Positions 1 through 64,000 of a stretch of DNA of 64,000 nt are shown here, piece by piece. The notes beneath the pieces are model-generated. The model was given only the letters and a program-made list of their open reading frames with translations. It did not search any database and had not been told where the DNA came from. The translations under genes were made by a program, and so were the position numbers. Within the stretch, counting starts at the first letter, position 1. Every line of letters begins with the position of its first letter. The DNA is from Promicromonospora thailandica (GTDB lineage Bacteria; Actinomycetota; Actinomycetes; Actinomycetales; Cellulomonadaceae), in assembly GCF_024171955.1 (NCBI RefSeq), contig NZ_JAMTCS010000003.1, forward strand, positions 124,001 to 188,000, written 5' to 3'.

Positions 1-179
1 GGCCCCGACCGCAGCGCCGCCGCCGGTGCCTCCGCCCCGACGCCGGACAGCAGCGTGGCAACGGCAACCAGCACCAGACCGCGCCGCAGCCGCCCGCTCC
101 GCGCCGGCCCGCCTATCCCCGCCGACCTGCCCTGCCCCGCCGTCCCGGGAATCGACCGTCCCCTCGCACCTGTTCTCAT
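1..179 (-). CDS. N-terminal fragment of a secreted protein (likely M23 peptidase)
   Basis: An open frame starts at an ATG on the minus strand (177-179) and runs off the left edge. The visible 59 residues hold a basic stretch (SGRLRRG), a hydrophobic core (LVLVAVATLLSGV) and a small-residue cleavage region (EAPAAA), which is a good signal peptide. The mature protein lies outside the window. In many actinobacteria a secreted M23 metallopeptidase is divergent from rpsB, so this is a reasonable guess from position only. No catalytic motif is visible, and the Shine-Dalgarno sequence is weak. Confidence 0.5.
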   Translation of the reverse strand, partial: MRTGARGRSIPGTAGQGRSAGIGGPARSGRLRRGLVLVAVATLLSGVGAEAPAAALRSG

Positions 180-651
180 GTCGTCGAGCATCACCGCCCT
201 GCGCCGCCTGCACGCGACCCGCCGGACCCCCTGTGCACAACCCGCCCGGGACCACCCCTGTGGTCACGTTCGGGGCCGCCCGGGCCCGTCGCCGAGGTCC
301 GTCCGGCATGGCGGGCGACGTCACAGTCCCGGGTCGGGCGTCGCGTCCTCGTGGCATGGGCTTCTCGGGTAGACTTCCACCCGCGACCGGCATGCACTTC
401 CGTCCGGCGGACCCACGGCCCCGGCCGACGGACCGCACGGCGGGGGAACTCCCGGTCGACACCGCGCGTCACATCGAGTCGCGCCCGGCAGCGGTCCGGC
501 CCACAGGGTCGGCGTCGGGCACGTCGTGACGCCAGGGGCACCGAAGCAGCAGTGGTGCCGATCCAACCCGACCGCGGCCCGGACGTCTCCGAGCCGCCAG
601 AAATGCGTGCGGAACCCGAGGCAACCTCGGCCCGCACCGAAAGGACGTGTC
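180..651. promoter_or_regulatory. Divergent intergenic region upstream of rpsB
   Basis: This 472-base stretch separates the divergent secreted-protein gene from rpsB. I find no convincing gene in it. A TAGACT hexamer at 370-375 is a candidate -10 for rpsB but lacks a good -35, and it would give a leader of about 270 bases. A long leader could hold the S2 control element used for rpsB autoregulation in other bacteria, but I cannot recognise a known fold. The ribosome binding site is AAGGACG at 641-647. Confidence 0.35.
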
Positions 652-1584
652 ATGGCCGTCGTGTCCATGCGCCAGCTCCTCGAGAGCGGTGTCCACTTCG
701 GACACCAGACCCGCCGTTGGAACCCGAAGATGAAGCGCTTCATCTTCACCGAGCGCAACGGCATCTACATCGTCGACCTGCAGCAGTCGCTGCACTTCAT
801 CGACAGCGCCTACGACTTCGTCAAGGAGACGGTCGCCCACGGCGGCTCCATCCTGTTCGTCGGCACCAAGAAGCAGGCCCAGGAGCCGGTGGCCGAGCAG
901 GCCGCCCGCGTCGGGATGCCCTACGTGAACCACCGCTGGCTCGGCGGCATGCTCACGAACTTCACCACCGTGCACAAGCGTCTCCAGCGCCTCAAGGAGC
1001 TCGAGGAGATCGACTTCGACGACGTGGCCGCCTCGGGCCTCACGAAGAAGGAGCTCCTGGTGCTGCGCCGCGAGAAGGACAAGCTCTCGCGCACGCTGGG
1101 CGGCATCCGTGACATGGCCAAGGTTCCCTCGGCCGTGTGGATCGTCGACACCAACAAGGAGCACCTCGCGGTGGACGAGGCCCGCAAGCTGGGCATCCCC
1201 GTCGTGGCGATCCTCGACACCAACTGCGACCCCGACATGGTCGACTACGCGATCCCGGGCAACGACGACGCGATCCGCTCCGTCACGCTGCTCACCCGCG
1301 TGATCGCGGACGCCGCCGCCGAGGGCCTCATGCAGCGCCACTCGGGTGGCAGCAAGTCCGGTGCCGAGGCCGAGACGGCCGCCGAGCCCCTGGCCGAGTG
1401 GGAGCGCGAGCTCCTGGCCGGCTCCGAGGCCCCGGCCGAGGCCGCCGCGCCCGCCGAGACCCCGGCCGCCGCCGAGGCCGCCGAGACGGCTGAGGCCGCC
1501 CCCGCCGCCGAGGCCGTCGCCCCGGGTGCCGAGGCCGCTCCGGCCGTCGAGGCCGCGCCTGCCGAGGCCGAGACCGAGAAGTGA
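652..1584 (+). CDS. rpsB: 30S ribosomal protein S2
   Basis: S2 sits in the 30S subunit and helps recruit S1. The 310-residue product opens with [20 protein letters not shown] and carries the family's [10 protein letters not shown] and RWLGGMLTN segments. The start is the ATG after AAGGACG; upstream in-frame codons lack a ribosome site. S2 is usually 230-280 residues. The excess here is a C-terminal tail of about 75 residues made almost only of Ala, Glu and Pro. rpsB is followed by tsf after a strong hairpin, as is usual. Confidence 0.97.
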
Positions 1585-1595
1585 CGCGTCGCGTC

Positions 1596-1624
1596 GGCCG
1601 GGTCCCCCGAGCGGGGACCCGGCC
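1596..1624 (+). terminator. rpsB-tsf intergenic hairpin
   Basis: A perfect 12-bp stem (1596-1607 with 1613-1624) closes a 5-base loop. No T-run follows, so it may attenuate transcription or mark an RNA-processing or stability site between rpsB and tsf rather than fully terminate. Confidence 0.6.
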
Positions 1625-1689
1625 GGCGCACCGTCCCTCGGGTCGGACGACCTCCCCCGAACAACACGACTGCACGGAGGACCAGAACA

Positions 1690-2529
1690 ATGGCGAACTA
1701 CACCGCCGCTGACATCAAGGCGCTGCGCGAGCGCACCGGCGCCGGCATGCTCGACGTCAAGAAGGCCCTGGACGAGGCCGACGGCAACGCCGAGAAGGCC
1801 ATCGAGATCATCCGGACCAAGGGCCTGGCCCGCGCCGCCAAGCGCGAGGGCAACGCCACGTCCGAGGGCCTCGTGGCCGTCAAGGTCGAGGACACCGCGG
1901 CCGGCCAGGTCGCCACGATGATCGAGCTGAACGCCGAGACCGACTTCGTCGTCAAGAACGAGAAGTTCATCTCGCTGGCCGACGCCGTCCTCGAGGCCGC
2001 TGCCGCCGCCGGTGCCACGGACGAGGTCTCGGCCGCCGCCGCGCCCTCCGCCGAGGGCACCGTCGCCGACCTGATCGCCGCGCAGGGCGCCACGCTGGGC
2101 GAGAAGCTCGCCCTGCGCCGCGTCGCGCGCGTCGAGGGCCCGAAGGTCACGACGTACCTGCACCGCACGGCCAAGGACCTGCCGCCGTCGATCGGCGTGC
2201 TCGTCGTCACCGACGAGGCCGGTGCGGCCGTCGCCAAGGACATCGCGCAGCACATCGCGGCGATGGCCCCGAAGTACCTGACGCGCGAGGACGTCCCGGC
2301 GGACGTCGTCGAGAAGGAGCGGGAGATCGCCCTGGAGACCTCGAAGAACGAGGGCAAGCCGGAGGCGGCGCTGCCCAAGATCGTCGAGGGTCGTCTGAAC
2401 GGCTTCTTCAAGGAGGTCGTCCTGATCGACCAGCCGCTGGCGAAGGACCCGAAGACCACGGTCGGCAAGCACGTCGCCTCCGTGAACGGTTCGGTCACCT
2501 CGTTCGTGCGTTTCCGCGTCGGTTCCTGA
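1690..2529 (+). CDS. tsf: Elongation factor Ts
   Basis: EF-Ts is the nucleotide exchange factor that reloads EF-Tu with GTP. The 279-residue product begins with the UBA-like N-terminal domain (MANYTAADIKALRERTGAGM) and contains the TDFVVKNE core signature near residue 80. Length is normal. The ATG follows a GGAGG site at 1676-1680. It lies 105 bases after rpsB, separated by a hairpin, and ends before a strong terminator. Confidence 0.97.
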   Translation: MANYTAADIKALRERTGAGMLDVKKALDEADGNAEKAIEIIRTKGLARAAKREGNATSEGLVAVKVEDTAAGQVATMIELNAETDFVVKNEKFISLADAVLEAAAAAGATDEVSAAAAPSAEGTVADLIAAQGATLGEKLALRRVARVEGPKVTTYLHRTAKDLPPSIGVLVVTDEAGAAVAKDIAQHIAAMAPKYLTREDVPADVVEKEREIALETSKNEGKPEAALPKIVEGRLNGFFKEVVLIDQPLAKDPKTTVGKHVASVNGSVTSFVRFRVGS

Positions 2530-2539
2530 CGCGACCTGT

Positions 2540-2575
2540 TCGGCCCGGCCCGCGCTTCGGCGCGGGCCGGGCCGA
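2540..2575 (+). terminator. Hairpin terminator after tsf
   Basis: Fifteen perfect base pairs (2541-2555 with 2560-2574) are capped by a TTCG tetraloop, a very stable arrangement. There is no T-run. It separates the rpsB-tsf unit from pyrH. Confidence 0.75.
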
Positions 2576-2805
2576 CCTGTACGCGGGCCGTTCCGCGTGA
2601 CGGCCCGCCCGCCGCGCTCCCACCCGGGAGCGGGGCGAGGCTTCGATATCTTCGGTGCCGGGTGAAGCTCAGGGCTCCACACCGCACCAGGGATCTCGAG
2701 GCCGCCCCGGCCCCTCCGCACCGCGCGGAGGTGCGCTGCCCGCCGGTCGGGCAGTATGCCGGGAGGGGCCAGTCCCGGTAGTGACGACCGAAGGGTGACG
2801 GACCA

Positions 2806-3561
2806 GTGAGTGACGAGGCGACCCAGGGCATGGCGGTGGACGCGGACGGCAAGCCCGCCCGGCGGGTGCTGCTGAAGCTGTCCGGTGAGGCGTTCGGTGG
2901 CGGCAGCGTCGGGCTCGACGCCGACGTCGTGCGGCGCATCGCGAGGGAGATCGGCGTGGCCGTGCGCGACGGCGTCCAGGTCGCCATCGTCGTCGGCGGC
3001 GGGAACTTCTTCCGCGGCGCCGAGCTGAGCGTGGCCGGCATGGACCGCGCCCGCGCGGACTACATGGGCATGCTCGGCACCGTGATGAACTGCCTCGCGC
3101 TCCAGGACTTCCTGGAGCAGGCCGGCGTCAAGACGCGGGTCCAGACGGCGATCACCATGGGCCAGGTGGCCGAGCCGTACATCCCGCTGCGCGCCATCCG
3201 GCACCTCGAGAAGGGCCGCGTGGTCATCTTCGGCGCCGGGGCGGGCATGCCCTACTTCTCCACCGACACCGTCTCGGTGCAGCGCGCGCTCGAGACGCAC
3301 TGCGAGCAGGTCGTCATGGGCAAGAACGGCGTCGACGGCGTCTACGACTCCGACCCCCGCCGCAACCCCGATGCGAAGAAGCTCGACCACCTGACGTACA
3401 CCGACGCGCTCGTGAACCGCCTCGGCGTCATGGACGACACGGCGCTGGCCATGTGCCGCGACAACGACGTCCAGATGCGCGTCTTCGGCATGGAGGGCGA
3501 GGGCAACGTGACCCGTGCGCTGGCCGGCGAGCCGATCGGCACGCTGATCACGACGCGCTGA
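2806..3561 (+). CDS. pyrH: UMP kinase
   Basis: UMP kinase phosphorylates UMP to UDP in pyrimidine synthesis and works as a hexamer in the cytoplasm. The 251-residue product has the amino-acid-kinase start [12 protein letters not shown], the glycine-rich GGGNFFRG loop and the [14 protein letters not shown] segment. A GTG start at 2806 leaves about 17 extra N-terminal residues before the conserved core, as is common in actinobacteria. It lies 276 bases after tsf, with a small inverted repeat at 2737-2753 in the gap. frr follows. Confidence 0.96.
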
Positions 3562-3668
3562 CCGTGCGGCCCCGGGCCCGGCCCGGGATCTCGCGCACCT
3601 TTCGGCAGCCGGGCAAAGTGTCCGTAGAGTGGCCCCGGCACCACCCGTAGACGAATGAAGGAGCAGTG

Positions 3669-4226
3669 GTGATCGACGAGACCCTCCTCGAAGCCGAGGA
3701 AAAGATGGAGAAGGCGATCGAGGTCGCCAAGGAGGACTTCGCGGGTATCCGCACCGGTCGTGCCAACGCGGGGATGTTCAGCAAGATCACCGTCGACTAC
3801 TACGGTGCGCCGACGCCGCTGCAGCAGCTCGCGTCGTTCAACATCCCGGACGCGCGCACGGTCATGGTGGCGCCGTTCGACAAGGGTTCGCTGCCCGCCG
3901 TCGAGAAGGCGCTGCGCGACTCCGACCTGGGCGTGAACCCGGCCACGGACGGCAACGTCGTGCGCATCGTGCTGCCCTCCCTCACGGAGGAGCGCCGCCG
4001 GGACTACGTGAAGCTCGCCAAGGCCAAGGCGGAGGAGTCGCGCGTCTCGGTGCGCAACATCCGCCGCAAGGCCAAGGAGGAGCTCGACCGCATCGTCAAG
4101 GACGGCGAGGCCGGTGAGGACGAGGTGGTGCGCGCCGAGAAGGAGCTCGACAAGCTCACCAAGAGCCACGTGGACCAGATCGACCAGCTGCTCTCCACCA
4201 AGGAGAGCGAGCTGCTCGAGGTCTGA
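3669..4226 (+). CDS. frr: Ribosome recycling factor
   Basis: RRF works with EF-G to split ribosomes after termination. The 185-residue product matches the family in length and motifs ([35 protein letters not shown]). Two GTG codons sit in tandem at 3666 and 3669. The AAGGAG site at 3658-3663 is only 2 bases from the first and 5 from the second, so I choose the second. Its stop TGA shares one base with the cdsA ATG, which suggests translational coupling. Confidence 0.96.
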
Positions 4227-5113
4227 TGCCCGCACCGCCCCGAGAGAGAACAGAGCGAGACGACGCGCACCCCGCCGTGACCTCAGACCAAGAGCCCGCC
4301 CCCAAGCAGTCGCGGGCGGGCCGGAACCTGCCCGCCGCGATCCTCGTCGGCGTGGGCCTGCTCGGCGTCGTCGGCGCCTCGCTGTACTGGCGGCCCGAAC
4401 CGTTTGTCCTCCTCGTGGTCCTCCTGCTCTGCGCGGGACTGTGGGAGCTGCGCCAGGCGTTCGCGCGCCGGGCGCTGCGGCTGCCCATGGTGCCCCTGTT
4501 CGTGGGCGCGGCCGGCATGATCGTCTCCGCCTACCGGGGCGGTCCCGAGGCGCTGTTCGTCGCCTTCGTGCTGACGGTGGCGGCCACGGTGGTCTGGCGT
4601 GCGCTCGACGGCTCCGGTCTCGCCGCCGTCCGCGACTCCGCGGCGGCGGTCTTCGCCGCCGCGTACCTGCCGTTCCTGGCCGGTTTCGTGGTCCTCATGC
4701 TCGCGCAGCCGGACGGCGAGATCCGCGTCGTGCTGTTCATCCTGCTGGCGGTCGCGAACGACACGGGCGGGTACATCGCGGGCGTGCTGCTCGGCCGGCA
4801 CCCGCTGGCCCCGACCGTGAGCCCCAAGAAGTCCTGGGAGGGCCTGGCCGGCTCGATCGTGCTGGCCACGGCGGTGGGCGTGCTCGGGGCGGTGTACGGC
4901 CTGGGCGAGAGCCCGGTGCTCGGCGTCGCGCTCGGCGTGATGACCGCCGTCACAGCGACGGTCGGCGATCTCGCGGAGTCGCTCCTCAAGCGTGACCTAG
5001 AATTGAAGGACATGGGCTCATTGCTCCCGGGGCACGGGGGCGTGCTGGACCGCCTCGACTCGCTGGTCATCACAGCGCCCTTCGTCTATCTCGTGCTCTC
5101 GGTGGTTGCCTGA
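4226..5113 (+). CDS. cdsA: Phosphatidate cytidylyltransferase
   Basis: CdsA makes CDP-diacylglycerol from CTP and phosphatidic acid at the membrane, the branch point for phospholipids. The 295-residue product has a polar N-terminal stretch of about 35 residues and then around eight hydrophobic helices. The family signature is in the C-terminal half: [10 protein letters not shown], then SPKKSWEG, and later [11 protein letters not shown] with [13 protein letters not shown]. Both ends overlap their neighbours by one base (TGATG), so frr-cdsA-rlmN is probably one coupled operon. Confidence 0.95.
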
Positions 5114-6273
5114 TGAAAACTTCCCTTGCCCAGCCGACCGTCCGGCCCTCGGACGAGACCCCGGCGATCCCGCTGCAGATGGCGCCGAAGCGCCGTGGCA
5201 AGCCGCCGCGCCACTTCGCCGACCTCACGCCCGAGGAGCGCGTGGCCTCGGTGGTCGAGGCGGGAGAGCCGGCCTTCCGGGCCAAGCAGCTCGCCACGCA
5301 CTACTTCACGCACTACACGAGCGACGCGGCGCGGATGACGGACCTGCCGGCCCGGACCCGCGAGGACCTGGCGACGACCATGTTCCCGTCGCTGATCCGT
5401 CCCACGCGCACGCTCCAGGCCGACGGCGGCACCACGGTGAAGACGCTGTGGCACCTGTTCGACGACGCCAAGGTCGAGTCGGTGCTCATGCGCTACCCGC
5501 AGCGCACCACGCTGTGCGTCTCCAGCCAGGCCGGCTGCGGCATGGCCTGCCCGTTCTGCGCGACGGGCCAGCTGGGCCTGACGCGCAACCTGTCCACGGC
5601 GGAGATCCTGGAGCAGGTGCGCGCGGCGTTCCGCAGCCTGGCCGACGGCGAGATCCCGGGCGGGCCGACCCGGCTGAACAACCTCGTCTTCATGGGCATG
5701 GGGGAGCCGCTGGCCAACTACAAGGCCGTGATCGAGACGGTGCGGGCCCTGGTGGCGCCGCAGCCCGAGGGCTTCGGCATGTCGGCCCGCAACATCACCG
5801 TCTCCACGGTGGGCCTGGTCCCGGCGATGCAGAAGCTGACCAAGGAGGGCATCCCCGTGACGCTCGCCCTGTCGCTGCACGCGCCGGACGACGACCTGCG
5901 CTCCGAGCTGGTGCCGATCAACACCCGCTGGAGCGTCGACGAGGCCCTGGACGCCGCGCGCGAGTACTTCGAGGTCACCGGCCGCCGCGTGTCCATCGAG
6001 TACGCGCTCATCAAGGACATGAACGACCACGGCTGGCGGGCGGACCTGCTGGGCGAGAAGCTCAACGCGCGCGGCCGCGGCTGGGTGCACGTCAACCCCA
6101 TCCCGCTGAACCCGACGCCGGGCTCCATCTGGACCGCGAGCGACCGCGAGGTCGAGGACGAGTTTGTGGCACGATTGCGCGGTCACGGCATTCCGACCAC
6201 GATCCGTGATACCCGCGGGAGCGACATCGACGGCGCCTGCGGGCAGCTTGCGGCTGAGGAGGACGACGAGTGA
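5113..6273 (+). CDS. rlmN: Dual-specificity 23S rRNA/tRNA adenine C2-methyltransferase RlmN
   Basis: RlmN is a radical-SAM enzyme that methylates C2 of A2503 in 23S rRNA and A37 in some tRNAs. The 386-residue product carries the CX3CX2C iron-sulphur motif (Cys142, Cys146, Cys149 in GCGMACPFC), the GMGEPLANY segment that binds SAM, and a C-terminal cysteine (Cys376 in DGACGQL) matching the methyl-carrying residue. The ATG overlaps the cdsA stop by one base. Confidence 0.95.
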
Positions 6274-6821
6274 GTGGGATGTTCAACACCGTTCCCCGGA
6301 TGCGCACGGGGTACGACAAGGACGAGGTCGACGAGTTCTTCGAGCACGCCCGGCAGGCCTACGAGGGACGTACGGCGGACAGGCTGACGAGCGCGGACAT
6401 CCAGGCGTCCACGTTCGACCTGACCCGCGGTGGTTACAACACGCACGAGGTCGACGCGGCGCTCGACCGGCTCGAGGCGGCGTTCATCGCGCGCCAGCGT
6501 GCCGAGTACGCGGCCGCGCACGGCCAGCAGGCGTGGATGAACGCGCTCGCGGAGCGCGCGCGGTCCCTCTACGGGCGGCTGGGCCGACCGGACGGCGAGA
6601 AGTTCGCGCCCGCCGACCGTGGTTCGCAGGGCTACGACAAGGACGACGTCGACGACCTGTGCGACCGGCTGATCGGCTACTTCGACCGGCAGGAGCCGCT
6701 GACCGCCGGGGACATCCGGTCGGCCACGTTCGGCCGGGCCCGCGGGGCGGACGCCTACGACGAGGCATCGGTCGACGCGTTCCTGAGCCGCGCGGTGGAG
6801 GTCCTGCTGGGCGTCGAGTGA
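6270..6821 (+). CDS. DivIVA-domain protein
   Basis: The 183-residue product holds three short DivIVA-like units, [15 protein letters not shown] at about residue 10, [16 protein letters not shown] near 52 and [14 protein letters not shown] near 123, each followed by a short helix. DivIVA proteins mark curved membranes and organise polar growth. This one lacks a long coiled coil, so it may be an accessory rather than the main polar scaffold. The GTG start overlaps the rlmN stop in a GTGA arrangement; an ATG at 6279 is an alternative. A 94-bp palindrome follows. Confidence 0.8.
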
Positions 6822-6828
6822 CCCCCGC

Positions 6829-6922
6829 TGCCGAAGTAGAACTGTGGCGAGATAGAACTGGGGCCGGAGCACCGATCGGTGCTCCGGCCCCAGTTCTATC
6901 TCGCCACAGTTCTACTTCGGCA
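6829..6922. repeat. Perfect 94-bp palindrome between convergent genes
   Basis: Each 47-base arm is the exact reverse complement of the other, with no spacer (centre between 6875 and 6876). Each arm contains TAGAACTG twice. It lies between the convergent DivIVA and SH3b genes, so it can serve as a bidirectional terminator in RNA. Its length and perfection exceed what termination needs. Confidence 0.9.
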
Positions 6923-6976
6923 CAGTGCGGAGGAGCATCTCGTGCTGTTCGACGGCGGCATGCCGGGCGAGCCGGC

Positions 6977-8260
6977 TCAGCAGGCCGGTGCCACCGGGCC
7001 GGACGAGCCGGTGTTGACGTAGGCGTCGGAGACCCAGTTGCCAGTGCCGATCCGGTTCCAGAGGTTCGTGGTGCCGTAGGTGCCGGTCACGGTGCTGCCC
7101 GTCGCGGTGCACTCGATCACCACGTTCGCGTGGTTGCCCGCCTGCCCGACGGCGGCGTGCCCGGTGCCGGGCCCCGACCGCACGGTGAGCGGGCCCCCGC
7201 TGGTGCGGACCACGCCCCGGGGGCCGCTGCCGGTCCACAGGTAGGTCACGGTGGTCCACGCGTTGTCGGTCAGCCCGAGGCCGTCCCAGAAGGTGCCGTC
7301 GGCAAGGTCGATCCCGGCCGGGTTCGCGACCCGGCGGCCGAACCCGTCGAGGCCGCCGTTGTAGCCGTCCTGGTAGGCGGCCTGCGCCTCGGGCCTGCCC
7401 TGCGGCAGGTCGGCCCACGACTGCCGGGTCCCGGCCGGGTTCCAGTAGTCGTCGGTGGTGTTCCAGGGGCCGACGTCCCACACCGGCTCGTAGGCGCAGC
7501 GGCCGGTGCTCTCCGCGCACACGCGCACCGAGTAGCTGCCCGAGCCCGCGGACGACAGGCCGCGCCGGGACGGCAGGGCCACGAAGTGGTCCCGCTGCGT
7601 GATGACGTGGCCGTTCGCGGTGGTGCCGCCCACCAGGCCCTCGCGCGTGGCGAAGATGCGGTAGGCGCGCTCGCCGGACGTCGGCGCGGCCTCGACGTCC
7701 TGCAGCGACCGTGAGCGGGGCGCCTCGGGCGTCAGGGTCACCGCCCGCACGGCCGGGCCGCCGTCCTGCCGGCCGACGAGCGTGACGCGCGCCTGCACCG
7801 TGCCGGACGGAGCGGGCAGGGCCGACCCGGCGGGGACCCACTCGGTCCAGGCGTCCGGACCCTGGCCGGGGAGCCGGCCGCGCACGTCGACCAGTACCTC
7901 GGTGCCGGCCGGGACGGTGTCGTCGACGACGGCGTCGACCGCACCCGCGGGGGAGTCGAGCGTCACGGGTTCGGCGACGAGCTGGCCGGAGGCCGTGACG
8001 GCGGACGGGCTCGCGCCGCCGCCCCCGGCCGATGCGGCGCCCGTCGCGCCGGCGAGGCGGAGCGCATCGCCGGCCCGGCGCACGCCGGTGTCGTCGGCGG
8101 TGAGGGTGGCGAGGTCGACGGACCACGCCTGGTCCGTGAGGTCGGGGCCGGTGCCCGGGGTGACGGCCGCGACCGCCGTCCCCGAGACGACCAGGAGCGC
8201 GCAGGTGGTGGCGGCCAGGAGCGCACCACAGCGTCGGGTCTTGCGTACCTGGATCAGCAT
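6977..8260 (-). CDS. Secreted protein with C-terminal SH3b-like domain
   Basis: The 427-residue product starts with a signal peptide (basic RKTRR, hydrophobic LLAATTCALLVVSG, likely cut after AVA near residue 31). A low-complexity linker and a beta-rich region follow. The middle part (VRVCAESTGRCAYEPVWDVG) has a CX6C pair. The last 80 residues (GGPLTVRSGPGTGHAAVG) match a bacterial SH3 domain, often a cell-wall binding module. I see no catalytic motif, so the role is unknown, perhaps in the wall. A TAGATT hexamer ends six bases before the ATG. Confidence 0.7.
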   Translation of the reverse strand: MLIQVRKTRRCGALLAATTCALLVVSGTAVAAVTPGTGPDLTDQAWSVDLATLTADDTGVRRAGDALRLAGATGAASAGGGGASPSAVTASGQLVAEPVTLDSPAGAVDAVVDDTVPAGTEVLVDVRGRLPGQGPDAWTEWVPAGSALPAPSGTVQARVTLVGRQDGGPAVRAVTLTPEAPRSRSLQDVEAAPTSGERAYRIFATREGLVGGTTANGHVITQRDHFVALPSRRGLSSAGSGSYSVRVCAESTGRCAYEPVWDVGPWNTTDDYWNPAGTRQSWADLPQGRPEAQAAYQDGYNGGLDGFGRRVANPAGIDLADGTFWDGLGLTDNAWTTVTYLWTGSGPRGVVRTSGGPLTVRSGPGTGHAAVGQAGNHANVVIECTATGSTVTGTYGTTNLWNRIGTGNWVSDAYVNTGSSGPVAPAC

Positions 8261-8266
8261 GGGGTG

Positions 8267-8272
8267 AATCTA
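8267..8272 (-). promoter_or_regulatory. -10 element of the SH3b gene (leaderless)
   Basis: The minus strand reads TAGATT, then six bases, then the ATG at 8260. This predicts transcription starting at the start codon. No good -35 is visible. Confidence 0.5.
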
Positions 8273-8397
8273 AGCGGTCCGGCATTTCACCCGCGAGGGG
8301 AAGAGGGTGAAATTCTCGATACGTCGGCGGTCCGCGGCGCGGGTCGCGCGTGGTGCATGATCAGGGGAAGAGCACCACGAGCAGCAAGGAGAGTCAC

Positions 8398-8670
8398 GTG
8401 TCCGAGTTCCTGGCCGACAAGCCCGGCAAGTTCGACCTCGACGGCGACGGCGTCACCGACGTCGAGGTGGTCGACACCGACGGCGACGGCGTGGTGGACG
8501 CCCAGCTCGAGGACTACGACGGCGACGGGGTGCCCGACGTCGAGCTCCACGACACCGACGGGGACGGCGTGCCGGACGTGGTCGTGGAGACGGCCGGCGG
8601 CACGCGCACGATCTCCGTGGACACCGACGGCGACGGCGAGGACGAGGTCGTCGACGAGTTCCCGGCCTGA
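8398..8670 (+). CDS. Small acidic DxDGDG-repeat protein
   Basis: I place the start at GTG 8398, which follows AAGGAG, rather than at the upstream ATG 8350. The 90-residue product has five copies of a Dx(D)GDG motif (DLDGDGVTD, DTDGDGVVD, DYDGDGVPD, DTDGDGVPD, DTDGDGEDE), the calcium-binding loop also seen in thrombospondin type 3 and dockerin-like repeats. There is no signal peptide, so it is probably cytoplasmic. It may bind calcium or another divalent ion; the function is unknown. Confidence 0.75.
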   Translation: MSEFLADKPGKFDLDGDGVTDVEVVDTDGDGVVDAQLEDYDGDGVPDVELHDTDGDGVPDVVVETAGGTRTISVDTDGDGEDEVVDEFPA

Positions 8671-8699
8671 CGTCGCCCGCGACCGCTCACGCCGCACAC

Positions 8700-8738
8700 C
8701 GGCGGCTCACGCTGGCGGCTCACGCCGGCGGCTCACGC
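8700..8738. repeat. Three 13-bp tandem repeats
   Basis: Three adjacent copies of a 13-mer ending GGCGGCTCACGC (8700-8712, 8713-8725, 8726-8738) differ only in the first base. They fill most of the gap between the DxDGDG gene and the convergent DUF418 gene. A related CCGCTCACGCC lies just upstream. Confidence 0.8.
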
Positions 8739-8745
8739 CGTCCGC

Positions 8746-10017
8746 TCATACCGTCCGCGGCCGGCCGTAGACCAGGCGCCGCAGCGCCACCTCGGCCGGC
8801 CCGCGGCGGCCCGTACGTTCCTGCCAGACGGCGAACAGCACGGTCAGCCCCCACACGCCCACCGCGTACAGCACCATGCTCCACGAGCTCAGGTGCTGGC
8901 CCAGCCCGAGCCCCCAGGCCGCCAGGACCGGGGCGCACAGCACCGACTGCAGCAGGTAGGACGTGAGCGAGCGCTTGCCGACCGCCTGGACCGCCCCGGC
9001 GAACGGCCCGTCGGTGCGGAACAGGTCGCGTGACGGTGCGCCCGTGCGACGCTGCGCCACCCGGTGGCCGATCAGCCCGAACAACGCCACGTAGCCCAGG
9101 CCGCCGAAGAACCCGGTGACGATCTGGACCGGCAGGAAAACCCAGGCCGCGTGGTCCGGCACGGACAGGACGCCCACGTGGTCCAGCGCCGAGGGGAGCG
9201 GGCCCAGCCAGCCGACCGCCAGGCCCACGACGGTGACGCGGCGCAGCAGCGGCAGGTGGCCGCCCGGGTTCTCCAGGATGCGCCGCCGCCCGGCCCAGAA
9301 GGCGAGCAGCAGCATCATCGGCACCACGAGCATGAGCACGCCCTGGCCCACCGTGCCGAGCATCCAGAACACGAGGCGCTCGCTGATCGAGGCGAGGTAG
9401 GACGTGCTCGTCATCGAGCTGGTGTCGGGTCCGAAGCTCGCGACGAGCTCGCGGGCGGCCGGGTCGTCGGCGGGGAGCCGCGCGACGAAGAAGGCGCCGA
9501 CGACGGCGAGCAGCGTGCCGACGGTCAGCAGGCCGCCGAGCACCGCCGTCCACACGATCAGGGTGCGGTCCCGCACCTCGAAGAACAGCCACACCACGAG
9601 CAGGCCGGCCAGGCCGTACGCGCCGAGCACGTCGCCCATCCAGAGCAGCGCGGCGTGCACCAGGCCGAAGCCGAGGAGCAGCCAGTTGCGCCGCTGCAGC
9701 AGGCGCCGGGCCTGCTCGGGCGGCGTGCCGGACGCCGTCTGCCGGTTGTAGAGCTGCATCATGCCGTAGCCGAACAGGAACGCGAACATCGGGTAGGTGC
9801 GCAGGTCCACCAGCACGATGACGAGGAACGCGGCGACGCGGTCGACCACCGTGCCGTCGACGGGGTGGGAGCTGCCCACGCCCATCTCACTGCCCCAGAG
9901 GTAGTAGGGCGTGTTGGCCACGGCGATGAGCAGCAGCATCAGGCCGCGCGCCAGGTCGGGGGCGGGCGACCGCTCGGCGGCCTGGACGGGTCCTCGCGCG
10001 AGGGCGCTGGTCGGCAT
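8746..10017 (-). CDS. DUF418-type integral membrane protein
   Basis: The 423-residue product has about ten hydrophobic helices. The features fit the DUF418/YeiB family: an N-terminal RGLMLLLIAVANTPYY segment, MFAFLFGYGM near residue 90, and a C-terminal block with GKRSLTSYLLQSV. These proteins are related to acyltransferase-like membrane proteins; no substrate is known. I start at the ATG at 10017, which gives MPTSALARG. It runs away from the SNF2 gene with a gap of 77 bases between them. Confidence 0.8.
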   Translation of the reverse strand: MPTSALARGPVQAAERSPAPDLARGLMLLLIAVANTPYYLWGSEMGVGSSHPVDGTVVDRVAAFLVIVLVDLRTYPMFAFLFGYGMMQLYNRQTASGTPPEQARRLLQRRNWLLLGFGLVHAALLWMGDVLGAYGLAGLLVVWLFFEVRDRTLIVWTAVLGGLLTVGTLLAVVGAFFVARLPADDPAARELVASFGPDTSSMTSTSYLASISERLVFWMLGTVGQGVLMLVVPMMLLLAFWAGRRRILENPGGHLPLLRRVTVVGLAVGWLGPLPSALDHVGVLSVPDHAAWVFLPVQIVTGFFGGLGYVALFGLIGHRVAQRRTGAPSRDLFRTDGPFAGAVQAVGKRSLTSYLLQSVLCAPVLAAWGLGLGQHLSSWSMVLYAVGVWGLTVLFAVWQERTGRRGPAEVALRRLVYGRPRTV

Positions 10018-10094
10018 GCACCCATCCCAGCAGGGCGTCGGCCGTCCCGCGAGGAAAACGCGACGACAGGGCGAAAAAAGTGCGAGGCGGTGCG

Positions 10095-12260
10095 CTACGC
10101 CGCCGGCTCCTCGCCCAGCCGGGCCCGCTCCGCCTCGACGATCCGCCGGGCGATCTCGGCGTCGGCCACGTCGGTGGCGCCGGGCGCCCCACCCACGGTC
10201 GACCGGCCGGCGTACTCGGCGAACAGCTCCGCCTTGGTACCCAGGATCTCCAGGAGGCGCTCGTCCACGCTCTTCTCGACGAGCAGCCGGTGCACCTGCA
10301 CCGTGCGCACCTGGCCCATCCGGTGCGCCCGCGCCACCGCCTGCGCCTCGACGGTCGGCTTGACCTGCGGCTCGCACAGGATCACCACGGAGGCGGCCTG
10401 GATGTTGAGCCCGACGCCGCCGGCCTCGATCTGGCTCACCAGCACCTTCGGCTCGGGTGACTGCGTGAACTCGTCCACCAGCTCCTGTCGCCGGCGCGCC
10501 GGGACCGAACCGGTGATGGGGCCGACCGCCAGCGGACCGAGCTCGGCCACCACGGTGTCGATCACGTCGCGGAAGAACGAGAACACGACCACCTTGCGGT
10601 TGTTGTCCATGGCCTCGGCCACGATCTCGCGCAGCCGCACCAGCTTCGCCGTCGGCTCGGGGGCCGGGACGAACGCGGCGCGGCGCATGTCGGCGAACGA
10701 CCGGCGGAGCACGGCGCGCCGGTAGGCGGCGCCGTCGTACCTGCCGAACCGCTCCCACTCGTCCACCTGGACCAGCTCGGGCAGCTCGGTGAGCACGTCC
10801 TCCTGGTTGCGCCGCAGGTACACGGTCGCGACCGCCTGCCGGAACGCCGCGGCGCCCGCCAGGCCCGCCGCGGCGTCGAGGGAGTCCGCCACGTCGGGCT
10901 TGAGGTGGTGCACCAGGCTGCGGAACTCCTCGACCGTGTTCTCCATCGGCGTGCCGGTCATGAACAGCACGCGCTCGGCGGTCCGGGCCCACTCGGCGGT
11001 CCGTTCGGAGCGCTGGGCCCGCGGGTTCTTCACGTAGTGCGCCTCGTCGACGACGAGCAGCGCGGGCCGGGGCATGCCGGCGGCGCGCAGGTGCCCGAGC
11101 TGGGGAAACGTGACGATGCCCACGCCGCCGTCGGCCACCCAGGTGCGGATTCCGGCGTCACGGTCGTCGCCGTGCAGCACCCGGACGGCGAGGCGGGAGT
11201 GGGCCGCCACCTCGCGCGCCCAGCTCGCCGCCACGCTCGCGGGGCAGACGACGAGGAAGTGTCGGCGGCGCCGGGCGGCCAGGTGCGCCATCACGGCGAT
11301 GGCCTGGACCGTCTTGCCGAGCCCCATCTCGTCGCCCAGGATCGTGCGCCGCTGCACCAGCGCGTACCGGGCGCCGAAGGCCTGGTACCCGCGCAGCGAC
11401 ACGGTCAGCAGCGAGGTGTCCAGGTCCTGGGCCGTGACCTGCTCCACGACCTCCTCGGGCAGGTAGCCCTCCGCGGCCTCGACGTCGACGCCCAGGTCCA
11501 CCAGGTCGCCCAGCGCGGCGTACCAGGCGGCCGCCCGGGCCTCGTACCGGCGCCAGACGTCGGCGTCCGTGGTGCCGGACAGCGCGGCGTCCAGCCGGCG
11601 CAGCGCGTCGGTGACCCCGGAGTCGTCCAGCCCGGCGACGGTGCGGTCGAGGTCGGTCAGGGCGGCGTCGGCCGCCGTCGTGCGGGCACGGCCCGCGAAC
11701 AGCCGCCGCACGAGCGTGCCGCGCACGGCGCCCGTCTCGGCGAGCCGGGCGAGCCGGGGCACGTCGACGTCGAGCCGCTCGCCCCACGCGTCGAAGAACT
11801 GGGCGACCTGCTCGTGCGCGTGCAGCGCACGCACGAGCGCGGTCGCGTGGGGGTCGGCCGGGTCGTGCTCGATCCGGAAGGTCAGCCCGGCGTCGACGGC
11901 GTCGAAGATCTGCTGCGCGGCGTCGAGCAGCAGCCGGGCGGTGCGCGGCCCGACGCCGTCCACCGCGTCGAGTTCCGCCTCGGACGCGTCCAGGACCTGG
12001 GCGACCGTCCGGAACCCTGCGGCCTCGACGGGTCCCACCCGCAGGCGCCCCGTGCTGACCTCGCGGATGCGGTCGACCGGCACCTCGGCGAGCTGGGCCA
12101 GCACCCGGGCGTCCCGCGCCGCGCGGTACGCGGCCCGCACGCGTTCGGGGGCCGCGCCACGCTCGGTCAGCGCGTCCGCACCCAGCGTGTGCGTGCTCGC
12201 GGCGCGCGCGAGGAGCTCGCGGGCCGCGGCGCGGGACCAGGTCGGGGTGGTGGACTCCAT
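10095..12260 (-). CDS. SNF2-family DNA helicase/translocase with HhH domain
   Basis: The 721-residue product has a helix-hairpin-helix region at about 75-120 (VDGVGPRTARLLLDA), a linker, then the SNF2 ATPase: Walker A GDEMGLGKT at 309-317, DEAH at 405-408, MTGTPMEN, and in the second RecA lobe SQIEAGGVGLNIQ and ARAHRMGQ. SNF2 enzymes move along double-stranded DNA using ATP. The HhH domain suggests direct DNA binding, perhaps for repair or remodelling. I chose ATG 12260 (MESTTPTW) because the upstream reading frame is compositionally random. Confidence 0.85.
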   Translation of the reverse strand: MESTTPTWSRAAARELLARAASTHTLGADALTERGAAPERVRAAYRAARDARVLAQLAEVPVDRIREVSTGRLRVGPVEAAGFRTVAQVLDASEAELDAVDGVGPRTARLLLDAAQQIFDAVDAGLTFRIEHDPADPHATALVRALHAHEQVAQFFDAWGERLDVDVPRLARLAETGAVRGTLVRRLFAGRARTTAADAALTDLDRTVAGLDDSGVTDALRRLDAALSGTTDADVWRRYEARAAAWYAALGDLVDLGVDVEAAEGYLPEEVVEQVTAQDLDTSLLTVSLRGYQAFGARYALVQRRTILGDEMGLGKTVQAIAVMAHLAARRRRHFLVVCPASVAASWAREVAAHSRLAVRVLHGDDRDAGIRTWVADGGVGIVTFPQLGHLRAAGMPRPALLVVDEAHYVKNPRAQRSERTAEWARTAERVLFMTGTPMENTVEEFRSLVHHLKPDVADSLDAAAGLAGAAAFRQAVATVYLRRNQEDVLTELPELVQVDEWERFGRYDGAAYRRAVLRRSFADMRRAAFVPAPEPTAKLVRLREIVAEAMDNNRKVVVFSFFRDVIDTVVAELGPLAVGPITGSVPARRRQELVDEFTQSPEPKVLVSQIEAGGVGLNIQAASVVILCEPQVKPTVEAQAVARAHRMGQVRTVQVHRLLVEKSVDERLLEILGTKAELFAEYAGRSTVGGAPGATDVADAEIARRIVEAERARLGEEPAA

Positions 12261-12388
12261 GGCCGCCGACGGTACTGGCTGCACGCCCGCCGCGGGTACC
12301 GCGCGCGCCGTCGCCGGACGACCTTGGTCGCATATCGGACTGAACGCGCGTTCTGGTAGTTTCGTCGCACCGTGGACAGGAGGAACGA

Positions 12389-13045
12389 GTGAGCACGGAC
12401 GCACTGCCGGAGCAGGCACAGGCGGCGCAGGGCACCGCAGCAGGGGAGACGGCGACCGAGGGGACCGCGCCGGAGACGGCGCCGCAGCCGACGACGGACG
12501 TCGTGGCCGCACCGGTGACGGATCAGGACCCGGGGCAGACCCCGGCGCCGGAGGGGACCGCGGAGCGCGAGGAGAACCTCGAGACCCGCACCGCGGCCCG
12601 GCTGCACCAGCTGGTGGCCTCGGGCGCGGAGAAGCTGCCGGGTGAGGCGGGCAGCACGGTATCGCGGCTGGCCGTGGCGCTGCTGTCGTTCGGCAGCCAG
12701 GCCGCCAAGAAGGACCAGGACAAGCCCCCGACCGCCCTCATGGGCGAGGCCGTCCAGCTCTACAAGAGCCTGGACGACGACGACCCGGGCAAGCAGCGCG
12801 AGGTGCTCGAGCACGCGCTGGAGACGTTCACGACGTCGACCCTCGGCGGCAAGGAGCGCTCCCAGGTGCTGGAGGTCGCCGAGGAGGCGATGAGCCTGTG
12901 GGGCAAGCTGCGTGGCACGACCTCGGAGCTCGTCAAGAGCGACGCCGCGACGTCGATGCGCTCGCTGGCCGGGGCGCTCCGCAAGGAGGGCCGCGACGAG
13001 GAGGCGGACGAGACCGAGAAGGAAGCCGGCCGCCTCGAGTCCTGA
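12389..13045 (+). CDS. Unknown acidic helical protein
   Basis: I do not recognise this family. The GTG start follows a strong AGGAGG site. Residues 1-65 are low complexity (Ala, Gln, Glu, Pro, Thr). Residues 66-218 look like soluble helices, with ARLHQLVASGAEKLPGEAGS and a Glu/Lys-rich C-terminus. There is no signal peptide or membrane segment. It is divergent from the SNF2 helicase with a 128-base gap and lies upstream of dxr, so shared regulation with the helicase is possible. Confidence 0.65.
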   Translation: MSTDALPEQAQAAQGTAAGETATEGTAPETAPQPTTDVVAAPVTDQDPGQTPAPEGTAEREENLETRTAARLHQLVASGAEKLPGEAGSTVSRLAVALLSFGSQAAKKDQDKPPTALMGEAVQLYKSLDDDDPGKQREVLEHALETFTTSTLGGKERSQVLEVAEEAMSLWGKLRGTTSELVKSDAATSMRSLAGALRKEGRDEEADETEKEAGRLES

Positions 13046-13124
13046 GGCTCCGGTCCCGGCTCAGGGGCAGGCGGGGGCCGGTGGGCTGTCCGAGGCCGCG
13101 AGCAGGGCCTGACAGGATGGGCCC

Positions 13125-14294
13125 ATGCGAAGCGTCACCCTCCTCGGCTCCACCGGCTCCATCGGCACGCAAGCCGTCGACGTCATCGGCCGCAACCCGG
13201 ACCGGTTCCGCGTGGACGCCCTCAGCGCCGGCGGGGCGGACCTCGCGCTGCTCGCCCGGCAGGCCGCCGACCTCGGCGTCCGGGCCGTCGCCGTGGCCGA
13301 CGTCGCCGCCCGCCCCGCCCTGACCACGCTGCTGCGCGAGGCCGGCGCCGCGGGCGTCGAGGTGCTCACCGGCCCCGACGCCGCCACCGAGCTCGCGGGC
13401 CGGGGCAGCGACGTGGTGCTCAACGGCATCACCGGCTCGGTCGGGCTGCGCCCCACGCTCGCCGCCCTGGAGGCCGGCTCGACGCTGGCGCTCGCGAACA
13501 AGGAGTCCCTCGTGGTGGGCGGCGCGCTGGTGAAGAAGGCGGTGCGCCACGCGGGGCAGATCGTGCCCGTGGACTCGGAGCACTCCGCGATCGCGCAGGC
13601 GCTGCGCTCGGGGTCGCCGTCCGAGGTGCGCCGCCTCGTGGTCACGGCGAGCGGCGGGCCGTTCCGCGGGAGGGCTCGGGACGAGCTGCGGGACGTCACG
13701 CCCGCCCAGGCCCTGCGGCACCCCAACTTCGCGATGGGCCGCGTGGTCACGACCAACTCGGCGACGCTCGTGAACAAGGGCCTGGAGGTCATCGAGGCGC
13801 ACCTGCTGTTCGACCTGCCCTTCGACGCGATCGACGTGGTGGTGCACCCGCAGCAGATGATCCACTCGATGGTGGAGTTCGTGGACGGCTCGACGATCGC
13901 GCAGGCCGGCCCGCCGCGCATGCTCGTGCCCATCGCGCTCGGCCTGTCCTGGCCCGACCGCCTGCCCGACGTCGACGTCGGCATCGACTGGACGCAGGCC
14001 GCGAGCTGGGAGTTCGTGCCGCTCGACGACGACGCGTTCCCCGCCGTCCGCCTGGCCCGCCAGGTGGGCGAGGCCGGCGGCACCTTCCCCGCCGCGTACA
14101 ACGCGGCCAACGAGGTGTGCGTGGACGCGTTCCACGACGGCACGATCGGTTTCCTCGACATCGTCGACACCGTGGCGGCCGTGGTCGAGGAGCACGCCGC
14201 GGCCGGCGGCGGCGACGCGGGGTCGGTCGAGGGCGTCCTGGAGGCGGACGCCTGGGCCCGCACGCGAGCGGTGGAGGTCCTGGCGCGGCGCTGA
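13125..14294 (+). CDS. dxr: 1-deoxy-D-xylulose 5-phosphate reductoisomerase
   Basis: Dxr converts DXP to MEP with NADPH and a divalent metal, the committed step of the non-mevalonate isoprenoid pathway. The 389-residue product has the Rossmann start TLLGSTGSIGTQAVDV, the NKESLVVGG block, the metal-binding PVDSEHSAI motif and NFAMGRVVTTNSAT. The ATG is preceded by CAGGAT and six bases, so the mRNA may be leaderless. In many actinobacteria dxr is followed directly by rip1 and ispG; here two minus-strand genes intervene. Confidence 0.96.
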   Translation: MRSVTLLGSTGSIGTQAVDVIGRNPDRFRVDALSAGGADLALLARQAADLGVRAVAVADVAARPALTTLLREAGAAGVEVLTGPDAATELAGRGSDVVLNGITGSVGLRPTLAALEAGSTLALANKESLVVGGALVKKAVRHAGQIVPVDSEHSAIAQALRSGSPSEVRRLVVTASGGPFRGRARDELRDVTPAQALRHPNFAMGRVVTTNSATLVNKGLEVIEAHLLFDLPFDAIDVVVHPQQMIHSMVEFVDGSTIAQAGPPRMLVPIALGLSWPDRLPDVDVGIDWTQAASWEFVPLDDDAFPAVRLARQVGEAGGTFPAAYNAANEVCVDAFHDGTIGFLDIVDTVAAVVEEHAAAGGGDAGSVEGVLEADAWARTRAVEVLARR

Positions 14295-14308
14295 GCCGCG
14301 CCCACTCG

Positions 14309-14372
14309 CCTTCGAGACCGAGGTTGCTCGGCCTTGCGGGCCGTCAGAGCGAAGCAACCTCGGTCTCGAAGG
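14309..14372. terminator. Palindromic bidirectional terminator between dxr and thiD
   Basis: Twenty perfect base pairs (14309-14328 with 14353-14372) enclose an inner 5-bp hairpin (14329-14333 with 14339-14343). The right arm lies inside the thiD coding region and encodes most of its last residues (FETEVAS). No T-run follows on either strand. Confidence 0.75.
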
Positions 14373-15291
14373 GGAGGACGGCGGAGTCCGGCCGGGCGGC
14401 CCGGCGGCGGTCGCGCCCGGCCCAGCCGTGGTCGACCGGGCCGTGGCCCGTCCACGGCCCGCTCGCCGTGCCCGTGCCGCCGACGACGAGGTCGTCCGCC
14501 GCGCGGAGCGCCCCGGTGAGGTACTCCTTGGCGGCGCGGACGGCGGGAGCCCAGCCGTCGTGCGCGGGGCGCAGGACGGCGCACGCCGAGCTGAGCGTGC
14601 AGCCGGTCCCGTGCGTGTTCCGCGTGGCGACCCGGGGCGCGCGCAGGGCGACGACGCCGTCCGGCCCGGCGAGCTGGTCGACCGCCTGCGGCCCGTCGAG
14701 GTGCCCGCCCTTGACCAGCGCGTGGCCCGGTCCGAGGCGCAGCAGCGCGGTCGCCTGCGCCGCGGCCTCGGCGGCGTCCCGCGCGGGGGAGATGCCGAGC
14801 AGCACCGCGGCCTCGGGCAGGTTGGGCGTGACCAGGTCGGCCAGGGGCAGCAGCTCGTCGCGGAGCACGGCCTCGGCGTCGGCCGCGAGCAGGCGGTCGC
14901 CCGACGTCGCCACCATCACCGGGTCGAGGACCACCACCGGCCGGTCGGCACCGGCGCGCAGGTCGCGCAGCACCGCGGCGACGGCCCGGGCGACGGCCGC
15001 GTCCGTCGTCATGCCGATCTTCACCGCGTCCACGGCGACGTCGGCGAACAGCGTCTCGAGCTGCGCCGTGACCATGTCGGCCGGTACCGGGTGCACCCGG
15101 GTCACCCCGGTCGTGGACTGCGCGGTCAGGCCCGTGAGCACCGCGCAGCCGTAGCCGCCGAGGGCGGCGAACGTCTTGAGGTCGGCCTGGATCCCGGCCC
15201 CGCCGGAGGGGTCGGAGCCGGCCACGGTCAGGGCCACCACGGGGTGGTCGTGCGCACGCGTGCGCGAGAGGTCGGGCAGGACGGAGCCCAT
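14344..15291 (-). CDS. thiD: Hydroxymethylpyrimidine/phosphomethylpyrimidine kinase
   Basis: ThiD phosphorylates HMP to HMP-P and then HMP-PP for thiamine synthesis. The 315-residue product has the ribokinase-type start [20 protein letters not shown], the DPVMVATSG segment and the [12 protein letters not shown] anion hole with its catalytic Asp replaced by Cys, as is usual in ThiD. About 40 C-terminal residues beyond the fold look extra, and the last seven come from a palindrome arm. A TPP riboswitch overlaps its ribosome site. Confidence 0.95.
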
Positions 15292-15296
15292 GAGGC

Positions 15297-15380
15297 GTTC
15301 CCTTCGCTAGCACTACCTAGATCAGGTTCCACGGGTGCATCTCAGCCGGGCCGGTACCCGGCGCCCCGCGCCATGTGCGC
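15297..15380 (-). promoter_or_regulatory. TPP riboswitch upstream of thiD
   Basis: The minus strand shows the THI-box core: GGGG then CTGAGA (15340-15345), then ACCTGATCTAGGTAGT and GCGAAGGGAA, matching the conserved pyrimidine- and pyrophosphate-sensing segments. Its last part supplies the Shine-Dalgarno sequence GAAGGGA, eight bases before the thiD ATG. Thiamine pyrophosphate binding would therefore hide the ribosome site directly. The 5' boundary is approximate. Confidence 0.92.
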
Positions 15381-15406
15381 ACACCCTACGACACCGTCCG
15401 GGCCGC

Positions 15407-17728
15407 TCAGCGGCGCCGGCCGGTCCAGTGGAAGACCGCGAACCCGGTGACCAGGGCGCTCGCCGTGACGAGCACGGTGGCCGCCACCGCCTGGGCGCCG
15501 TCGAGGATGCCGGCGTCCAGCGCCACCTGCACGGTGCCGATGAGGGCGTAGACGCCCGCGAACACCGTGATCGCCGAGAGCGTGCCGTCCATCAGCCGGC
15601 GGCGGGAGCGTTCGCGCGCGGCCTCCTCCTCGCGGCGGCGGTCGCCGTGCAGCCGTTCGAGGGCTGCCAGCCGGGCCGCGATCGGCTCCTGCAGCAGCTC
15701 GCGCAGCCGCTCGGTCACCACGGCGGCCTGCTGCTCGAAGCGGGACGCCCGCAGGAGCTGGTGGAGCATCCGGGACTCCAGGGCCGAGGCCAGGAACGTG
15801 GGGGAGGAGATGGTGGTCAGCGTGGTGCGCACCTCCGACGCGAACTCGTGCAGCCGGAGCTGCTCGCGCGTCAGCCGTTCCTTGCGCTCGGCCAGGTCGG
15901 TGCCGTTGTTCACGTCGTGGTCGGCCAGCAGGGTGGCCACGATGCGCAGGTGGTCGGCGAGCGTCGCGTTCCAGGCGCTGAACAGCCCGTTGAGGCTCGC
16001 GACGAACTCGGCGAGCGAGCCGTACTGGGAGATCTTGAAGTGCGCCGTCCCCACGAGCGCGACCGTGGTGGCGTTGGTGGCCACGGCGACCAGGTCGCCG
16101 AGGTGCCGCACCCCCTCCAGCAGCACCGGGTTGCGCTGCCGCAGCGTCCAGTCGCACAGCGTCGCGGTGCCGTACGAGACGGGCTGGAGCAGCACCTGCG
16201 AGCCGAACGCGGCCAGCATCTCGTCGCACATGTTCACGGGTCTGCGCTCGCTCGCCGGGGCGGCCGGGCCGAGGCCGGTGCTCGCCTCGTAGACGCTGGT
16301 GACCACGTGCGCGCGGCCCTGGGCGATCTCCGTGCCCTTGCGGATCAGGTCGGCGGTGGCGCGTTGCAGCAGGTCCGCCAGGTCGAAGAGCCGCTCCGGC
16401 GGCAGGGCGCCGCCGGGGTCGACGGGGACGGGGGAGCCGTCCGGCGCGACCCACAGCACGCGGATGTCGGCGTGCAGGTTGGACAGGCGGAAGCGGGCGT
16501 CCCGCACCTGCTGCGGGGAGCGGCCGCGCGCCGAGTACCGGAACCGCACGTAGTGGTTGCCGAACTCGGTGAACCGCACGTCGCAGGCGAGCTCCTCGAT
16601 GAACGTCCCGTCCGGCTGCTCGAGCCGGACGTTCGGCATCGACAGGGAGACGCCGCCGTAGGGGCGGGCGGCCCGGTCCACGCTCGACCAGACGTCGTCC
16701 ATCTTGAGGCTGCCGCGCACGGCGAAGGCCTGGACCCCGAGCAGGTGCGGGCGCTCGTCCCGGTCGGCGAGGGCGCGCAGGGCGGCCACCGCCGCGGCCG
16801 GGCTGACGTCCCGCAGCCCGAACGGATAGACGTAGATGTTCTTGAGCCGGTCGAGCGTGAGCCAGCGCGCCCCGAGGTTGCGGTGCAGCTCGGTCAGGTG
16901 CATCCGGTAGGAGCGCAGCTCGCTGGCCAGGATGTAGTTGAGGTGCCGGTCGGTCTCGGCCGCCCGCAAGGCCTCGAGGGCGGGGCCGAGGCGTTCGGGG
17001 GCGCCCGCCATGGCGGCGTCGGCGGCCGCGGCGGCCTCGGCGAGCGCGCGGAAGTACCGGATGCGCGTGACCGCCTGCGGCACCAGCACGCGGCGGAACG
17101 GGGACGTCGGGTCGGGGATCGCCCGTGCCGCCCGCAGCAGCGCGACGCACCGCTCGGCGGCGCGAGCCGCGGCGTCCGCCAGCCGGGGCAGGCTGCCCGC
17201 GCTGCGGGCGGCGGAGGTGTGCATCTGCGTGACCAGGGTGCGCAGCAGCACCGCGACCGCGTCGCCCTCGGCCCGGCAGACCTCGTCGGGGGCGTCGTCG
17301 CGGCACGCCTCCCAGGTCTCGACGAACGCGCGCAGCGGCACGATGATCCGGCCGTGCCGGAAGGTGTACTGCAGGGCGTCGCTGGCCTGCGACCACAGGT
17401 AGATGCCGAGCAGCGCCGCGGCGCGCGGCCGCCCGGCCACCGCACGCAGCGCGGCGGCGGTCCGCGGCCCGCGCGGGTCGCCGGGCACGGGGTGGCGGCG
17501 GTTGGGGGCCTCGCCGTCCTCTCCCATGTTCCAGCGCGACGCCGCCCAGACCGCGCCGACGTCCACGCCGATCTCGCGCAGCTGGCGGGCGACCTCGGAG
17601 TTGCCGTCGGCGCCCTGCCAGGCCTCGGTCTGGAACAGCGGCCGCAGGTTGTCCGCCAGTGCGGCGGGTCCGTGGGCGTGCAGCGCACGGAAGCCCGGCA
17701 CGGCGGCCGGGTGGGACGATTCCGACAT
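15407..17728 (-). CDS. Unrecognised 773-residue membrane-anchored protein
   Basis: I cannot assign a family. The first 600 residues are soluble and mixed helix/strand, with aromatic-rich patches such as FTEFGNHYVRFRYSARG near 390 and YGTATLCDWTLRQRN near 530. Coiled-coil helices follow (AERKERLTREQLRLHE near 620 and a charged helix near 680-710). Two hydrophobic helices close the chain at about 715-735 and 745-765, ending in HWTGRRR. This resembles a large cytoplasmic domain held on the membrane by a C-terminal hairpin. It has its own good promoter and lies in the dxr-rip1 locus. Confidence 0.8.
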   Translation of the reverse strand: MSESSHPAAVPGFRALHAHGPAALADNLRPLFQTEAWQGADGNSEVARQLREIGVDVGAVWAASRWNMGEDGEAPNRRHPVPGDPRGPRTAAALRAVAGRPRAAALLGIYLWSQASDALQYTFRHGRIIVPLRAFVETWEACRDDAPDEVCRAEGDAVAVLLRTLVTQMHTSAARSAGSLPRLADAAARAAERCVALLRAARAIPDPTSPFRRVLVPQAVTRIRYFRALAEAAAAADAAMAGAPERLGPALEALRAAETDRHLNYILASELRSYRMHLTELHRNLGARWLTLDRLKNIYVYPFGLRDVSPAAAVAALRALADRDERPHLLGVQAFAVRGSLKMDDVWSSVDRAARPYGGVSLSMPNVRLEQPDGTFIEELACDVRFTEFGNHYVRFRYSARGRSPQQVRDARFRLSNLHADIRVLWVAPDGSPVPVDPGGALPPERLFDLADLLQRATADLIRKGTEIAQGRAHVVTSVYEASTGLGPAAPASERRPVNMCDEMLAAFGSQVLLQPVSYGTATLCDWTLRQRNPVLLEGVRHLGDLVAVATNATTVALVGTAHFKISQYGSLAEFVASLNGLFSAWNATLADHLRIVATLLADHDVNNGTDLAERKERLTREQLRLHEFASEVRTTLTTISSPTFLASALESRMLHQLLRASRFEQQAAVVTERLRELLQEPIAARLAALERLHGDRRREEEAARERSRRRLMDGTLSAITVFAGVYALIGTVQVALDAGILDGAQAVAATVLVTASALVTGFAVFHWTGRRR

Positions 17729-17734
17729 GGCGTC

Positions 17735-17763
17735 AGGTTAATGACTGGTAACCGATCCTTCAA
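17735..17763 (-). promoter_or_regulatory. Promoter of the 773-residue gene (leaderless)
   Basis: On the minus strand TTGAAG (17758-17763) is followed by a 17-base spacer, TAACCT (17735-17740), six bases and the ATG at 17728. This is the most canonical promoter I find in the window and predicts a leaderless mRNA. Confidence 0.7.
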
Positions 17764-17865
17764 CGAATCACCATGTCTTCCGGCCGGCGGTGGTCCCGCG
17801 TGGACGTCGCGTGAGCGTCGCGCGGGGAGCCGCGCCGCGCTTCGGGAAGTGTCGGAGAGGTGCCG

Positions 17866-17871
17866 TAGTCT
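17866..17871 (+). promoter_or_regulatory. -10 element of rip1 (leaderless)
   Basis: TAGTCT is followed by seven bases and the GTG start at 17879. The -35 region is not convincing. This element supports the chosen start of rip1. Confidence 0.5.
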
Positions 17872-17878
17872 CGGAGCC

Positions 17879-19201
17879 GTGAGCATCGTTCCGCACATCG
17901 TTGGTGTGCTCGTCCTCCTGCTCGGCGTCCTCGTCTCCGTCGGGCTGCACGAGGTGGGCCACATGGTCCCGGCCAAGAAGTTCGGCGTGCGCGTGAGCCA
18001 GTACTTCGTCGGGTTCGGCCCCACGCTCTGGTCCCGGACCAAGGGGGAGACGGAGTACGGCATCAAGGCCATCCCGCTCGGCGGGTTCGTGCGGCTCGTC
18101 GGCATGATGCCGCCGGCCCCGGAGGGCGCGACCCGCGGCCGCGGGTTCTGGAACGACCTGGTGGCCGACGCGCGGGACGCCTCGGTGGCCGAGGTGCGCC
18201 CCGGCGAGGAGCACCGCGCCTTCTACAACCTGTCGACGCCCAAGAAGCTCGCCGTCATGTTCGGCGGGCCGTTCATGAACCTGGTGATCGCCACGGTCCT
18301 CATGGCCGTGATCCTCATCGGCTACGGCCTGCCCGCCGTGTCCACCACGGTCGCCCAGCTCTCGGAGTGCGTGCCCGCCTCGGTCACCTCCGCCGCCTCG
18401 GGCGACGAGTGCGAGGGCCGGCCGGCCGCACCGGCCGTGGCGGCCGGGCTCGAGCCCGGTGACGAGGTCGTCTCCTTCGGCGGCGCCGAGGTGCAGGGCT
18501 GGCAGCAGCTCGTCGGCCTCATCAACGAGTCGGCGGGGCGCCCGTCCGAGATCGTGGTGCTGCGCGACGGCGAGCGCGTCTCCCTGGAGGTCACCCCCGC
18601 CCGGACCGAGCGTCCGGTCGTGGACGAGGACGGCACGGCGGTGCTGGACGCCGCCGGCGAGCCCGTGGTGCAGCCCGGCGGCTTCGTCGGCTTCTCCCCG
18701 CTCCAGGTGCGCGAGCCGCAGCCCCTGTCGGCCGTGCTGCCCGCCGTCGGCGAGCAGACGTGGATGACGGCGACCATGGTCGCGACCCTGCCGGTCCGCG
18801 TGGCCGACGCCGCCTCGCAGGCCTTCTCCTCCGAGGAGCGCGCCCAGGACTCGGTGCAGTCGGTGGTCGGCGTCGCGCGGATCAGCGGCCAGATCATGGC
18901 CCTCGACGAGGCGATCCTGGACCGCGTGATGATCTACCTGAGCCTCCTGGCCAGCCTGAACATCGCACTGTTCGTGTTCAACATGATCCCGCTCCTGCCG
19001 CTGGACGGCGGGCACATCGTCAACGCCCTGTACGAGGGGGGCAAGCGCACCGTCGCCCGGGTGCGTGGGGCCGCCGTCCTGCCCGGCCCGGCCGACGTCG
19101 CTCGCATGACCCCGGTCGCCTACGTCGTGTTCCTGGTCCTGCTGGGGGTGGGTGGCGTGCTCATCGTGGCCGACCTGGTGGATCCGGTGCGGATCACGTG
19201 A
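17879..19201 (+). CDS. rip1: Site-2 intramembrane zinc protease (RseP/Rip1 family)
   Basis: Site-2 proteases cut membrane anti-sigma factors and other membrane substrates. The 440-residue product has a first transmembrane helix with HEVGH (His24, Glu25, His28), a second membrane segment (FGGPFMNLVIATVLMAVIL), a PDZ domain around residues 170-240 (AGLEPGDEVVSFGG) and the third zinc ligand in MIPLLPLDGGHI near 375. A GTG start at 17879 puts HExxH at the expected place. It lies just upstream of ispG, as in mycobacteria. Confidence 0.93.
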   Translation: MSIVPHIVGVLVLLLGVLVSVGLHEVGHMVPAKKFGVRVSQYFVGFGPTLWSRTKGETEYGIKAIPLGGFVRLVGMMPPAPEGATRGRGFWNDLVADARDASVAEVRPGEEHRAFYNLSTPKKLAVMFGGPFMNLVIATVLMAVILIGYGLPAVSTTVAQLSECVPASVTSAASGDECEGRPAAPAVAAGLEPGDEVVSFGGAEVQGWQQLVGLINESAGRPSEIVVLRDGERVSLEVTPARTERPVVDEDGTAVLDAAGEPVVQPGGFVGFSPLQVREPQPLSAVLPAVGEQTWMTATMVATLPVRVADAASQAFSSEERAQDSVQSVVGVARISGQIMALDEAILDRVMIYLSLLASLNIALFVFNMIPLLPLDGGHIVNALYEGGKRTVARVRGAAVLPGPADVARMTPVAYVVFLVLLGVGGVLIVADLVDPVRIT

Positions 19202-19240
19202 CGCCGAGCACGATGTGTGTTTTGACCCTTCCGAAGAGTG

Positions 19241-19246
19241 GATACT
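19241..19246 (+). promoter_or_regulatory. -10 element of ispG (leaderless)
   Basis: GATACT is followed by six bases and GTG 19253. A TTGACC lies at 19222-19227 but is only 13 bases away, too close for a normal -35. The element favours GTG 19253 over GTG 19238 as the start. Confidence 0.5.
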
Positions 19247-19252
19247 GACTCT

Positions 19253-20416
<1,164 letters not shown>

Positions 20417-20452
20417 GAGAGCCGCCCGAACCTGAGTCGATCGGAGCAGAGC

Positions 20453-21412
20453 ATGGCCCGCTGGCGCACCCCGGTTCCGACCGGGGCGCGCCCGGACGGG
20501 CCCGCTCAGCCCGGCGAACGGGACATCCTGGCGCGCCGCGAGCGGCGGGACGTCGCACGGCCGCTGACCCGCGCCGACCTCACCCAGGCGCTCGCGGTGT
20601 GCGCCGTCGACCCGGTGGCGTCCGTCCTCGCCGCCGCGCGGCTCGAGGTCGCGCTCCGCGCGGGGTTCGGTGCTGCGGCGGGCCAGGCGTGGGGGTTCCC
20701 TGACGCGGGGCCGCTCGAGGCCGTCTGCTGGGCCGGGGCCAACCTGGTGCCCGTCGTCCCCGTCGAGGACCCGGAGCGGCGCGCCCAGGCCGTCGCCGCG
20801 TTCGCCGACGTCGCCCGGGTGCACGGGCGGCGGTCGTCGTCGATCGTGGGGGAGCAGTGGGCCGCGCTCACGCTCTGGGACCACCTGTCGCCGCACTGGC
20901 CGGCGGCCCGCGACGTCCGGGCCGACCAGCCCTCCATGGCGATCGCCACGGCCCCCGCCCTCGCACCCGACCCCACCGTCCGCCGGTCGGTGCCGTCGGA
21001 GCTCGGCCTCGTGCTGCCGGCGTGCGTGCGCATGTTCACCGAGGAGGTCGGCTACTCACCGGTCGCCTCGGGCAGCTCCGCCTACGCGGAGCGTGTGCGG
21101 TCGCTCATCACCGAGGGCCGCTCGTTCGTCCGCACGGTGCCCGACGCCGACGGCCGGCCCGCCGTCGCCTTCAAGGCCGAGCTCGGCGCGGTGGCCGGCG
21201 GCGTCGCCCAGGTGCAGGGCGTCTGGGTCGAGCCCGCGTTCCGTGGCCGCGGCTGGTCCAAGTCGGGCATGGCCGCCGTGGTGGCGGCCACGCGCGCGAC
21301 CGTCGCCCCCGTCGTGTCGCTGTACGTGAACGCCTACAACGAGCGGGCCGTGGCCGCCTACCGCCGCGTGGGCTTCGAGCAGGTCGGCACCTTCGCCACG
21401 ATCCTGTTCTGA
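20453..21412 (+). CDS. GNAT family N-acetyltransferase
   Basis: The 319-residue product has an N-terminal domain of about 140 residues of the kind called DUF4081 in actinobacteria, then a GNAT fold with the acetyl-CoA loop VEPAFRGRGWSKSGM near residue 262 and YVNAYNERAVAAYRRVGF near the end. The substrate is unknown. A gene of this type also follows ispG in mycobacteria, so the linkage is conserved. The ATG follows a CGGAGCAG site. It converges on the glycosylase gene with only 7 bases between. Confidence 0.85.
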   Translation: MARWRTPVPTGARPDGPAQPGERDILARRERRDVARPLTRADLTQALAVCAVDPVASVLAAARLEVALRAGFGAAAGQAWGFPDAGPLEAVCWAGANLVPVVPVEDPERRAQAVAAFADVARVHGRRSSSIVGEQWAALTLWDHLSPHWPAARDVRADQPSMAIATAPALAPDPTVRRSVPSELGLVLPACVRMFTEEVGYSPVASGSSAYAERVRSLITEGRSFVRTVPDADGRPAVAFKAELGAVAGGVAQVQGVWVEPAFRGRGWSKSGMAAVVAATRATVAPVVSLYVNAYNERAVAAYRRVGFEQVGTFATILF

Positions 21413-21419
21413 GGGGCGC

Positions 21420-22331
21420 TCAGCGCAGCAGCTTCGACATCCGGCGGTCCGCCAGCGGCTTGCCGCCCGTCTGGCACGTGGGGCAGTACTGCATGGACCG
21501 GTCCGCGAACGACACCTCGTGCACGGTGTCGCCGCACGGCACGCCGTTCCACCCGGGACAGGGCTGCCCCGTGCGGCCGTGCACGCGCATCCCGGCGCGC
21601 TTGGCGTCCTTGAGCTCCTTGGCCGGCTTGCCCGACGCCGCCGCGATCGCCTCCGTGAGCACGTCCCCGATCGCGGTGTGCAGCCGGGCGGTCTCCTCCG
21701 GCGTGAACGAGCCCGTCAGCTTGTACGGGCTGAACCGGCCGACCAGCAGGATCTCGTCGCTGTAGGCGTTGCCGATGCCCGCGATGGCGCGCTGGTCCCG
21801 GAGCAGTCCCTTGACCTGCTGGTTCTTGTTCGCCAGCAGCCCGGCGAGCACCTCGGTGGTGAATGCGGGGTCCAGCGGTTCGACGCCGAGCGAGGCGACC
21901 ATCTCGATCTCGGCCGGGTCGTGCACCACGTGCACGGCCAGCCGCTTGCGCGTGCCGGCCTCGGTGAGGTCGAACCCGGACCCGTCGTCGAGCCGCACGC
22001 GCAGCGCGAGCACCGCACCCCGGCTGGATCCGCCCAGCGAGGGACGTACGGGCTTGTCCGGCAGGGCGTCCGACCAGCGCACCCACCCACCTCGCGAGAG
22101 GTGGAAGACCAGGTGCAGCGGGTCGCCGTCGGGCAGCGTGGCGACGGCGACGTCGAGCCACTTGCCGTGCCGCGCCGTGCCGGTCACCGTGCCCCCGGCG
22201 AGCGCGTCGGGCGAGGGGCTGAAGGTCTTGAGCGCCGCGATCGAACCCACCTCGACCGACCGGACCGTGTGCCCGGAGGCGCGCTCGCGCAGGAAGTCCG
22301 CGAGCGCGGCGACCTCGGGCAGCTCAGGCAT
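21420..22331 (-). CDS. Fpg/Nei-family DNA glycosylase
   Basis: These enzymes remove oxidised bases and cut the abasic site. The 303-residue product begins [10 protein letters not shown], with Pro2 as nucleophile after Met removal and Glu3 as acid. Lys57 (ARHGKWL) is in the classic position. The H2TH domain contains the [13 protein letters not shown] segment, and a C-terminal zinc finger has CX7C...CX2C-type cysteines ([15 protein letters not shown]). Whether it is Fpg or Nei I cannot tell. The ATG is preceded by GAGGAT and six bases. It is divergent from proS. Confidence 0.9.
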
Positions 22332-22424
22332 GCGCCCATCCTCCGAGACATCGCGGGGCGCGGCAAGGCCGGGCCCACGCGTTCTGGGAGAGTATTCCGG
22401 GAGAGCCGCGGGCCCCCGCGCGGA

Positions 22425-22430
22425 TAGGCT
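22425..22430 (+). promoter_or_regulatory. -10 element of proS (leaderless)
   Basis: TAGGCT is followed by seven bases and the proS ATG at 22438. No Shine-Dalgarno sequence is present, consistent with a leaderless mRNA. Confidence 0.55.
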
Positions 22431-22437
22431 GTGCCCC

Positions 22438-24264
22438 ATGTCTTCCGCACGCCTCACTCAGGGCGACGTGCTGCGCATGTCGTCCCTCTTCGTCCGTACC
22501 CTGCGCGAGGACCCGGCCGAGGCCGAGGTCGCCAGCCACAAGCTCCTGGTCCGCGGCGGCTACATCCGCCGCGCCGCCCCGGGCATCTACTCGTGGCTGC
22601 CGCTGGGCCTGCGGGTGCTGGCCAAGATCGAGGCGATCGTCCGCGAGGAGATGGTCGCGATCGGCGGCCAGGAGGTGCACTTCCCGGCGCTGCTGCCGCG
22701 GGAGCCCTACGAGGCCACCGGCCGCTGGGAGGAGTACGGCCCCAACCTGTTCCGCCTCAAGGACCGCAAGGAGGCCGACTACCTCCTCGCGCCCACGCAC
22801 GAGGAGATGTTCGCGCTCCTGGTCAAGGACCTGTACTCGTCGTACAAGGACCTGCCGGTCACGCTCTTCCAGATCCAGACCAAGTACCGCGACGAGGCGC
22901 GCCCCCGCGCGGGCCTGATCCGCGGGCGCGAGTTCGTCATGAAGGACTCGTACTCGTTCGACGTCAAGGACGAGGGCCTGGAGGTCAGCTACCAGAAGCA
23001 CCGCGAGGCGTACGAGAAGATCTTCCAGCGCCTCGGCCTGGACTACGTGATCGTCTCCGCGATGTCGGGCGCCATGGGCGGCTCCCGCTCGGAGGAGTTC
23101 CTGTCGCCCTCGCCCATCGGCGAGGACACGTTCGTGCGCTCGCCCGGCGGCTACGCCGCCAACGTCGAGGCCGTGGTCACGCCCGTCCCCGAGGCGATCC
23201 CCTACGACGACGCCCCCGCGGCCCACGTCGAGGACACCCCGGACACCCCGACCATCGCCACGCTCGTCGACCTCGCCAACGCGACGTTCCCCCGCCCCGA
23301 CCGGCCCTGGACCGCCGCCGACACCCTGAAGAACGTGGTGCTGGCCCTCGTCCAGCCCGACGGCACGCGCGAGATCGTCGTCGTCGGGCTGCCCGGCGAC
23401 CGCGAGGTGGACCTCAAGCGCATCGAGGCGGCGCTCAGCCCCGCCGAGCCCGAGGCCGCGACCGACGAGGACTTCACACGGTTCCCGCAGCTCGTCAAGG
23501 GCTACATCGGCCCGCAGGTGCTCGGCCCCCAGGGCGAGCAGGTCGAGGGTTCCGGCGGTGAGAAGGTTCCGGCCATCCGCTACCTGCTCGACCCCCGTGT
23601 CGTGCCCGGCACGCGGTGGATCACCGGCGCCAACGAGCCCGGCAAGCACGTGTTCGACCTGGTCGCGGGCCGCGACTTCACGGCCGACGGCACGGTCGAG
23701 GCCGCCGAGGTGCGCCCCGGCGACCCCGCGCCCGACGGCTCCGGCCCGCTGGAGCTCGCCCGCGGCATCGAGATGGGCCACATCTTCCAGCTCGGCCGCA
23801 AGTACGCCGAGGCCCTCGGCCTCGTCGTGCTCGACGAGAACGGCAAGCAGGCCGTCGTGACCATGGGCTCCTACGGCGTGGGCGTCACGCGTGCGCTCGC
23901 GGCGCTCGCGGAGGCGAACCACGACGACAAGGGCCTCGCCTGGCCGGCGCACGTCGCGCCCGTGCACGTGCACCTGGTCGCGGCGGGCAAGGACGCCGCG
24001 GTGTTCGAGGCGGCCGAGCGGCTCGCGGGGGAGCTCGCCGCCCGTGGCGTCGAGGTGCTCTACGACGACCGCACGGGCAAGGTGTCGCCGGGCGTGAAGT
24101 TCAAGGACGCCGAGCTGCTCGGCGCGCCGCTGGTGGTCACCGTGGGCAAGAGCCTGGCCGACGGCGTGGTCGAGGTCCGGCCGCGCGCGGGCGAGGCGGA
24201 GCAGCTCCCCGTGGCCGAGGCCGCGGACGCCGTGGCGGACCGGGTGGCGGCGCTCCTGGCCTGA
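22438..24264 (+). CDS. proS: Prolyl-tRNA synthetase
   Basis: ProRS charges tRNA-Pro. The 608-residue product is the bacterial type: class II motif 1 region near residue 60-90, the [16 protein letters not shown] segment near 115, motif 2 ([18 protein letters not shown]), an editing (INS) domain at about 235-390, motif 3 ([14 protein letters not shown]) near 480 and a C-terminal anticodon-binding domain. Length is normal. The start is leaderless and the gene is divergent from the glycosylase. It converges on a DUF4439 lipoprotein gene. Confidence 0.97.
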
Positions 24265-24269
24265 GGGCC

Positions 24270-24296
24270 GGGCGCGCCGGTCACCCGGGCGCGCCC
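24270..24296. terminator. Hairpin between convergent proS and lipoprotein genes
   Basis: A perfect 9-bp stem (24270-24278 with 24288-24296) with a 9-base loop fills the 34-base gap. It could stop transcription from both sides. No T-run is seen. Confidence 0.5.
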
Positions 24297-24298
24297 GC

Positions 24299-25357
24299 TC
24301 AGGCCTGTTCCGGCAGGCCCGGGAAGGGCACGGCCTCGGCGCCCCACCCGGCGCCCGCGATCGTGACGTCCGTGAGCAGGGCGACCAGGACGGCGCGCGT
24401 GCCGGGCTCGGCGCGGCCGGTCAGTGAGGCGTAGTTCTGCGCCAGACCGGCCTCCAGGTCGCGCGCGAGGTCCTGCGTGGACGTCTCCGTCCCGGGGACG
24501 GCGTACGCGACCTGGCGCGGGTCCTGGTCGGTGCCGTCGACCCCGGCCACCAGCGCCCACGCCTGGGCGCGGGCCCGGTGCAGCCGGGCACGGTCCTGGG
24601 CGCGGCTGCGCAGGTCGCCGGAGGCCTGGGCCGCCCGTACCTCCAGCGCGTAGCCCGCCGAGTCCTCGGCCACCACGACGGCGCTCAGGTCCTCGGCGGA
24701 GAGGCCGCCGGGCACCACCGGCGCGTCCTGCGCGCCGGACGCCGACGCGGTGGCCGGGGACTCGTCCCCGGTCTGCTCGGCGTCCGGGTCGGCGGGCTCC
24801 GGGATCTGGGTGGGGGGCAGCTCGGGAGCCTCACCCCTGGTCAGCCGCGCGAGGGTCCACGCGTCGCGCGTCTGGGCGGCGGAGATCGAGGCGAGCAGCC
24901 GGGCGAGGGGCCCCGGCTGGGCCTGGTTCGCGGCCGCCCGGGTGCGCGTGGCGGCGTCGACCAGCGAGGTGAGCACCGCGGCCGGCGTCCGCTCGGGGGC
25001 CGTGGCGGACGGCGACGACGCGGACCGGTCGGCCACGATGTCGTCCAGGCCGGAGTCGTACTCGCCACCGAGCTGCTCGGCCTGCGCGGTGGTCGCCGCG
25101 GCGACCCGGCCCAGCGCGTCCGCGACGTCGCCCCCGACGCCCTCGGCACCCGCCGCGGCCTCGGCCGTCTCGGCCACGAGCAGCGCGTCCGCGACCGCGG
25201 TGCGCCGCACGACCTCCGCGGCGTCCGGCACGGGTTCGGTGGGCGGCGGCGTCTCCAGCCGCACTCCACAACCTGAGAGAATGATCGCGCAGGTCAGGAC
25301 CAGCGCGGTCAGACCTGACCGGCGTCGCGTGCGGGACCTGGGGTCGTTGGGGTTCAT
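24299..25357 (-). CDS. DUF4439 ferritin-like lipoprotein
   Basis: The 352-residue product has a basic start, a hydrophobic segment and the lipobox LSGC near residue 30, so it should be lipid-anchored outside the membrane. A helical Ala/Glu-rich region follows, and the last 130 residues resemble the DUF4439 ferritin-like domain (AQAWALVAGVDG ... VAYAVPG). The function is unknown. Such a gene often lies divergent from rimP in actinobacteria. I start at ATG 25357 (MNPNDPRSRTRRR); ATG 25375 is an alternative. Confidence 0.75.
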   Translation of the reverse strand: MNPNDPRSRTRRRSGLTALVLTCAIILSGCGVRLETPPPTEPVPDAAEVVRRTAVADALLVAETAEAAAGAEGVGGDVADALGRVAAATTAQAEQLGGEYDSGLDDIVADRSASSPSATAPERTPAAVLTSLVDAATRTRAAANQAQPGPLARLLASISAAQTRDAWTLARLTRGEAPELPPTQIPEPADPDAEQTGDESPATASASGAQDAPVVPGGLSAEDLSAVVVAEDSAGYALEVRAAQASGDLRSRAQDRARLHRARAQAWALVAGVDGTDQDPRQVAYAVPGTETSTQDLARDLEAGLAQNYASLTGRAEPGTRAVLVALLTDVTIAGAGWGAEAVPFPGLPEQA

Positions 25358-25569
25358 CGTGGCCGATGATGCCATGTCCGCCCGGGCCGTTCGTGTGCTG
25401 ACCGGGCCGGGTGGCCGCGGTCGGGTCGCGGACGTCACGTCCCGCGCGAGGTGCCGAGGCCTGGCGCTTCGTTAGGCTGGACACAGGCAACAGACAACAA
25501 CAGCACATCGGTCGAACCGTTCCGGCTCGAACCGTGCCCCCGCACGGGGGAGCCGACGGGAGGAAGGCG

Positions 25570-26163
25570 ATGACACAGCAGGCGGAAGCGGTCCGCGACG
25601 TGGTGCGGCCGGCGGTCGAGGCCGCGGGGCTGTACCTCGAGGAGGTGACCGCCACGCGTGCGGGCAGCAGGTCGGTGGTGCGGGTCACCGTGGACCTGCC
25701 CGAGGACGCCGTGGGCAGCCTCGACTCCGACCAGCTCGGCGAGGTGTCGCGCGCCGTCTCGGCGGCGCTGGACGAGGACGACGTCGTGCCGGGCGCCTAC
25801 ACGCTCGAGATCTCGACCCCGGGCACCAGCCGGCCCCTGACGGAGCTGCGGCACTTCAAGCGGGCCCGGACCCGGCTCGTGACGCTCAAGCTGGCCGACG
25901 GCGCCCGTGCGGAGGGCCGGCTGACCGACGTCCTGACCGACGGCGACGCCCCCGTGCTGGTGCTCGACGACGACCGGCGGATCGACGTCGCCGACGTGGT
26001 CCGCGGGAAGGTCGAGGTCGAGCTGAAGCGCCTCGAGGAGGCCCAGGATGCCGAGGCCGGCGAACTGGGCGAGAGTGCAGGTGAAGGCACCGACGACGAC
26101 GCGGACGGTGCCGGTTTCGACGACGCGACCGCGGGCCGCCCCGGCCGCAACGAGGAAGGCTGA
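25570..26163 (+). CDS. rimP: Ribosome maturation factor RimP
   Basis: RimP assists 30S assembly. The 197-residue product has the N-terminal alpha/beta domain ([38 protein letters not shown]) and the C-terminal SH3-like domain. The last 45 residues are an acidic tail beyond the usual length. The start ATG follows GGGAGGAAGG. nusA begins one base after its stop, as in the conserved rimP-nusA operon. Confidence 0.95.
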
Positions 26164-26164
26164 C

Positions 26165-27214
26165 ATGGACATCGACATGACCACCCTGCGGATGCTGGAG
26201 CGTGAGAGGGATCTCAGCCTGGACGTCCTCGTGGCGGCCATCGAGCAGGCGCTCCTCTCGGCCTACCACCGCACGCCCGACGCCTACAACCGCGCTCGCG
26301 TGGAGCTGGACCGCTCGTCCGGCCACGTGACCGTGTGGGCGCGCGAGGAGCTGCCCGTCGAGGCGGACCCCGACGACCCGGACGCCCGGCCGGGCGTGGA
26401 GCTCGGCCCCGAGTTCGACCACACGCCGCAGGACTTCGGCCGCATCGCGACCGCGACGGCCCGCCAGGTCATCGTGCAGCGCCTGCGTGACGCGGAGGAC
26501 GACCAGGTGCTGGGCACCTTCCGCGGCAAGGAGGGCGAGGTCCTCGCGGGCGTGATCCAGCAGGGCCGCGACCCGCGCGTCGTGCTCGTGGACGTGGGCG
26601 GCACCGAGGCGGTGCTGCCGCCGCACGAGCAGGTGCCCACCGAGGAGTACGTGCACGGCGAGCGGCTGCGCGCCTACGTGGTCGAGGTCAGCCGTGGAAT
26701 GAAGGGCCCCCAGATCACGTTGAGCCGTACGCACCCGAACCTCGTGCGCAAGCTCTTCGAGCTCGAGGTCCCGGAGATCGCGGACGGCTCGGTCGAGATA
26801 ACGGCCATCGCCCGCGAGGCGGGGCACCGCACCAAGATGGCGGTCCGGTCGCGCGTGGCCGGGCTCAACGCCAAGGGTGCCTGCATCGGCCCGATGGGGG
26901 CCCGCGTGCGCGCCGTCATGGCCGAGCTGCACGGCGAGAAGATCGACATCGTCGACCACAGCGACGACCCGGCGTCCTTCGTGGCCAGCGCCCTGTCGCC
27001 GGCCCATGTGTCGTCGGTCACAGTGGTCGACGCCGAGGCCCGCGCCGCGCGGGCGATCGTCCCCGACTACCAGCTGTCCCTCGCGATCGGCAAGGAGGGG
27101 CAGAACGCGCGGCTCGCCGCCAAGCTGACGGGCTGGCGCATCGACATCCGGTCGGACGAGGCGACCGACTCGGGTGCAGGTGGCACCCCCGCCGACACGC
27201 AGAGGGGCCGGTAA
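26165..27214 (+). CDS. nusA: Transcription elongation/termination factor NusA
   Basis: NusA binds RNA polymerase and nascent RNA and modulates pausing and termination. The 349-residue product has the N-terminal polymerase-binding domain, an S1 domain near 130-200 and two KH domains ([21 protein letters not shown] and [19 protein letters not shown]). Like other actinobacterial forms it lacks the acidic repeats of the E. coli protein. It starts one base after the rimP stop, so the two are likely co-transcribed. Confidence 0.95.
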
Positions 27215-27234
27215 CGGCCGGTGGGGCGGCGCGG

Positions 27235-27240
27235 TAGACT
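27235..27240 (+). promoter_or_regulatory. Candidate -10 element before ylxR/infB
   Basis: TAGACT lies just after nusA. If used, transcription would start near 27247, inside the longest possible ylxR frame, and favours the downstream GTG at 27299. The -35 is not clear. Confidence 0.3.
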
Positions 27241-27298
27241 GTCCGAGTCTGGGCCACGCGCCCGCTCCTCGACGTACCCCGTTCCGGACGAAGGTCCG

Positions 27299-27565
27299 GT
27301 GCGTACGTGCGTCGGGTGCCGGGAGCGTGACCAGCGGTCTGCACTCCTGCGTCTGGTGCCGGACCCTTCGATGCACGGTGACGCGGTGGCAGGTCCACAG
27401 CGCATCGTGGTCGATGTCCGGGCCTGTCTGCCGGGTCGCGGCGCCTGGGTCCACCCGGAGCCGCGGTGCCTGGAGCTCGCCGAGCGCCGCAGGGCCGTGT
27501 CACGTGCGTTGCGCGTCGACGGTCCCGTCGACCTGGGTGAGGTACGAGCACACCTCGGCCGGTGA
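27299..27565 (+). CDS. YlxR/RnpM family RNA-binding protein
   Basis: Proteins of this family (DUF448) sit between nusA and infB; one is reported to modulate RNase P. The product has the signature [10 protein letters not shown] at the very start and [12 protein letters not shown] near residue 50. With GTG 27299 it is 88 residues, the usual size, preceded by an AAGG site. The frame extends to GTG 27221, adding 26 residues upstream, so the start is uncertain. Confidence 0.85.
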
Positions 27566-27702
27566 GTGCACCGGCCGCACGACCGTCCCGACCGGACGCC
27601 ACCCGGCGTCCGGCCGAACTCTGCGAATCGTCGACAAGGAAGCGGGTCAGAAGCCGATGGGCACCCGATGAGTCCCCAGCGATGAGTACTCAGTACTAAT
27701 GG

Positions 27703-27736
27703 CGGTCCTCCCTGTCCCGGGACGGACCGAGACAGG
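27703..27736 (+). promoter_or_regulatory. Interleaved inverted repeats at the infB ribosome site
   Basis: CGGTCC (27703-27708) pairs with GGACCG (27724-27729), and CCTGTC (27711-27716) pairs with GACAGG (27731-27736). The order 1-2-1'-2' allows a pseudoknot or two exclusive hairpins. The last element overlaps the AGGAG ribosome site of infB. A palindrome GTCCCGGGAC lies between. Regulation is possible but not shown. Confidence 0.4.
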
Positions 27737-27742
27737 AGAGAT

Positions 27743-30700
27743 GTGGCTAAGATCCGCGTTCACGAGCTCGCAAAGCAGCTCGGAGTGGAGAGCAAGACCC
27801 TGATGGCCGAGCTGAAGGCCGCAGGAGAGTTCGTCCGTTCGGCGTCCTCGACCCTCGAGGCACCCGTCGAGCGTGCGATGCGTGACAAGTTCCCGGCCGG
27901 TGGCGCTGCCGGCTCGTCCGACAAGGGCGCAGCGGCCAAGCCCGCGCCCAGCGCACCCAAGCCGGCCGCGAAGCCCGCGGCCCAGAAGCCCGCCGCGCCG
28001 GCCCCCGCGCCGGCTCCGGCACCCCGGACCGAGGCCGCGCCCGCACCGGCGCCTGCCCCGGCCCCCAGTCCTGCTCCGGCCGCCCCGGCCGAGGCTCCGG
28101 CTCCGGCCGCCCAGGAGACGCCTGCGGCGCCCGCGGCGTCCGCCAAGCCGGCGGCCGCCCCGAAGCCGGGTGCGCCGAAGCCGGCCGCGACCCCGCGCCC
28201 CGGTGCCCCCAAGCCCGGTGCCGCGCCCTCCGGCGCACGTCCCGCCCGCGACGGCGGCCGTGGCCCGCGTCCGGGCGGCGACCGTCCGGGTGGCGGTGCG
28301 CCGCGTCCGGGGAACAACCCGTTCGCGACGAGCCAGGGCATGCCGCGTCCCGGTGGCGGCCGAGGCCGTCCGGGTGCCGGCGGTGGCGACCGTCCGGCCG
28401 GTGGTGCGCCGCGTCCGGGCAACAACCCGTTCGCGACGAGCCAGGGCATGCCGCGTCCGGGGCAGCGCCCCGAGCGCGCCGAGGCCAGTGGTGAGCGTTC
28501 GGGCGGACCCCGCCCCGGCGGTCCGCGTCCCTCGGCCCCGCGCCCCGGTGGCACCGGTGGCCCGCGTCCGAACCCCGGCATGATGCCGGGCAAGACCTCC
28601 ATGCCGCGTCCGGGTGACCGCCCGGCGCCCGGTGGCGGCCGCGGCCGCCCCGGTGGCGGTGGACGTCCGGGTGGCGGCGGTGGCGCCGGTGCCGGTGCCC
28701 CGGGTCGTCCCGGTGGTGGCGGCGGCTTCGGCGGCCCGCGTCGTGGTGCCGGCGGTCGCGGTGCGACCCAGGGTGCCTTCGGGCGCGCCGGCGGCAAGCC
28801 GGTCCGCGGCCGCAAGTCGCGTCGGGCGAAGCGCCAGGAGTTCGAGGCCATGCAGGCCCCGTCGCTCGGCGGCGTGCAGGTTCCCCGCGGCAACGGCAGC
28901 ACGGTCGTGCGTCTGCGCCACGGTGCCTCGCTGAACGACTTCGCGGACAAGATCGACGCGAACCCCGCGTCGCTCGTGACCGTCCTGTTCCACCTGGGCG
29001 AGATGGCCACGGCCACGCAGTCCCTCGACGAGGACACCTTCGGCACGCTGGCCGCCGAGCTCGGCTACGTGATCGAGATGGTCTCGGCCGAGGAGGAGGA
29101 CCGCGAGCTGCTCGGCACCTTCGACATCGACCTGGAGGCCGAGGAGGCCGGGGAGTCGGACGACGACCTCGCCGCCCGTCCGCCGGTCGTGACCGTCATG
29201 GGTCACGTCGACCACGGTAAGACGAAGCTGCTGGACGCGATCCGCAAGTCGGACGTCGTGGCCGGCGAGCACGGCGGGATCACGCAGCACATCGGTGCCT
29301 ACCAGATCACGCACGAGCACGAGGGCGTCGAGCGCGCCATCACGTTCATCGACACCCCGGGTCACGAGGCGTTCACCGCCATGCGTGCCCGTGGTGCACA
29401 GGTCACGGACATCGCGATCCTCGTGGTCGCGGCCGACGACGGCGTGATGCCGCAGACGGTCGAGGCCGTGAACCACGCGCAGGCCGCCGGCGTGCCGATC
29501 GTGGTCGCCGTCAACAAGATCGACGTCGAGGGCGCCAACCCGGCGAAGGTCCGGCAGCAGCTCACCGAGTACAACCTGGTGGCGGAGGAGTACGGCGGCG
29601 ACACCATGTTCGTCGACGTCGCCGCGAAGCCGGGCATCGGTATCGACGACCTCATCGAGGCCGTGCTGCTGACCGCCGACGCCTCCCTCGACCTGCGCGC
29701 CAACCCGTCCAAGGACGCGCGCGGTGTCGCGATCGAGGCCAACCTCGACAAGGGCCGCGGTTCCGTGGCCACGGTGCTGGTCCAGTCGGGCACGCTGCAC
29801 GTCGGCGACGCGATCGTCGCGGGCACGGCCCACGGCCGCGTCCGTGCGATGTTCGACGAGCACGGCAACTCGGTCGACGCGGCCCTCCCGGCCCGTCCGG
29901 TCCAGGTGCTGGGTCTGACGAGCGTCCCGAGCGCCGGCGACACGTTCCTCGTGGCGCCGGACGACCGGACGGCCCGCCAGATCGCCGAGAAGCGCGAGGC
30001 GGCCGAGCGTGCCGCGACGCTGGCCAAGCGTCGCAAGCGGATCAGCCTCGAGGACTTCGACTCCGAGCTCAAGAAGGGCAAGGTCGAGAGCCTCAACCTC
30101 ATCCTCAAGGGCGACGTGTCCGGTGCTGTCGAGGCGCTGGAGGACGCGCTGCTCAAGATCGACGTGGGCGAGGAGGTCGAGCTGCGCGTCATCCACCGTG
30201 GTGTGGGTGCGATCACGCAGAACGACGTCAACCTGGCCACGGTCGACAGCGCCGTGATCATCGGCTTCAACGTGAAGTACGGCGAGCGCGTCGAGGAGCT
30301 GGCGGAGCGCGAGGGCGTGGACGTCAAGTTCTACTCGGTCATCTACCAGGCGATCGAGGACGTCGAGGCGGCCCTCAAGGGCATGCTCAAGCCGGAGTAC
30401 GAGGAGGTCCAGCTCGGGACCGCGGAGATCCGCCAGGTCTTCCGTTCCTCGAAGTTCGGCAACATCGCCGGTTCGGTGGTCCGCTCGGGCAGCATCCGCC
30501 GCAACGCCAAGGCGCGTGTGCTGCGGGGCGGCACGGTCGTGGGGGACAACCTCACCATCGAGTCGCTGCGTCGCGAGAAGGACGACGTCACCGAGGTCCG
30601 CGAGGGCTTCGAGTGCGGTATCGGTCTCGGCTCGTTCAACGACGTGGTCGAGGGCGACACCATCGAGACGTTCGAGATGCGCGAGAAGCCGCGCGTCTGA
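27743..30700 (+). CDS. infB: Translation initiation factor IF-2
   Basis: IF-2 is the GTPase that brings initiator tRNA to the 30S subunit. The 985-residue product starts with the IF2_N domain ([20 protein letters not shown]). Residues about 55-360 are a Pro/Ala- then Gly/Arg-rich disordered region. The GTPase domain has G1 GHVDHGKT at 487-494, DTPGHE and NKID, followed by the C-terminal beta-barrel domains. GTG 27743 is preceded by AGGAG. The disordered part is long even for an actinobacterium and contains a duplicated block. Confidence 0.97.
28295..28458 (+). repeat. Two 56-bp direct repeats inside infB
   Basis: Copies at 28295-28350 and 28403-28458 match at 55 of 56 bases. They encode [19 protein letters not shown] twice in the Gly/Arg-rich region. 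The near-identity suggests recent duplication or gene conversion. Confidence 0.85.
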
Positions 30701-30710
30701 CGTTCCTCGT

Positions 30711-30767
30711 CGAGCCGGAGCCCGGCGCCCGTGTCAGACCCCGACACGGGCGCCGGGCTCCGGCTCG
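30711..30767 (+). terminator. 25-bp hairpin between infB and rbfA
   Basis: A perfect 25-bp stem (30711-30735 with 30743-30767) with a 7-base loop fills most of the 90-base gap. There is no T-run. It may reduce readthrough from infB into rbfA or protect RNA ends. Confidence 0.75.
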
Positions 30768-30790
30768 CTCACCTCGGAAGGGAAGAAGAG

Positions 30791-31228
30791 ATGGTCGACA
30801 ACCCGCGGGCCCGCAAGCTCGCCGACCGCATCAAGGTGATCGTCGCGCAGATGATCGACACGCGGATCAAGGACCCGCGCCTCGGTTTCGTGACCGTCAC
30901 CGACGTCCGGGTCACCGGCGACCTGCAGAACGCCTCGGTGTTCTACACGGTCTACGGCTCCGACGAGGAGCGCGAGGGCACGGCCGCGGCGCTGAAGAGC
31001 GCCACGGGCCTGATCCGCTCGGAGGTGGGCAAGCAGACGGGCATCCGCCTCACGCCCACCCTGGAGTTCCACCTCGACTCCGTGCCCGAGACGGCCGCCA
31101 CGCTCGACGCGGCCCTCGTCGAGGCCCGCAAGCGCGACGCGGAGCTGGAGGCGCTGCGCGCCGGGGCCCAGTACGCGGGCGAGGCGGACCCGTACAAGAA
31201 GCCGCGCGAGGACGACGACACGGAGTGA
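30791..31228 (+). CDS. rbfA: Ribosome-binding factor A
   Basis: RbfA binds the 16S 5' helix during 30S maturation. The 145-residue product has the family start [16 protein letters not shown] and the KH-like core ([18 protein letters not shown]). The ATG at 30791 follows GGAAGAAGAG. Its stop TGA overlaps the GTG of a broken pyrE-like frame. The end is charged (PREDDDTE). Confidence 0.95.
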
Positions 31229-31392
31229 CCTCCGACGCCGCGCTCGCCCGCGACATCGACGCCACCTGCCGGCTGACGGGGTCGTTCACCCTGCGGTCCG
31301 GCCAGGTGGCGTCGAAGTACTTCGACACGTACCTCGTCGAGAGCGACCCACCTCGACGCCGTGCGCCGGCCCTGACCCTGCGCCGGCCCTGA
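31225..31392 (+). pseudogene. Truncated orotate phosphoribosyltransferase (pyrE) remnant
   Basis: A 55-codon frame starts at a GTG overlapping the rbfA stop. Its first 42 residues (ALARDIDATCRLTGSF, TLRSGQVASKYFDTYL, VESDP) read like the N-terminus of PyrE. The frame then leaves the family and runs into 17-bp tandem repeats. The PRPP-binding motif and catalytic loop are missing. In another frame, the sequence after the break reads HLDAVRRP and a stop, which might be the far end of a gene joined by internal deletion; this is speculation. Confidence 0.65.
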
Positions 31393-31412
31393 CCCTGCGC
31401 CGGCCCTGACCC
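31362..31412. repeat. Three perfect 17-bp tandem repeats
   Basis: TGCGCCGGCCCTGACCC occurs three times without gaps or mismatches (31362-31378, 31379-31395, 31396-31412). The array starts in the pyrE remnant and ends four bases before the truB -10 element, so it occupies the position of the truB -35 region. Confidence 0.9.
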
Positions 31413-31416
31413 ACGG

Positions 31417-31422
31417 GATACT
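31417..31422 (+). promoter_or_regulatory. -10 element of truB (leaderless)
   Basis: GATACT is followed by seven bases and the truB ATG at 31430. There is no Shine-Dalgarno sequence. The upstream region is the 17-bp repeat array. Confidence 0.5.
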
Positions 31423-31429
31423 GGTAGCC

Positions 31430-32494
31430 ATGACCTCACCCACCCCGCAGGCTCCACCCCGCCGTCCGACGGCGGCCGACGGCTTCGTGGTCGTCGACAA
31501 GCCCCAGGGCTGGACGAGCCACGACGTCGTCGGGCGCATGCGGCGGCTCGCCGGGACGCGGAAGGTGGGCCACGCCGGCACGCTCGACCCCATGGCCACC
31601 GGCGTGCTCGTGCTCGGCATCGGCAAGGCGACGCGCCTGCTCACCTACGTGGTGGGCGCGGACAAGGACTACGACGCCACCATCCGGCTGGGTGTCGCCA
31701 CGACCACGGACGACGCCGAGGGCACCGTCGCGGCCGTGGGCGACCCGGACGCCGTCGGGCGCGTGGACCGGGCGGCGCTGGACGCCGCCGTCGCGGAGCT
31801 CACGGGCGACATCCTGCAGGTCCCGACGTCGGTGTCCGCGATCAAGGTGGACGGCAAGCGTGCCTATGCGCGCGTCCGGGCGGGGGAGGACGTCGCGCTC
31901 CGGGCCCGGCCCGTCACCGTGTCCCGGTTCGACGTGCTGGACGTGCGCCCCGGGACGGCGGCCGTGCCCGACACCGACGAGGTGTATGTCGACGACCAAG
32001 ACCCCGACGCGTCTCCCGGCGTCGCACCCACCGCCGCGCACCCCGGCGGGGGCCCCGTGCGCGAGGTGCCCGTGCTCGACGTCGACGTGCGCGTCACGGT
32101 CTCGTCCGGCACCTACGTGCGCGCGCTCGCGCGCGATCTCGGAGCCGCCCTGGATGCCGGCGGCCACCTGACGGCGCTGCGCCGCACCCGCGTGGGCGGG
32201 TACGACCTGGCGGGCGCCCGCACCCTGGAGCAGCTCGAGGCGCAGGCGGACGCCGACGGCACCCTGGCCACCCTCCCGCTCGCCGACGCCGCGCGCGGCA
32301 CCTTCCCGGTGCGCGAGCTCGACGAGGCGGAGGTGCGCGCCCTGGGTTACGGCCAGTGGGTCGAGCCGTCGGGCAGACCCGAGGTCGTGGCCGCGGTCTC
32401 GCCGTCGGGCACGCTGGTGGCGCTCCTGGAGGACACGCGGCGGCGTGGCGAGAGCCTCGCCAAGCCCGTCCTGGTGCTCGCGCCCGCCACCTGA
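31430..32494 (+). CDS. truB: tRNA pseudouridine(55) synthase
   Basis: TruB makes the universal pseudouridine 55 in the T-loop of tRNA. The 354-residue product has VVDKPQGWTSHDVV and the catalytic Asp53 in GHAGTLDPMATG, then KDYDATIRLG and the SGTYVRALARDLG motif. An acidic Pro/Ala insert of about 30 residues (near 180-210) separates the last two, longer than in E. coli. It appears to have its own leaderless promoter instead of relying on rbfA. Confidence 0.95.
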   Translation: MTSPTPQAPPRRPTAADGFVVVDKPQGWTSHDVVGRMRRLAGTRKVGHAGTLDPMATGVLVLGIGKATRLLTYVVGADKDYDATIRLGVATTTDDAEGTVAAVGDPDAVGRVDRAALDAAVAELTGDILQVPTSVSAIKVDGKRAYARVRAGEDVALRARPVTVSRFDVLDVRPGTAAVPDTDEVYVDDQDPDASPGVAPTAAHPGGGPVREVPVLDVDVRVTVSSGTYVRALARDLGAALDAGGHLTALRRTRVGGYDLAGARTLEQLEAQADADGTLATLPLADAARGTFPVRELDEAEVRALGYGQWVEPSGRPEVVAAVSPSGTLVALLEDTRRRGESLAKPVLVLAPAT

Positions 32495-32543
32495 GACCCC
32501 GCAGCAGACCCAGCAGCAGACCCAGCAGCCCCCGGGCTGCGGA

Positions 32544-32567
32544 TAGGCTGGTGGCACCCGAGCCACC
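32544..32567 (+). promoter_or_regulatory. Candidate -10 and leader hairpin of ribF
   Basis: TAGGCT at 32544-32549 is a -10 candidate; the leader would be about 33 bases. A 6-bp hairpin (32550-32555 with 32562-32567) sits around the expected start of transcription. There is no FMN riboswitch. Confidence 0.4.
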
Positions 32568-32588
32568 TGATCTTTGAGGAGCACCCGC

Positions 32589-33605
32589 GTGCAGCTGTGG
32601 ACGGACCTGGAACAGGTCCCCCCGGGATTCGGGCCGTCAGTGGTCACGATCGGCAACTTCGACGGCGTCCACCGGGGACACCAGGCGGTGCTCGACCGCA
32701 TCCTCCGGCTCGCACGCGGTGACGGCGCGCAGGCCGTCGCCGTCACGTTCGAGCCGCACCCCGCGGCCGTGCACCGGCCGGAGTCGGCACCCGAGCTGAT
32801 CACGGGCCTGGAGGACCGCCTCGCCCTCATGGAGCGCACGGGCCTGGACGCCACGCTGCTGGTGCACTACACGCTCGACTTCGCCGCCCAGACGCCCGAG
32901 GAGTTCGTCTCCCGGTACCTCGTCGACGGTCTGCGGGCCCGCACGGTCGTGGTCGGCCACGACGTCCGCTTCGGCAAGCAGAACGCCGGGACGCTGGCCA
33001 CGATGGTCGAGCTCGGCGGGCAGCACGGGTTCGAGGTCGTGGCCATCGAGGACGTCGGCGACGCCGCGCGCGACGGCGAGGGACACCAGCGCTGGTCGTC
33101 GACCGCCGTGCGCGCGCTGCTCGCGGAGGGCGACGTCGACCAGGCCGCCGACGTGCTCGGCCGCCCGCACCTGCTGCGCGGCACCGTGGTGCACGGCGAC
33201 GCGCGGGGACGCGAGCTGGGCTTCCCGACGGCCAACCTCGGCGACATCACCGGCCTCGTGCCCGCCGACGGCGTGTACGCGGGCTGGCTGCGCCGCGGCT
33301 CGGCGGCGACGTGCGCGAGCTTCGCGGTGCCCGCCGGGCGGTCGGTCGCCCCGGCGGCCGCCCCCGGCCAGGAGGAGATCCTCCCCGCGGCCATCTCGGT
33401 CGGCACCAACCCGACGTTCGACGGCGTGGAGCGCCGCGTCGAGGCGTACGTGCTCGACCGCACCGACCTGGACCTGTACGACCAGACGGTGGTCCTGGAG
33501 TTCACCGCGCACCTGCGGCCCACGCAGCGGTTCGACGGCATCGAGCCGCTGATCGCCCAGATGAACGAGGACGTGGCGCGCTCGCGCGACATCCTGAAGC
33601 CGTGA
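32589..33605 (+). CDS. ribF: Bifunctional riboflavin kinase/FAD synthetase
   Basis: RibF makes FMN from riboflavin and then FAD. The 338-residue product has the N-terminal adenylyltransferase domain with VVTIGNFDGVHRGHQ and a later SSTAVRALLAEGD, and a C-terminal kinase domain with GRELGFPTANL and the SVGTNPTFDG block. An insert of about 25 residues precedes the latter. GTG 32589 follows GAGGAG with good spacing; a TTG at 32574 would overlap the ribosome site itself. ribF follows truB in many bacteria. Confidence 0.95.
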   Translation: MQLWTDLEQVPPGFGPSVVTIGNFDGVHRGHQAVLDRILRLARGDGAQAVAVTFEPHPAAVHRPESAPELITGLEDRLALMERTGLDATLLVHYTLDFAAQTPEEFVSRYLVDGLRARTVVVGHDVRFGKQNAGTLATMVELGGQHGFEVVAIEDVGDAARDGEGHQRWSSTAVRALLAEGDVDQAADVLGRPHLLRGTVVHGDARGRELGFPTANLGDITGLVPADGVYAGWLRRGSAATCASFAVPAGRSVAPAAAPGQEEILPAAISVGTNPTFDGVERRVEAYVLDRTDLDLYDQTVVLEFTAHLRPTQRFDGIEPLIAQMNEDVARSRDILKP

Positions 33606-33670
33606 CGAGGTCGTCGGGGCACGGCGGTGAACCAGGTCCCGGGAGAGGTTCGCGGCGCTCGCACGTTGAG

Positions 33671-34357
33671 ATGGGCATGACGCTCCTCGAACTGTCCGGC
33701 CTGGTGGTCGGGTACGGCGGCACCGCCGTCTGCCCGCCGCTCTCGCTCACCGTGGCGCCCGGCGACGCCGTCGCCGTCATCGGCACCAACGGCACCGGCA
33801 AGTCCACGCTGCTGCGCACCGTGCTCGGGCTGCAGGACCCGCTGTCCGGCACCGTCCGGGCGTTCGGCCGGGCCGTGGACGAGCGGGAGCGCGCCTTCCG
33901 CACCCGGGTCGCGGGCGTGCTGGACGACGACGCGTTCTTCCCCGGCGTGACCGTCCGCGAGCACCTCGTGCTCACCGCCCGCGGGCACGGCGTCGCCGAC
34001 GCCGGAGCCGTCACCGACCGGGTGCTCGACCACATGGGCATCGCCGGGCAGGCCGGCGCCATGCCGCACACCCTCTCGTCCGGGCAGCGCCGGCGGTTCC
34101 TGCTCGCGAGCGCCCTGGTGCGTCCCCGCGACCTGCTCGTCCTGGACGAGCCCGAGCAGCGTCTCGACACCGCCATGCGCGGCCGGCTCGCCGACACGCT
34201 GCGCGCCGAGGCCGACGCCGGCACCGCCGTGCTGTTCGCGACGCACGACGACCGCCTGCTGGCCGCGACGGGGGCCCGCGCCCTCCACCTGTCGGACGAC
34301 GGCGCCGTGCTCCTGGACCCGGACGAGGCCCCCGGCGTGCTGGCGGGATTCCGGTGA
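33671..34357 (+). CDS. ABC transporter ATP-binding protein
   Basis: The 228-residue product is a single nucleotide-binding domain: Walker A GTNGTGKST near residue 45, the signature LSSGQRRR near 138, Walker B LLVLDEP near 155 and the H-loop ATHDD. ATG 33677 is another possible start. The stop overlaps the GTG of the next gene, a large membrane protein, so the pair probably forms one transporter. The LSSGQ variant is typical of the small exporter-like families. The substrate is unknown. Confidence 0.85.
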   Translation: MGMTLLELSGLVVGYGGTAVCPPLSLTVAPGDAVAVIGTNGTGKSTLLRTVLGLQDPLSGTVRAFGRAVDERERAFRTRVAGVLDDDAFFPGVTVREHLVLTARGHGVADAGAVTDRVLDHMGIAGQAGAMPHTLSSGQRRRFLLASALVRPRDLLVLDEPEQRLDTAMRGRLADTLRAEADAGTAVLFATHDDRLLAATGARALHLSDDGAVLLDPDEAPGVLAGFR

Positions 34358-35883
34358 CGGGCGCGCAGCCGCGCCCGCTCACCGACCTGGTCGCCGTCGA
34401 GGAGGAACGGCTCACCGGGGCCGAGCTGCGGCGGCTGACCGCGCGCGTGCGGGCGCACAACCTGCCGCCCGAGCCCGGGCGCGTGGTGGCGGATGTCGGC
34501 GAGGTGGCGATCACCGTCGCCCTCGTCGTGCTGTACCTGTGGGGGTTCGGCACGCCCGTGCGCGAGCTGCTCTCGTCCGACGCCACCGGGACCGGCCTCG
34601 GCCACGGGCTGATCCAGGCCATGGCGCTCGCGCTCGCCCTGGTCGGGGGCGCCGTCGTCGCCACGCGCCTGGGCCCCGCGGGCCTGCCCGCCGCGGGCGT
34701 GCGCTGGTGGTTGCCCACCCCCGCCGGCCGCGCCGGCCTGGTCTCTCCCTCGGTGGTGCGCACGGCCCTCGCCGGAGCCGGTGCGGGCCTGCTGGCCGGC
34801 GCCGTACCCGCGCTGCTCGTCGGCGCCGCCCCCGTCCCCGTCCTGCTGGACGGCGCCTTCGGCGGCGCGCTCGGCCTCCTCGTCGTGGGCGGTGCGGGCG
34901 TGCTCCAGGTGAGCGGCACGACGGCGGGCGGCGGTCCGGCCCGCGTGCTCACCCTGCTGCTGGCCGCCGTACCGGTCGCGGGGCTCGCCGGCGCGCTGTG
35001 GGCACCGCGTCTCGGAGCCTGGGCCGCGCCCTGGCCCGCGACCGTGGCTGTGGCGCTCGCGGGCGTCGTGGCCCTCGCCCTCTGGGTGGCGGGTCTCGAC
35101 CGCCTGCGCGCCGGTGAGCTGCGCGCCCGCGCGTCGGCGGCGATGCAGGCGTCGGCGGCACTGCTCTCCCTGGACAGCGGCGGCGTGAGCCGCGTGCTCC
35201 TCGGCTCCGGACCGGTGGCCTCCCGGGTCCTGGCCCGCGTGCCCGGGCTCGCCCGCGGCCCCGCCAGCGCGGTCCTCGCCGCCGACCTCACGCTCCTGGC
35301 TCGTTCGTCGGCGGCGCTCGCGGGCCTGGTGGCGGTCGCGGCCACCGGGGCGGTCGCGGTGCAGGTTCCGGTGCTGGCCGGCGGGATCGGGCTGTGGGCG
35401 GTCCTGGCGGGGCTGGGCTGGGCGGGGGCGGTCGCGGGCGCCGTCGGGCCGCGGACCGCGGGGGAGAACCCGCGGCTCGACGCGCTGGTCCCGCTCGGGG
35501 CGCGCGCCGCACGGGCGCTGCGCACGGTGTGGCCGACGGTGACCGCCGGGCTGGTGCTGGTCGTGGTCGCCGTGGCGTCGGGCGGCGGGGCGTGGGTCGC
35601 GACGGCGGCGCCGGCGGCCGTCGTGCTCGGGGCCGCCGCCGTGCGGAGCGCCTACCGGGGTCCGGTGCCGTGGGACGTGCCGATGATCGCCACCCCTGCC
35701 GGGGCCCTGCCGACGGGGCTCGTGCTGCACCAGCTCAAGGGTCCGGACCTGGTGGTGCTCGGCACGCTGCCGCTCGCCGTGGCCGTCGTGGTGGGGGTCG
35801 CGTCCCCGGTGCTGGTCGGCCTGCAGGTGGGGTGCGCGGTCGGCGCGGTGCTGTGGGCGGCGCACGTGCGGCGCATGGTGTGA
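34354..35883 (+). CDS. Large membrane protein, likely ABC permease partner (DUF6297-like)
   Basis: The 509-residue product has a charged N-terminus with RLTARVRAHNLPPEPG, then about eleven hydrophobic helices rich in Ala, Gly, Val and Leu. I recall an actinobacterial family (DUF6297) with this layout next to ABC ATPases, but I cannot confirm it. The GTG start overlaps the ATPase stop by four bases (GTGA), which strongly suggests coupling. The pair sits between ribF and the peroxidase gene, in a part of the locus that varies between genera. Confidence 0.7.
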   Translation: MTGAQPRPLTDLVAVEEERLTGAELRRLTARVRAHNLPPEPGRVVADVGEVAITVALVVLYLWGFGTPVRELLSSDATGTGLGHGLIQAMALALALVGGAVVATRLGPAGLPAAGVRWWLPTPAGRAGLVSPSVVRTALAGAGAGLLAGAVPALLVGAAPVPVLLDGAFGGALGLLVVGGAGVLQVSGTTAGGGPARVLTLLLAAVPVAGLAGALWAPRLGAWAAPWPATVAVALAGVVALALWVAGLDRLRAGELRARASAAMQASAALLSLDSGGVSRVLLGSGPVASRVLARVPGLARGPASAVLAADLTLLARSSAALAGLVAVAATGAVAVQVPVLAGGIGLWAVLAGLGWAGAVAGAVGPRTAGENPRLDALVPLGARAARALRTVWPTVTAGLVLVVVAVASGGGAWVATAAPAAVVLGAAAVRSAYRGPVPWDVPMIATPAGALPTGLVLHQLKGPDLVVLGTLPLAVAVVVGVASPVLVGLQVGCAVGAVLWAAHVRRMV

Positions 35884-36010
35884 CACCCCCGTTCTGATAC
35901 GTGCTTCGGATCTGGCCGAATCGGTCACGGCTCCGCTCCGCGGCGCTCCTCCTGGTGGAAGGCCCATACCCAGCCGGATACCCAGCCAGAGAAGCACCAA
36001 GGAGAGGATC

Positions 36011-37945
36011 ATGGCCCAGACCACGCAGGTGCCGTCCCAGGGCGACCCGAATCGCAGCCCCCACGAGGCGGTCGACCTGGCGCAGACCCCGGCCGGCCGC
36101 ACGGTCCGCCGGATCGGTCACGGCGGCGTGTTCGTGCCCGCCGACTCGAACCCCGGCACCGCGCCGCAGGACAGCACGGCCACGCTCATGCCGCGCACGG
36201 AGGCCGCCGTCCGCCGCGACCTGCGTGAGCACCGCTTCGACGCCACCACCTCGTTCGACTACCTGCTGCGCGACCTCGCGCGACGGTTCCCCCAGGCCCA
36301 CCTGCCCGTCGGCGACCAGGTGGACGCGACGCGCGACGCCCTCATGCGGCTCGGCGCCGGCATGATCGAGGCGCCCGCCGGGCCGCCGCCCGCCCCGGCT
36401 CCGGGCACGCCGCCGGCTCCGCCGGCCCCGTCGCGCGACTCGACGGTCCCCGCGGTCTACACCTACTGGGGCCAGTTCATCGACCACGACATCACCCTCA
36501 ACACCAACGGGCCGGACGACGGCTCGGGGCCGGGCGGCGACCAGGCGCTCGGCGACGTCGTCGCCGACCCGTTCCGTGCGTTCGACCCCGACGTGGTGCG
36601 CCGCAGCCTGCACAACGGGCGCATCCCGCTGCTCGACCTCGACAGCCTGTACGGGTCGGGCCCGCGGTTCGCGGGCGAGAAGGACCGGGGGGCCACGCGC
36701 AGCGAGGCGGCGTACGTGCCGGACTCGGCCAAGCTGCGGCTGGGCCGGGTCGGAACCGAGCCGATCGGACCGTTCTCCCTGGTGGCTCCGGGCGACGACC
36801 CCCAGCGCGACCTGCCGCGCAGCGCCGAGCCGGGCAGCGAGCGCATGCCGCTGATCCCGGACAGCCGCAACGACGAGAACCTCGTGGTGGCGCAGTTCCA
36901 CGTGGCGATGATCCGGTTCCACAACGCCGTCGTGGACTGGGTGGCACGGCACGAGCCGTGGTTCGCGACCACGCAGCGCGAGCTGTTCGACCGGGCGCAG
37001 CAGCTCGTCCGCTTCCACTACCAGTGGCTCGTGGTGCACGACTACCTGCGCACCCTGACCAAGGCCGGCGTCCTGGACTCCGTCCTGGCCGAGGGGCCGA
37101 CGCTGTTCCGGCCCGCGCGCCGCATCTCGATGCCGCTGGAGTTCGCGGTGGCGGCGTTCCGGTTCGGCCACTCGATGGTGCGCGGCGCGTACGACTTCAA
37201 CGTCAACTTCACGGGCACCGGCCCCGGGGGCGTGGCGACGCTGGACCAGCTCTTCCAGTTCACCGGCAACGGCGGGCTCTCGCCGGACCCTGCGGCCCCG
37301 CTGCCCGCCCTGCCCTCGAACTGGCCGATCGAGTGGCCGCGGCTCACGGACAAGGGCGACCCGCTGGCGTTCCGCATGGCACGCAAGATCGACCCGTTCC
37401 TGGCCGACGGGCTGGGCGACCTGCTCAACGAGGGCAACACCGCGCCGGCCCCGATCAAGGCGCTGCTCAAGCAGCTCGCGCAGCGCAACCTGCTGCGCGG
37501 CTACATGCTCGCGATCCCGACCGGCGAGGCCGTCGCCCGGGCGCTGCGGGTGCGGCCGCTCACGCCGGAGCAGCTGCGCCGGAACGCGTCGCCCGAGGTG
37601 GTGGCCGCGCTGGACGACCTGGACGGCACGCCGCTGTGGTACTACGTGCTCAAGGAGGCCGAGGTCCAGGGCAACGGCAACTTCCTGGGTGAGGTCGGCA
37701 GCCGCGTCCTGGTGGAGACGTTCCTGTACCTGCTGCGCCTGGACCCCGACTCGTTCATGCGGCGGCCGGGCGGCGACTGGAACCCGGGCTACGGGGTGCG
37801 GTTCGAGGACGGGCGCCTGGTCACGACGATCACCGACCTGCTGGCGTTCGCGGGGGTGTTCCCGGTCGGTGAGGACGAGGCGGGCCTGCCGCGGTTCCGC
37901 CGGGGCCCCGCCGGCATGGGCTACGCGGGCCACGACGGCGCGTGA
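36011..37945 (+). CDS. Animal-type haem peroxidase
   Basis: The 644-residue product belongs to the animal haem (peroxidase-cyclooxygenase) superfamily. It has the distal motif WGQFIDHD (Asp158, His159), the catalytic Arg286 with Glu289 in DSRNDEN, and a proximal His387 in FRFGHSMVRG. There is no signal peptide, so it may be cytoplasmic or exported in an unknown way. The ATG follows AAGGAGAGG. A short direct repeat ATACCCAGCC occurs twice upstream (near 35967-35988). Substrates are not predictable; halide or phenol oxidation is known in the superfamily. Confidence 0.88.
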   Translation: MAQTTQVPSQGDPNRSPHEAVDLAQTPAGRTVRRIGHGGVFVPADSNPGTAPQDSTATLMPRTEAAVRRDLREHRFDATTSFDYLLRDLARRFPQAHLPVGDQVDATRDALMRLGAGMIEAPAGPPPAPAPGTPPAPPAPSRDSTVPAVYTYWGQFIDHDITLNTNGPDDGSGPGGDQALGDVVADPFRAFDPDVVRRSLHNGRIPLLDLDSLYGSGPRFAGEKDRGATRSEAAYVPDSAKLRLGRVGTEPIGPFSLVAPGDDPQRDLPRSAEPGSERMPLIPDSRNDENLVVAQFHVAMIRFHNAVVDWVARHEPWFATTQRELFDRAQQLVRFHYQWLVVHDYLRTLTKAGVLDSVLAEGPTLFRPARRISMPLEFAVAAFRFGHSMVRGAYDFNVNFTGTGPGGVATLDQLFQFTGNGGLSPDPAAPLPALPSNWPIEWPRLTDKGDPLAFRMARKIDPFLADGLGDLLNEGNTAPAPIKALLKQLAQRNLLRGYMLAIPTGEAVARALRVRPLTPEQLRRNASPEVVAALDDLDGTPLWYYVLKEAEVQGNGNFLGEVGSRVLVETFLYLLRLDPDSFMRRPGGDWNPGYGVRFEDGRLVTTITDLLAFAGVFPVGEDEAGLPRFRRGPAGMGYAGHDGA

Positions 37946-37994
37946 CGTGCGGGAGGTCTCATCCGGGCAGTCGGACGTACGGGCTCAGCACTGG

Positions 37995-38000
37995 TAATGT
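37995..38000 (+). promoter_or_regulatory. Candidate -10 element of rpsO
   Basis: TAATGT is a good -10 match in the 141-base gap before rpsO. A -35 of TCGGAC at 37971-37976 is weak. The leader would be about 80 bases, which could leave room for S15 autoregulation. Confidence 0.45.
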
Positions 38001-38086
38001 TGTACCGCCGTCTGAACGGCCGCGGATCCAGAGCGCCCCGGTGAACTAGTCCCGGAGCACCGCGCAACGACACCGAAGGAGAGCCC

Positions 38087-38356
38087 ATGCCGCTCGACAC
38101 TGCCACGAAGCAGCAGATCATTTCCGAGTACGGGACCAAGCCGGGCGACACCGGCTCGCCCGAGGTGCAGATCGCGCTCCTCACGCAGCGCATCAAGGAC
38201 CTGACCGAGCACCTCAAGGAGCACAAGCACGACCACCACAGCCGTCGTGGTCTGCTGCTCCTCGTGGGCCAGCGTCGTCGTCTCCAGGGTTACCTGCGGG
38301 GCATCGACATCGAGCGCTACCGCGCCCTGGTCGACAAGCTCGGCCTGCGTCGCTGA
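38087..38356 (+). CDS. rpsO: 30S ribosomal protein S15
   Basis: S15 binds the central domain of 16S rRNA early in assembly. The 89-residue product is full length with [17 protein letters not shown] and [18 protein letters not shown]. The ATG follows AAGGAG. It precedes pnp, the conserved pair in most bacteria. Confidence 0.97.
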
Positions 38357-38367
38357 ACCTGTCTCCT

Positions 38368-38402
38368 ACCAGCCCGGCCCCCGCTGCGGGGGCCGGGCTG
38401 GT
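38368..38402 (+). terminator. Hairpin after rpsO
   Basis: A perfect 16-bp stem (38368-38383 with 38387-38402) has a 3-base loop. It is probably a terminator or RNase site between rpsO and pnp. No T-run. Confidence 0.75.
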
Positions 38403-38439
38403 CTGGTGAGATGCTGTAGTACAACAACCACGAACGCCG

Positions 38440-38530
38440 CCCGTGACCTCGTCCGGTCCTCGGTAGTGGCTTCCCGAACACCTGGTTCGGTAGGCCTCGA
38501 TCGATGACCGTCGGGTGCGGGGGCGTTCCG
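38440..38530 (+). ncRNA. Possible Actino-pnp RNA motif in the pnp leader
   Basis: A conserved RNA named Actino-pnp is known in the 5' region of pnp in actinobacteria. Here the 148-base gap contains CCTCGGTAGTGGCTTCCC, then a hairpin CCGAAC/GTTCGG (38474-38479 with 38485-38490) and outer pairing CGGTC/GACCG. Position and layout fit. I have not matched the consensus, so the call rests mainly on location. Confidence 0.45.
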
Positions 38531-38550
38531 AGAGAACAAGGAGGGCACCC

Positions 38551-40785
38551 GTGGAGGGTCCCGAGATCCAGTTCGCCGAGGCCGTGATCGACAACGGTCG
38601 CTTCGGCACCCGCACCGTCCGGTTCGAGACCGGGCGCCTCGCCAAGCAGGCCGCCGGCTCCGTCGCCGCGTACCTCGACGGCGAGACCATGCTGCTGTCG
38701 ACCACCGCGGCCGGCAAGCACCCCAAGGACCAGTTCGACTTCTTCCCGCTGACGGTGGACGTCGAGGAGCGGATGTACGCCGCGGGCCGCATCCCCGGCT
38801 CGTTCTTCCGCCGCGAGGGCCGTCCCTCGACCGAGGCGATCCTGGCCTGCCGCCTGATCGACCGCCCGCTGCGCCCGCTGTTCGTCAAGGGCCTGCGCAA
38901 CGAGGTCCAGGTGGTCATCACCGTCATGGCGATCCACCCGGACGACGCGTACGACACGCTGGCGATCAACGCCGCCTCGGCGTCGACCCAGATCTCCGGC
39001 CTGCCGTTCGACGGCCCGGTCGGTGCCGTGCGCATCGCCCTGGTCGACGGCCAGTGGGTCGCGTTCCCGAAGTACTCCGACAAGGAGCGCGCGGTCTTCG
39101 ACATGGTCGTGGCCGGCCGTGTCGTGGGTGACGACGTGGCGATCGCCATGATCGAGGCCGAGGCCACCGACAACGCGTGGGGCCTCATCAAGAACGACGG
39201 CGTCGCGGCCCCCACCGAGGAGGTCGTCGCCGAGGGCATCGAGGCGGCCAAGCCGTTCATCAAGGCCCTGTGCGATGCGCAGGCCGCGCTCGCCGCGCAG
39301 TCCGCCAAGGAGACGCAGGAGTTCCCGCTCTTCCCGGACTACCAGGACGACGCGTACGCCGCCGTCGAGTCGGCCGTCACCGCCCCCACGCGGGACGCGC
39401 TGACCATCGCCGACAAGCAGCAGCGCGAGAACACGCTCGACGAGATCAAGGCGAGCGTCCACGAGCAGCTCGACGCCCAGTTCGAGGGCCGCGAGAAGGA
39501 GCTGTCGGCGGCGTTCCGCTCGCTGCAGAAGAAGCTCGTGCGCCAGCGCGTGCTCACCGACGGCGTGCGCATCGACGGCCGTGGCCTCGCGGACATCCGC
39601 ACCCTCTCGGCCGAGGTCGAGGTGCTGCCCCGCGTGCACGGCTCGGCGATCTTCGAGCGCGGCGAGACCCAGATCCTGGGTGTCACCACGCTGAACATGC
39701 TCCGCATGGAGCAGCAGATCGACTCGCTCGGTCCGGAGACGCGCAAGCGTTACATGCACAACTACAACTTCCCGCCGTACTCGACCGGTGAGACGGGCCG
39801 CGTGGGCAGCCCGAAGCGCCGCGAGATCGGTCACGGCGCGCTCGCCGAGCGTGCCCTGGTGCCGGTGCTGCCGAGCCGCGAGGAGTTCCCGTACGCGATC
39901 CGCCAGGTGTCCGAGGCTCTCGGCTCCAACGGCTCGACGTCGATGGGTTCGGTGTGCGCGAGCACGCTGTCCCTGCTCAACGCCGGTGTGCCGCTGCGCG
40001 CCCCGGTCGCGGGCATCGCGATGGGTCTCGTGTCCGACACCGTGGAGGGCGAGACCCGCTACGCCGCGATGACCGACATCCTGGGCGCGGAGGACGCGTT
40101 CGGCGACATGGACTTCAAGGTCGCCGGCACCAAGGAGTTCGTCACCGCCATCCAGCTCGACACCAAGCTCGACGGCATCCCGGCGTCGGTCCTCGCGGCC
40201 GCCCTGGGCCAGGCGCGCGACGCGCGCCTGACGATCCTCGAGGTCCTCGCCGAGGCGATCGACGTGCCCGACGAGATGTCCCCGAACGCCCCGCGCGTCA
40301 TCACCGTCAAGGTCCCCACCGACAAGATCGGCGAGGTCATCGGCCCGAAGGGCAAGATGATCAACCAGATCCAGGAGGAGACGGGCGCGGACATCTCCAT
40401 CGAGGACGACGGCACCGTGTACATCGGCGCCACCGACGGCCCCTCGGCCGAGGCCGCCCGCGCGGCGATCAACGCGATCGCCAACCCGCACGTCCCCGAG
40501 GTGGGCGAGCGGTTCGTCGGCACGGTCGTCAAGACGACGTCGTTCGGCGCGTTCATCTCGCTGTCCCCGGGCAAGGACGGTCTGCTGCACATCAGCCAGA
40601 TCCGCAAGCTCGTGGGCGGGAAGCGCGTCGAGAACGTCGACGACGTGCTGTCCATCGGCCAGAAGGTCCAGGTCGAGATCGGTGAGATCGACCCGCGCGG
40701 CAAGCTCTCGCTGGTCGCCGTGACGGACGAGGAGGAGTCGGCCCCGGCCGACGCCGCCGAGGCCCCCGCACCCGCGGACGCCTGA
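38551..40785 (+). CDS. pnp: Polyribonucleotide nucleotidyltransferase (PNPase)
   Basis: PNPase degrades RNA 3' to 5' by phosphorolysis and can also add tails. The 744-residue product has two RNase PH domains around an all-helical segment, a KH domain ([20 protein letters not shown] near 610) and a C-terminal S1 domain ([22 protein letters not shown]). GTG 38551 follows AAGGAGG. It ends in a short Ala/Pro/Glu tail. An M16 peptidase gene starts two bases after its stop. Confidence 0.97.
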
Positions 40786-40786
40786 C

Positions 40787-42115
40787 ATGGCTTGGCACCT
40801 GCCGCTCGTTCCCTCGGGCGAGCCCGGTGCCGAGCTCACCGCCGGGCAGGACGGCGCGACGATCCGTCGCTCCGTCCTGCCCGGCGGTGTCCGTGTCCTC
40901 ACCGAGCACATGCCGGGCCAGCGCTCGGCGACGGTGGGCGCGTGGATCGGCGTCGGCTCGCGGGACGAGACCGACGGCCACTTCGGCTCGACGCACTTCC
41001 TGGAGCACCTGCTCTTCAAGGGCACCGCACGGCGTTCGGCGATGGACATCGCCGAGGCGTTCGACGCGGTGGGCGGCGAGGCGAACGCGGCCACCGGCAA
41101 GGAGCACACGTGCTACTACGCGCGCGTGCTGGACTCCGACCTGCCCATGGCGGTCGACGTGATCGCCGACATGGTCACCTCCGCGCGCCTGGACTCCGAC
41201 GAGCTCGAGACCGAGCGCGGCGTGATCCTCGAAGAGCTCGCGATGAACGACGACGACCCGACCGACGTCGTGCACGAGCAGTTCTCCGCCGTCGTGCTCG
41301 GGGACCACGCGCTGGGCCGGCCCATCGGCGGCACGCCGGAGACCATCAACGCCGTCCCGCGCGACGCCGTGTGGGACCACTACCGCTGGAACTACCGCCC
41401 GGAGACCCTCGTGGTCACCGCCGCCGGCGGCATCGACCACGACCGGCTGGTGCAGCAGGTCACGCAGGCCCTGTCCGACGGCGGGTGGGACCTCGACGCC
41501 GCCGTCGCGCCGCGCGACCGGCGGGCCGCCACCGAGGACCGGGTGGGCGTGCCGGAGGTCGGCACCGAGCGCACCATCGAGCGGCCGGTCGAGCAGACGA
41601 ACATCATCATCGGCTCCACGGGCATCTCCGCGACGGACGACCGGCGCTTCGCGCTGTCGGTGCTGAACGCGGTCCTGGGCGGCGGCATGTCGTCGCGCCT
41701 GTTCCAGGAGATCCGGGAGAAGCGCGGGCTGGCGTACTCGACCTACTCGTTCGCGTCCGCGCACGGCGGGCTCGGCACGTTCGGGCTGTACGCCGGGTGC
41801 GCGTCCGCCAAGGCGGACCAGGTCACCGAGCTGCTCGTGGAGGAGCTGGAGAAGCTCGCGCACGACGGCATCACCGAGGCCGAGCTGAAGCGGTCGATCG
41901 GGCAGCTCAGCGGCGGTACGGTGCTCGGGCTGGAGGACTCCGGCTCGCGCATGAGCCGGCTGGGCAAGGCGGAGCTCGTCTACGGTGAGCTCCTGTCCCT
42001 GGCGGAGTCGCTGGACCGTATCCAGGCCGTCACGGCCGCCGACGTCCAGACCCTGGCCCAGGACCTGGCGTCGCGCCCGCGCTCGATCGTCCGCGTGGGC
42101 CCGACCGACAACTGA
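40787..42115 (+). CDS. M16 family zinc metallopeptidase
   Basis: The 442-residue product has the inverted zinc motif HXXEH (His70, Glu73, His74 in THFLEHLLFKG), the distal Glu in EELAMND near residue 150, and the second M16 domain with LFQEIREKRGLAYSTYS. Such processing peptidases follow pnp in many gram-positive bacteria; the target is unknown. It starts two bases after the pnp stop and is followed by dapB after 26 bases, giving a likely pnp-pepR-dapB operon. Confidence 0.9.
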   Translation: MAWHLPLVPSGEPGAELTAGQDGATIRRSVLPGGVRVLTEHMPGQRSATVGAWIGVGSRDETDGHFGSTHFLEHLLFKGTARRSAMDIAEAFDAVGGEANAATGKEHTCYYARVLDSDLPMAVDVIADMVTSARLDSDELETERGVILEELAMNDDDPTDVVHEQFSAVVLGDHALGRPIGGTPETINAVPRDAVWDHYRWNYRPETLVVTAAGGIDHDRLVQQVTQALSDGGWDLDAAVAPRDRRAATEDRVGVPEVGTERTIERPVEQTNIIIGSTGISATDDRRFALSVLNAVLGGGMSSRLFQEIREKRGLAYSTYSFASAHGGLGTFGLYAGCASAKADQVTELLVEELEKLAHDGITEAELKRSIGQLSGGTVLGLEDSGSRMSRLGKAELVYGELLSLAESLDRIQAVTAADVQTLAQDLASRPRSIVRVGPTDN

Positions 42116-42141
42116 ACCGTCAGCGGGAACGAGGGTGGATC

Positions 42142-42915
42142 GTGAGTGACATCAAGGTGGCCGTGCTCGGGGCCGGCGGGCGCATGGGCAGCCAGGCGTG
42201 CGCGGCCGTCGAGGGCGCCGACGGGCTGGAGCTCGTCGCGCGGCTCGGCCGGGGCGACGAGGTCTCCGCGGAGACCCTCGCCGGGGCGGACGTCGCCGTG
42301 GACTTCACCGTCCCGGCCGTCACCGAGGCGAACGTGCACGCGGTGCTCGACGCCGGGGCGCACGCCGTGGTCGGCACCACCGGCTGGGACGACGCCGCCC
42401 GCGCCCGCGTGACCGCGCACCTCGCGGAGCTGTCGCCGCGGGGCCAGGGCGGCAGCGGCGCGCTCGGCGTGCTCATCGCCCCCAACTTCGGGCTCTCGGC
42501 GGTGCTGGCCATGACGTTCGCCGCGAAGGCCGCCCGCTACTTCGAGTCGGCCGAGATCATCGAGCTGCACCACCCGAACAAGGTGGACGCGCCGTCGGGC
42601 ACGGCCCGGCACACCGCGGCGGCGATCGCCGCCGCGCGCGCCGAGGCCGGCCGCGGGTCCTCGCCCGACGCGACCGAGTCCGGCTGGGACGCCCGCGGGG
42701 CCGACGTCGACGGCGTGCGCGTGCACGCCGTGCGCCTGCGCGGCCTCGTGGCGCACGAGGAGATCCTGTTCGGCAACGCGGGGGAGCAGCTCGTGATCCG
42801 GCAGGACTCGTTCGACCGGGCCTCCTTCATGCCCGGCGTGCTGCTCGCCGTCCGCTCCGTGGTTTCGCGGCCCGGCCTGACGGTGGGCCTCGAGCACGTT
42901 CTGGACCTCTCGTGA
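42142..42915 (+). CDS. dapB: 4-hydroxy-tetrahydrodipicolinate reductase
   Basis: DapB reduces the DapA product in the diaminopimelate/lysine pathway. The 257-residue product has the dinucleotide-binding start VAVLGAGGRMGSQ, the VDFTVP and GTTGW segments and the catalytic EIIELHHPNKVDAPSGTA motif. The GTG start lies 26 bases after the M16 gene. The stop overlaps the GTG of the next gene (GTGA). In relatives dapA follows closely; here it is about 7.6 kb away. Confidence 0.96.
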   Translation: MSDIKVAVLGAGGRMGSQACAAVEGADGLELVARLGRGDEVSAETLAGADVAVDFTVPAVTEANVHAVLDAGAHAVVGTTGWDDAARARVTAHLAELSPRGQGGSGALGVLIAPNFGLSAVLAMTFAAKAARYFESAEIIELHHPNKVDAPSGTARHTAAAIAAARAEAGRGSSPDATESGWDARGADVDGVRVHAVRLRGLVAHEEILFGNAGEQLVIRQDSFDRASFMPGVLLAVRSVVSRPGLTVGLEHVLDLS

Positions 42916-43406
42916 GCGGCCAGGACGTCGCGGGCGCGGGCGGCCGGGCGCCGTCTGGCCGCAAGGTGCCGCGCGGGCTGCCCGGGGCGATCGCCCTGAC
43001 GGCGCTGCTCGCCCTCTACGTCTGGCAGATCGGGGGCCGCGGCCTCGCGATGCTGCGCAGCGGCGAACCCGTGCTGATCGGCATCGGCGTGGGGGTGCTG
43101 GTCATCCCGCTGCTGGTCATCGGGCTCATCGCGCGGGAGTACCGGCTCGCCGCGACCGTGCAGCGCATGGCCGACACCCTCGCGGCCGACGGCCGGCTGC
43201 CCGTGGACGACCTGCCGCGCTCGCCGGGCGGCCGCATCGACCGTGCCGCGGCCGACGAGGCGTTCGAGCAGCGCCGGGTCACGGTCGAGGAGACCCCGGA
43301 CGACTGGCGCGCCTGGTACAACCTGGCGTTCGCGTACGACGCGGCGGGCGACCGCCGCCGGGCGCGCGAGGCGCTGCGGACCGCGGCGGGCCTGTTCCGC
43401 GCGTGA
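42912..43406 (+). CDS. Small membrane protein with TPR-like C-terminus
   Basis: The 164-residue product has two transmembrane helices (ALTALLALYVWQI and GIGVGVLVIPLLVIGLIA), then a cytoplasmic part ending in a single TPR-like helix pair (DDWRAWYNLAFAYDAAGDRRRAREAL). The GTG overlaps the dapB stop by four bases, so it is translationally coupled to dapB. I do not know its function. Confidence 0.75.
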   Translation: MSGQDVAGAGGRAPSGRKVPRGLPGAIALTALLALYVWQIGGRGLAMLRSGEPVLIGIGVGVLVIPLLVIGLIAREYRLAATVQRMADTLAADGRLPVDDLPRSPGGRIDRAAADEAFEQRRVTVEETPDDWRAWYNLAFAYDAAGDRRRAREALRTAAGLFRA

Positions 43407-43484
43407 CGTAGCCCACCCCCGCGCGGGCCTCGGATCCGCGCCCCTCGGCCTGCGAGCTCGCGCGGGTGGTGCGAACCTCTCGTC

Positions 43485-44822
43485 ATGACAGCGACCGCGA
43501 ACGAGCCGGACACCCGCCTGAACCGCACGGTGAGCGGCCGGCTGCTCTACCTGTTCATCCTCGGCGACGTGCTCGGTGCCGGCGTCTACGCCCTCGTGGG
43601 CGAGCTGGCCGGGGAGGTCGGCGGCGCCGTCTGGCTGCCGCTGCTCGTGGCCCTCGGCCTGGCGCTGCTCACCGCGGGCTCCTATGCCGAGCTCGTCACC
43701 AAGTACCCCCGCGCGGGCGGCGCGGCCGTGTTCGCCGAACGGGCCTTCAAGCAGCCGGTGATCTCGTTCCTGGTCGGGTTCTCCATGCTGGCCGCGGGCG
43801 TCACCAGCGCCGCCGGCCTGTCCCTCGCGTTCGCCGGCGACTACTTCGCCGCCTTCGTCGACGCGCCCGAGCGCGTCGTCGCGCTCCTGTTCCTCACCGC
43901 GGTCGCGCTCCTGAACGCGCGCGGCATCAAGGAGTCGCTCGGTGCGAACGTCGTCATGACCATCGTCGAGGTCGGCGGCCTGGTGCTGATCGTCGTGCTC
44001 GCGGCCGTCGTGCTCGGCCGGGGCGACGGCGACCTCGGGCGGGCGACGCAGTTCGCCGACGGGGTGACGCCCGCGCTCGCCGTCCTGTCGGCGGCCATCC
44101 TGGCGTACTACTCGTTCGTGGGGTTCGAGACGTCGGCGAACGTGGCCGAGGAGGTCAAGGACGTGCGCCGGGTCTACCCGCGTGCCCTGTTCGGCGCGCT
44201 GATCACCGCGGGCGTCGTCTACCTGGCGGTCGGGGTCGCGGCGGTCGCGGTCGTGGAGCCCGGCACGCTCGCCGGGTCGAGCGGCCCGCTGCTCGAGGTG
44301 GTCTCGGCGGCGGGCACGGTGCCCGAGTGGCTGTTCTCCCTCGTGGCGCTCATCGCCGTCGCCAACGGCGCGCTGCTGACCATGATCATGTCGAGCCGCC
44401 TCGCCTACGGCATGGCGGAGCAGCGGCTCCTGCCGTCCGTGCTCGGCCGGGTGCTCCCCGGCCGCCGCACGCCCTGGGTGGCGATCGTGGTCACCACGCT
44501 GGTGGCCATGGTGCTGGTCTTCACCGGCGACCTCGCCGCGCTCGCGGAGACCGTCGTCCTGCTCCTGCTGCTGGTCTTCGCGAGCACCAACGTCGCCGTC
44601 CTCGTGCTGCGCCGGGACCACGTCGAGCACGACCATTTCCGCGTGCTGACGGTGGTGCCGTGGCTGGGCGTCGCGAGCTGCTTCCTGCTCCTGACCCAGC
44701 AGTCGGGCGCCACGTGGCTGCGGGCCGGCGCGCTGCTCGTCGTCGGCCTGGTGCTGTACGTGGCCATGCGCCTGACCCGCCGCCGCAACGGGGACGACGC
44801 GGGACCCGAGGTCAGTCGGTGA
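43485..44822 (+). CDS. APC-superfamily amino acid permease
   Basis: The 445-residue product has about twelve transmembrane helices. The start has the APC signature LGDVLGAGVYALVGELAG, and the sixth-helix region reads LAYYSFVGFETSANVAEEVKDVRRVYPRA in pieces typical of APC permeases. The substrate is probably an amino acid or amine. The ATG is preceded by GAACCT and six bases. Its 3' end overlaps the convergent MFS gene by 11 bases. Confidence 0.88.
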   Translation: MTATANEPDTRLNRTVSGRLLYLFILGDVLGAGVYALVGELAGEVGGAVWLPLLVALGLALLTAGSYAELVTKYPRAGGAAVFAERAFKQPVISFLVGFSMLAAGVTSAAGLSLAFAGDYFAAFVDAPERVVALLFLTAVALLNARGIKESLGANVVMTIVEVGGLVLIVVLAAVVLGRGDGDLGRATQFADGVTPALAVLSAAILAYYSFVGFETSANVAEEVKDVRRVYPRALFGALITAGVVYLAVGVAAVAVVEPGTLAGSSGPLLEVVSAAGTVPEWLFSLVALIAVANGALLTMIMSSRLAYGMAEQRLLPSVLGRVLPGRRTPWVAIVVTTLVAMVLVFTGDLAALAETVVLLLLLVFASTNVAVLVLRRDHVEHDHFRVLTVVPWLGVASCFLLLTQQSGATWLRAGALLVVGLVLYVAMRLTRRRNGDDAGPEVSR

Positions 44823-46116
44823 GGTCGGCGCGGGGCGTGTCCGGGTGCTCCTCGGCGTGGGTCGGCACCCAGCGCACCGCGACCAGCACGAACCCGAGCA
44901 CGAGCAGCCCCGCGGTGAGCACGAACGGGTAGGTGCGGTCGATCCCGGACAGCCAGCCGGAGATCCAGCCGAACGGCGCCGCCGCGAGCATGATGCACGT
45001 GCGCTGGATCGCCATCACCCGGGACCGCTCCGCCTCGTCCACGTGCAGCGCGACGAGCGACTCCGAGAGCATGAACAGCATGCCCGCGCCGAAGCTGTCC
45101 AGCAGCAGGCACAGGCCGAGGAACGCGTAGGTCGCGCCCGTGGCGGCGCCGTCCGGGGCCGCGATGGCGACGAGCGTGACCTGGCCGGCCAGGTGCACCC
45201 CGAAGCCCCACAGCGCGGCCCGCTTGAGGTCCACGGCGGTGGTCAGCAGGGGGATGAGCGTGAAGAAGAAGGTCACCGACAGCACCGAGCGGACCATCGG
45301 GAAGAACGGCAGCAGCGCGTCCGGCACGTGCAGGTGCTGGCTCGCCACCACCTGCCAGAACGTGCCGTTGACGAGCGTGACGGCGGCGGTCAGCGCGGCC
45401 ACGGCGAGGGCGAGCAGCGACCCGCGCGAGCGCAGCAGCAGGCCGAGCACCCCGCGGTAGCCGGCGAAGAGCCGCCACACGCTCTGCCCGCGCGTGGCCG
45501 CCATCCGTACGCGACCCTGCCGGGTCTCGTGGGACCACAGGTAGAGCCAGACGATCTTGACGGTCATCACGATCGCGGCGTTGACGTACAGGATCCGCAC
45601 GGCGGGCTCGAGCCCGAGCTGGGCGACCAGCACGGCCGCCAGCGGTGCGAACAGGGCCGAGCAGTCGGCGGCGACCTTGACCAGCGAGTAGATCCGCGTG
45701 ATCTGACGGCGTTCCGCGTCCTCGACCATGAGGCAGTCCCACGAGTTCTGGGTCACCTGCAGCGCGCCGTTGACCAGCGAGGCCGCCAGGAAGAACCAGA
45801 AGTTCTGCGCGAACGCCCACAGCAGGCACGGGATCACCCAGGCGATCACGTCGAACAGCGCCGTGGTGGTGCGGCGGCCGAGCCGGTCGGTGATGATCCC
45901 GCCCGCCAGCCCGAAGCCGACCTGGGACAGCATCGCGATCGTGGCCAGGAAGCCGATCTGCGCGTCGTGCAGGCCCAGGGCCAGCATGAACACCGAGGCA
46001 TAGGGCAGCACGAGGGCCATGGAGAGGCCCCACAGCGGCTCGGTCCACACGCAGGCGCGAGGGTTGCCGCGGAGCTCGACGAGGGTCCGCCAGAGCGGGT
46101 TACGGGCGCGGGTCAC
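44812..46116 (-). CDS. MFS transporter
   Basis: The 434-residue product has about twelve hydrophobic helices and the MFS loop motif GGIITDRLGRRTT near residue 80 between helices 2 and 3. A cytoplasmic loop between helices 6 and 7 contains HETRQGRVRMAATRGQ. A GTG starts the gene at 46116. It overlaps the end of the APC permease gene. The substrate is unknown; solute or drug export are both possible. Confidence 0.85.
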   Translation of the reverse strand: MTRARNPLWRTLVELRGNPRACVWTEPLWGLSMALVLPYASVFMLALGLHDAQIGFLATIAMLSQVGFGLAGGIITDRLGRRTTTALFDVIAWVIPCLLWAFAQNFWFFLAASLVNGALQVTQNSWDCLMVEDAERRQITRIYSLVKVAADCSALFAPLAAVLVAQLGLEPAVRILYVNAAIVMTVKIVWLYLWSHETRQGRVRMAATRGQSVWRLFAGYRGVLGLLLRSRGSLLALAVAALTAAVTLVNGTFWQVVASQHLHVPDALLPFFPMVRSVLSVTFFFTLIPLLTTAVDLKRAALWGFGVHLAGQVTLVAIAAPDGAATGATYAFLGLCLLLDSFGAGMLFMLSESLVALHVDEAERSRVMAIQRTCIMLAAAPFGWISGWLSGIDRTYPFVLTAGLLVLGFVLVAVRWVPTHAEEHPDTPRADLTD

Positions 46117-46179
46117 GGGGCAAGTGAAGCACCTTCGCGGGGCGCCGTGGGACGGCCGTCCGGCGGCCCGTCGCCGGGC

Positions 46180-46647
46180 TCAGTCTGTCAGGCTCGTCCA
46201 GCAGTAGAGGCCGTGGCCGGCGTCCGCCGCTCGGGCGGCGAGGGCGGCGAGCGGAAGCAGCGCGGCCGCCAGGCTGGCCGCGGTAGCCGTGCGCGCGGCG
46301 GTACCGGCCCAGTCGCTCGCGGCCGCGGCCAGCCGGGCGGGTCCGGCGGAAGCGAGATCCTCGACGAGGGTCTGTGCCACGGACACGACCCACGGCCCCT
46401 CCTCACCGCGTGCGCCGACGAGCGCGCCGTGGCGCGGGTGCGCCGTCACCTCGCCGTACGGCCGTCCGGACAGGACGCCGGCGAGCCCGCCGAGCATGAC
46501 GAACGGGTCGACGGACGGCAGCGCCACGGCGTCGAACCGGGGCCGGTCGGTGCGCAGGTCGGGCTCGGTCGGCCCGCCGGGCGTGCTCAGCACCGTCGCC
46601 GCCACCTCGTCGGTCGGCGCTGCGAAGTAGTCGGTGCGGATCCCCAT
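46180..46647 (-). CDS. Hypothetical 155-residue protein
   Basis: I do not recognise this family. The product begins MGIRTDYFAAPTDEVAATVL and has a weakly hydrophobic Ala-rich stretch at about 115-140 before a YCWTSLTD end. There is no signal peptide. The ATG lies seven bases after GACCAT, so it may be leaderless. It sits upstream of the MFS gene in the same direction with a 63-base gap. Confidence 0.6.
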   Translation of the reverse strand: MGIRTDYFAAPTDEVAATVLSTPGGPTEPDLRTDRPRFDAVALPSVDPFVMLGGLAGVLSGRPYGEVTAHPRHGALVGARGEEGPWVVSVAQTLVEDLASAGPARLAAAASDWAGTAARTATAASLAAALLPLAALAARAADAGHGLYCWTSLTD

Positions 46648-46723
46648 GCGGCCGATGGTCGCAAGGCCGTGTCACGGGACTGTCACGCGGGCGTGAAACC
46701 TGGGGTTCGCGCCGCGGCGTGCG

Positions 46724-47227
46724 TCAGATCTGGGCGGACCAGCGGTGCTCGACGACCTCGCGGGGGCCCGTCGCCAGCGTGCGGCTGCGGCCGTCCTCGC
46801 CCAGCCCGCTCGCCGCCAGGAAGGCGGCGCGTGCCGTGTCGTCGGCGAGCGCCCAGGTCGTGACCGTCTCGGAGCCGTCGGCCCGCAGCCGGTCGACGGC
46901 GGCGGCCAGGAGGCGGGACCCGTGGCCCGCCCGCTGTGCCTCGGGCAGCACCTCCAGCGACAGCACCTGGCCGGGGGAGACGGCGGCGAAGCCGACGACG
47001 TCGGGCCCATCGAGCGCCACGAGCACCGCGAAGCCCGGGCCGGGGGGCGCGGTGATCGCGGAGGCCCAGCGGTCCCGCATCGCGGGCACGTCGAGGGCCT
47101 GGATGACGCCCTCGCCGAGCACCCCGGTCGCTCTCCACGAGGACACCTGCACGTCGGTCACGGCGGACTCGTCCCCGGCGACGGCAGGTCGCACGGACAC
47201 GTCGGCGGTCTCACGGAACAGTGCCAT
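46724..47227 (-). CDS. GNAT family N-acetyltransferase
   Basis: The 167-residue product has a single GNAT domain: VRPAVAGDESAVTDVQVSSW at the start, VLPEAQRAGHGSRLLAAAV for acetyl-CoA binding near residue 100, and ARAAFLAASGL near 135. The substrate is unknown. A TAGGGT hexamer sits six bases upstream of the ATG. Confidence 0.85.
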   Translation of the reverse strand: MALFRETADVSVRPAVAGDESAVTDVQVSSWRATGVLGEGVIQALDVPAMRDRWASAITAPPGPGFAVLVALDGPDVVGFAAVSPGQVLSLEVLPEAQRAGHGSRLLAAAVDRLRADGSETVTTWALADDTARAAFLAASGLGEDGRSRTLATGPREVVEHRWSAQI

Positions 47228-47233
47228 CCGTCC

Positions 47234-47239
47234 ACCCTA
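47234..47239 (-). promoter_or_regulatory. -10 element of the GNAT gene (leaderless)
   Basis: TAGGGT on the minus strand, then six bases, then ATG 47227. No ribosome site is present. Confidence 0.5.
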
Positions 47240-47273
47240 CCGAGGCGCCGGGTACCGGCGCGCCGCGACGGCG

Positions 47274-47594
47274 TCAGCCCCAGCCGAGGGCGCGCAGGCC
47301 CGCCGCCGTGGCCGCGGCGAGGAACACCACCAGGATGAACGGGGCGCGCAGCGCGAGCGCGAGGGCCGCGACGGCGAGCGCCGGGACGCGCGCGTCGACC
47401 GCGAGCGTGCGGCCGTCGGCGAAGCCCTGGACCACGACGAGGGACACGAGCAGGGCGACGGTCACGAGCGAGGTCACCCGGGAGACGCGTTCGGAGGCGA
47501 GCCAGGAGCGGGGCACGAGGTGCCCGGCGAGCTTGAGCGCGAAGCAGGCGAGCGACGCGACGAGCACGGTGGTCCACAGTGCGGCGGTGGTCAT
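47274..47594 (-). CDS. azlD: AzlD-family branched-chain amino acid transport subunit
   Basis: The 106-residue product has three to four hydrophobic helices, the size and pattern of AzlD (LACFALKLAGHLVPRSWL near residue 15). AzlD works with AzlC to export branched-chain amino acids. Its ATG overlaps the azlC stop by four bases, so the two are coupled. The frame continues upstream into azlC and beyond as a shadow, so I chose the ATG at the overlap. Confidence 0.88.
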   Translation of the reverse strand: MTTAALWTTVLVASLACFALKLAGHLVPRSWLASERVSRVTSLVTVALLVSLVVVQGFADGRTLAVDARVPALAVAALALALRAPFILVVFLAAATAAGLRALGWG

Positions 47595-48364
47595 CGGACG
47601 GCCTCCCGGTCGGTCGTGCCGTTCGTGTCGGTCGTGTCGGTCGTGCTGTGCGGGTCGTCGGCGTCCGCGGCGGGTGCACCGCCGGCCGCGGCCGGCACCA
47701 CCAGCCCGACGACCATCGCGACCGCGGCGGCGGCGAGCACCGGGATGCCCGGCGGTACGAAGGGGACGAGGGCGGCCGTGGCCGCGACGGCCAGGCCGGC
47801 GACCACCTGGGCACGCCGTGGCGCGAGCCGGGGCCACACGAGAGCCAGGAACGCGGCGGCGGCCGCCGCGTCGAGCCCCCAGGCTCGGGGGTCGCCGAGG
47901 GCGTCGCCGGCGAGCGCACCGAGCAGCACGAACGTGTTCCAGACCACGAAGACGCCGACGCCGGTGACCCAGAACCCCACGCGGGACGCCGCGGGCTCCG
48001 GCTGCGCGACGGCGACCGCCGTCGACTCGTCGATGGTGACCTGCGCGGCGGCGAGCCGGCGCCAGCCGCGCACCTCCAGCAGCGGCGAGACCACGGCGCC
48101 GTACAGCGCGTTGCGCAGGCCGAGCAGCGTGGCCGTGGCGATGGCCGCCAGGGGGGTACCGGCCGCGCCGACGACTCCCACGAGGGCGAACTGCGAGCCG
48201 CCGGAGAACATGAGCAGGCTCAGGGCCATGGTGGGCGCCAGGCCGATGCCCGCCGCCACGGACAGGGCGCCGAAGGAGACGCCGTACAGGCCGGTGGCCA
48301 CCGCGACGCTCACGCCCTGGCGGGCGGCGGCGCGGGCGGCCGGCTGGGTGGGAAGGACCTTCAC
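47591..48364 (-). CDS. azlC: AzlC-family branched-chain amino acid exporter subunit
   Basis: The 257-residue product has about seven membrane helices. Family features include GVSFGALSVAAGIGLAPTMA, SGGSQFALVGV and the LRNALYGAVVSPLLE segment. The last 25 residues are a Thr/Asp-rich tail. It forms an operon with azlD. A TAGCCT six bases before the GTG start points to a leaderless mRNA. Confidence 0.9.
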   Translation of the reverse strand: MKVLPTQPAARAAARQGVSVAVATGLYGVSFGALSVAAGIGLAPTMALSLLMFSGGSQFALVGVVGAAGTPLAAIATATLLGLRNALYGAVVSPLLEVRGWRRLAAAQVTIDESTAVAVAQPEPAASRVGFWVTGVGVFVVWNTFVLLGALAGDALGDPRAWGLDAAAAAAFLALVWPRLAPRRAQVVAGLAVAATAALVPFVPPGIPVLAAAAVAMVVGLVVPAAAGGAPAADADDPHSTTDTTDTNGTTDREAVR

Positions 48365-48370
48365 GCGGTG

Positions 48371-48376
48371 AGGCTA
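48371..48376 (-). promoter_or_regulatory. -10 element of azlCD (leaderless)
   Basis: TAGCCT on the minus strand is followed by six bases and the azlC GTG at 48364. Confidence 0.5.
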
Positions 48377-48433
48377 CGACGCCGGCACCCGGTCGCGCCG
48401 CGATTTCCGTCAGCCGGACGGGGTGCCCGGCGC

Positions 48434-49906
48434 TCAGAGCGCCACGTACACCGTCTCCTGGTACTCGTCGATGCCGGTGTCGCCGCCCTCGCGGCCCAGG
48501 CCCGACGACTTCACGCCACCGAACGGCGCGCTCGCGTCGGACACCAGGCCCCGGTTGATCCCGATCATCCCGGCCTCGATCTCGTCCATGGCGCGCTGCG
48601 CCCGCGCCAGCGACGTCGTGTACGCGTAGGCGGCCAGGCCGAAGGGGGTCCCGTTGGCCAGCTCGTACGCCTCGTCGTCGGAGCCGAAGGCCACGATCGG
48701 GGCCACCGGGCCGAAGATCTCCTCGGTCACGATCCGGGCGTCGCCGCTGACGCCCGTCAGCACGGTGGGCCGGTAGAAGTGCCCCGGCCGGTCGAGGCGC
48801 GAGCCGCCCGTGAGCACCTGGGCGCCGTCGCCCGCGGCGTCGTCCACGAGGCCGGTCACCTTCTCCACCGCGGCCTCGTTGATGAGCGGACCCACCTCGG
48901 CGCCGGGCTGCGTGCCGGGGGCGGTCACCTTGGCGCCCACGGCGTCGGCGAACTTCTCCGCGAAGGTGTGCGCGACGGCGTCGTGCACCAGGAAGCGGTT
49001 GGCCGCCACGCAGGACTGCCCGGAGTTGCGCAGCTTGGCGATCAGCGCACCCTCGACGGCGGCGTCCAGGTCGGCGTCCTCGAACACGATGAACGGCGCG
49101 TTGCCACCCAGCTCCATGGAACTGCGCAGCACGTTCTTCGAGGCCTGCGCGAGCAGGGTGCGCCCCACCCCGGTCGAGCCGGTGAACGAGACCTTGCGCA
49201 GCCGCGGGTCCTCGAACAAGGGGCCGGTGACGTCGGCCGCCGAGGTGGTCGGGACCACGTTGACGATGCCGGTGGGCAGGCCGCGCTCCTCGGCCTCGGA
49301 CCGGATGATCTCGGCGACCAGCAGCGTCGTGAGCGGGGTGAGCTCGGACGGCTTGACCACCACGGTGCACCCGGCGGCCAGGGCCGGGGCGATCTTGCGC
49401 GTCGCCATCGCGATGGGGAAGTTCCAGGGCGTGATGAGCAGGGACGGCCCCACGGGCCGGCGGCTCACGTACTGCGTGTTGCCGCCCGACGGCGCCCGCC
49501 GCACCAGGCCGTCGGCGCGCACCGCCTCCTCGGCGAACCAGCGCAGGAACTCCGCGCCGTAGACCACCTCGGCGCGGGCCTCCGCCAGGGGCTTGCCGGC
49601 CTCCGCGGTGATGAGGGCGGCGATGTCGTCGGCCCGGGCCACGAGGCGGGCGAACACGGCGCGCAGCAGCTCGGAGCGCTCGCGCGGCGGCACGGCCCGC
49701 CAGGCGGGGGCGGCGGCGTGCGCGGCGTCCAGGGCGCGGACGGCGTCCGCGGGCGTGGCGTCCGCGACGTCGAAGATGCCCTCGCCCGTCGCCGGGTCGG
49801 TCACCTCGAACGTGGACCGGTCCGCCGCGGGTCCCCAGTGCCCGTCGACGAGCAGACCGGTGGGCAGGTGCGCCACGAGGGCGGGGGAGAGCGTCGTCGC
49901 CGTCAT
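48434..49906 (-). CDS. gabD: Succinate-semialdehyde dehydrogenase-type aldehyde dehydrogenase
   Basis: The 490-residue product is an aldehyde dehydrogenase: NAD(P) site TPWNFPIAM (Asn162), FTGSTGVGR, general base Glu265 in MELGGNAPF and catalytic Cys299 in NSGQSCVAANR. The overall pattern resembles succinate-semialdehyde dehydrogenase of GABA breakdown, but no GABA transaminase gene is nearby, so the substrate is inferred. I start at ATG 49906, six bases after GATACT; upstream residues in the frame are not conserved-looking. Confidence 0.85.
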   Translation of the reverse strand: MTATTLSPALVAHLPTGLLVDGHWGPAADRSTFEVTDPATGEGIFDVADATPADAVRALDAAHAAAPAWRAVPPRERSELLRAVFARLVARADDIAALITAEAGKPLAEARAEVVYGAEFLRWFAEEAVRADGLVRRAPSGGNTQYVSRRPVGPSLLITPWNFPIAMATRKIAPALAAGCTVVVKPSELTPLTTLLVAEIIRSEAEERGLPTGIVNVVPTTSAADVTGPLFEDPRLRKVSFTGSTGVGRTLLAQASKNVLRSSMELGGNAPFIVFEDADLDAAVEGALIAKLRNSGQSCVAANRFLVHDAVAHTFAEKFADAVGAKVTAPGTQPGAEVGPLINEAAVEKVTGLVDDAAGDGAQVLTGGSRLDRPGHFYRPTVLTGVSGDARIVTEEIFGPVAPIVAFGSDDEAYELANGTPFGLAAYAYTTSLARAQRAMDEIEAGMIGINRGLVSDASAPFGGVKSSGLGREGGDTGIDEYQETVYVAL

Positions 49907-49912
49907 AGTCCG

Positions 49913-49918
49913 AGTATC
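49913..49918 (-). promoter_or_regulatory. -10 element of gabD (leaderless)
   Basis: GATACT on the minus strand is followed by six bases and ATG 49906. No -35 of quality is seen. Confidence 0.5.
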
Positions 49919-50037
49919 CACTCCCGTGCAAGACCGCGACGACCAGGCCCGACGAGCCGCCCCCGCCACCTGCCCCGGCGACCCGGTATCGTCCCGGCAC
50001 ACCCACGAGCACACACCCGGCGACACGGAGGACCGCG

Positions 50038-50502
50038 ATGACCGCGACGGCCGACCTGTACGACGAGCACGGCGAGGCGCTCGCCTCCCTCAGCCTCCAG
50101 CTGCGGGACTTCGGCGGCGTCCGCGCGTTCTCCGGCCCGGTCCGCACGGTGCGTTGTCACGAGGACAACGGCCTGGTCAAGGCCGTGATGCAGACCCCGG
50201 GCGAGGGTGCGGTGCTCGTGGTGGACGGCGGCGGCTCGCTGCGCAGCGCCCTCATGGGCGACCTCATCGCCGCCGCGGCGGTCGAGAACGGCTGGGCCGG
50301 CGCGATCATCCACGGGGCGATCCGCGACTCGGCGGCGATCGGCCGGCTGCCGCTGGGGGTCAAGGCGCTGGGCACGAACCCGCGCAAGTCCGCGAAGACG
50401 GGCGCGGGCGTGCTCGACGAGGCGGTCGAGATCGGCGGTGTCGTCTTCCGCCCGGGGGCCACGGTGCACGCGGACGAGGACGGCGTGCTCGTCGAGCGCT
50501 GA
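50038..50502 (+). CDS. RraA-like protein (HMG/CHA aldolase family)
   Basis: The 154-residue product has the family core: TVRCHEDNGLVKA, VVDGGGSLRSALMGDLIA and GAIIHGAIRDSAAIGRLPLGVKALG. Members are either 4-hydroxy-4-methyl-2-oxoglutarate aldolases or regulators that bind RNase E. In actinobacteria both have been suggested; the sequence alone does not decide. The ATG follows CGGAGG. dapA follows 49 bases downstream with its own promoter. Confidence 0.85.
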   Translation: MTATADLYDEHGEALASLSLQLRDFGGVRAFSGPVRTVRCHEDNGLVKAVMQTPGEGAVLVVDGGGSLRSALMGDLIAAAAVENGWAGAIIHGAIRDSAAIGRLPLGVKALGTNPRKSAKTGAGVLDEAVEIGGVVFRPGATVHADEDGVLVER

Positions 50503-50539
50503 GCGGTCTTCGGCGAGCGGTGAACGGGGCGGTAAACGG

Positions 50540-50545
50540 TACGGT
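50540..50545 (+). promoter_or_regulatory. -10 element of dapA (leaderless)
   Basis: TACGGT is followed by six bases and the dapA ATG at 50552. There is no ribosome site. Confidence 0.5.
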
Positions 50546-50551
50546 AGTGCC

Positions 50552-51517
50552 ATGGTTCTTCCCACTGATCCCGCGCGCCCGTTCGGCGCGGTGCTGACTG
50601 CCATGGTCACCCCGATGACGCCCGACGGCGCCGTGGACCTGAAGGCAGCGGTCAAGCTGGCGAAGAAGCTCGTGGACGACGGCAACGACGGCCTCGTCCT
50701 GTCCGGCACCACCGGCGAGTCCCCGGTGACGCACACGCCCGAGAAGGAAGAGCTGGTCGCTGCCGTCGTCGAGGCGGTGGGCGACCGTGCCGCCGTCGTG
50801 GCGGGCGCGGGCTCGAACGACACGGTGCACGCCATCCGCATGGCCGAGCAGGCGGCCGAGGCCGGCGCCGACGGCCTGCTGGTGGTGTCGCCCTACTACT
50901 CCCGGCCCAGCCAGGAGGGCCTGTACCAGCACTTCGTGGCGGTCGCCGACGCGACCGACCTGCCCGTCATGCTCTACGACGTGCCGGGCCGCACCGTCGT
51001 GCGCATCGCGCGCGAGACGTACCTGCGCCTCGCGCAGCACCCGCGCATCGTCGCGAACAAGGACGCCACCGGCGACGTCTACGCCGCGAGCAAGCTCATC
51101 CCCGAGACGGGCCTGGCCTGGTACTCGGGCGACGACGGCCTGCTGCTGCCGTTCCTGAGCGTCGGCGGCGCGGGGATCGTGTCCGTGGCCGCGCACGTGG
51201 TCGGCGCGCACTTCGCGGAGACCGTCCGCCGGTTCGACGCCGGCGACCTCGCCGGCGCGATCGAGGTCTTCCGCACCACCACCGGCGTCATCGACGGCCT
51301 CAACGGAGCGGGTGCGCAGGCCGTCATGGCCAAGGCGGCCGTCGAGATCCTGGGCGTCACGGACAACCGGTTCCTGCGCCTGCCGAACGTCGCGGCGACG
51401 GACGACGAGGTCGCCGTCCTGCGCGCGGTGCTGGCGGACGCCGGCCTGCTGCGCGACACCGCACCCCTGCCCGAGGCGAGCCGGCTCGCGGAGGCGAGCG
51501 CCGCCGTCGGGCACTGA
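50552..51517 (+). CDS. dapA: 4-hydroxy-tetrahydrodipicolinate synthase
   Basis: DapA condenses pyruvate with aspartate semialdehyde, the first step of diaminopimelate synthesis. The 321-residue product is a TIM barrel with LSGTTGES (Thr53/Thr54), Tyr142 in LYDVPGRT and the Schiff-base Lys170 in ANKDATGD. RNase J starts 34 bases after its stop, the conserved dapA-rnj pair. Confidence 0.96.
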   Translation: MVLPTDPARPFGAVLTAMVTPMTPDGAVDLKAAVKLAKKLVDDGNDGLVLSGTTGESPVTHTPEKEELVAAVVEAVGDRAAVVAGAGSNDTVHAIRMAEQAAEAGADGLLVVSPYYSRPSQEGLYQHFVAVADATDLPVMLYDVPGRTVVRIARETYLRLAQHPRIVANKDATGDVYAASKLIPETGLAWYSGDDGLLLPFLSVGGAGIVSVAAHVVGAHFAETVRRFDAGDLAGAIEVFRTTTGVIDGLNGAGAQAVMAKAAVEILGVTDNRFLRLPNVAATDDEVAVLRAVLADAGLLRDTAPLPEASRLAEASAAVGH

Positions 51518-51551
51518 AACTTTTCTGTTGGAACGAGGCCTTGGAGGCCAC

Positions 51552-53237
51552 GTGAGTCATCCTCACCCCGAACTGTCCCTTCCCCCTGCGCTGCCCGAAG
51601 GCGGCCTGCGCGTGGTCGCCCTCGGCGGCCTGGGCGAGGTGGGGCGCAACATGGCGGTCCTGGAGCATGCCGGCAAGCTGCTCGTCATCGACTGCGGAGT
51701 GCTGTTCCCCGAGGACAACCAGCCCGGCGTGGACCTGATCCTGCCGGACTTCGAGTACATCAAGGACCGCCTCGACGACATCGAGGCGATCGTGCTGACG
51801 CACGGCCACGAGGACCACATCGGTGCCGTGCCGTACCTGCTGCGGCTGCGCCAGGACATCCCGCTGGTCGGCTCCCGCCTGACGCTCGCGTTCATCGAGG
51901 CGAAGCTCAAGGAGCACCGCATCAAGCCCTACACCCTCGAGGTGGCCGAGGGGCAGCGCGAGAAGCTCGGCGTGTTCGACTGCGAGTTCGTCGCCGTCAA
52001 CCACTCCATCCCGGACGCGCTCGCCGTCGCGGTCACGACCGCTGCGGGCACCGTGCTGCACACCGGTGACTTCAAGATGGACCAGCTGCCGCTCGACGGC
52101 CGCATCACCGACCTGCGCGCCTTCGCGCGCCTCGGCGAGAAGGGCGTCGACCTGTTCATGGTCGACTCCACGAACGCCGAGGTGCCCGGCTTCGTCACGC
52201 CCGAGGCCGAGATCGGCCCCGTGCTGGACAACGTGTTCGCGCACGCCGACAAGCGGATCATCGTCGCGTCGTTCTCCTCGCACGTGCACCGCGTGCAGCA
52301 GGTGCTGCGCGCCGCGCACGCCCACGGCCGCCGCGTCGCGCTCGTGGGCCGGTCCATGGTGCGCAACATGGGCATCGCCGCCGACCTGGGCTACCTCGAC
52401 GTGCCGCCGGGCGTGCTCATCGACCTGAAGAAGGCCGACTCGGTGCCCGACGACCAGATCGTCTACATGTCGACCGGCTCGCAGGGCGAGCCGATGGCCG
52501 CGCTCAGCCGCATGGCCAACGGCGACCACAAGGTCCAGGTCGAGTACGGCGACACCGTGATCCTCGCGTCGTCGCTCATCCCGGGCAACGAGAACGCGGT
52601 GTTCCGCATCATCAACGGCCTCACCCGCCTCGGCGCGCGCGTGGTGCACGGCGGCAACGCCAAGGTGCACGTCTCCGGGCACGCCTCGGCCGGCGAGCTG
52701 ATGTACTGCTACAACATCCTCAAGCCCAAGAACGTCATGCCCGTGCACGGCGAGGTGCGCCACCTCGTGGCGAACGGGGCGCTCGCGGTCAAGACCGGCG
52801 TGCCGGCCGACCGCGTGGTGCTCGCCGAGGACGGCGTGGTCGTGGACCTCGTGGACGGCAAGGCCTCCGTGGTCGGCGCCGTCCCGTGCGGGTACGTGTA
52901 CGTCGACGGTTCGTCGGTCGGCGAGATCACGGACGCCGAGCTCAAGGACCGCGTCATCCTCGGCGAGGAGGGCTTCGTGTCCGTCTTCGCCGTGATCGAC
53001 ACGGCGACGGGTAAGGTACTCGCGCCCCCGCAGGTGCTCGCGCGGGGCATGGCCGAGGACGCCTCGGTGTTCGACAAGGTGATGCCGGAGGTCACCGCGG
53101 CGCTGGAGAACGCGATCGCGGGCGGGGCCACGGACACTCACCAGCTGCAGCAGATCATGCGGCGCACCATCGGCCGCTACGTGGCCACCCGGCTGCGTCG
53201 CAAGCCGATGATCGTCCCGGTGGTCGTCGAGGCGTAA
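51552..53237 (+). CDS. rnj: Ribonuclease J
   Basis: RNase J is a metallo-beta-lactamase/beta-CASP nuclease with endo- and 5'-exonuclease activity. The 561-residue product has the zinc motif THGHEDHIG (His84, His86, Asp88, His89), HTGDFKMD, the beta-CASP segments SFSSHVHRVQQ and SGHASAGE, and a C-terminal domain. GTG 51552 follows TTGGAGG at 51541-51547. With PNPase and NusA encoded nearby, the window holds much of the RNA-decay machinery. A strong terminator follows. Confidence 0.96.
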   Translation: MSHPHPELSLPPALPEGGLRVVALGGLGEVGRNMAVLEHAGKLLVIDCGVLFPEDNQPGVDLILPDFEYIKDRLDDIEAIVLTHGHEDHIGAVPYLLRLRQDIPLVGSRLTLAFIEAKLKEHRIKPYTLEVAEGQREKLGVFDCEFVAVNHSIPDALAVAVTTAAGTVLHTGDFKMDQLPLDGRITDLRAFARLGEKGVDLFMVDSTNAEVPGFVTPEAEIGPVLDNVFAHADKRIIVASFSSHVHRVQQVLRAAHAHGRRVALVGRSMVRNMGIAADLGYLDVPPGVLIDLKKADSVPDDQIVYMSTGSQGEPMAALSRMANGDHKVQVEYGDTVILASSLIPGNENAVFRIINGLTRLGARVVHGGNAKVHVSGHASAGELMYCYNILKPKNVMPVHGEVRHLVANGALAVKTGVPADRVVLAEDGVVVDLVDGKASVVGAVPCGYVYVDGSSVGEITDAELKDRVILGEEGFVSVFAVIDTATGKVLAPPQVLARGMAEDASVFDKVMPEVTAALENAIAGGATDTHQLQQIMRRTIGRYVATRLRRKPMIVPVVVEA

Positions 53238-53251
53238 CCGGTCTGCGCGGG

Positions 53252-53308
53252 CGGGACCGGGGCCGTGCGTCCGATCACCACGATCGGACGCACGGCCCCG
53301 GTCCCGTT
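53252..53308 (+). terminator. Terminator after rnj
   Basis: A perfect 25-bp stem (53252-53276 with 53282-53306) has a 5-base loop and is followed by a short TTT. It separates the core dapA-rnj unit from the accessory block. Confidence 0.85.
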
Positions 53309-53405
53309 TCCGCGTCCGGCTTTCACCCCGGAGTTCACCCGATACCTCATCATGCGGGCGGTTTGTCCGGGCTAGCGTTCCGATGCACCCCAGAAAGGCA
53401 TCCCG

Positions 53406-54152
53406 ATGACGCAGCCTGACAACCCGTTCACCCCGCCCACGAGCCCGCCCACGGCACCGCCGCTGGCCCGGGCCGCACAGCAACCACCGCAGTACGTCCA
53501 CGCGGCGCCGTACGCGCCGCCGCCACGCAGCGCCGCGGGGCTCGGCGTCGCGACGATCGTCCTGGCCTGTGTGTGGACGGTGGTCCAGGTGCTCCAGCTC
53601 GCGACGGCGCCGCAGGCGGCCGACGCGCTGCGTGCCGCGGCCGCCGCCGGCGACGGTGCCCTTGCGAGTGCCTTCACGGGGTACGACGCCGTCGGGCTGC
53701 TGCTCGTGCCGGTACAGATCGCCGCCTACGTGGTGGCCTGTCTCTGGCTGTCGACCAGCCGGGCGACGGCGGAGGCCCTCGACCCGCGATACGTCCACGC
53801 CCGAGGCAGGGTCTGGGCGTGGCTGGGCTGGTGGGTACCGGTCGTGAGCTTCTGGTTCCCCTACCAGGTGGTACGGGACGTGCGGCGGGCGACGACGACG
53901 AGGCTGATCGGGGGGATCGGTGGCTGGTGGGCGGCCTGGCTCGTCTTCGTCGTCGTCTCCAACTCCGCCGGGCGGATGAACCTCCGCACGACGCCGGAGG
54001 CGACCGCGGTGGCCGCCGACGCCCTGGTCCCGGTCCAGCTCGTCGCCACCGCCGCGATGATCGTGGCCCTCGTCCTGTGGATCCGGATCGTCCGCGAGAT
54101 CACGGCGTGGCAGCGTGAACGAATCCCAGCGGGCGGGGCGTACCCGTCCTGA
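53406..54152 (+). CDS. DUF4328 membrane protein (copy 1)
   Basis: The 248-residue product has a Pro-rich N-terminus of about 45 residues, then five to six hydrophobic helices. The family signature is WAWLGWWVPVVSFWFPYQV with VVRDVRRAT, and IVREITAWQRE near the end. The function of DUF4328 proteins is unknown. The ATG follows GAAAGG. A second copy lies at 59592, on the other side of the Hsp90-like/TPR operon. Its end converges on the TPR gene across a hairpin. Confidence 0.85.
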   Translation: MTQPDNPFTPPTSPPTAPPLARAAQQPPQYVHAAPYAPPPRSAAGLGVATIVLACVWTVVQVLQLATAPQAADALRAAAAAGDGALASAFTGYDAVGLLLVPVQIAAYVVACLWLSTSRATAEALDPRYVHARGRVWAWLGWWVPVVSFWFPYQVVRDVRRATTTRLIGGIGGWWAAWLVFVVVSNSAGRMNLRTTPEATAVAADALVPVQLVATAAMIVALVLWIRIVREITAWQRERIPAGGAYPS

Positions 54153-54178
54153 GGCCTGCCGCAGGCGTCCAGGATCGC

Positions 54179-54220
54179 CCCCGGGCAGCCCCGCACGACC
54201 ACGTGCGGGGCTGCCCGGGG
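54179..54220. terminator. Bidirectional hairpin between DUF4328 and TPR genes
   Basis: A perfect 19-bp stem (54179-54197 with 54202-54220) with an ACCA tetraloop lies in the 75-base gap between convergent genes. Confidence 0.75.
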
Positions 54221-54227
54221 TTCCGGC

Positions 54228-56588
54228 TCAGGCGCTGGTCTGCTCGCGGATCCAGCCGGCATGGCCACGGAAGCCACCGAGCTCGTCGTCGCCCTCGATC
54301 CGTGCCTCCACGACCGCGACCAGCTCCAGACCGGCCGTCGCGTCGCCCGTCTCCACCGCCAGCTCGGCGGCCAGCAGGGCGCTCCGGCACCACCGCGCGA
54401 CGTCGGCGGACTCCCGCAGGAGGGTCTCGGCGCGGCTCGCGAGTGCCGACGCCTCCGCCAGCGCACCCTCGTAGAGCCCGCCGAACCGGCCCGTGTCCTC
54501 GTCCTCCTCGGCGATGACCCGGGCGTGCTGGTCGAGGGTCTCGGCCAGCAGGAGCCGCAGCTCCGCGAGCTCGTCACCGGCCGCACCGGCTGGCCCGGCG
54601 AGCGCCGCCTCGCACGCCTGCGTCGCACTCGTCATGATCCGGCCGGCCTCGGCGGGGTCGCGGTCGCGGACGGCCCACGCCCAGGCGCGGCTCGCGCGGA
54701 CCAGCCGCGGGGTGTCGCCCACCCCGGCCCACAGCTCGGCCGCACGTGCGTACGCGAGCTCGGCCGAGGAGCCCTCCCCGGCCCGCTCGAGCGCCTCCGC
54801 CGCCAGTGTGGCGAGCACCGCGTGGTCGGTCTGGTCCGGCCAGCGCTGCGCCACCTGGGCCGCGGCGAGCCAGTGCCGGGCGGCCTCCGCGGGCTCGTGA
54901 CGCCCGGCCGCGCACTCCCCGAGCCACCAGCGCACCTGGACGAGGTTGCCCTCGCCGTGCACCTCGGGGGAGGGGTCCAGGTCGCTCAGGGCCTGTTCCA
55001 GCACAGGTGCCGCCTCGTCGTGCCGCCCGCCGGCCATGAGGTGGGCGCCGAGCCGGGTCCGGGCCACCACCGCGAACCGCGGGTCGGCGAGGTCGGCCCA
55101 GGCCACCGCCTCGTAGGCGTGGTGCAGGGCACCCGGCACGTCCTCGTCCGCGGCCAGTACCTCGGAGAGCTGCAGGTGCGCGCCCGCGCGCCAGCTCGGG
55201 GCCGCCGCGTCGCCGGCGCGGTCGATCGCCTCCGACATCCCCGCGCGCATCTCGTGCAGGTCGCCGGCCTCGCGCGCGTGCTCGTACCGGTCGAGCGCCG
55301 CACGGACGTCGGCGGGCATCGCGTCGTCCGGGTCACCGAGGCTCTCGGCGGACCCACCGGCGGCCTCCCCGTCTGCCGTGTCGTCGGACGCGGTGTCGCC
55401 GTCAGGTGCCGCGCCGGCCGGGGCCGGTGCCTCCGGCCCGGCCTCCTCGCCCGGGCCGGCGTCCCGGGCCACCGCGAGGGCCATGCGCAGGCCGAGCGGC
55501 AGCCGGTCCACGAGCGGCCGGGCGTCCAGGCGTGCCTGTACCTCCTCGCTGACCGCCGTCGTGCCGTTGCGCGCGTCGAACCGGCCCGCGAGGGCGAGGG
55601 CCTCGCTGCGGGCGCGGCCGGCCAGCTCGGCCGCGGTCCACGACCGGTCCGCCGGGCCGGGGACCGGCAGGTCGCCGTGCCCGAGCGCCACCAGGCGGTC
55701 CATGAGCAGCCCGGTCACGGTGAAGAAGCTGAGGCGGGAGTCGGGGTCGCCGGTCGCCTCGAAGTACGCCGGGGTGTCGGCCAGCAGCTCGAGCCCGCGT
55801 GCCTCGTTGCCGGTCAGCGCGCAGAACTCGATGTGCCGGGCCACGGACGGCTGCATGCTCTCTGATCCCTTGACCATCGGGTAGCCACGCAGGTGGTTCG
55901 TCCGGGCCTCGTCGATCCGGCCGAGCCGGACCAGGGGCAGGAGCGACCGCGCGAGCGTACGGTGCGGCTCCTCGGCGCAGGTCAGCTCGCCGCCGAGCAC
56001 CGGCGCCCAGTGCTCCATCGCCCGGGCGTCGTCGCCCGTGCGGGAGTAGTACCCGCCCTGGGCGGCGATCTCGCAGGCGTGGCAGTCCGCCATGTCACCG
56101 CGCGCGGCGGTGAGCCAGCCGTCGAACGCCTTGCGTGCCCGGGCGTGGTCGCCCACGTGGTCGGCCACGACGAACTCCGACATCCGCACCGCGCGCTCGG
56201 TGTGCCCCGCGACGCGGTAGCGCTTCTCCATGTCTGCGAGGGTGTCCTCGATGGCGGCCAGCGGGACCTGCGGCAGGTCGACCAGTCCGGACGTCATCCA
56301 TTTGAACATCCAGAACAGGGAATGGGTGCCGTACGAGTCGAAGACGCTCGGGTCCTGGTCCCACAGGCGCAGCGCCCTGGCGAAAGGCACGAGCATCTTG
56401 TGCCGGTCCGCGCTGAACTCGTAGGCGTGGACCAGGTGCAGCAGCGCCTTGACCTCGGCCTCCGGGCCGAGAGCCCGGGCCTCGTCGAGGATGCTCTCGG
56501 CGGCCACGGCCTGCGCGGTGCCGCGGGGGCGCTGGTCGTTCTCCCAGATGGCTCGCTGGAGGGTCGTGAGGTCGGTGATCTGGCTCAT
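54228..56588 (-). CDS. TPR-type helical repeat protein, partner of Hsp90-like protein
   Basis: The 786-residue product is nearly all helix with Ala-rich repeat units of about 35-40 residues, for example HTERAVRMSEFVVADHVGDH near 125, then ALLHHAYEAVAWADLADP-like and EPAEAARHWLAAAQVAQRW units in the second half. An acidic linker at about 385-430 splits two repeat arrays. No enzyme motif is seen. Its ATG overlaps the stop of the Hsp90-like gene by four bases, so the two are coupled. It may be a co-chaperone or adaptor; that is inference from the operon. Confidence 0.75.
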   Translation of the reverse strand: MSQITDLTTLQRAIWENDQRPRGTAQAVAAESILDEARALGPEAEVKALLHLVHAYEFSADRHKMLVPFARALRLWDQDPSVFDSYGTHSLFWMFKWMTSGLVDLPQVPLAAIEDTLADMEKRYRVAGHTERAVRMSEFVVADHVGDHARARKAFDGWLTAARGDMADCHACEIAAQGGYYSRTGDDARAMEHWAPVLGGELTCAEEPHRTLARSLLPLVRLGRIDEARTNHLRGYPMVKGSESMQPSVARHIEFCALTGNEARGLELLADTPAYFEATGDPDSRLSFFTVTGLLMDRLVALGHGDLPVPGPADRSWTAAELAGRARSEALALAGRFDARNGTTAVSEEVQARLDARPLVDRLPLGLRMALAVARDAGPGEEAGPEAPAPAGAAPDGDTASDDTADGEAAGGSAESLGDPDDAMPADVRAALDRYEHAREAGDLHEMRAGMSEAIDRAGDAAAPSWRAGAHLQLSEVLAADEDVPGALHHAYEAVAWADLADPRFAVVARTRLGAHLMAGGRHDEAAPVLEQALSDLDPSPEVHGEGNLVQVRWWLGECAAGRHEPAEAARHWLAAAQVAQRWPDQTDHAVLATLAAEALERAGEGSSAELAYARAAELWAGVGDTPRLVRASRAWAWAVRDRDPAEAGRIMTSATQACEAALAGPAGAAGDELAELRLLLAETLDQHARVIAEEDEDTGRFGGLYEGALAEASALASRAETLLRESADVARWCRSALLAAELAVETGDATAGLELVAVVEARIEGDDELGGFRGHAGWIREQTSA

Positions 56589-58405
56589 CGGTCGTTCTCC
56601 TGGGTCAGGCGGGGGGTCGCCCAGGCCAGGAGCTCACCGAACGCGCGGTTCACGAGCGCCTGGTCCGCCGGCCGCAGGGGCCGGCGCGCCTGGAGCAGCG
56701 CCTGCCCGTACAGGGCCTCGACGGCCACCCCGGTCAGGTCGGGACCGGGCAGCCCCGCGACGCGCCGCACGAGCGGGTTGAGGTGGTTCAGCACGAGCCG
56801 GGCACGTGGTGCCTCGTCGCGCAGCGAGCCGAGGATCCCGGCCCACAGGTCGTCTGCCTCGCTCTCGGCCTCGGCCCGGGCCCGCTCGTGGCGGGTGGAC
56901 CGGTCGTCCAGGTGCACCGCGGCCAGGGACGCCGGCTGGAAGGCGCGCACCACGACGTCGCAGTCCAGCGGGTCCAGGCGCGCCCGGGCGGTGGCCAGGA
57001 AGGGGGCGAGCGCGAGCTCGGCGGCCGGGTCCACGTGGTCGAGGTGCGCCGTGACGACCGACGCGTCGAGCTCCTCGACCGCAACCCCGGGCCGCACCAG
57101 GGGGAGCGCCTCCACCAGGGCCGCGTCGTAGGTGTACCCGCCGTTGACCACGGCCATACCCTGCGCCGCCGCGACGGCGGAGACCTGCCGGAACTCGTCG
57201 ACCGTCCGGGTGAAGTGCACCGTCCGGTGCCGCCGGACCAGGTCGTCGAGCGTCAGCTCGCCCTCCGACGTCTCGAACGGGAGCCACGGGAGCATGGTGC
57301 GCAGCACGTCCTCGTCGTGCAGGGCGAGCGCCTTGACCCCCAGGTGGTGCACCGCCAGGAACCGCCGCAGGCGCTCCGGGGAGGTGGTCGCGAGCTGCGC
57401 GAGCCACTCGCGCACGCGGTCACCCAGCGCGTCGCGGACGGCCGCGAGCGTCTCGTCCTCGTAGAGCTGCTCACGGCTGGCCGTCGGACGCAGCGCATCG
57501 GTGTCCAGCACGCACCGCACGAAGAACGCCCAGTCGGGCAGCAGCGTCTCGGCGCGGTCCGTCAGGAGCATGCCCTTGAGGTGCACGCGGTGCCCACCCC
57601 GCTGGGCCGGGCTGACCACGCCGGGGAGCACGTAGGCCACGCCGCGGATGCCGACCAGCGGCAGGTCCAGCTCGATCGAGTCGAGCGGCGTGAAGCCCAG
57701 GGTGTCCTGGCAGTAGGCGGACAGCGCCGCGGACCGCGCCGTCGGGCCCGCGTGCTCGAGCTCCCACGGCGGCCGCCGTCCGGTGACCGGCTCGTCGCCC
57801 ACCCGCACGTCGTAGGGCAGCAGTGCCCCGAAGTCGGTGGCCAGCTCGGCCACCGTGGCGGCCTCGAACCAGTGCTCGCTGCCGTGGCGGGCCACCAGGT
57901 GCACGCTGGTGCCCGGCTCGGGGTGCTCTGCGACGTCCAGGGTGCGCACCGTGTACGAGCCGTCGCCGCGGGCCACCCACTCCACGGGCGGCGCGTCCGG
58001 CGTCCGGGCCGACCTGCTCACCACACGGATGGTCTCGGCCACGACGAAGCAGGCCAGCAGCCCGATGCCGAACTGGCCCAGGAACTCCTTGCGCGCCTCG
58101 GCGAGGCCGTCGCGCTTGGAGCTGCGGCCTATCGTGGCCAGGAGCTGGTGCACCTCCGGTTCGGTGAGGCCGATCCCCGTGTCGGTGACCCGGACGGCGG
58201 TGCCGGTCGCCTCGATGCGAACGGCGCCCGGGGCGCCAGGGTCGAGGGCGCGTCGCGCGGTGACCGCGTCGACGCCGTTCTGGAGCAGCTCGCGGACGTA
58301 CACGCGAGGGCTGGCGTACAGGTGCTGGGACAACAGGTCGACCAACCCGCGGAGGTCGACCTGGAACGTGTGTGGCGGATCCGCCGAGATCTCGTGCGTC
58401 GTCAT
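56585..58405 (-). CDS. Hsp90-family (HtpG-like) ATPase
   Basis: The 606-residue product has the GHKL ATPase fold of Hsp90: YVRELLQNGVDAV (Glu39, Asn43), DTGIGL (Asp75) and GQFGIGLLACF (110-120), then a middle domain (HRVHLKGMLLTDRAETLLPDWAFFVRC in parts) with a likely catalytic Arg in TASREQL. The C-terminus ends QENDR, not the eukaryotic MEEVD. I start at ATG 58405 (MTTHEIS). It is the first gene of a two-gene operon with a TPR protein and is divergent from the deaminase gene. Confidence 0.88.
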   Translation of the reverse strand: MTTHEISADPPHTFQVDLRGLVDLLSQHLYASPRVYVRELLQNGVDAVTARRALDPGAPGAVRIEATGTAVRVTDTGIGLTEPEVHQLLATIGRSSKRDGLAEARKEFLGQFGIGLLACFVVAETIRVVSRSARTPDAPPVEWVARGDGSYTVRTLDVAEHPEPGTSVHLVARHGSEHWFEAATVAELATDFGALLPYDVRVGDEPVTGRRPPWELEHAGPTARSAALSAYCQDTLGFTPLDSIELDLPLVGIRGVAYVLPGVVSPAQRGGHRVHLKGMLLTDRAETLLPDWAFFVRCVLDTDALRPTASREQLYEDETLAAVRDALGDRVREWLAQLATTSPERLRRFLAVHHLGVKALALHDEDVLRTMLPWLPFETSEGELTLDDLVRRHRTVHFTRTVDEFRQVSAVAAAQGMAVVNGGYTYDAALVEALPLVRPGVAVEELDASVVTAHLDHVDPAAELALAPFLATARARLDPLDCDVVVRAFQPASLAAVHLDDRSTRHERARAEAESEADDLWAGILGSLRDEAPRARLVLNHLNPLVRRVAGLPGPDLTGVAVEALYGQALLQARRPLRPADQALVNRAFGELLAWATPRLTQENDR

Positions 58406-58458
58406 GGTGGGCGCGATGCTAGCGGCGCCCACCGACAGTCCGTGCCAGAGGCCGGACG

Positions 58459-58464
58459 TACCCT
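58459..58464 (+). promoter_or_regulatory. -10 element of the deaminase gene (leaderless)
   Basis: TACCCT is followed by six bases and ATG 58471. On the other strand TAGCAT lies ten bases before the Hsp90-like ATG, so the 65-base gap seems to hold two divergent promoters. Confidence 0.45.
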
Positions 58465-58470
58465 GCCCTC

Positions 58471-59481
58471 ATGACCTCGTCCGCACCGCCGTCCCGCCCG
58501 CCCCGGGCCGAGCTGCACGTGCACCTGGAGGGCACGCTCGAGCCCGAGCTCGCCTTCGAGCTCGCCGCCCGCAACGGCGTCCGGCTGCCGTACGACGGCC
58601 CGGACGCCCTGCGCGCCGCCTACGACTTCGCCGACCTGGGGTCTTTCCTCGAGCTCTACACGGCGAACATGGCGGTGCTCCGCACCGCCGCCGACTTCGC
58701 CGACCTCACCCGCGCCTACCTGCGGCGTGCCGCACGGGCCGGGGTACGGCACGCCGAGATCACCGTCGACCCGCAGGCGCACCTCGCGCGCGGCGTCCCG
58801 CTGGAGGACGTCGTGGACGGCGTCGCCGAGGTGCTCGCCCGCAGCGAGCCCGATCACGGGATCTCGACCCTGCTCGTCGCCGCGTTCCACCGCGACGAGC
58901 CCGCCGCCGGCGCGCTCGAGGTCCTGGACCGCCTGCTCGCCATGGACGCGCCGATCGTCGGCATCGGCCTCGACAACGCCGAGACCGGCTACCCGCCGGG
59001 CCTCTTCACCGACCTCTACGCCCGGGCCGAGGCCGCCGGCCTGCGCCGCACCGCCCACGCGGGGGAGGAGGGGCCGGCGTCGAACGTCCGGGACGCGCTC
59101 GACCTGCTGCACGCCGAACGGATCGACCACGGCATCGCCGTCGTCCAGGACCCCGACCTGCTCGCCCGTGTCGCCGCCGAACAGGTGCCCTTCACGGTCT
59201 GCCCCGTCTCGAACGTGCGCCTGCGCGCCGTGCCGAGCCTCGCCGAGCACCCGCTGCCCGCCATGATGGCGGCGGGCATGCTGGTGAGCGTCCACTCGGA
59301 CGACCCGCCCTACTTCGACGCGTACGTGGACGACGTCGACGACGCGGTCACCGCCGCCTTCGGCCACACCCGGGACCAGCGGGCGGCGCTCGCGGCGGCG
59401 TCGTTCCGCGGGTCGTTCCTGCCCCCGGACCGGGCGGCGGCCCACCTGGCGGACGTCGAGGCCTGGCGCACCGGAGGCTGA
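58471..59481 (+). CDS. Adenosine/adenine deaminase
   Basis: The 336-residue product is a zinc TIM-barrel deaminase: metal ligands HVH (His16, His18) in AELHVHLEGTL, His196 with HAGEEG, His220 in RIDHG and Asp277 in HSDDPPYF. The CPVSNVRL and SDDPxYF forms resemble the adenine deaminase branch rather than classical adenosine deaminase, so either substrate is possible. The ATG is leaderless. It is divergent from the Hsp90-like gene and followed by a DUF4328 gene 110 bases on. Confidence 0.82.
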   Translation: MTSSAPPSRPPRAELHVHLEGTLEPELAFELAARNGVRLPYDGPDALRAAYDFADLGSFLELYTANMAVLRTAADFADLTRAYLRRAARAGVRHAEITVDPQAHLARGVPLEDVVDGVAEVLARSEPDHGISTLLVAAFHRDEPAAGALEVLDRLLAMDAPIVGIGLDNAETGYPPGLFTDLYARAEAAGLRRTAHAGEEGPASNVRDALDLLHAERIDHGIAVVQDPDLLARVAAEQVPFTVCPVSNVRLRAVPSLAEHPLPAMMAAGMLVSVHSDDPPYFDAYVDDVDDAVTAAFGHTRDQRAALAAASFRGSFLPPDRAAAHLADVEAWRTGG

Positions 59482-59591
59482 CCCGGGTGCCGGGGCAGCG
59501 GCCCTGCCACCGGCCGAGCGGGGACCGGTCCCCGCCGGGCCGTGCTGGGATCGGACCGTCCGCACCGCCCGCCCCTGCCGAGGAGATGACG

Positions 59592-60224
59592 ATGTCCCTG
59601 CACCCGCCCGCGGCCGCGCCGCCGCTGACCGTGCCCCGCGGTGCCGGCACCGTCGTCACGCTGGCGTGCGTGGTCACAGGCCTGCAGCTGGTGGCCTTCG
59701 TGGTGGCGCTCGCGTCGGCGACCCGGGGCGACGGTGTGCCGAGCCCGGCGGCCGTGACGCTCACGGACCTGCCGCTCGCGCTGGTCCAGGTCGCGGCCGG
59801 GATCGTGACGTGCACGTGGCTGTGGCGCAGCCGGCAGCTCGCGGTGGCGGTCGACCCGGGCGCGCCGCACGTCCGGGACGCCGTCTGGGTGTGGCTCGGC
59901 TGGGTGGTCCCGGTCGTGGCGTGGTGGTTCCCGTACCAGGTGGTGCGCGACATCCGGGAGGCGACCGTCCGCGACCCGGCCGACCGCGGGGGCCTGTGGT
60001 GGGGCGCGTGGCTGGTCACGTCGTGGGTGAGCAGCGTGTCGGTCTACGGCGTCGCGTTCGTGGTCGGTGGCGTCGCCGGACCCGCGCTCCTGCCGGTGCT
60101 CGAGGGGATCGTGCTGGTGGCGATGGGGCTCGCGCTGTGGGGCTGGGTCGAGATCGTCCGCGAGATCCACGTCGCGCAGCGTCAGTGGGTCAGCAGCGCC
60201 TCGGCCACCGCGCCGCCGGCCTGA
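59592..60224 (+). CDS. DUF4328 membrane protein (copy 2)
   Basis: The 210-residue product has five to six hydrophobic helices and the same signature as copy 1: VWLGWVVPVVAWWFPYQV, VVRDIREAT and IVREIHVAQRQ. It lacks the long Pro-rich N-terminus of copy 1. Two in-frame ATGs sit at 59586 and 59592; the AGGAG site at 59581-59585 favours the second. Its last 43 bases overlap the convergent TetR gene. Confidence 0.82.
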   Translation: MSLHPPAAAPPLTVPRGAGTVVTLACVVTGLQLVAFVVALASATRGDGVPSPAAVTLTDLPLALVQVAAGIVTCTWLWRSRQLAVAVDPGAPHVRDAVWVWLGWVVPVVAWWFPYQVVRDIREATVRDPADRGGLWWGAWLVTSWVSSVSVYGVAFVVGGVAGPALLPVLEGIVLVAMGLALWGWVEIVREIHVAQRQWVSSASATAPPA

Positions 60225-60769
60225 GCGAACGCCGCCGCGCGGGCGTCCTCGTCGCCCGGCAGGAGGCCCGCGAGCTCCAGCGAGACGAGCCCGTGCACCA
60301 GGCCCCACAGCCCGACGGCGGCGCCGAGCACGCGCTGGGGCGGCGCGCCGTCGAGCACCCGGCCGACGGCGGCGTGCAGCACGCGGAAGGTCGGCTGGTC
60401 GACGGCGCCGGCGGGCTCGCCGTCCGCCGGGGTGACGCCCCGGTAGAACATGACCCGGTAGAAGTGCGGGTGCGCGAGCGCGAACCGCCGGTACGCACGG
60501 CCGAGCTCGCGCAGGTCGGCGACCGGGTCGGCGCCCTGCCCGCCCGCGGTGAGGTGCTCCGCGAAGCGGCGGAACCCCTCGTCGGCGACGGCCTCGACGA
60601 GGGCCTCCCGGGAGCCGAACAGCGCGTACACCGCCGAGGCGCTCGTCCCGGCGTCGGCCGCCGCCCTGCGCACGGTGACGGCGCTCTCGCCGTGCGCCGA
60701 GATCAGCTCCGAGGCCACCTCCAGCAGCCGGGTGCGCAGGGCGTCGTCGTGCAGTCGAGGGCGGGCCAT
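60182..60769 (-). CDS. TetR-family transcriptional regulator
   Basis: The 195-residue product has the N-terminal helix-turn-helix (TVRRAAADAGTSASAVYALFGSREALVEAV split over 30-60) and a C-terminal ligand domain of the TetR_C_33-like kind (FYRVMFYRGV). It is divergent from a small membrane protein gene and probably represses it and itself. TAGACT lies six bases before the ATG. The 3' end overlaps the DUF4328 gene. Confidence 0.88.
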   Translation of the reverse strand: MARPRLHDDALRTRLLEVASELISAHGESAVTVRRAAADAGTSASAVYALFGSREALVEAVADEGFRRFAEHLTAGGQGADPVADLRELGRAYRRFALAHPHFYRVMFYRGVTPADGEPAGAVDQPTFRVLHAAVGRVLDGAPPQRVLGAAVGLWGLVHGLVSLELAGLLPGDEDARAAAFAQAGGAVAEALLTH

Positions 60770-60857
60770 GTGGCGAGTCTAAAGGCTTGACGCGAGTTTA
60801 CGAACGCTGTTTCATAACACCGTTACAAAACCTCGCCCCGAACCCCAGGAGGAAACC
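60770..60857. promoter_or_regulatory. Divergent promoter/operator region of tetR and membrane gene
   Basis: The 88-base gap is unusually AT-rich for this genome. On the minus strand TAGACT (60776-60781) serves tetR. On the plus strand TTGACG (60787-60792), a 17-base spacer and TTTCAT (60810-60815) form a promoter. GTTTACGAAC-like and GTTTCATAAC-like halves near 60796-60819 make an imperfect inverted repeat that could be the TetR operator. Confidence 0.55.
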
Positions 60858-61268
60858 GTGCTCGAGCTCTCCGATCCCGCCCGCATCACCGCGGGCATCG
60901 TGCTGCTGACCGTCGTCGGCATCGAGTCAGGTGGTCTCTTCCTGCTCAAGGTCTTCGGCGGACGGATGGCGACCACCGACCTCCAGAAGAGCTTCTTCCG
61001 CGCCGGGCACGCCCACGCCGGGGTCCTGGTCGTCCTCGGCCTGCTGTGCCTGCTGCTGACCGAGGCCACCGCGCTGACCGGCTTCGTGCGCTGGCTCGCC
61101 GGGACCGGCGTCCTGTGCGCCGCGATCCTCCTGCCCGCGGGCTTCTTCTTCTCCGCCATGGGGCAGGGGCGGACGTCGCCCAACCGCGCCGTCGTGCTGC
61201 TCCCCGTGGGCGCGGTGGTGCTCGCGGCCGGCGTCGTCACGCTGGCCGCGGGGCTGCTCCTCGCCTGA
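60858..61268 (+). CDS. Small integral membrane protein, likely TetR target
   Basis: The 136-residue product has four hydrophobic helices (ITAGIVLLTVVGIESGGLFLL, HAGVLVVLGLLCLLLTE, LAGTGVLCAAILLPAGFFF, VVLLPVGAVVLAAGVVTLAA in pieces). It includes FFRAGHAHAG, a histidine-rich loop seen in related actinobacterial membrane proteins of unknown role. GTG 60858 follows AGGAGG. It is divergent from tetR and likely regulated by it. Confidence 0.75.
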   Translation: MLELSDPARITAGIVLLTVVGIESGGLFLLKVFGGRMATTDLQKSFFRAGHAHAGVLVVLGLLCLLLTEATALTGFVRWLAGTGVLCAAILLPAGFFFSAMGQGRTSPNRAVVLLPVGAVVLAAGVVTLAAGLLLA

Positions 61269-61301
61269 GGCGCGCGTCCGCGAACATCGCATACCGGACA
61301 A

Positions 61302-61346
61302 GGGCCCGGTCCAGGACACACCGAGAGGCGTTCCTGGGCCGGGCCC
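61302..61346 (+). terminator. Hairpin upstream of ftsK
   Basis: A 15-bp stem (61302-61316 with 61332-61346) includes one G-T pair and a 15-base loop. It probably ends the membrane gene transcript. A TACGGT (61358-61363) just after it is a -10 candidate for ftsK. Confidence 0.55.
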
Positions 61347-61372
61347 GCGTGCGCGGTTACGGTGGCGACATC

Positions 61373-64000
61373 ATGGCGACCCGCACGTCGGCCCGGCGAA
61401 GCTCCGGGAAGGGATCCGGGCAGGGCGCGAAGAGCGCCAGGCCCAAGGCCGCAGCGTCCAAGCGATCGGCCTCGCGCCGGGGGACGGCCCGCCCGGCGCC
61501 GCGGGCTGCGTCCGCGCCGTCCCGCCCGCCCTGGCCGGTCCGGGCGGTCCGGGGACTGTGGATGGGCATGGCCCACGCGGTCGGGGGAGCGGCGCGAGCC
61601 GGGACGCGGCCGCCGCAGGACGAGACCGGGCGGGACCCGGGACAGCGGGGCACGGGTCAGCGGGGCACAGGACAGCAGGGAGGACAGGAACTGGAACCGG
61701 ACCACCGGCGCGACGGCGTCGGCTTCGCGCTGCTCGCCGTGGCGGTCATCGTCGCGGCGCGGGAGTGGTGGGGCATCGACGGACCCTTCGGCGACGGCGT
61801 GCACGCCGTGGTCGCGGGCACGTTCGGGGTCGCGGGCGTGGCCCTGCCCGTGCTGCTCGTCTGGCTCGCCGTCCGCGTGATGCGCCATCCCGAGCGCGCG
61901 CAGCAGAACGGGCGGGTGGCCATCGGGCTCAGCTTCCTCGTGGTCGCGACCTGCTCCCTGGTGCACATCAGCGCCGGCCTGCCCTCGCCCGCCGACGGTT
62001 TCGTCCCGGTGCAGGACGCGGGCGGCGTCATCGGCTTCCTCTTCGCCACCCCGGTGGTCACCGGCCTGACCCAGTGGTTCGCCATCCCGCTGTACGTCCT
62101 GGCCGGGTTCTTCGGCGTGCTCATCGTGACGGCCACCCCCGTGCACCGGATCCCCGCGCGCCTGGGCGGCCTGTACGACCGGCTCACGGGCAACCACCGT
62201 GACCCGGACACCGCCTCGGAGGACGGGCTCGCCCTGGCCGACGGCGTCTCGGCGCACGACGGCAAGCCCGAGCCCCGGCGGCGCAAGCGCCGGACCAAGC
62301 AGGAGATCGCCGCGGAGAAGGAGCGGCTGGCGGGCTTCGTGGGTGACGAGGCGTTCGAGAAGGCCGCCGAGGTGGAGGCCGCCGAGCGCGCCGCCAAGGC
62401 CGCCAAGGTCACCACGCAGCGGATCCCGACCAGCGAGTCCGCGGGCAAGGTCACCGGCGCCCCCGCCATCGGCCCCGGCGTGCTGGGCCCCGACGGCGAG
62501 CGCGCCCAGGCGGGACCCCGCCCGCCCGAGACCGGCGAGCCGATGCCCCGCGGCGTGCAGCCGATGCTGGAGGGCGACACCGTCTACCTCCTGCCCGACG
62601 AGGAGCTCCTGGTCCAGGGCCCGCCGCACAAGGCGCGGTCGGCCGCGAACGACCGGGTGGTCGAGTCGCTCACGGGCGTCTTCGAGCAGTTCGGCGTCGA
62701 CGCCAAGGTCACCGGGTTCAGCCGCGGGCCCACAGTGACCCGGTACGAGGTCGAGGTGGGCGCCAAGACGAAGGTCGAGCGCATCACGTCGCTGTCCAAC
62801 AACATCGCGTACGCCGTGGCGAGCGCCGACGTCCGCATCCTGTCGCCCATCCCCGGCAAGTCCGCGATCGGCATCGAGATCCCGAACTCCGACCGCGAGA
62901 CGGTGGTGCTCGGCGACGTGCTGCGCTCGAGCGCGGCCCGCCGCACCGAGCACCCCATGGTCATGGGCGTGGGCAAGGACGTCGAGGGTGGCTACGTCGT
63001 CGCCAACCTCGCGAAGATGCCGCACATCCTCGTGGCGGGTGCCACCGGAGCAGGCAAGTCGAGCTTCATCAACTCGATGATCACCTCGATCCTCATGCGC
63101 TCCACGCCCGAGCAGGTGCGCCTCATCCTGGTGGACCCCAAGCGCGTCGAGCTCACCATCTACGAGGGCATCCCGCACCTCATCACGCCCATCATCACCA
63201 ACCCGAAGAAAGCGGCGGAGGCCCTCGACTGGGTGGTCCGCGAGATGGACGCGCGGTACGACGACCTGGCCACGTTCGGCTACAAGCACGTCGACGACTT
63301 CAACGTCGCCGTGCGGTCCGGCAAGGTCAAGCCGCTGCCGGGCTCGGAGCGCAAGATCGCGCCCTACCCCTACCTGCTCGTGGTCGTCGACGAGCTCGCG
63401 GACCTCATGATGGTCGCCCCGCGCGACGTCGAGGCGTCCATCCAGCGCATCACGCAGCTCGCGCGCGCGGCCGGCATCCACCTGGTGCTGGCCACCCAGC
63501 GCCCGTCCGTCGACGTCGTGACCGGCCTCATCAAGGCGAACGTGCCCTCGCGGCTCGCGTTCGCGACGTCGTCCCTTGCCGACTCCCGCGTGGTCCTGGA
63601 CCAGCCCGGCGCCGAGAAGCTCATCGGGCAGGGCGACGCCCTGTTCCTGCCCATGGGCGCGGCCAAGCCGATGCGCGTCCAGGGCGCCTGGGTCACCGAG
63701 TCCGAGGTGCACCAGGTGGTCGAGCACGTCAAGAGCCAGCTCAAGCCCGTCTACCGGGAGGACGTCGCGGCACCCGCCGCGGCCAAGAAGCAGATCGACG
63801 AGGACATCGGCGACGACCTCGACCTGCTGCTGCAGGCGACCGAGCTCGTGGTCACCACCCAGTTCGGGTCCACGTCCATGCTCCAGCGCAAGCTGCGCGT
63901 CGGCTTCGCCAAGGCGGGGCGGCTCATGGACCTCCTGGAGTCCCGCGAGATCGTCGGCCCGTCCGAGGGCTCCAAGGCGCGCGACGTGCTGGTGGGCGCC
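61373..64000 (+). CDS. ftsK: DNA translocase FtsK (3' end outside window)
   Basis: FtsK pumps chromosome termini through the division septum and aids dimer resolution. The 876 visible residues have a basic Ser/Arg/Lys N-terminus (1-70), about four to five membrane helices (115-270), a charged linker, and the motor domain with Walker A GATGAGKSS at 556-564, Walker B LLVVVDELADLM near 670 and LATQRPSVDVVTG. The start of the DNA-reading gamma domain (TTQFGSTSMLQRKLRVG) is visible before the edge. No stop codon is reached. Confidence 0.95.
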   Translation, partial: MATRTSARRSSGKGSGQGAKSARPKAAASKRSASRRGTARPAPRAASAPSRPPWPVRAVRGLWMGMAHAVGGAARAGTRPPQDETGRDPGQRGTGQRGTGQQGGQELEPDHRRDGVGFALLAVAVIVAAREWWGIDGPFGDGVHAVVAGTFGVAGVALPVLLVWLAVRVMRHPERAQQNGRVAIGLSFLVVATCSLVHISAGLPSPADGFVPVQDAGGVIGFLFATPVVTGLTQWFAIPLYVLAGFFGVLIVTATPVHRIPARLGGLYDRLTGNHRDPDTASEDGLALADGVSAHDGKPEPRRRKRRTKQEIAAEKERLAGFVGDEAFEKAAEVEAAERAAKAAKVTTQRIPTSESAGKVTGAPAIGPGVLGPDGERAQAGPRPPETGEPMPRGVQPMLEGDTVYLLPDEELLVQGPPHKARSAANDRVVESLTGVFEQFGVDAKVTGFSRGPTVTRYEVEVGAKTKVERITSLSNNIAYAVASADVRILSPIPGKSAIGIEIPNSDRETVVLGDVLRSSAARRTEHPMVMGVGKDVEGGYVVANLAKMPHILVAGATGAGKSSFINSMITSILMRSTPEQVRLILVDPKRVELTIYEGIPHLITPIITNPKKAAEALDWVVREMDARYDDLATFGYKHVDDFNVAVRSGKVKPLPGSERKIAPYPYLLVVVDELADLMMVAPRDVEASIQRITQLARAAGIHLVLATQRPSVDVVTGLIKANVPSRLAFATSSLADSRVVLDQPGAEKLIGQGDALFLPMGAAKPMRVQGAWVTESEVHQVVEHVKSQLKPVYREDVAAPAAAKKQIDEDIGDDLDLLLQATELVVTTQFGSTSMLQRKLRVGFAKAGRLMDLLESREIVGPSEGSKARDVLVGA

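Follow-up and report, generated by a model that had tools for sequence, protein, structure and literature searches.

The perfect palindrome at positions 6829 to 6922 of the window (the whole 64,000-nt stretch of DNA analysed here) is one copy of a dispersed, modular repeat family. On balance, we favour the reading that these copies are bidirectional 3′-end hairpins with REP-like dynamics. The observations that count for this are the convergent location of the copies, their closeness to gene ends, the mirroring of their arms and the retention of a hairpin while its sequence changes.

On the favoured reading, both convergent transcripts would enter the palindrome soon past their stop codons and would read the same long hairpin. 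The hairpin may then serve as a bidirectional end element that stops or destabilises RNA polymerase; alternatively, it may mark the point of 3′-end trimming and protection after polymerase collision or Rho-dependent termination. The arms would lengthen and shorten by 16-bp units, with their complementarity maintained by compensatory change or arm-to-arm copying. Copies would spread between sites within the genome, so that the unit sequence drifts genome-wide, and the hairpin at a given site would either persist or give way to another hairpin.

A perfect palindrome separates two convergent genes

The sequence-only reading had described a perfect 94-base palindrome with 47-nt arms and zero spacer, and repeat finding bore this out: the two arms are 100% complementary with 0 nt between them (Table 1). 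It had further placed TAGAACTG twice in each arm at a spacing of 15 bases. The duplication stands; the spacing is corrected to 16 nt start-to-start (6837 and 6853), which is the unit period of the palindrome family in the genus Promicromonospora. A very stable RNA hairpin between convergent genes had also been proposed, in agreement with the predicted folds of 126 nt around the palindrome (−111.8 kcal/mol on the plus strand and −113.7 kcal/mol on the minus strand; z −17.3 and −18.7, respectively). The native stability was reached by 0 of 200 dinucleotide shuffles. The TGA stop codon of the upstream DivIVA-domain gene ends 7 nt before the palindrome, and a Pfam search with the opposing gene returned no match. 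A search of Rfam 15 yielded 10 matches at E values up to 5, none at its own gathering score, and membership of an Rfam family was therefore rejected.

Table 1 Coordinates of the palindrome, its parts and the flanking genes, in window positions
Feature	Position	Strand	Evidence or remark
Perfect palindrome, one element copy	6829..6922		Repeat finding; RNA folds
Left arm: boundary GCCGA, one full 16-bp unit, second truncated unit, half of central stem	6829..6875	+	
Right arm, exact reverse complement of left arm	6876..6922	-	
Outer word CGAAGTAG (CGARRTAG); the first unit begins with its TAG	6832..6839	+	
16-bp unit TAGAACTGTGGCGAGA	6837..6852	+	Zero-mismatch pattern match at C3:130837
Second word CGAGATAG	6848..6855	+	
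Second, truncated unit TAGAACTGGGGC	6853..6864	+	
Central stem CGGAGCACCGATCGGTGCTCCG	6865..6886		Similar centre in eight other own clusters
Right arm, inner word CGAGATAG	6896..6903	-	
Right arm, outer word CGAAGTAG	6912..6919	-	
Upstream convergent gene, DivIVA domain	6279..6821 (ORF start possibly 6270)	+	Pfam DivIVA, E 1.8e-12
Opposing convergent gene	6977..8260	-	Stop 54 nt beyond palindrome

Assemblers can generate perfect zero-spacer palindromes. That this one is such an artefact appears unlikely, since TAGAAC-type elements occupy the window site in the assemblies of seven other congeners, some eroded on one arm, and at least 45 clusters exist in the own genome, many of them with imperfect arms. 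As an explanation of the structure, an assembly artefact or a chance palindrome is scarcely credible.

The palindrome belongs to a modular repeat family

BLAST with 151 bases around the palindrome gave at least 98 matches with both strands counted (40 of 71 candidates scored). The two-unit pattern TAGAACTGNGGCNNGATAGAACTG, allowing up to two mismatches, was found 40 times forward and 31 times in reverse in the own genome, against 0 for the control; when a single unit with one mismatch was sought instead, matches numbered 163 and 151, and those to its control 81 and 70. When clusters are defined as two or more units, the own genome contains at least 45, a lower bound drawn from 41 loci in which one split array (L076) is counted twice. 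Scanning the named genomes with TAGAACNNNNGCGAGATAGAAC returned 59 stretches, 58 from Promicromonospora and one from Vibrio (L058), which was omitted as a presumed chance match. By BLAST, the element is present in 11 of the 13 genus genomes, own included. A literature search covering Promicromonospora and Cellulomonas repeats and terminators and actinobacterial REPs returned no such elements at the level of titles and the starts of abstracts, with subscription papers mostly outside its coverage.

Copies in the own genome follow a common plan: after a GCCGARR boundary come tandem 16-bp units of TAGAACNNNRGCGARR, then a centre that may be short or long and the units in inverted orientation, and YYTCGGC closes the element. 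In the own genome an arm contains one to five strict units, and elsewhere as many as six; the two arms are often unequal. Elements differ in length in whole-unit steps of 16 bp and reach about 170 nt. Several copies possess perfect arms. A GATC-type centre within a GC-rich stem occurs in nine own clusters including the window copy. Allowing for the seeds, unit positions 7-10 are variable and most others nearly fixed, TAGAAC and GC being kept; the information-content values from strict units are fixed by the search pattern itself, and those from relaxed units are softened and still seeded.

The arms mirror one another in unit order. Counted outward from the loop (the inner register), relaxed units were identical in 47 of 109 own cases against 33.8 by order shuffling (2 of 2000 shuffles reached this value), and in 38 of 98 cases from other species against 21.7 (0 of 2000). 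In the outer register the relaxed-unit signal was weak in the own genome (41 of 109 against 32.7; 51 of 2000) and clear in other species (35 of 98 against 22.3; 1 of 2000). With strict units, the outer register showed no ordering beyond that of the shuffles: 17 of 53 were identical in the own genome (18.7 by shuffling) and 11 of 30 in other species (8.4; 241 of 2000). This counts against the favoured reading. The native unit order gave the best or tied-best energy in 24 of 41 own elements and 31 of 41 others.

Two arrangements stand apart from this plan. At L076:3565-4904 (G000:C1, about 167064-168403), an array is interrupted, its two halves standing about 1.25 kb from each other; between them lies a single gene of about 335 amino acids with its own terminator-like hairpin, whose product presumably resembles AbiEi-type antitoxin proteins. 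The copies at L113 and L115, at the ends of contigs C12 and C14 and each less than 800 nt from the contig end, have their right flank in common and differ in left flank and unit number.

Copies lie where genes converge

Gene calls were made with a home-made codon-usage caller. Among the 45 own clusters, 34 are convergent, 11 tandem and 0 divergent, compared with 23, 166 and 45 of the 234 element-free neighbouring pairs in own loci. Many copies between convergent genes, in the genome and in relatives, had been anticipated as support for a repeat family, and this is the distribution that the searches returned. The 58 other Promicromonospora loci comprised 36 convergent, 17 tandem and 0 divergent sites with 5 at a locus edge, against 38, 202 and 63 element-free pairs; these sites are partly orthologous to the own ones and so are not independent. 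The outermost unit is no more than 31 nt from the gene end on 65 of 68 convergent gene-end sides, the median distance being 16 nt; on 13 of 79 gene-end sides the stop codon is a TAG of the element itself.

A stable hairpin soon after the stop codon, as in an intrinsic terminator, is therefore present in the position expected of one. The U-tract that should lie past the stem was not found: among 87 sides of own clusters, at least six Us in ten nucleotides occurred in 0 and at least four in 2, the mean over the ten nucleotides being 1.26 Us against 1.40 expected from composition. This counts against a 3′-end hairpin. Reportedly, the RNA polymerase of mycobacteria depends on a U-tract, a dependence that speaks against intrinsic termination of the simple kind and in favour of trimming, polymerase collision or a link to Rho. 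Additionally, a terminator could do with a much shorter stem, as the sequence-only reading had fairly remarked, and this too weighs against our reading; a 3′-end role is indicated despite the excess stem length, since most scored sites in relatives keep some hairpin.

Hairpins also occupy sites that lack the element. In own element-free gaps of 30-300 nt, stems scoring at least 12 were seen between 9 of the 16 convergent pairs and 21 of the 121 tandem ones, and between none of the 37 divergent pairs; convergent gaps shorter than 30 nt had them in 0 of 13. Thus 13 of the 29 own element-free convergent pairs have a short gap and no stem, implying that a hairpin is not universally needed; they count against the favoured reading.

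Known terminators resemble the elements in part. According to the available text of a Bacillus cereus study (PMC5381666), bidirectional intrinsic terminators likewise use one symmetrical hairpin for two 3′ ends and undergo compensatory stem change, and conservation is higher when a terminator serves both genes of a convergent pair than when it works one way only. The elements described here differ in having no U-tract, a repeated family sequence, tandem unit arrays and replacement of one hairpin by another at the same site. For Streptomyces, the accessible part of the TERMITe study (PMC12207403) describes terminators whose first ten bases contain 3-4 Us and whose hairpins, which show covariation, are the longest and most stable; high-GC actinobacteria of this kind have few strong U-tracts (PMC12207403, same part). 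Long stable hairpins, few Us and covariation in high-GC actinobacteria are thus common to both (PMC12207403). The present elements have even fewer Us, and the Streptomyces hairpins are not described as repeat copies or as unit-built in that part of the text (PMC12207403). The family bears on how convergent genes end in high-GC actinobacteria.

A hairpin tends to persist at orthologous sites while its sequence is exchanged

We compared the window site across the 13 genus genomes. Eight carry the TAGAAC type, in some cases with erosion of one arm. In G001 the array has a unit altered to TAGWCAC and retains the word and the 16-bp period; four genomes lack the word. In three of these (G008, G010 and G012) a different stem is visible by eye, to which the end of the opposing gene contributes in part; the fourth, G009, has by eye no clear hairpin. 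In the only three congeners with the same stem length (G004, G011 and G007), 43, 40 and 36 of 46 positions form Watson-Crick pairs; 4, 3 and 7 pairs are changed on both sides and still paired, while 3, 5 and 6 are changed and broken. The poorer pairing of these orthologues, together with G009, counts against the 3′-end hairpin.

A further 31 own sites were sought in G001, G006 (P. soli) and G008, giving 70 orthologous sites with both flanks placed; ten further rows with one flank were left out of this number. Word-bearing arrays were found at 20 of the 70 (13 of 27 in G001, 7 of 20 in G006 and 0 of 23 in G008), the absence in G006 being over-stated, since the 31 sites were picked as a set for most of which no word-bearing P. 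soli orthologue was at hand; for G008, part of the places located there were covered. At the 13 sites in G001, the sequence following the word is changed (TAGTCAC type), with the word and the 16-bp period kept.

Excluding one site containing Ns, 49 orthologous sites lacked the word. Another hairpin was present in 41 of these by a stem score of at least 12, a cut-off that ten shuffles per site did not approach beyond 10, and a fold z below −3 was likewise obtained in 41. This tolerant score replaced a search for perfect stems with loops of up to 10, which had missed wide-loop hairpins. The remaining 8 sites, very short gaps among them, have no strong stem and count against the favoured reading. 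The prevalence of other hairpins nevertheless implies, as far as these comparisons go, that a hairpin tends to stay at a site as one sequence is swapped for another. The hairpin itself appears to be maintained where genes converge, with the repeat that happens to spread in a lineage supplying the sequence.

Some of the replacement hairpins are themselves repeats. Sharing of 14-mers with another such site, counted with one-flank sites included, was seen for 10 of 19 in P. soli, 7 of 24 in G008 and 0 of 16 in G001; one sharing pair in G008 has a longer segment in common and not a hairpin. Stems of the type GTGTCAGAC...GTCTGAC form another repeated hairpin at convergent sites in several congeners (L064, L104:1280-1329, L307 and L319). 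Two more repeated types, with the 14-mers CGACAAGCTCGACC and GATCGTTGCGCCTA, occupy convergent sites in P. soli (L264, L260, L269, L263 and L257). At two P. soli loci, runs of N lie inside hairpins and may be unsequenced palindrome centres or masking in the collection.

These observations suggest that hairpins in terminator position can be spreading, mutually replacing repeats, blurring the boundary between a terminator and a REP-like repeat. The family further provides natural replicates, with different hairpins in different species at the same gene pair, such that conservation of the hairpin and of the word can be directly tested against each other.

Copies appear to be exchanged between sites

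Ten own copies could be matched to an orthologue in P. soli and compared with 30 P. soli copies in all; just 2 of them resembled their orthologue most closely. The window copy shares 93% identity with a copy from a different P. soli site and 79% with its orthologue. Some of these similarity scores are lowered by differences in array length and, in one orthologue, by Ns. Non-orthologous copies are often the closer ones, which suggests exchange or homogenisation of copies from site to site.

A RAYT (Y1_Tnp) gene is typical of REP genomes, though not universal, and REPs linked to RAYT have a conserved tetranucleotide foot. The gene was found in 0 of 19 genomes (own and 18 relatives), the control being positive in 5 of 14 named genomes. 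The sequence-only reading had suggested a mobile, REP/BIME-like palindromic element. The many-copy repeat family held; assignment to REP/BIME did not, given the lack of RAYT in the 19 genomes and an anatomy of tandem 16-bp units mirrored across the axis. In the available text of PMC1525189, REPs are dispersed extragenic palindromes with many copies per genome, often between convergent genes, and the elements are repetitive, palindromic, extragenic and numerous in the same way. REPs measure 21-65 bases in that text (PMC1525189), whereas the present elements reach about 170 nt by 16-bp units, have no RAYT in 19 genomes and show perfect arms in several copies. The same source notes that REPs were in later work stated not to act as specific terminators (PMC1525189, as available), a point against the 3′-end hairpin. 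Accordingly, we call the element REP-like; its identity as a REP is not supported.

The likeness raises the possibility that the palindrome is a selfish element resembling a REP or a MITE, which some enzyme mobilises in trans and which is tolerated only in 3′-end gaps, where any effect on termination would be a by-product and the TAG words of the element can even serve as stop codons. Such an origin would fit the 8 of 10 own copies for which a non-orthologous P. soli copy is the more similar, the large turnover between congeners, the stops formed by the element's TAG, and the splitting of the L076 array by a 1.2-kb gene block. It is opposed by the lack of a RAYT match in the 19 genomes, by unit numbers that differ between arrays and so speak against a fixed transposing unit, and by orthologous sites, at which no target-site duplication was seen by eye and which mostly hold another hairpin and not the clean empty gap of a MITE. 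Phage, plasmid and viral-contig collections gave no match at the settings used, which also speaks against it. We therefore hold a selfish palindrome to be unlikely, though deserving of some weight. As far as those collections reach, a phage or plasmid origin was rejected.

The CGARRTAG word extends beyond the genus

A family confined to the genus was initially indicated by the two-unit pattern, which matched 9 of 200 genomes, all of one genus. This was rejected: the shorter word CGARRTAG is the shared part of arrays across genera of the taxonomic family, which we take to be Cellulomonadaceae in the GTDB sense. The inverted pair CGAGGTAG...CTACCTCG was present in 84 of 200 family genomes and 17 of 25 genera, and a single genome contained as many as 178 matches when overlapping ones are included. 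In 14 genera at least one genome has three or more matches; the control pattern was matched once apiece in 11 family genomes (both counts read off the table). Outside the family and within the same class, 38 of 392 genomes matched, with at most 3 each, which is the control level (58 genomes, read off the table). The TAGAAC pair pattern was restricted to 4 of 396 genomes, namely the own genome, two of genus g23 and G559, with one match. Weak BLAST hits in three other genera led to related arrays of longer period; the hit in G084 (L133) proved to be a GATC-centred hairpin only, without the word.

Thirty loci in other family genera, from 30 genomes and only five genera (17 from g7 and 8 from g20), were distributed as 16 convergent, 11 tandem, 2 divergent and 1 coding. 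Among 19 loci outside the family, taken from 19 of the 38 matching genomes, 13 lay inside coding sequence. A set of 39 elements from seven genomes of four genera was 23 convergent, 16 tandem and 0 divergent, compared with 9, 52 and 20 element-free pairs beside them; 2 of its 40 loci held no cluster under the rule, and L204 and L212 repeat L154 and L155 of the 30-locus set. The spacing of the word is 16 bp in Promicromonospora, 19 in g20 and g23 and 21 in a g7 genome, with 20 also seen in g7; g3 showed no regular array of the word.

Conservation of the word across genera exceeds what a plain hairpin requires, and to that extent counts against the favoured reading. In line with the protein-binding site that the sequence-only reading had named as an option, it could mean that a sequence-specific protein or RNA-binding factor reads CGARRTAG, the arrays forming multi-site docking platforms, for example a roadblock that separates converging polymerases. 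The word is constant while spacer and period change between genera (16, 19 and 20-21 bp), units retain TAGAAC and GC and vary at positions 7-10, and the units read at the 13 G001 sites have a changed sequence after the word, with the word and the 16-bp period kept. Against such a factor, we have no candidate for it, spacings of 16, 19 and 21 bp share no common helical phase, homogenisation or descent alone could explain the identity of the word, and many orthologous sites hold word-less hairpins. We consider word recognition of this kind quite improbable. A broader version is unlikely but somewhat less so: family-wide modular palindromes at convergent genes, with CGARRTAG read by a trans-acting factor and unit length and letters drifting in concert with that factor in each lineage, would constitute a sequence-specific bidirectional 3′-end or polymerase-collision system.

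DNA uptake sequences offer another precedent for a lineage-specific word in inverted pairs at gene ends; Kingsford in 2007 reportedly described them as paired to form terminators. TAGAAC differs in that it is not scattered singly in the window: of its 7 matches there, 3 fall outside the element (2.06 expected in total), and an uptake-sequence reading of it was rejected on this count. The shorter CGARRTAG is over-represented outside the element also, occurring 12 times in the window against 1.88 expected, 8 of these outside. We suspect that the surplus arises from Tyr-Phe and Tyr-Leu codon pairs; the word may also be scattered for another reason. A related array may exist outside the family as well: at locus L187 of G303, from another family of the order, two CGAGGTAG words occur with a spacing of 18 bp, and this genome has three word-pair matches, above its control.
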